Origin: a virus
Length of the DNA stretch: 21,256 nucleotides
Direction: 5' to 3' (one strand)
Virus record (IMG/VR): IMGVR_UViG_3300025671_000658
Location: 1 to 21,256 of that record
The position numbers and the translations under genes are program-made. Positions within the stretch are counted from its first letter, which is position 1, and every line of letters begins with the position of its first letter. Below are positions 1-21,256 of this stretch, one piece after another. The notes under the pieces are model-generated. The model searched no databases. It was given only the letters and a program-made list of their open reading frames with translations, and was not told the DNA's origin.

Positions 1-543
1 CTCCCGATCCATGATTTGAATTAATTTAGTAGCGTAGTCAGGATCCGTTGCATATCCTTCTTTAACGAGGAGATGAGCGCATTCATTTCTACTTTTGGCG
101 CGGTTGACTCCTTGGTATCGACTGTAGTCTTTGTACCAACGATCGACAAGATAACAAACAGAGGTATAAAGGTCAGGGAAATTAATAAAGCCCGCATTGA
201 TTGTTACCCATTGACCGTTAATAAATTCTTGCGTATTGACATTGGTGCCAGCACCCTTTAATCCAAAGTAATTGTGGGTACCAGAAACATGTTTACCCCA
301 TGCTGATTCTAATGCCCACTGGGCCGCCACAACTTCTGGATATTTGGCACCAGCGGCTTTACCAGCTGCCATGACACCATTCCAATCGTTGGTGTAGGTA
401 ACAAGTTTAGGTGCGTTGCGATATTTGGTAGCAAAAGACTCCAGCGTGGAAGGATCAACTTCCCCCTGGAGCCAATTCCACGCGTTTACCTGATGTGGTA
501 ATTCGTCGTAGTATTTTGCAACATCTGTGAGTTTTATTGTCAT
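1..543 (-). CDS. Glucosaminidase-type peptidoglycan hydrolase (partial, C-terminus beyond left edge)
   Basis: The frame is open from an ATG at 543 to the left edge, giving the first 181 residues. Residues about 55-180 match the glucosaminidase fold (FlgJ/LytD-like, GH73), which cuts the glycan strand of peptidoglycan. The hallmark block AAQWALESAWGKH carries the likely catalytic Glu79 and is followed by the typical T-H-N-Y-F-G-L-K-G block (residues 89-97). The N-terminus (YYDELPHQVNAWNWLQ) resembles a short segment I associate with cyanobacterial and cyanophage wall-active proteins. It may act in lysis or as a virion-borne wall-opening enzyme; a GH24 lysozyme elsewhere in the window would be its partner. 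A perfect inverted repeat sits directly before the start codon and may control translation. Domain call is firm; the exact role and total length are not known. Confidence 0.85.
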   Translation of the reverse strand, partial: MTIKLTDVAKYYDELPHQVNAWNWLQGEVDPSTLESFATKYRNAPKLVTYTNDWNGVMAAGKAAGAKYPEVVAAQWALESAWGKHVSGTHNYFGLKGAGTNVNTQEFINGQWVTINAGFINFPDLYTSVCYLVDRWYKDYSRYQGVNRAKSRNECAHLLVKEGYATDPDYATKLIQIMDRE

Positions 544-544
544 C

Positions 545-574
545 GACCTAGAGTTTATTTACCTACTCTAGGTC
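545..574 (-). promoter_or_regulatory. Inverted repeat abutting the glucosaminidase start codon
   Basis: A perfect 10-bp inverted repeat (GACCTAGAGT at 545-554, ACTCTAGGTC at 565-574) with a 10-nt loop lies one base before the ATG on the transcribed minus strand. The loop reads AGGTAAATAA and holds a short purine-rich stretch. No U-tract follows, so it is not a normal terminator. It could hide the ribosome site in read-through mRNA, or be an operator. The structure is seen; the function is inferred. Confidence 0.6.
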
Positions 575-588
575 AACTTCACTAGAAC

Positions 589-771
589 TCACTCTTCATC
601 AACAACTTCAACCGGGGCTTCTGTTGCTTCTTCCTCTGCAGCAAACTCAAGAGTTTCCAGAAGTTGACCGAGCAGGTTACCAGAGAATGCAATCAGATTG
701 CCGTCACCAGTAGCGCGTGCAGCACCAAAGGAATTAATGGCAGAGACGAGTTCGCTTTTCTTGCAAGCCAT
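589..771 (-). CDS. Small unknown phage protein with acidic tail
   Basis: A 60-residue ORF beginning MACKKSELVSAINSFG, with an amphipathic N-terminal half containing GNLIAFSGNLLGQLLETL and a strongly acidic C-terminal third rich in Glu, Ala and Val. I do not recognise a family. It sits on the same strand as its neighbours, 45 bp upstream of the glucosaminidase start and 35 bp downstream of the 106-residue protein, so it is probably part of the same transcript. There is no signal peptide, no membrane helix and no cysteine pair. The leader before the ATG lacks a clear Shine-Dalgarno sequence. The ORF is probably real because it fills the gap neatly and keeps a natural amino-acid composition, but short length limits certainty. 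Confidence 0.6.
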   Translation of the reverse strand: MACKKSELVSAINSFGAARATGDGNLIAFSGNLLGQLLETLEFAAEEEATEAPVEVVDEE

Positions 772-806
772 AACAAAACAATGACTTCAAAAAGTATAAC
801 AACAAA

Positions 807-1127
807 TCACCAAGGTACACCGTTGCCTTCAGTTGGGTTTTCCTGAATATTCAATTGACCGGTCAATCCATTTTTTAAAGATGTTACTTGATCAGCGCCA
901 AGAACATCCTCAATCCAAGCCGTAACAATTTGTGGTGTCAAATCGTCATAGTCAATAAAGTTATTGGGGTCTGGTGCACCAAGACCAACGGATCCATAGC
1001 AGCCTGTACCAAGTGTTTCACCGCTAACAGTGCGTTCAGCACTTAGTGTCCAATGCACTGCTGTCACAGTGCCATCACTAAGTTGACGATTGAGGTTAGC
1101 AATACCCCAAGTAAATGTATCAGCCAT
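807..1127 (-). CDS. Conserved-looking unknown phage protein, 106 aa
   Basis: A compact ORF starting MADTFTWGIANLNRQLSDGTV. The sequence alternates short beta-prone stretches (TVTAVHWTLSAERTVSG) with a C-terminal alpha-prone segment (TPQIVTAWIEDVLGADQVTSLKNGL) and ends NPTEGNGVPW. It looks like a small soluble domain of the kind found beside tail-fibre genes in marine and freshwater cyanophages; I recall similar unnamed proteins there but cannot name a function. It follows the S74 tail fibre by 45 bp on the same strand, so a structural or fibre-assembly role is possible by position only. No membrane segment is visible. The single cysteine does not suggest a metal site. Confidence 0.7.
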   Translation of the reverse strand: MADTFTWGIANLNRQLSDGTVTAVHWTLSAERTVSGETLGTGCYGSVGLGAPDPNNFIDYDDLTPQIVTAWIEDVLGADQVTSLKNGLTGQLNIQENPTEGNGVPW

Positions 1128-1172
1128 AATAAATGTTTTTTCTCAGTTTAACAGATCAATTAAAGAATAAAA

Positions 1173-2666
1173 TTACACGCCCTCAAGGGCTGCAACTTTG
1201 GCTTCAAGGGTTTCGATCTTGGCGATAGCTTCCTGGAGAGCAGCTGTTAGCAGGGGAATCAATTTGTCTGTTTTAAGGCCCATCGCCCCGTAGAAGCGGC
1301 CCGTTTCTTCGTCGATATAAAAATCTGATTCTTCTCCATCAACTGCTTCAGGAAAGACAGCCTTAACCTCTTGTGCAATAAAGCCGACATCATGCGCTTG
1401 ATTTGATTTCCAATTGTAACTGCACGGATTTAATTGTTTGACAGCTTCAATGGAATTGCTAAGTGGAGTGATATTTTCCTTGAGCCTGACATCAGAATAT
1501 GCTGCCCAGGCATTGCTATTCTGAGCAAGATAAACGCCATGGCTGTAGTCTGCATCTGTGAACTGAAGGCGATCACTACTAATGTCCCACCAACCATTAA
1601 ATTGTAGCGTTGGCGTTGGGCTGCCACCAAACCAACCAATTTCGCAATTGCTTCCTAAGTTCCATAGACCAATTTTAGGTGTAGAAAAAGTCCGCCCTGT
1701 TGCAGTTGTAATTCCAGCTAGTACTTCTCCGTCATTGCGAATCCTCATTCGCTCTACTGCTGTGCCAGCAGTTCCGGTTCCAAACGCAATCGCCCCAAAT
1801 CCAACATTGAACTCGACGTCGTTTGTGCCATTGGGGCGGTTGAAATCTCCAATGATCGTGGAACTAGCTTTGAACTGAAGGTAGTTCTGATCGCCGGTTG
1901 AGTAGCTGTTGTTTGCGATAATCGCATAGTTACTGGTGTTGCCGGCAGCAACATCTAGAGTGCCTCCAGGACTACTCGTCCCAATCCCCACCTTCCCATC
2001 GTTGGTGATGCGCAGGCGTTCGGTTGGGCTGCTGGCCCCATCAGCGGTGGTGCTGAAGACCAGGCGCCCGGGATAATCACCGCTGCCACCAGTACCGTCT
2101 GTCCAACATTCAATCGAAGCGTAATGTGCAGCTGTGTTGTCGGTAAACATCAACAGCCCAACGTCTACATTTGCAAAAGTAGTTGTAGACCCTCTGCCTA
2201 AGGTGACATAACTGGCTCCGCTATTTAACGTGTTACCAATTACAGCAAGCTTGCTGTACTGAGGAGACGTACTCGTGAGCGCTGTACTCGTCCCCACCAG
2301 TAACCCGCCGGAGCTGTTAACAACCAAACGAGATGTGCCGCTAGTTGTGATACCAACTTGATTTGCGCCAACAGAATAAAAACCGGAATCTGTATCGCCT
2401 GCAAATGTAATAGAAGGTGCAGCCGCAGTACCAGAAGCAAACACACCTGTAACAACGGTTGCCGTTGTGAATTGACCGGCAGAACCAGTGACGGTTGCAC
2501 CAGAAACCAGTGTTCCACCTTGGATTGTCACACCGGAAATGGTGCCAGTCGATGTGATATTTCCGCTGAACGTCGGGTTCTGGACTAAGCCGGAGATGCT
2601 TACACTCTTATCAACACCACTGGAAGTAAATGTAATGGTGTCGCACTTTAAGATACCGTACGGCAT
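1173..2666 (-). CDS. Tail fibre/tailspike with C-terminal peptidase S74 (intramolecular chaperone) domain
   Basis: A 497-residue virion protein. Residues about 30-85 carry the SG-x-T-x-TG beta repeat also seen in the 599-residue fibre. The middle holds several fibre-type modules with repeating motifs (RLRITNDGKVGIGTSSP, then MRIRNDGEVLAG), typical of trimeric beta-structured fibres. The C-terminal about 107 residues form a peptidase S74 chaperone domain: SDVRLKENI with the Ser391 and Lys396 pair that drives self-cleavage in this family, then DVGFIAQEV, and a terminal coiled coil (LQEAIAKIETLEAKVAALEGV region). In known members the chaperone trimerises the fibre and is then released. It lies downstream of the HNH-AP2 gene. 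It probably contributes to host binding. Confidence 0.9.
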   Translation of the reverse strand: MPYGILKCDTITFTSSGVDKSVSISGLVQNPTFSGNITSTGTISGVTIQGGTLVSGATVTGSAGQFTTATVVTGVFASGTAAAPSITFAGDTDSGFYSVGANQVGITTSGTSRLVVNSSGGLLVGTSTALTSTSPQYSKLAVIGNTLNSGASYVTLGRGSTTTFANVDVGLLMFTDNTAAHYASIECWTDGTGGSGDYPGRLVFSTTADGASSPTERLRITNDGKVGIGTSSPGGTLDVAAGNTSNYAIIANNSYSTGDQNYLQFKASSTIIGDFNRPNGTNDVEFNVGFGAIAFGTGTAGTAVERMRIRNDGEVLAGITTATGRTFSTPKIGLWNLGSNCEIGWFGGSPTPTLQFNGWWDISSDRLQFTDADYSHGVYLAQNSNAWAAYSDVRLKENITPLSNSIEAVKQLNPCSYNWKSNQAHDVGFIAQEVKAVFPEAVDGEESDFYIDEETGRFYGAMGLKTDKLIPLLTAALQEAIAKIETLEAKVAALEGV

Positions 2667-2697
2667 TTGTCTTACTATTTTTCTCTATTTTAACTGA

Positions 2698-3228
2698 CTA
2701 TTTGTCCTTGGGAAAATTTAAGACTGCAAACTCTCCATAAAACTTTTTTGCTGCTCTGTCATATGCTTTAGCAGCATCAATTTCATTGATGTATCTGCCA
2801 AGTTCTATTGCTTTTCTTCTTACTACGATTCTTGCCCGCCATCGATTTCGGGGTTTGTGCCAATAAACCCCTTTGTATTTACTTGTTTTTTTGTTTTTAA
2901 TTTCTTGGCATAACTGTCTATTATGACAATTAGAAGCTTTTGATGCAAGACGTAAATTTTCTAGCTTGTTATTTTGTTTATTTTGATCTATGTGATCAAT
3001 TTCCATAATTCCAGGATCTTGTTGAAAAGCAAGCATCCAAATAATTCTCTGGCAAGACCAACATTCTCCTTTGTATTTAACAAACCAGTATTGCCCATTT
3101 CTAATGCCACCTGCTTTCAATCCTGTACTTTTTCCCTTTTTCCACCTTAAACCTGATGGGCTTGTTTCATCAATTTTAAAAACACTATCCAGCTCTTCAA
3201 AACTAAGTAATGGCTTGGGTTTTGTCAT
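2698..3228 (-). CDS. HNH endonuclease with AP2 DNA-binding domain (free-standing homing type)
   Basis: A 176-residue protein with two recognisable parts. Residues about 45-104 are an HNH nuclease: MEIDHIDQNKQNNKLENLRLAS with His79 as the likely general base, Asn residues that would hold the metal, and a following NCHNR. Residues about 116-173 are an AP2 domain (SKYKGVYWHKPRNRWRA, then DAAKAYDRAAKKFYGEFAVLN), which binds DNA. This HNH-AP2 pairing is common in phage homing endonucleases. It sits between two tail-fibre genes that share repeats, with no sign that either fibre frame is interrupted, so it is an intergenic insertion and not an intein or intron. It is more AT-rich than its neighbours, which fits acquisition. 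A hairpin lies just before its start. Confidence 0.9.
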   Translation of the reverse strand: MTKPKPLLSFEELDSVFKIDETSPSGLRWKKGKSTGLKAGGIRNGQYWFVKYKGECWSCQRIIWMLAFQQDPGIMEIDHIDQNKQNNKLENLRLASKASNCHNRQLCQEIKNKKTSKYKGVYWHKPRNRWRARIVVRRKAIELGRYINEIDAAKAYDRAAKKFYGEFAVLNFPKDK

Positions 3229-3235
3229 TTAAGCA

Positions 3236-3271
3236 AAGCTGGTTCTCCAGTCTACTGGATTAACCAAGCTT
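3236..3271 (-). promoter_or_regulatory. Hairpin between fibre stop and HNH-AP2 start
   Basis: An imperfect 14-bp hairpin: AAGC (3236-3239) with GCTT (3268-3271), TGGTT (3240-3244) with AACCA (3262-3266), and TCCAG (3246-3250) with CTGGA (3255-3259), around a TCTA tetraloop. On the minus strand it starts inside the upstream stop codon and ends 7 nt before the HNH-AP2 ATG. The only Shine-Dalgarno-like bases nearby (GGAG, complement of 3245-3248) fall at the stem. No U-tract follows. A translation-limiting hairpin is a reasonable reading. Confidence 0.5.
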
Positions 3272-5069
3272 ATGGAAGAATAATTAACGGCCCGGCAATA
3301 ACAAAACCACCTGTTCCGCCAGATACAACACCGGAGCAAACAATGGCAGGTGTGGCACCAGACGGAGTGGTAATTGCAAGGGTGGAACCGGTTATATCTG
3401 TAAATAAAGCAGTGTTTCCAGTAACAGTTGTACCGGAAATCCTGGAAGTAAATATACCAGAAACAAAGTTACCGCTAATACCTGTAACAGTCGTTCCCGA
3501 AAGTGTATTAAAGTTTGCTGTTGTACCTGTTGTGGTTGTACCTGTAATTGCACTGAAACTTGCAGTGCCACCACTGACCAACGTAAATAAACCACTTGTG
3601 CCGGTAACAGTTACACCGCTGACTTGAGATGTAAAAACACCCGAGACAAAATTTGCAGTGGCTCCAGTAACCGTCGTGCCTGTAATGGTGGTAAATCCAG
3701 CTGTACCACCAGTGATTACAGCTCCACTAATGCGCGATGTAAAGGTTCCGGAAACAAAATCAGCCGTTGTGCCGGTGATGGCAGAACCGCTGATGTTTGT
3801 ATATGAAAGATCAGTGCCACTTAAGGAGGCAACCTGACCGCTTGTCGACAGCAGCATGACGCCGCTAATGCGATTGCTAAAGATGCCAGTTGCAAAATTA
3901 GCGGTTGTGCCAGTGACAGTAGTACCTGTGACTGTTGTAAACCCTGCGGTATTGCCAGTTAATGTGACAACTTGCGCTGTCTGACCTGTAATTGTTGTTC
4001 CAGATAAGGTCAGCGCATTAACCGTTGTACCTGTAATGGTGCCACCACTAATATCTGTAAAAACACCAGAACTTCCACTGAAAGTAACCGCTTTAACAGT
4101 TGTGCCAGTTAATGTAACACCGCTGATTGTATTGTTAACAGTTAAACCAGATTCAATATATCCGGAACCAGAAACATATAGGCCAGAAATAACGGTAAAA
4201 TCACCGCTAATAATTAAGTTTGTAAACGACTGGTTAACAGCTGTTAATGTCTGGAAGACACCAGTTGTAAAGTTACCGACCGTACCAGTGATTGTCGCGC
4301 CGGAAATTTGAGAGGTAAAAACACCGCTGATTCCGGTAACGGTTGATGCTCTGACCGTATTACCTGTAATAGTTGCACCACTGACTTGACTGGTAAAGAC
4401 ACCAGAAACTCCAGTGAGTGTTGTGGCGCGTACAGTGTCACCAGTAATGACAACACCAGAGAGTGCTGATGTAAATGTCCCAGATGCAAACGTTCCAGAA
4501 ATACCAGTTACAGTTGAGAACCTGGCTGTATTACCGGTAATTGTTGTGCCACTGAGGGTGCCAGTGAAATCACCCCAAATTCCAGTAATTGTATTAACGC
4601 TGACTTTATCGCCAGTAACCGTGGCACCAGAGAGGTACTGATAACGGCCACTGGTAAAGTTTGCAGCGGTACCAGTGATTGTTACTGTTGTTGTGTTGAT
4701 GCCATAAAGGCTGTCACCTTGAACAACAGTACCGGTTAGGGAGTTAACAAAAGTACTGCCGCTGACTGTTAAATCGTTTTGAACAACAAGACCGCTAAGC
4801 GTTAATGCTTGAGCGCTGATAAGAACACCAGAAACCCGCAGATCACCGCTGACGGTCAGATTATTCTGAACGGTGACAGAACCACTGATGGTACCGCCGC
4901 TTCTGGGTAGGTAATAAACGTCGTAATAAACCTTGGTGCCAGATACGGTAATCTTTTTATTTTTTAACGCCGGATCAACTTCATTGACGTGGACAACCGT
5001 AAAGAGATCAATGTCCTCTAAAGCGGTTCCCGCCAATTCTTGCAGGTCACTGATTCTACGGTTGGCCAC
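3270..5069 (-). CDS. Long repeat-built tail fibre (SG-x-T-x-TG repeats)
   Basis: A 599-residue protein starting at GTG (5069); the codon two upstream is an in-frame stop (TAA at 5073-5075), so this is the furthest usable start. Residues 1-60 (ANRRISDLQELAGTALEDIDLFTVVHVNE) look like a cap or baseplate attachment domain seen at the N-terminus of many cyanophage fibres. From about residue 60 to 585 the chain is a run of degenerate repeats, roughly 20-26 residues each, of the form SG-x-T-(V/I)-TG-x-T-A-x-F-x-x-(V/I)-x-G-x-F-x-S. This is a beta-solenoid or triple-beta fibre pattern. It ends without a chaperone or receptor-tip domain. The S74 fibre downstream carries a few copies of the same repeat, so the two may be parts of one split fibre. 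Confidence 0.82.
   Translation of the reverse strand: MANRRISDLQELAGTALEDIDLFTVVHVNEVDPALKNKKITVSGTKVYYDVYYLPRSGGTISGSVTVQNNLTVSGDLRVSGVLISAQALTLSGLVVQNDLTVSGSTFVNSLTGTVVQGDSLYGINTTTVTITGTAANFTSGRYQYLSGATVTGDKVSVNTITGIWGDFTGTLSGTTITGNTARFSTVTGISGTFASGTFTSALSGVVITGDTVRATTLTGVSGVFTSQVSGATITGNTVRASTVTGISGVFTSQISGATITGTVGNFTTGVFQTLTAVNQSFTNLIISGDFTVISGLYVSGSGYIESGLTVNNTISGVTLTGTTVKAVTFSGSSGVFTDISGGTITGTTVNALTLSGTTITGQTAQVVTLTGNTAGFTTVTGTTVTGTTANFATGIFSNRISGVMLLSTSGQVASLSGTDLSYTNISGSAITGTTADFVSGTFTSRISGAVITGGTAGFTTITGTTVTGATANFVSGVFTSQVSGVTVTGTSGLFTLVSGGTASFSAITGTTTTGTTANFNTLSGTTVTGISGNFVSGIFTSRISGTTVTGNTALFTDITGSTLAITTPSGATPAIVCSGVVSGGTGGFVIAGPLIILP
3330..4890 (-). repeat. Degenerate tandem repeats encoding the fibre shaft
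   Basis: The DNA is a long run of related units in which short strings such as CCAGTAACAGTTGTACC, CCAGTAATTGTTGTGCC and CCAGTGACAGTAGTACC recur about every 60-80 bp. Each unit encodes one SG-x-T-x-TG shaft repeat. Third-position drift between units shows the array is old, not a recent amplification. The array gives room for unequal recombination that would change fibre length. Confidence 0.7.
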
Positions 5070-5098
5070 TACTTATGTATACAAATACCTTTAAATCA

Positions 5099-5104
5099 AT
5101 TATA
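5099..5104 (-). promoter_or_regulatory. Possible -10 element (TATAAT) before the repeat fibre
   Basis: On the minus strand the gap before the 599-residue fibre holds a perfect TATAAT, about 30 bp before the GTG start, with an AAAGG between. No good -35 hexamer is found 16-18 bp upstream, so this is either an activator-dependent phage promoter or chance in AT-rich spacer. Confidence 0.3.
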
Positions 5105-5122
5105 GTTCCGTTATTCCAGTTC

Positions 5123-5422
5123 CTACTTCACCCTAATCTCAAGGCGTGGTAAGAAGTTGGAAACAAAGTTCCAGCCTGCTTGGACACCGGTGACAATGCC
5201 GCAAGCAATCACGAATACCACAATCAGCTCGGCGACGGTCAGATTGCGGCGCACGTAAACCACCTGAGGTTGCGGCCTGGGTGCGGCAGCTTGTTGAGCG
5301 ATGGTTTGCTGGATGGCCATCTGGCGAGCGCGCTCCTTCAGTTCGGCAAGTTGTTCAGGCGTGATCTCTGGTTGGGTCGGAAACTGAATCGGTGGTTGGC
5401 TGGGGGGAATTTGATCTTCCAT
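5123..5422 (-). CDS. Small one-helix membrane protein (holin or spanin candidate)
   Basis: A 99-residue protein from the ATG at 5422; a GTG at 5443 would add seven residues but has no ribosome site, whereas GGAAG lies 13 nt before the ATG. The N-terminal third is Pro/Gln-rich (QIPPSQPPIQFPTQPEITPEQ), then comes an amphipathic alpha segment (LAELKERARQMAIQQTIAQQAAA), a basic patch (YVRRN), a single hydrophobic helix at about residues 62-82 (AELIVVFVIACGIVTGVQAG) and a short tail ending LEIRVK. One transmembrane span with a long cytoplasmic arm could fit a pinholin-like or accessory lysis role, and two wall hydrolases are encoded in this window, but nothing in the sequence proves that. It could equally be a virion or host-takeover membrane protein. 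Confidence 0.65.
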   Translation of the reverse strand: MEDQIPPSQPPIQFPTQPEITPEQLAELKERARQMAIQQTIAQQAAAPRPQPQVVYVRRNLTVAELIVVFVIACGIVTGVQAGWNFVSNFLPRLEIRVK

Positions 5423-5460
5423 GTAAGCAATAAATCTTCCCACACATTAGCATCTAACAG

Positions 5461-5466
5461 AAAGGA
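5461..5466 (+). promoter_or_regulatory. Ribosome binding site of the first plus-block gene
   Basis: AAAGGA lies 8 nt before the ATG at 5475. It decides the start over a nearby out-of-frame ATG at 5470. Only about 50 bp separate this gene from the divergent membrane-protein gene (start 5422), so any divergent promoters must overlap one of the genes. Confidence 0.6.
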
Positions 5467-5474
5467 TTGATGTT

Positions 5475-5888
5475 ATGCAAAACGGAATACGTAAAGGCCT
5501 GGAAGACATTGCGTGGGAACTAAGAGGAATCAAGAATGTTCTTAGTTCCATGTGGCATGACCGTCATGCAGAAGGCAAAACCAATTCGTTAGATCCAGAC
5601 GCTTATGCCGATGAGTACTTATCGACTGAGGAATGCGCCAGGCGCCTGGGTGTATCCGATCAAACTATTCGCAATTGGATTGCAATCGGCAGGAAAAATC
5701 CCGAAAAGGGCTGGGTGGAAGGTATTCATTATGTCAACATCATGCCAGACGGAAATAAAAAAGCTTTATTCCGCATTCCTTGGAGCAGGCTTGTGCAGTC
5801 CTTCTCCAAAAACCGTGAAGCAGTTCTGACTGACTTTTACAATCATCCGTACAAATACCAAACATCAGTGCGTGGTGAGGTCATCTAA
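5475..5888 (+). CDS. Helix-turn-helix (excisionase/MerR-like) DNA-binding protein
   Basis: A 137-residue protein. Residues 1-30 are an amphipathic helix (GLEDIAWELRGIKNVLSSMW) that may mediate dimerisation. Residues about 48-72 (EYLSTEECARRLGVSDQTIRNWIAIG) are a clear HTH_17-type helix-turn-helix. A wing-like beta segment follows (GIHYVNIMPDGNKKALFRIPWSRL, 83-106). This build is typical of small phage regulators and excisionases; with no integrase beside it, a transcription-regulating role for the plus block is more likely. It is the first gene of a run linked by TAATG junctions: its TAA stop shares a base with the next ATG. A good AAAGGA site precedes the start. Confidence 0.75.
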   Translation: MQNGIRKGLEDIAWELRGIKNVLSSMWHDRHAEGKTNSLDPDAYADEYLSTEECARRLGVSDQTIRNWIAIGRKNPEKGWVEGIHYVNIMPDGNKKALFRIPWSRLVQSFSKNREAVLTDFYNHPYKYQTSVRGEVI

Positions 5889-6340
5889 TGGCGCACCGCT
5901 TTACCACTGTTTGTATCAGTGAAGTCACAGTTGAAAACTGTTTGCAAGTATTGCCTGAATCCTTGGCACACCAGGTGGAAATGTTCTTGCCGCCAGGTGG
6001 ATCATTTGATGACGCATCCCTTCAGCGATATTTAGAGAATCTTCGCAATTACGAAGAAGAGGACCTTAATTCAGGCATGACCTTGGCCAACAGGTTGCGT
6101 CTGGCATTTAAAGATATGGCGCCCGACACAATCTGTGGTAAGTTCCCCCAGGCTGAACTGCCCCTCAAACGGAGACTCCGTTGCGTTGCCGAATATCTGA
6201 TTCGGTCCGGGGAATTTGATAAGGTCAGGGATGAAAACGGAAAGCTCGTCAAGAAACGCGGTGTCTTGGGCAAGATGGTTGTGTTGTACCAACCAACCGC
6301 TAAACTTCTGGAATCACTGGTACGTCAGAAATTAATCTAA
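5888..6340 (+). CDS. Unknown phage protein, 150 aa
   Basis: A 150-residue soluble protein with no family I can name. Its N-terminus is beta-prone (HRFTTVCISEVTVENCLQVLPE), followed by a long acidic alpha region (QRYLENLRNYEEEDLNSGM) and a C-terminal half rich in Lys and Arg (LPLKRRLRCVAEYLIRSGEF, then KLVKKRGVLGKMVVLY) that resembles a small winged-helix in its pattern of helix, basic helix and beta hairpin. That last point is an impression only. Its start overlaps the previous stop by one base and its own stop overlaps the next start by one base, so it is almost certainly translated together with them. Confidence 0.7.
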   Translation: MAHRFTTVCISEVTVENCLQVLPESLAHQVEMFLPPGGSFDDASLQRYLENLRNYEEEDLNSGMTLANRLRLAFKDMAPDTICGKFPQAELPLKRRLRCVAEYLIRSGEFDKVRDENGKLVKKRGVLGKMVVLYQPTAKLLESLVRQKLI

Positions 6341-6726
6341 TGAATCGTCGTGAAAAATTAATTGCTTCTGTCATCGGCCCTGAACTTGACGACAAGAAGG
6401 CCAAGATGCTGGATGCCACCATGAAATTAATTCTTGGTGACATGGGCCAGCACTACTGCAAGATGTGGGAGGCAGAAGGTCCTGGCGTGATGGTGTTCCA
6501 GCCTCAGAACCAGGAACGTTCAATGTTTTTTCTGACACTCAAGGAATTGCACGCAGCACAAGAAGAGTGTGAACGCAATAACGATGGCGACATGGCCGAA
6601 AGCTTCCGCCGAATCCTTGGGGCCGCACAAAAGATTGATCCAACAGAAAAAGCTGGCTATATCATCAACGATACCGAGGGCATGCGCTATTTTGAGATTG
6701 ACTATACTCAAGTGTCTGAGAAGTAA
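6340..6726 (+). CDS. Unknown phage protein, 128 aa
   Basis: A 128-residue protein beginning MNRREKLIASVIGPELDD. The first 40 residues are alpha-helical (KKAKMLDATMKLILGDMGQHY); a middle segment (GPGVMVFQPQ, then MFFLTLKELHAAQEECERNND) is followed by a helical part (MAESFRRILGAAQKID) and a beta-prone end (YIINDTEGMRYFEIDYTQVS). No catalytic motif, metal site or membrane span is seen. I do not recognise the family. It is held between its neighbours by TAATG overlaps on both sides, which argues for steady co-production with the HTH protein and the methyltransferase-like protein. Confidence 0.7.
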   Translation: MNRREKLIASVIGPELDDKKAKMLDATMKLILGDMGQHYCKMWEAEGPGVMVFQPQNQERSMFFLTLKELHAAQEECERNNDGDMAESFRRILGAAQKIDPTEKAGYIINDTEGMRYFEIDYTQVSEK

Positions 6727-7313
6727 TGGGCGTTGCTGGAATTGGTGCTCGTCAAGAAAACGCTGAAGTCATTACCAGCGAAGATCTTGTGTCTACAGCC
6801 CATGCGTTGATGGATGGCATTGACCTTGATGTAGCTAGTTCCAAATTTGCCAATGACTACGTTGGTGCAACGGAATATTACACGCCAACTGACGACGGCC
6901 TTAATGAACAGCAGTGGTACGGAAGTGTATATCTCTTTCCACCAAGCGGAACGTACTACTGGGAAGCAAAACGTTCCCGGTGGAAAATGACACGGTCAAC
7001 TTCACCAACTCTTGTATCATCCCACGCGGTGTGGTTCCGTAAGATGTATAAGCAGTGGATGGCGCGTCAAATTAAACAGGGCCTGTATTTTACCAACTGC
7101 CCTGACATGATTCGTTACGAACAAAAGATGTTCGATTTTCCCGTGTGCATCCTGCGGACACCTCCGATTTTGCTGTTCCACATTGGAGATGAGATCAAGA
7201 AGCGTACCACATGCACCTCATTTTTGGTATACTTTCCGCCCATCGACAACGTCGATGAAGCTACAGAAAAATTTGTGGATTTGTATTCGCCTAAAGGGCG
7301 AGTTCTCCTTTGA
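6726..7313 (+). CDS. Phage Dam-family (N6-adenine methyltransferase-like) protein with altered catalytic motif
   Basis: A 195-residue protein. Residues 19-75 follow the phage Dam family layout: TSEDLVSTAHALM in place of the usual substrate-site helix, IDLDVASSKFAN (32-43), YYTPTDDGL (51-59), then W-Y-G-x-V-Y-L. The family normally has an N/D-P-P-Y/F catalytic motif at this point; here it reads F-P-P-S (71-74). Family members with NPPY methylate adenine N6; loss of the Asn/Asp that contacts the amino group suggests reduced, changed or lost activity. The rest (FTNCPDMIRYEQKMFDFPVCI, then FLVYFPP) keeps the family's closing pattern. It overlaps the previous gene by one base. It could instead be a DNA-binding decoy or a nucleotide-modifying enzyme. 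Confidence 0.65.
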   Translation: MGVAGIGARQENAEVITSEDLVSTAHALMDGIDLDVASSKFANDYVGATEYYTPTDDGLNEQQWYGSVYLFPPSGTYYWEAKRSRWKMTRSTSPTLVSSHAVWFRKMYKQWMARQIKQGLYFTNCPDMIRYEQKMFDFPVCILRTPPILLFHIGDEIKKRTTCTSFLVYFPPIDNVDEATEKFVDLYSPKGRVLL

Positions 7314-7345
7314 TTTCTGTATACTGAACAGGAATCAAAAGACGT

Positions 7346-7933
7346 ATGAGCGTACTTGCCGACTGGGAAATCAAGCAGCTTGCCCTTGAAGAGGGCATGA
7401 TTGACCCATTTGTTGATCACCTGGTCAACAAAGAAGGAGATCGTAAGTTTCTCAGCTATGGCTTGTCGTCATACGGATATGATATTCGCCTGTCCTCCAA
7501 GCAGTGTTTAATTTTTGGCAAGATCCAGGCTGGGGATTGTGATCCAAAAGATTTCGATCCTGATATTTTGCGTCCTACTGAGCTTCTTGAGGATGACCGT
7601 GGTCAGTATTTCCTCCTTCCTCCGTATGGTTACTGCCTGGGCGTTGCTTATGAGCGGCTGAAACTCCCGCGTGATGTCACTGTAGTTGCCGTAGGTAAAT
7701 CTACTTACGCACGATCGGGAATCCTGGTGAATATTACACCAGCTGAGAGTGGCTGGCAGGGCTACTTAACGCTGGAAATTAGTAATTGCACTGGACTGTA
7801 TAACAGGATTTACGCGAACGAAGGAATTACGCAACTCCTGTTCTATCGTGGTAATCCCTGTGAGGTTAGCTATCAAGACCGCAAGGGTAAATACCAGGAT
7901 CAGCCAAACGAAGTAGTGTTTTCTCAAGTTTAA
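7346..7933 (+). CDS. dcd: dCTP deaminase
   Basis: A 195-residue enzyme of the dUTPase/dCTP deaminase fold that converts dCTP to dUTP plus ammonia, feeding thymidylate synthesis in the infected cell. The full active-site series is present: GKSTYARSG (118-125, with the Ser119 and Arg123 equivalents of the E. coli enzyme), NITPAESGWQGYLTLEISN (129-147) with catalytic Glu144, and the trimer-closing QLLFY and KGKYQDQ segments near the end. The length is normal for the family. AGGA lies 12 nt before the ATG. Unlike the four genes before it, it is separated by 32 bp and is not coupled. Its stop codon overlaps the stop of the convergent gene inside GTTTAAAC. The enzyme would boost T supply for a phage genome replicating faster than the host pools allow. 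Confidence 0.92.
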   Translation: MSVLADWEIKQLALEEGMIDPFVDHLVNKEGDRKFLSYGLSSYGYDIRLSSKQCLIFGKIQAGDCDPKDFDPDILRPTELLEDDRGQYFLLPPYGYCLGVAYERLKLPRDVTVVAVGKSTYARSGILVNITPAESGWQGYLTLEISNCTGLYNRIYANEGITQLLFYRGNPCEVSYQDRKGKYQDQPNEVVFSQV

Positions 7934-8304
7934 ACAAACGCTTTACCGAATTGAGGTAATGGTTTCTGGGCGTAGCCTACACTGCCGGCACGCCCACCGG
8001 AATCACCACGCGTTGGGACTTCGGATCCATTGATGCTGGCAGGGCGTCTGGCAACTTTACCGCGAATGGTTGGTTCGTCGATGCTTGCTGATTGCCGGAA
8101 TTTACCGGCAGTTCGTGCAGCACGCATAAATTTGGCAACACGCTCCTGGTCTTTATTAACGGAAGCTGCAGAGGATCGCGCATCTTCGTCCACACGCCGC
8201 AAATCGGTGTCATACGCCTGCTCTGGTCTGAGGTCCGAAACTTCGGCTCCAGAGGTACCAGAGAGCTGACGTGGATCGTATGTGGAATCAAAAAACTTAG
8301 CCAT
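7930..8304 (-). CDS. Unknown phage protein, probably virion- or assembly-related
   Basis: A 124-residue protein starting at ATG 8304 (MAKFFDSTYDPRQLSGTSGAE). A longer frame with a start at 8346 exists but would run into the divergent gene and adds an unlikely hydrophobic stretch, so I take the inner ATG. The protein is polar and rich in Arg, Ala, Ser and Gly, with a helical centre (LRRVDEDARSSAASVNKDQERVAKFMRAARTAG) and a disordered C-terminal half with many RG and GG pairs ending LPQFGKAFV. The composition is like small phage scaffold or DNA-associated proteins, but I do not recognise the family. It is a single minus-strand gene between two plus-strand genes. No clear ribosome site is seen. 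Confidence 0.65.
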   Translation of the reverse strand: MAKFFDSTYDPRQLSGTSGAEVSDLRPEQAYDTDLRRVDEDARSSAASVNKDQERVAKFMRAARTAGKFRQSASIDEPTIRGKVARRPASINGSEVPTRGDSGGRAGSVGYAQKPLPQFGKAFV

Positions 8305-8344
8305 ATTAATATTGTAGAAGGAATAAATCAAGCCACATATAACC

Positions 8345-8692
8345 ATGCACGCCGCTGCTGGATTCTTAGACAGTTTTGTTCAAGACGAACTGGATTGCCG
8401 TTGTCTGGAATTTGATGACTTTGGGGCTCCTCTTGACAATGAAGAAAATGACGTCCCTCTGTATGATATGTACAACCGAGGGTTAACGGCATGTCAGCAA
8501 GGACTGGAAAGGAATCCACTCAATCTCGAGGGGCGACGGCCCGGAACGACGGGCTATATTCCGTCAGTGGAGGAAGCGATGGAAGCGTATCCAGCGTCCA
8601 GTCCACGGCCGAAAAGCTTAGTGCTGCAGCTCGGCGAGCCCAGCGAGGAGATGATCGAGATGTCACGAAAGCGCCGTGGTTTAACCCGGTAG
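8345..8692 (+). CDS. Unknown phage protein overlapping the DUF3310 gene out of frame
   Basis: A 115-residue protein with an acidic first half (FLDSFVQDELDCRCLEFDDFG, then DNEENDVPLYDMYNRGL) and a more basic second half (EEMIEMSRKRRGLTR end). The sequence reads like a real soluble protein, with normal amino-acid use throughout. Its last 202 bases overlap the start of the next gene in another frame. The fold is unknown; the Y-D-M-Y-N-R-G-L and GYIPSVEEAMEAY parts look conserved in style, but no family is recognised. It begins 40 bp from the divergent gene. Confidence 0.6.
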   Translation: MHAAAGFLDSFVQDELDCRCLEFDDFGAPLDNEENDVPLYDMYNRGLTACQQGLERNPLNLEGRRPGTTGYIPSVEEAMEAYPASSPRPKSLVLQLGEPSEEMIEMSRKRRGLTR

Positions 8693-9054
8693 AGCGCGAG
8701 ACACCTTCAGAAGATCGAACAGTTGTTATGGAATGCAAGGACGGTGTGTGCCCTGTACCCTGGGCAGTGGAACCAACACCTGCACCTGTGGAAGAGCACA
8801 AGATTGCACGAGAGTCTTCTCCACTCCTTAAAGAAGATAACGTCAACCATCCGGCTCATTATACGGATGGCGAAATTGAATGTATTGAAGCTATTGAAGC
8901 TGCATTAACCCCAGAAGAATTCCGTGGTTATTGCAAAGGTAATCTAATGAAATATGGATGGCGTGAACGCCACAAGGGCGGAACTGAATCTTTGCGTAAA
9001 GGTCAGTGGTACCTGGATCGCCTGATTAAGTTCGACGAAGCTCAAAAGGGCTGA
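8491..9054 (+). CDS. DUF3310 (SaV-like) phage protein with overprinted N-terminus
   Basis: A 187-residue frame whose C-terminal about 75 residues are a DUF3310 domain: NVNHPAHYTDGEIECIEAIE (116-135), then EEFRGYCKGNLMKYGWRERHKGG and KGQWYLDRLI. This domain is common in phages of many hosts and is thought to relate to nucleotide metabolism, without a proven reaction. The start at 8491 has GAGGG 8 nt upstream and puts residues 1-67 on top of the 3' end of the previous gene in another frame; these residues are rich in Ser, Arg, Gly and Ala and look disordered. An internal ATG at 8728 (residue 80) would avoid the overlap but has only a weak site. Residues 80-95 (MECKDGVCPVPW) hold a Cys pair. The end overlaps convergent nblA by 13 bp. 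Confidence 0.75.
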   Translation: MSARTGKESTQSRGATARNDGLYSVSGGSDGSVSSVQSTAEKLSAAARRAQRGDDRDVTKAPWFNPVERETPSEDRTVVMECKDGVCPVPWAVEPTPAPVEEHKIARESSPLLKEDNVNHPAHYTDGEIECIEAIEAALTPEEFRGYCKGNLMKYGWRERHKGGTESLRKGQWYLDRLIKFDEAQKG

Positions 9055-9359
9055 AGCTCATCTTCATCATCGTCCTCGTCATCGTCTGAAATGCAGACGG
9101 TGGCGAGTTCCAGCAGTTCCAGTTCTGTGGGGATGTCGAAATCTAATTCAATCTCTTCGTCATTGAGCAGTGTTTTGACGGCATGCCATTCCATCAGCCG
9201 TTGATGGTAGAGATTCAACAGTGCGGCATAGAGTTCTTCCCATGTAAGTTCTTGGGCTTGAAGTTCTGCTTTGCGCATTGAGAATTGCAGTTCCAGTGGA
9301 AGCTCAAACTCCCGTGGTTCGACCGAACGCTCCATCTGTCCTGCTGAATCCTTTTGCAT
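9042..9359 (-). CDS. nblA: NblA-like phycobilisome degradation adaptor with acidic C-terminal extension
   Basis: Residues about 17-66 (from ATG 9359) align without gaps to cyanobacterial NblA: F-E-L-x-L-E-x-Q-F-x-x-R-x-x-E-x-Q, then L-T-x-E-E-x-x-x-x-L-x-x-L-Y-x-Q and a closing L-L. NblA binds phycobilisomes and delivers them to the ClpC protease, causing bleaching; viral copies are known in cyanophages such as the Microcystis phage Ma-LMM01. Ordinary NblA is about 60 residues. Here a 40-residue tail follows, with two Leu/Glu segments and a run of Asp/Glu (DDDEDDDEDE). Possible starts are TTG 9380, ATG 9359 and ATG 9335; the last has AGGA closest, and all keep the core. It lies between lysozyme and the convergent DUF3310 gene. 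Host type follows from it: phycobilisome-bearing. Confidence 0.8.
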   Translation of the reverse strand: MQKDSAGQMERSVEPREFELPLELQFSMRKAELQAQELTWEELYAALLNLYHQRLMEWHAVKTLLNDEEIELDFDIPTELELLELATVCISDDDEDDDEDELQPF

Positions 9360-9389
9360 TATTCTAAGACTACTCGTCAAATGCTACAT

Positions 9390-10037
9390 CTAATTGTCAA
9401 AGACGGAGTCGTAATCGTCCACCCAAGGATCTTGGTCGATGCAGAAGTTATTGGCGAATTCTGAAAGGACGTAAGGATTGAGGTTTTCTTCCAGGCGGCG
9501 GATTGCTCTGACCTGGTAAAGTGCTGCAGTGTAGTTGCGGAATGCCGTCAGAAGGATTTCGGTTGAGGACCAGGGATTCGCATCGATTTCCTGGAGGAAC
9601 AGATTAACCTCTTCCCGGCGACGGTCGATGAGGCCACCAACGACGTGATGGTATTCATCAAAGATCCAGCGGCTCATGGAATCAGATGCCGTCTTGAAAT
9701 CTTCTTGTTCGATGGCATCAACAATCTCGCTGTACAAGAAGGGCTCCCAACCAATGGAGTGTACGAATGAGATTAAAGCCTGGCGCATGGAATCATCCAA
9801 GCCCAGATTTAATTTCTGCAATTCAATATCAATGATGCTTACCTCGTGGAACAAGTATTCCAACGCTTTTTCTTTACTACAGCGCTGCCCTTGTTTAACG
9901 GGTGAACCGTCTGGATAAAATTGAGTGCCGAACCCAATGGTATAGGGCTCGGCACCAGTGGCAGGATCTGCGTATGCCTTCTCGTTAAACCCTTCGTATT
10001 TACGAATTAGGTTAATGGCATGCGCAAAATCAGCCAT
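9390..10037 (-). CDS. GH24 (T4-like) lysozyme/endolysin with C-terminal extension
   Basis: A 215-residue muramidase that cleaves peptidoglycan glycan bonds. The catalytic triad of the T4 lysozyme family is visible: Glu15 (RKYEGF), Asp24 (YADPATG) and Thr33 (PYTIGFGT), with normal spacing. SFVHSIGWEPFL (91-102) and the helical part up to ERR-type GGLIDRRREEVNLFL (134-148) complete the fold. Residues about 150-215 are an extra helical and acidic tail (ALYQVRAIRRLEENLNPYVL, ending DYDSVFDN) not found in T4 lysozyme; it could bind wall or a partner. There is no signal peptide or membrane segment, so release needs a holin. It sits between nblA and two small basic genes on the same strand. Confidence 0.9.
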   Translation of the reverse strand: MADFAHAINLIRKYEGFNEKAYADPATGAEPYTIGFGTQFYPDGSPVKQGQRCSKEKALEYLFHEVSIIDIELQKLNLGLDDSMRQALISFVHSIGWEPFLYSEIVDAIEQEDFKTASDSMSRWIFDEYHHVVGGLIDRRREEVNLFLQEIDANPWSSTEILLTAFRNYTAALYQVRAIRRLEENLNPYVLSEFANNFCIDQDPWVDDYDSVFDN

Positions 10038-10074
10038 GGTAATAACAAATAGTTATCACCAATATACACAATTT

Positions 10075-10197
10075 TTACTTGCCTTGACCCCTGGTTTTCT
10101 TACGGCCGTGATTAGGCAAAGAATTGCGACCTTGGCCTTGACGCGTTTTCTTGGGTTTACCTTCGATGTGAATGACGTTGGACTTAGGCTTGGCCAT
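10075..10197 (-). CDS. Tiny very basic protein, 40 aa
   Basis: A 40-residue ORF starting MAKPKSNVIHIEGKPKKTRQ and ending KKTRGQGK. Nearly one third of its residues are Lys or Arg, with repeated G-Q-G and N-x-x motifs (GQGRNSLPNHGRKK), so it should be unstructured and bind nucleic acid. I recall short proteins of this style (M-x-K-P-K-S-N-V-I-x-I) as recurrent in cyanophages, with no known function. Support comes from a clean gap on both sides (37 bp to each neighbour), same strand as the neighbours, and the typical phage start. It could be a DNA-binding, ribosome-targeting or packaging accessory protein. Confidence 0.7.
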   Translation of the reverse strand: MAKPKSNVIHIEGKPKKTRQGQGRNSLPNHGRKKTRGQGK

Positions 10198-10234
10198 GCT
10201 GACAAAGAATCAACACATTCAATTTAGCAAGAAC

Positions 10235-10534
10235 TCACCATTTCACGCGGTGGCTCCAGTATCTGGCGGACATGATGTCAGGGTTTGGATCTTGAGCATT
10301 GTGGCGTGCGTAATAAGAACGCTTTCGAGCTTTGTCCTTTTCTGTTGTGGGGTTCTTGCCAGCGCCTTCTACACCCTGCTGACCAAAGCGAATAATTTTT
10401 TCTTCTCCACCTTTACATGCTTTAACAACATGCGACTTAGTTGGATGCCCTGGAGTTTTGCGGGGTTTATTACAGGGCATTGAGTCTTTATGTAGCTTGG
10501 CCGCTTTAGCTGCTTTTTTATGTTGTTCTGCCAT
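10235..10534 (-). CDS. Small basic conserved phage protein (DUF5872-like)
   Basis: A 99-residue basic protein. The N-terminus is Lys/Ala-rich (AEQHKKAAKAAKLHKDSM). The core (PTKSHVVKACKGGEEKIIRFGQQGVEGAG, then KDKARKRSYYARHNAQDPNPDIMSARYWSHRVKW) has the pattern I recall for DUF5872: a short beta hairpin with a Cys-Lys-Gly-Gly turn, then R-x-x-Y-x-A-R-H and a final S-A-x-Y-W-x-x-x-x-K-W. Related short proteins are found in cyanophages and in some large viruses; the function is unknown. The basic charge and aromatic tail suggest nucleic-acid contact. It is 12 bp upstream-strand neighbour of the 734-residue protein's stop and 37 bp from the tiny basic gene. Confidence 0.65.
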   Translation of the reverse strand: MAEQHKKAAKAAKLHKDSMPCNKPRKTPGHPTKSHVVKACKGGEEKIIRFGQQGVEGAGKNPTTEKDKARKRSYYARHNAQDPNPDIMSARYWSHRVKW

Positions 10535-10546
10535 ACTAACAATTAA

Positions 10547-12751
10547 TTACAAATCAAAATAAGAAGGTGCACCTTCGTCCTCCTCATCTTCAAAGTATTG
10601 AAAATAAGTAGATCGCTTTGGTGTATATGTCTCCGCTTGTTTTATATTACTATCCTCATCTTCATCTTCAATCATTGAACTGATTGAACCCATTGCCGCA
10701 AATGGATTTGAAAAATCAGGCATACTAAAACCAAGTAAATTTTTAGCTGTCATATCTGTACTTGAAAAAGCTTTACCGCTTGCAGGTAATAAGTCTTTAT
10801 CTTCTTCTGTGGCATCGGGGAAGAAATCAGTGTAAAAATCTGTTTCAGTTCCCTTGTAACCTGCTTTTTGAAAGATCGAAAACAACTTTGATTGACCTGT
10901 TGAAGAAACCTCTTTCTCATCGGAATCACGTTGAATATATTCAATCCCTAATTTTTCTTGGGTTGGTTTAATCCCTTGTTCGTTTAACTGTCTAATACGT
11001 TCTCGTATTTCAAGAGCAGGATCAGTGCTCAAGATTTTTGTTAAACTTTCTTTTACTGTTTCAGCGGGATCAGTAACTTCATTTACGCCGATTTCTTTTA
11101 AACGTTGTTTTAATTCTTCCGGTAAAGCTTCCAGGTTTAATTTTGCAACTAAGTCTGTTGCTTTTGATTCAGCAGAAACAAAGTCTTTGAAGACAGGGTT
11201 TGAAAGAGAAGATTTTTCCGCTTCTAATGCTTTTGTCAGATCACCTCTAATGAATTCAGCTAAATCAGCTCTTGTATAACTATCCGCTACTGGGTCATAA
11301 TTTTTATCTTTACCAAGAATCTGATAGTGCAATCTCGCAAAATCACTCTTGTCTTCTAGGTTTACACCATATTCATACGCTAGTTGCTTCCAAGTCTTGC
11401 CATCTTTTACGATCGCATCACTATTTCTAGTGTCCCAATTAGCTTGCACACTTTCTCGCTGTTCTTTGTAGAAAGCTTCTTTGGCTAAATGAGTAACGCC
11501 TTCGAGTACTTCTGGGTTCCAATAAAAATCGGGATTAAAGCTTTTGGTTGTCGTTTTAGTTGTTAAATCATCGATGAAATTAGTTGCTTGATGAATGGCA
11601 AGTTGCTTCAATGCGTTTGATGCAAGCTGCGTCTGCAGAACGTTTTGCTCATCTTCTTTAACATCCATGTAGCTGATGAATTCAGACATGGATTTTGAAG
11701 TATTAAAGCGAGGACGCAAGTATTTTTCAATGAAATCTGTGGCAAACTGCTGATCAATCTTATATGTTTTTGTTGTATCCGATGGATCTCGAATTTCTTG
11801 CATTTGCTTGTAACGCTCTGCAAGTGTTTTATCAAACCAATCTTGCCAGTTGTATTCAACTGAAGCGCCAAGTCCAAGACCTTTTTCCAGGCTGGCAGAT
11901 AATCCTTTCTCTAGTTCTTGACCTTTCCCAAAACTTAAGAAGCCTCCAGCGCCAATATCACCGAGGATTGAGTTTTTAATGTCTTCTTTTAAACTGCCGG
12001 AATTTGGTAAACCCATGCTTGTGTACATGGATTTTATTTCTTGTTTTTTTAAGTTCTTGTTGTACTCGTCTAAGGTTTGTTTTAAAACATCAGCAGATAA
12101 AGCTCCAAAGACTTTTTCGCCTTGAACGTCGACATAGTTTTGAGCGGCTAGCTCTGCCAGCGAAGAAGGTTGTTCTTCTGAAGTGCCGAGTAGTGCTTCA
12201 CGTAAAATTTGTTGCTCTTGATATGTAGATGGCCGAAGTTCCTCGGTATAGGTATCAAGTTGTTTTTGTTTACCAGGCAGTCCGCCTGGAGCCCCGACAA
12301 AGGTGTAATCTGAATGGAGATAAGAATCAAGTGTTGGGTATTTTTGAGTTATATCTACATTTGCTACTTTCTTTCCGCCAAAACTTACGTCGCTTGAAGC
12401 TTTATTCCATTCTTCAACTTTGTTCGGAACCAAGCCAGCATAGAACTTGGCATCAAAGTTGGCTAAATCAGCACCTTGTTTAGTTGAGTCCCATGGGGTA
12501 ATATTTACGGCGCCTGTGTAAAAATTTTCAAGTTGCGATATTGTGCTGTCATCAATGTATTGTTGATATGGTGTATTGCTTGATTGAAAATTTCTGTCTA
12601 ACGACTCCAAAAGAGTTTTGTAGTTTGAATTGCCTGTACCAACAGCATTAAAATTTGTTGCTATTGTCTGTGCAATTTGCAATTCTTGCGACGTTGCGTC
12701 GGCAGGAAGGCTGGGAACCAGGTTGTTATTTTGAATGGTAAAACGAATCAT
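10547..12751 (-). CDS. Large unknown phage protein, 734 aa (probable virion protein)
   Basis: A long, mostly alpha-helical, polar protein without membrane spans and with only a few short hydrophobic stretches. The N-terminus (MIRFTIQNNNLVPSLPADAT) is followed by many Gln/Lys/Glu/Thr-rich helices; a Gly-rich loop lies at about 270-300 (DIGAGGFLSFGKGQELEKGL), a helical block near 480-620, and a very acidic end (MIEDEDEDSNIK, then YFQYFEDEEDEGAPSYFDL). No enzyme motif is seen. Length, composition and position near lysis genes fit an internal virion or tail protein; that is inference. Its start overlaps the stop of the upstream HNH gene as ATGA, so it may be translated by coupling. The region is AT-richer than its surroundings. 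Confidence 0.75.
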   Translation of the reverse strand: MIRFTIQNNNLVPSLPADATSQELQIAQTIATNFNAVGTGNSNYKTLLESLDRNFQSSNTPYQQYIDDSTISQLENFYTGAVNITPWDSTKQGADLANFDAKFYAGLVPNKVEEWNKASSDVSFGGKKVANVDITQKYPTLDSYLHSDYTFVGAPGGLPGKQKQLDTYTEELRPSTYQEQQILREALLGTSEEQPSSLAELAAQNYVDVQGEKVFGALSADVLKQTLDEYNKNLKKQEIKSMYTSMGLPNSGSLKEDIKNSILGDIGAGGFLSFGKGQELEKGLSASLEKGLGLGASVEYNWQDWFDKTLAERYKQMQEIRDPSDTTKTYKIDQQFATDFIEKYLRPRFNTSKSMSEFISYMDVKEDEQNVLQTQLASNALKQLAIHQATNFIDDLTTKTTTKSFNPDFYWNPEVLEGVTHLAKEAFYKEQRESVQANWDTRNSDAIVKDGKTWKQLAYEYGVNLEDKSDFARLHYQILGKDKNYDPVADSYTRADLAEFIRGDLTKALEAEKSSLSNPVFKDFVSAESKATDLVAKLNLEALPEELKQRLKEIGVNEVTDPAETVKESLTKILSTDPALEIRERIRQLNEQGIKPTQEKLGIEYIQRDSDEKEVSSTGQSKLFSIFQKAGYKGTETDFYTDFFPDATEEDKDLLPASGKAFSSTDMTAKNLLGFSMPDFSNPFAAMGSISSMIEDEDEDSNIKQAETYTPKRSTYFQYFEDEEDEGAPSYFDL

Positions 12752-13104
12752 GATGCCTTCTTGTGACTCTGCAAGTCAATCAGGTTAAAACTATCTGGAA
12801 TCATCCAGGTTTTTATTCTATCTAAATTTTCTTGTGTAAAAAAATCCTGTTGTTTGTACCAGGTTTCCATGTCGGTGGAAGCTTTGTTTGAGTTACAGCG
12901 GCAACAGGCTGGAATTAAGTTATTCCTATTTGAGCAGCCCGACTTGAAACGTGGTACGATGTGGTCCAAGCTGGTCGCACTTCCGTTGCAGTAGCCACAT
13001 TTATGATCCCAGGCTTGGTATATACTTTCTCTAAATCGTTTCTTTGCAAGTTTTGGCGTTAATTCAACTAGCAGGGCAAGGGGCTCATGCTGGTTGCAAA
13101 ACAT
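12748..13104 (-). CDS. HNH endonuclease (zinc-ribbon type)
   Basis: A 118-residue protein with a compact HNH fold: CGYCN (C36, C39) and CCRCN (C67, C70) form the zinc site, LDHIVPRFKSG (46-56) holds Asp47 and His48, and NRNNLIPAC (59-67) carries the second Asn. This Cys4 HNH type is common in phages, as a homing endonuclease or as a partner of terminase. No terminase is seen nearby, so a homing or accessory role is more likely. Its TGA stop overlaps the ATG of the 734-residue gene by ATGA, which is tighter than a recent insertion usually gives. The leader before its ATG is AT-rich without a clear ribosome site. Confidence 0.88.
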   Translation of the reverse strand: MFCNQHEPLALLVELTPKLAKKRFRESIYQAWDHKCGYCNGSATSLDHIVPRFKSGCSNRNNLIPACCRCNSNKASTDMETWYKQQDFFTQENLDRIKTWMIPDSFNLIDLQSHKKAS

Positions 13105-13240
13105 GCTATTTAATTGCCGTTAATTTATTCTAATTTCCACACATGTATAAAGAACTGCAACGCAGGTATGAAATTTAGATTAAGAAACGCAATGGGTCGC
13201 AGCGGATCGATATGCTGCGAAGGCAAGCGTTGCATGCGCC
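13105..13240. promoter_or_regulatory. Divergent intergenic region, with inverted repeat
   Basis: This is the longest non-coding stretch in the window (136 bp), between the minus HNH gene and the plus excisionase-like gene, so promoters in both directions are expected. The left half is AT-rich with a TATAAA (13146-13151) on the plus strand and no matching -35. The right half is GC-richer. A perfect 7-bp inverted repeat TCGCAGC (13197-13203) / GCTGCGA (13214-13220) surrounds GGATCGATAT, itself with an ATCGAT palindrome, 20 bp before the plus start. It could be an operator or an mRNA hairpin. Confidence 0.4.
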
Positions 13241-13462
13241 ATGTCACAGAGCACCGGATGGGTGTCAATCCAGAAAGCTGAGGAGCTTCTGGGCATTGAC
13301 CGCAAGACTCTCTTCAAGTACCGCGATGACGGCACCCTGAAGCTTGGCCCGCACTACGCCGCATTTCCGGAGACTCGTTCCAGGGATGGCTATCGCTGGA
13401 ATGTGAACGCCGTCAGGAAACAACTGCGTAAGATGGAGCAACCTGTTGAGATGGCTGCTTGA
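13241..13462 (+). CDS. Small excisionase-like helix-turn-helix protein
   Basis: A 73-residue protein. Residues 8-30 (VSIQKAEELLGIDRKTLFKYRDD) form a helix-turn-helix of the excisionase/MerR N-terminal type, followed by a wing-like part (LKLGPHYAAFPETRSRDGYRWNVNAVRKQL, 33-62). The build G-x-H-Y, then Y-R-W-N-V-x-A-V, is the same as in cyanobacterial small HTH proteins that read as excisionases or regulators. It converges with an integrase-like gene and overlaps its 3' end by 50 bp, a layout reminiscent of a recombination module. No strong ribosome site precedes the ATG. A plus-strand terminator lies about 110 bp after its stop. Confidence 0.72.
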   Translation: MSQSTGWVSIQKAEELLGIDRKTLFKYRDDGTLKLGPHYAAFPETRSRDGYRWNVNAVRKQLRKMEQPVEMAA

Positions 13463-13934
13463 GCTTATGGTAAAAACTCTTGCGTAAACGATGGGCCAGG
13501 ATCAAGTCTGTCACGTTTAACTTGACGTCTTGATACGCCATCGCTCGATACAAGGACGAACAAAGGGGACCAAGGCAGCTCCAGATGTTCTGGGGCTGCT
13601 TTTCTTTGAGTTGAAACAAAGAAACCCACTGCGGGTGAAGTGGGCGGACAGGGCGCTTCTTGTCGGCAAACAGTATGGTGTCACCTTGCCAAGACCATTC
13701 TTTGTCGCGGAATTGATCTGGGGTGATGCCAAAGGTAGCGACCATGCCGTAAAGCCAGGCTACGGGCTTGGTGGAGCGGCGTGAATCAAGGTGGAAGTAA
13801 TCATCCACGATGCGCTGGTCCAATGGAGGGGAATGTCCCATGGCTGTAATGAACTGAAGTACGCCCACCATATCTCTCGGGGTACACCAGTAATTCGTTT
13901 TTAAGGAATCCTTAATAAGTCTCGTGAGACTCAA
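13413..13934 (-). CDS. Tyrosine-recombinase-like protein, short and lacking the first catalytic Arg
   Basis: A 173-residue frame from TTG 13934 (an ATG at 13871, residue 22, is an alternative). The block WLYGMVATFGITPDQFRD resembles the start of the catalytic domain of cyanobacterial integrases, where Y-G-L-R-P-H-E gives the first catalytic Arg; here Thr replaces it. KKRPVRPLHPQW resembles the Lys-bearing beta turn, and LAHRLRKSFYHKL keeps the H-x-L-R box. A final Tyr (PSYAVVS) is present but weakly placed. The N-terminal DNA-binding half of an integrase is missing. It is either a decayed integrase or a recombinase fold used for binding only. The resemblance is by eye and moderate; another fold is possible. 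Confidence 0.5.
   Translation of the reverse strand: MSLTRLIKDSLKTNYWCTPRDMVGVLQFITAMGHSPPLDQRIVDDYFHLDSRRSTKPVAWLYGMVATFGITPDQFRDKEWSWQGDTILFADKKRPVRPLHPQWVSLFQLKEKQPQNIWSCLGPLCSSLYRAMAYQDVKLNVTDLILAHRLRKSFYHKLKQPSQQVAPSYAVVS
13575..13607 (+). terminator. Rho-independent terminator, plus strand, inside an antisense gene
   Basis: GCAGCTCCAGA (13575-13585) pairs with TCTGGGGCTGC (13589-13599) along 11 bp (one G-U) around TGT, then TTTTCTTT follows. This is a classic GC-rich stem with a T-tract and works for plus-strand transcripts, most simply that of the excisionase-like gene ending at 13462. It lies wholly inside the integrase-like minus gene. Confidence 0.8.
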
Positions 13935-14002
13935 TATAAGTATATGTTATGTGATATTTTGACATGTTTTGAGGCATAATAGGAAATACTCAAAACCGGT
14001 AC
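13935..14002. promoter_or_regulatory. AT-rich divergent spacer
   Basis: A 68-bp AT-rich gap between the minus integrase-like gene and the plus methyltransferase gene. On the plus strand it holds TATAAGTA (13935-13942), one base from the T4-type late element TATAAATA, and CATAAT (13975-13980). No canonical -35/-10 pair with 16-18 bp spacing is present. Promoter activity in both directions is expected from layout only. Confidence 0.3.
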
Positions 14003-14578
14003 ATGACTAACGATTACGAGTTTGAAAAAGCATATTGGGGTGATTGCTGCAATACGTTCGATGAAGAGCAAAAACATTTTGTCTATGCCAGCTTGATGGG
14101 AGTCAAGCGGACTCACTTCAGTTTTGATGCAGGCAATAAGAGTGTGATGGACATTGGGGCTGGCCCGGTATCAATGCTGCTCAAGACAATTAATCTGACG
14201 AAGGGAAAAGTTGTCGATCCAATTATTTATCCCAGGTGGACACGTGATCGCTACCTGGCGCACAACATCAATGTTCTTGTATCCAGGGGAGAAGATATTG
14301 AAGAAAGTGGATGGGATGAGGTATGGATTTATAACTGCCTGCAACACACCGATGATCCCGGACTAATCATCAAAAATGCATTGAAGGCAGCTAAAGTTCT
14401 GCGTTTATTTGAATGGATTGATATCCCAGCTCACGAAGGACATCCCTGTGAACTGACGCAACAATCACTTGATGAATGGATTGGCGCCAAAGGTAATGTT
14501 GCCAACCTCAATCATTCTGGGTGTTATGGCAAGTGTTATTACGTAGTTCATACCAGCCCTTACGCCAAAGATCGTTAA
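14003..14578 (+). CDS. Class I SAM-dependent methyltransferase
   Basis: A 191-residue protein with a Rossmann-type methyltransferase core: SVMDIGAGPVSMLLK (47-61) is motif I that binds S-adenosylmethionine, VVDP (70-73) is the acidic second strand, and EVWIYNCLQHTDDP (106-119) is the motif IV region, here in the L-Q-H-T form found in small-molecule and sugar methyltransferases rather than DNA ones (no N/D-P-P-Y). AKVLRLFEWID (130-140) continues the sheet. It converges with the glycosyltransferase gene and overlaps its 3' end by 71 bp. Position beside a glycosyltransferase suggests modification of a glycan or protein, which is inference. Confidence 0.78.
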   Translation: MTNDYEFEKAYWGDCCNTFDEEQKHFVYASLMGVKRTHFSFDAGNKSVMDIGAGPVSMLLKTINLTKGKVVDPIIYPRWTRDRYLAHNINVLVSRGEDIEESGWDEVWIYNCLQHTDDPGLIIKNALKAAKVLRLFEWIDIPAHEGHPCELTQQSLDEWIGAKGNVANLNHSGCYGKCYYVVHTSPYAKDR

Positions 14579-15614
14579 GGGTCTGGAAGACACGGTCGTA
14601 CATCTTGCCGCAGGTTTCCAAGCTGTAACGCTGACGTGCAGTGTTGGCGATCTTGCGTCGATCAAGGGTGTCTGCGTTGTGGATCGCATCAACCCAATCC
14701 TGAAGCGTATGACACCTAAAGCCAGTTACGCCATTAATCACGGTCTCCGTGAAGGCGCCATAATCAACGGAAACTAAGGGTGTGCCGCACAGCATGGCTT
14801 CTACGCCACTGCCACCAAACGGTTCGGTAAAGACTGTTGGCATCAATGCAGCCCGTGCATTGCGAAGAAAGTCGGACCTTTCGGTGCCGTGAATGGGACC
14901 GCGATATTCAATGTTGGGGTGGTTCCAGGGCGTTGGATCTCCTTGTCCGTGGAGCACGATTGGCCAGGGGCTGTGGTCTGCAAGTGCTTTGATTGTGTCC
15001 ATTCCCTTTTGGCTGCAGATACGCCCAAGGAATGCCAGGTAATCACCTGCTTTGTATTTAGGTTTCCACTCCGTGATGTCGAAGTAATTAGGAATCACCC
15101 ACTCGTAGTTACGTCCACTGCGGTTTTCTTTGCCCTGGTGGTAGTGCATCCAGGCGTATGACTCGAATATCCTGTAGCTTTTCGGCATCAAGGTTGGATA
15201 ACCAATCCCTGTTTCAACGTGCTGATGATCTGGGAAGTGATCCATCAATACTTGATGAGCGTGGCCAAAGGGATGACAGATGATGTCCTCTGGTTCTAAG
15301 TTGCCCTTCAGGTGGACGATCAGACGGTCCTCAAAGAGACGATGGCCATCGCTACCGATGGTGGCATCATCACCATAGAAATCGGTTGCTTTTCGCTTGT
15401 TGTAGAGGTCGTCAAATTCTGTATCGGAGATAATTGGTATATGTACCGATGCCCCTGCCTCGCTGGTGCCATTGGAATATTCAATTACTTCGTAGCCCTG
15501 TGCTTGCATCATGCGCGGAAAGCGCAATGCTTTGCCAGTAAAAGCACAGTGCGAATATTTAAGTTGTGATTTGGTATGGAAAATACCAATCAAATGAAGA
15601 CGAGGTTTTGCCAT
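14508..15614 (-). CDS. GT4-type glycosyltransferase
   Basis: A 368-residue GT-B glycosyltransferase. The N-terminal domain starts LHLIGIFHTKSQLKYSHCAFTGK, typical of phage GT4 members; the C-terminal nucleotide-sugar domain shows YLAFLGRICSQKGMDTI (192-208), VLHGQGDP (220-227) and the E-x7-E motif TEPFGGSGVE (Glu264, Glu272), then GTPLVSVDYGAFTE (277-290) and GVTGFRC. All parts look intact, so the enzyme should be active. It transfers a sugar from an activated donor to an unknown acceptor: phage fibres, host surface glycans or modified DNA are options. It is the last gene of the tail operon, 9 bp after the beta-rich protein, which favours a virion target. Its 3' end overlaps the methyltransferase gene. 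Confidence 0.88.
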   Translation of the reverse strand: MAKPRLHLIGIFHTKSQLKYSHCAFTGKALRFPRMMQAQGYEVIEYSNGTSEAGASVHIPIISDTEFDDLYNKRKATDFYGDDATIGSDGHRLFEDRLIVHLKGNLEPEDIICHPFGHAHQVLMDHFPDHQHVETGIGYPTLMPKSYRIFESYAWMHYHQGKENRSGRNYEWVIPNYFDITEWKPKYKAGDYLAFLGRICSQKGMDTIKALADHSPWPIVLHGQGDPTPWNHPNIEYRGPIHGTERSDFLRNARAALMPTVFTEPFGGSGVEAMLCGTPLVSVDYGAFTETVINGVTGFRCHTLQDWVDAIHNADTLDRRKIANTARQRYSLETCGKMYDRVFQTLNDLWRKGWYELRNNTCHNTQND

Positions 15615-15623
15615 CTACGGTGA

Positions 15624-16346
15624 TCATGTCACCGCAATATAGCGTTTTGGCACGTAGAAAGCAGCTGCAACCATGACATGACGCGAAGATACAGAAGCTG
15701 TACAAAGAATGCTGCCTGTAGATCCAGTGGTTGCTTTGACGCCATCAGCGATGCCAAGCGTTGTGTCAGCACCAAGGTTGGTATTTGAATCGGCACGTTC
15801 GTACCAGGTATTCGCAGTTGGTTGTGTTGTTGTGTTTGTTGCGCCACTTGCTACACTTGGATCCGTGGCGTCAAATGCAGAAACTGTAGTGTTATCTGCA
15901 CCGCAGAATCCGGCAACGATCAACGTGTCTTTACTTGTTACGTTGATAGCTGCAGTTGAAAGAGCTGTTGCGTTTGCTGCTGCAGTACTGGAAGAAGACG
16001 CCATAAATCTGGGTGTGCCGTTGCTTGCCCTGTAAATCAAGATACGGCCAAGCCCAATATCACCACCTGTTCTTGTAAATGTGTTAGCCGGTGCTGCATC
16101 GCCGCGAACAATTGATGCAATTAAACCAGATCCAATTGACGTGCTAGCTGTTGTACTGGTATTGCCTGTGTTTTGAGTTTCGTGGATTGCCCAATCGGCT
16201 GGTGCTGTAAAACCAACGTTACTCCTGTACGCAATAACAGCTACATATAAATCCCCCTTCTGACCACCTGCCGGAAGTGTGATGGCAAGGTTTCCGCCGT
16301 TTGCTGTAGAAGCTGCGCCAACGGCAACAAGTGTCCAGGCAGTCAT
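15624..16346 (-). CDS. Ala/Thr/Ser-rich beta-sandwich protein, probable tail component
   Basis: A 240-residue protein starting MTAWTLVAVGAASTANGGNL. It is rich in Thr, Ala, Ser, Gly and Asn, with alternating beta strands (GDLYVAVIAYRSNVGF, then DIGLGRILIYRASNG and DTLIVAGFCGADN) and ends with a strand pair (HVMVAAAFYVPKRYIAV). This is typical of phage adhesin or decorating domains, with a jelly-roll-like look. No enzyme motif is visible. It begins 3 bp after the collagen-like gene stops, so the two are translated together. It is probably a fibre tip or fibre-bound protein; family not recognised. Confidence 0.75.
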   Translation of the reverse strand: MTAWTLVAVGAASTANGGNLAITLPAGGQKGDLYVAVIAYRSNVGFTAPADWAIHETQNTGNTSTTASTSIGSGLIASIVRGDAAPANTFTRTGGDIGLGRILIYRASNGTPRFMASSSSTAAANATALSTAAINVTSKDTLIVAGFCGADNTTVSAFDATDPSVASGATNTTTQPTANTWYERADSNTNLGADTTLGIADGVKATTGSTGSILCTASVSSRHVMVAAAFYVPKRYIAVT

Positions 16347-16349
16347 AAG

Positions 16350-19115
<2,766 letters not shown>

Positions 19116-19118
<3 letters not shown>

Positions 19119-19147
19119 GCCTGCTCTTTATCACGCCTGTGCTTTAA
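19116..19147 (-). repeat. 16-bp tandem duplication over the collagen gene start
   Basis: CACGCCTGCTCTTTAT (19116-19131) is followed at once by CACGCCTGTGCTTTAA (19132-19147), 13 of 16 bases identical. On the coding strand each copy ends in a purine-rich AAAG(A/C)(G/A)CAGGC stretch and GTG, so the ribosome site and GTG start are present twice, 16 nt apart and out of frame. Confidence 0.65.
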
Positions 19148-19158
19148 TCATTTTACTA

Positions 19159-20802
19159 TCACTGGCTTGGTTTCTCTCCAAGCGCTGGAACGTATGACAA
19201 ATTGTTTTTGTCGTACATAGTAAACCCATCAATCTTGATGTAGTTCAGTGGTATATTAAACAATCTTTGAAGCATGGGTTGCATTACTTGTGACTGACAG
19301 TTGTAAGGCGGAACATCCATATATGTAAGCGCACGTGCCGCTAAATCCTTTGTAATTGCACGATGATCTTTTTCGTATTCGTCAACAAGCTTTTGCTCCC
19401 AACTTGCCATGCTTTCAATTTCAACAGGGAAATCAGACGGCTCTGGAGGGAACACACCATCTTGAAACCGAAGGGCGTAAATATGCTTACAGTAGCGCAT
19501 TTCATCTAATACTGGAGACCAAATATCAGTCAAAGAAGTGATGACATTATTGGTTGCAGCATAATCTTCGTAAGACGGCATGCCTTCTGCCGTGGATCCT
19601 GTTAATCCTGGATTGCTGGTAGTACGTAAGTACAAAGAACCAAATTCCGAGTAAACACCAGGGCTGTCGCGAGCAGATCGTAAATCAACAGATGTTGCAT
19701 CAGTAACAGTACCAGGGACAGTCAGGTTTTCACTTGGAGCAATGATTTCAAGAATACGATCGACATCTGCTTGAGTCATTGCTGCATTATCAACAATGCC
19801 AAGTCGTTTGAGCAATTCATTGCGACCGGGTTTAACGCTGGAAATAGCACTACGAGGAAAAGCTTTTTTGTTGCTTTTCCCTAGATCCATCATGTAGCTG
19901 TATTCACGACGCGTAAAATCCTGACACGTACAACAGTACCTAGCGCCTGTAATAAAATATCTTCCAACATTTGGAGGCCTTGTTGAAGGCGTAACCAAAG
20001 CACGGTCAGGAGTTGCCTCGACGGAACCAGCCTTGCGAAGCTTTAATATACCCGTCTCTTCATTCGTATCAACTAATACGGCTTGCACATAGCCATATCG
20101 TTTTTGTTCTATTGGATTGATTGTATCCCTGTCAATAATTTCTCCATTTGCTTCCAAAATACGATCTTCAAGCACTTCTCCGTTTAATGCTTTTAGACCT
20201 TCGATTGCTTGACTGATATCAACGTATAAAGGAGGTGGAAGTTTATTGCCTGAACTCCAGGCTCCATTGAGCTTTACATACCAATAATCATTGTCTTCTG
20301 TAACGGATTCAATGTACAAATCAAAGCTTTGTTGTTTTGCATCATCGTCTAACCATTGGCCAATATTTTCGTAGTCAGTGAACTGTGCATCAAGCCAATA
20401 TTGGGTTACTAAAACGGAATAACCGTCAACCTGGTCAAAGCGTACACTGCCAGATTTTTTGGTGCCAGCCCAATGAATACCAAACTCTTTATTCGTAGTG
20501 GGAAAACCTGCAAACGTTCCGTTGATGTCTGGGTATTCAGTGCCGGGTGGCAATACGCCTGATGCAAAAGGGACAGTGTATTTAAAGTTATAAACGTAAT
20601 TATTGTCATGCAAAGACGCAGTTGCTATTTCGTAGCCCCTGCGCCAACGCGTCCAAGCGGATTCACGGTTTGCCGAATAGATAGAATTCGGTACGCTTCC
20701 CCTGGAAAACTCAGTTGTAATCGGCTTCAGTTTAAATGGATCTTTTGTTATTGCCTGACTGAATCCACCAAATGAGCCGAAACCATTTGATGATTTACCC
20801 AT
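19159..20802 (-). CDS. Phage structural protein with a split SWIM-like Cys/His motif
   Basis: A 547-residue protein. The N-terminal part (GKSSNGFGSFGGFSQAITKD, then NRESAWTRWRRGYEIATASL) is followed by a beta-rich domain up to about 280. Then RYCCTCQDFTRREYSYMMD (288-306) gives C-x-C (Cys291, Cys293), and MRYCKHIYALRF (435-446) gives C-x-H (Cys438, His440). Together they make the C-x-C...C-x-H pattern of a SWIM zinc finger, but with about 145 residues in between, where SWIM domains usually have 6-25. The insert holds NELLKRLGIVDNAAMTQADV (helical) and Ser/Thr-rich parts. Location in the tail operon suggests a virion protein. It starts 3 bp after the upstream gene's stop and is followed 40 bp later by the collagen fibre. 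Confidence 0.75.
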   Translation of the reverse strand: MGKSSNGFGSFGGFSQAITKDPFKLKPITTEFSRGSVPNSIYSANRESAWTRWRRGYEIATASLHDNNYVYNFKYTVPFASGVLPPGTEYPDINGTFAGFPTTNKEFGIHWAGTKKSGSVRFDQVDGYSVLVTQYWLDAQFTDYENIGQWLDDDAKQQSFDLYIESVTEDNDYWYVKLNGAWSSGNKLPPPLYVDISQAIEGLKALNGEVLEDRILEANGEIIDRDTINPIEQKRYGYVQAVLVDTNEETGILKLRKAGSVEATPDRALVTPSTRPPNVGRYFITGARYCCTCQDFTRREYSYMMDLGKSNKKAFPRSAISSVKPGRNELLKRLGIVDNAAMTQADVDRILEIIAPSENLTVPGTVTDATSVDLRSARDSPGVYSEFGSLYLRTTSNPGLTGSTAEGMPSYEDYAATNNVITSLTDIWSPVLDEMRYCKHIYALRFQDGVFPPEPSDFPVEIESMASWEQKLVDEYEKDHRAITKDLAARALTYMDVPPYNCQSQVMQPMLQRLFNIPLNYIKIDGFTMYDKNNLSYVPALGEKPSQ

Positions 20803-20805
20803 GGA

Positions 20806-21256
20806 TTAGAAGAATCCGCCTTGAGCAATAATGTGAGCACCTGGTGTATAGCCAGATGGATTTGCAGCATCTGGGAAAACACCTACGTAAATACGGTCGC
20901 CCCGTTCCAGGTAGATGCCTTTGTTGCGTAAAGGAGCCGTAGCCCCTAAACCATTTGTGTTACCGGCATGCATTACTGGCGCTGCAAGCTGTGGCATTAC
21001 GTCAGAGCAATCAACCGTACCACTGTTGGCAGGGACTGTCTTGGCAAACAGCACACGGTAATCACCCGAGCCAGGGATTGGAACAGTTGTATTACGTGTC
21101 TGATAAAAAACAAAGGTTACTGCTGGTTGATAACCGTAAGCAACGCCTTTGTATTCAAAGCCAGAAGTGCTGGCGCCCGAATAATTAAGTGCCGTATTGA
21201 CACCTGTCAGCGTAGAAGTACCGGTGTATGTGTAATAACCGTAACCGCTGTAAGGT
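20806..21256 (-). CDS. Unknown structural protein (partial, N-terminus beyond right edge)
   Basis: The frame is open from the right edge to a TAA at 20806-20808, giving the last 149 residues. No start is needed within the window; a GTG at 21054 is inside the frame and not the true start. The visible part is beta-rich, with Tyr/Gly/Thr-rich sequence (PYSGYGYYTYTGTSTLTGV), then QPAVTFVFYQTRNTTVPIPG, LRNKGIYLERGDRIYVGVFP and a Gly/Phe end. The ERGDRIYVGV pattern is like a virion beta-barrel, possibly a tail or head-decoration protein. It ends 3 bp before the split-SWIM gene starts, so it is the first visible gene of the tail operon. Confidence 0.7.
   Translation of the reverse strand, partial: PYSGYGYYTYTGTSTLTGVNTALNYSGASTSGFEYKGVAYGYQPAVTFVFYQTRNTTVPIPGSGDYRVLFAKTVPANSGTVDCSDVMPQLAAPVMHAGNTNGLGATAPLRNKGIYLERGDRIYVGVFPDAANPSGYTPGAHIIAQGGFF

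Follow-up and report, generated by a model that had tools for sequence, protein, structure and literature searches.

An NblA-like protein with an acidic Pro-Phe tail encoded next to lysozyme in the lineage of cyanophage S-EIV1

NblA is a host adaptor that feeds light-harvesting antennae, the phycobilisomes, to a protease, and the NblAs carried by phages are usually seen as auxiliary, serving to bleach the host. A short reading frame in the viral DNA analysed here (IMG/VR record IMGVR_UViG_3300025671_000658; the whole stretch of 21,256 nucleotides is referred to as the window) raises the question of whether its product is such an adaptor, and of what the long C-terminal extension of this product might do. 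The initial annotation had placed the gene at 9042-9380 on the minus strand, adjoining lysozyme. An open reading frame of this extent is present, but relatives do not conserve the TTG start at 9380. These start at a conserved M[E/D]RSVEP, residues 5' of this Met are not conserved, and in one locus, L039, an in-frame stop lies immediately 5' of it. We therefore assigned the gene to 9042-9335, with a product of 97 aa. The neighbouring gene did prove to be a lysozyme gene, and the local arrangement is as follows.

9042..9335, minus strand: NblA-like coding sequence, 97 aa plus stop, ATG start with AGGA immediately 5', start conserved in relatives (PF04485, E=2.2e-4)
9390..10037, minus strand: lysozyme gene, the neighbour (PF00959, E=8.4e-19)
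8491..9054, plus strand: convergent DUF3310 gene (PF11753, E=1.3e-18), overlapping the 3' end of the NblA-like gene by 13 bp

The NblA-like gene lies in a late-type lysis and structural block and, judging from gene order alone, may be expressed late.

The resemblance to NblA is found in the core of the protein.

9165..9308, minus strand: NblA-like helix-loop-helix core, residues 10-57, ungapped against residues 5-52 of Anabaena NblA (1OJH) and identified with PF04485, hhalign and AlphaFold helices

PF04485 (NblA) was the top Pfam match of the window protein, with residues 11-57 aligned without gaps to positions 1-47 of the 50-position model. The score of 22.1 bits falls below the curated Pfam cut-off of 25 bits. 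In addition, 21 of 21 relatives matched the model (best E=9.9e-6). When compared with 1OJH, 16 of 48 positions were identical, again without gaps, which bears out the ungapped NblA-like core that had been proposed. 1OJH also ranked first when all sequences in PDB were searched with a profile (E=4.5e-4); HRD1 matches ranking below it were due to the acidic stretch of the protein and were discarded. Alignment of the NblA-like profile with five NblAs using hhalign gave an E value of 3.9e-6 and a probability of 87%. With a local NblA profile, only one of 19,077 composition-matched shuffles equalled the score of the window protein, and the resemblance is therefore not due to chance. As to the fold, AlphaFold predicted helices at residues 14-28 and 32-59 of the full protein, giving the expected helix-loop-helix, and the same helices were obtained with the core alone (mean pLDDT 87.6). 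When PDB was searched with Foldseek, neither the full model nor the isolated core gave a usable match, a result taken as uninformative for a helical hairpin of only 56 residues. A PHROGs search with the protein gave no informative match, and no SSB (PF00436) match was obtained in a Pfam scan; the model is helical and not an OB fold. A tblastn search of phages with Anabaena NblA did not return any match. Ma-LMM01 and PaV-LD, which are known to carry nblA, were also missed, and thus the search is insensitive. We consider it very likely that the fold of the phage protein is derived from NblA.

How the gene is distributed was examined in phage and metagenomic collections. Among 50,697 phage records, the sole relative was found in Synechococcus phage S-EIV1. 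The protein is 65% identical, is encoded in the same gene order, and is annotated as a hypothetical protein. In IMG/VR the relatives numbered at least 222; 80 of these were retrieved, together with a marine set. In a search that began from lysozyme, 78 loci extended far enough downstream, and in all 78 the NblA-like gene came immediately after that for lysozyme. In the sample examined, it therefore belongs to the core genes of the S-EIV1 cyanophage lineage, and is not an auxiliary gene of patchy occurrence.

According to published work (PMC4103541), NblA contacts ClpC with a site close to the N terminus, and phycobiliproteins with one close to the C terminus. In the phage family, the two ends have been conserved to very different extents.

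9270..9311, minus strand: N-terminal motif, residues 9-22 (EFELPLELQFSMRK), corresponding to the end by which NblA reportedly binds ClpC

Residues 9-22 display 36-53% identity to four NblAs and are 95% conserved within the phage family. The corresponding values are 19-30% and 84% for residues 23-43, and 7-14% and 78% for residues 44-58. In this last segment identity to NblA is near background while conservation within the family is high, indicating that the residues are constrained, but not towards NblA. The family has thus diverged from NblA at the end to which phycobiliprotein binding has been ascribed. In Anabaena NblA, we take Leu51 and Lys53 to be the phycobilisome-binding residues. In 108 sequences of the phage family, the equivalent of Leu51 is Leu or Ile, and that of Lys53 is never Lys. 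Glu49 and Ala52 are invariant, and Trp50 and Lys54 nearly so. The phage protein thus resembles cyanobacterial NblA (PF04485, Anabaena 1OJH) in its ungapped helix-loop-helix core, its LxLExQFSxR-like N-terminal motif and the Leu/Ile at the Leu51 position, and differs from it in the absence of a Lys53 equivalent, in the conserved residues of its own at the cargo end, and in an extension of 40 residues. Phycobilisome breakdown by the protein is plausible but conjectural.

The extension and its parts are located as follows.

9045..9164, minus strand: C-terminal extension, residues 58-97, recognized in alignments
9084..9125, minus strand: predicted third helix, residues 71-84, beginning in a conserved PT[DE]xE (AlphaFold, pLDDT about 79 for residues 71-80 and 52 for residues 81-90)
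9057..9086, minus strand: acidic run DDDEDDDEDE, residues 84-93, disordered (pLDDT under 50 at residue 86 and beyond)
9045..9050, minus strand: C-terminal Pro-Phe tip, residues 96-97, similar to the tip of SSB

The initial annotation had described a 40-residue acidic tail absent from ordinary NblA. The absence was confirmed in the five NblAs compared, which derive from cyanobacterial plasmids and phages. An extension of about 40 residues with a poly-Asp/Glu run is indeed present, but the term acidic tail is too loose, as in the AlphaFold model the extension starts with a linker, continues as a helix and becomes disordered in its acidic end. Among relatives, the acidic run varies in sequence and length, and its charge is kept.

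The tip was compared in 113 distinct sequences. Eighty-six end in Pro-Phe, one ends in LQTV, and 26 marine sequences end in (D/N)PF followed by 3-4 further residues (DPFTPA and DPFEPV, for instance). Pro-Phe is thus terminal in 86 of the 87 non-marine distinct sequences. The possibility that this end is forced by the convergent overlap with the DUF3310 gene was considered and rejected. Pro-Phe is kept whether the overlap is 13 bp, 4 bp or absent, as in L014, and in the 4-bp class the overlap reaches no further into the tip than the final base of the Phe codon. Furthermore, the sequences with a terminal Pro-Phe make use of all four codons for Pro and of both for Phe. The variety of codons and the retention of Pro-Phe across the overlap classes indicate that the tip is under selection at the protein level. 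As a separate observation, the variant with LQTV in place of LQPF was found in L227, L231, L235 and L239, and represents a natural loss of the tip.

Viral NblAs are already known from Ma-LMM01, MaMV-DC, PaV-LD and marine phages (PMC9602691). Those of Ma-LMM01, MaMV-DC and PaV-LD are, as the protein described here, phage-borne and match the NblA model; they differ in scoring above the Pfam cut-off and in having no such tail, and the PaV-LD gene is shorter. With the predicted NblAs of marine T4-like and T7-like cyanophages (S-SCSM1, S-TIM5 and podoviruses), the family shares the character of a divergent phage NblA. ORF237 of S-SCSM1, accepted as a viral NblA on HHpred evidence (PMC9602691), has 54 aa and is without the extension. 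Since ORF237 does not have any Pfam match, the family of the S-EIV1 lineage is the better supported of the two as NblA. A comparison published in 2017 lists nblA for PaV-LD, Ma-LMM01 and MIS-PhV1B, and the photosynthetic-gene entry for S-EIV1 is blank (PMC5332604). Our literature search, which had the original description of S-EIV1 outside its scope, found no mention of nblA for this phage, and earlier recognition is possible. A widespread lineage carries the NblA-like gene as a core gene, and the gene is unannotated in S-EIV1, the one isolate that the search of phage records returned.

We favour the explanation that the protein is an NblA-derived ClpC adaptor of the phage with a rebuilt cargo end and an acidic Pro-Phe tail, and give this explanation as a whole a probability of roughly 55%. 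The helix-loop-helix core, presumably a dimer, would retain the surface near the N terminus with which NblA reportedly docks on ClpC of the host Clp protease, and a function as a ClpC adaptor seems probable. The end that grips phycobiliproteins in ordinary NblA would have been rebuilt, with Glu49, Ala52, Trp50 and Lys54 and without Lys53, and a helix and the acidic tail would have been added to it. Produced together with the lysis genes, the protein would deliver a host protein to ClpC late in infection. Phycobilisome subunits would be the most likely single cargo, for which we see about even odds, and their breakdown would release amino acids and reduce light capture. The acidic Pro-Phe tail may provide an additional docking site.

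Other explanations were weighed against this one. The protein might not be derived from NblA, but be a short helical phage protein of other origin that resembles it by chance, as the Pfam score under the cut-off and the lack of a Foldseek match would allow. Taking into account that independent profile tests concur over the core without gaps, that shuffled sequences reached the score only once, and that the phage lineage infects cyanobacteria, we regard this as highly improbable. On the other hand, the protein could be a plain viral NblA that brings about phycobilisome breakdown as in other cyanophages, with the tail as a minor accessory for solubility or for protection from co-degradation. Other viral NblAs exist, some of which are active (PMC9602691), and the published ORF237 of S-SCSM1, with its 54 aa and no Pfam match, is far more divergent. 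However, members of the family agree with one another, and not with NblA, in the C-terminal part, and the tip hardly varies although the acidic run preceding it does, which is unlike a dispensable tail. We thus find a plain NblA possible but rather doubtful. The adaptor may also have been retargeted, keeping the ClpC-docking half and taking as cargo another host or phage protein instead of the phycobilisome. The new invariant and near-invariant residues at the cargo end, the loss of the Lys53 equivalent, and the occurrence of the gene as part of the core and not as a scattered auxiliary are in line with this proposal. Picocyanobacterial hosts do possess phycobilisomes, however, and the loss of Lys53 may simply reflect the phycobilisomes of these hosts; we hold retargeting as a tentative alternative, about as likely as a plain NblA.

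A further possibility concerns the tail itself, which might mimic the SSB tip and dock on SSB-interacting replication and repair proteins, so as to recruit or deplete them. The C-terminal tip of SSB (SSB-Ct, DDDIPF) is an interaction hub for replication and repair proteins (PMC5872125). It has in common with the phage tail a disordered acidic stretch and a Pro-Phe end, whereas the phage tail sits on a helical adaptor and not on an OB fold. The SSB of S-EIV1 (PF00436, above the cut-off) ends in MTDEPF, and all phage SSBs of the lineage end in Pro-Phe (EVPF, DQPF, NAPF and similar). Four ORFs of at least 25 aa in S-EIV1 end in Pro-Phe, and those annotated among them are only the SSB and the NblA-like protein. 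In an earlier set of loci, none of 14,489 ORFs outside the NblA-like family ended in an acidic Pro-Phe. The window protein, as nearly all non-marine members, has the acidic run followed by a terminal Pro-Phe, but in the 26 marine relatives the motif is internal, even though marine SSBs end in a free DPF (ETDPF, SEDPF). SSB-tip pockets contact the terminal Phe, and the internal Pro-Phe of the marine proteins would lack the free Phe carboxylate. The non-marine sequence ending in LQTV also speaks against mimicry, as does the residue preceding Pro-Phe, which is usually Gln or Leu and not Ile. The similarity to the SSB tip is therefore a lead from sequence that is weakened by the marine versions. 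Mimicry of the SSB tip is in our view unlikely, and there is perhaps one chance in a handful that the Pro-Phe tip binds an SSB-tip receptor. That the protein is a bifunctional degrader, in which the NblA-type half would dock on host ClpC and an SSB-tip mimic would capture replication and repair proteins to be destroyed or displaced late in infection, is a long shot. A covariation of the residue preceding Pro-Phe between SSBs and NblA-like proteins (Asp in marine sequences, others elsewhere) is not claimed, as only two marine SSBs were involved.

If the NblA-derived adaptor with a rebuilt cargo end is real, the repurposing of a host protease adaptor for new cargo by phages becomes testable. It would also represent one more Clp adaptor in cyanobacteria, where, to our knowledge, few are known.

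Several additional observations were made. L085 (PAZU01000015.1) is binned as a Euryarchaeota MAG; its gene content is that of an S-EIV1-like cyanophage, and the contig is therefore probably misbinned. On two contigs of the same marine MAG, L186 (1477-1830, in a minus strand frame) and L187 (1264-1611), further NblA-like proteins are encoded. They have about 113-115 aa and a long acidic extension at the C terminus but no Pro-Phe tip, and no relative of them was found in the phage collection. The NblA-like gene of L187 adjoins a frame for an HNH-type endonuclease and a 2-oxoglutarate oxygenase-like gene. In the window, an ORF of 922 aa with long collagen-like GATG repeats (16350-19118) probably encodes a tail fibre. 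Two HNH endonuclease genes (2698-3228 and 12748-13104), one with an AP2 domain, are present among structural-type genes, and a glycosyltransferase group 1 gene (14508-15614) lies inside the structural-type gene block.
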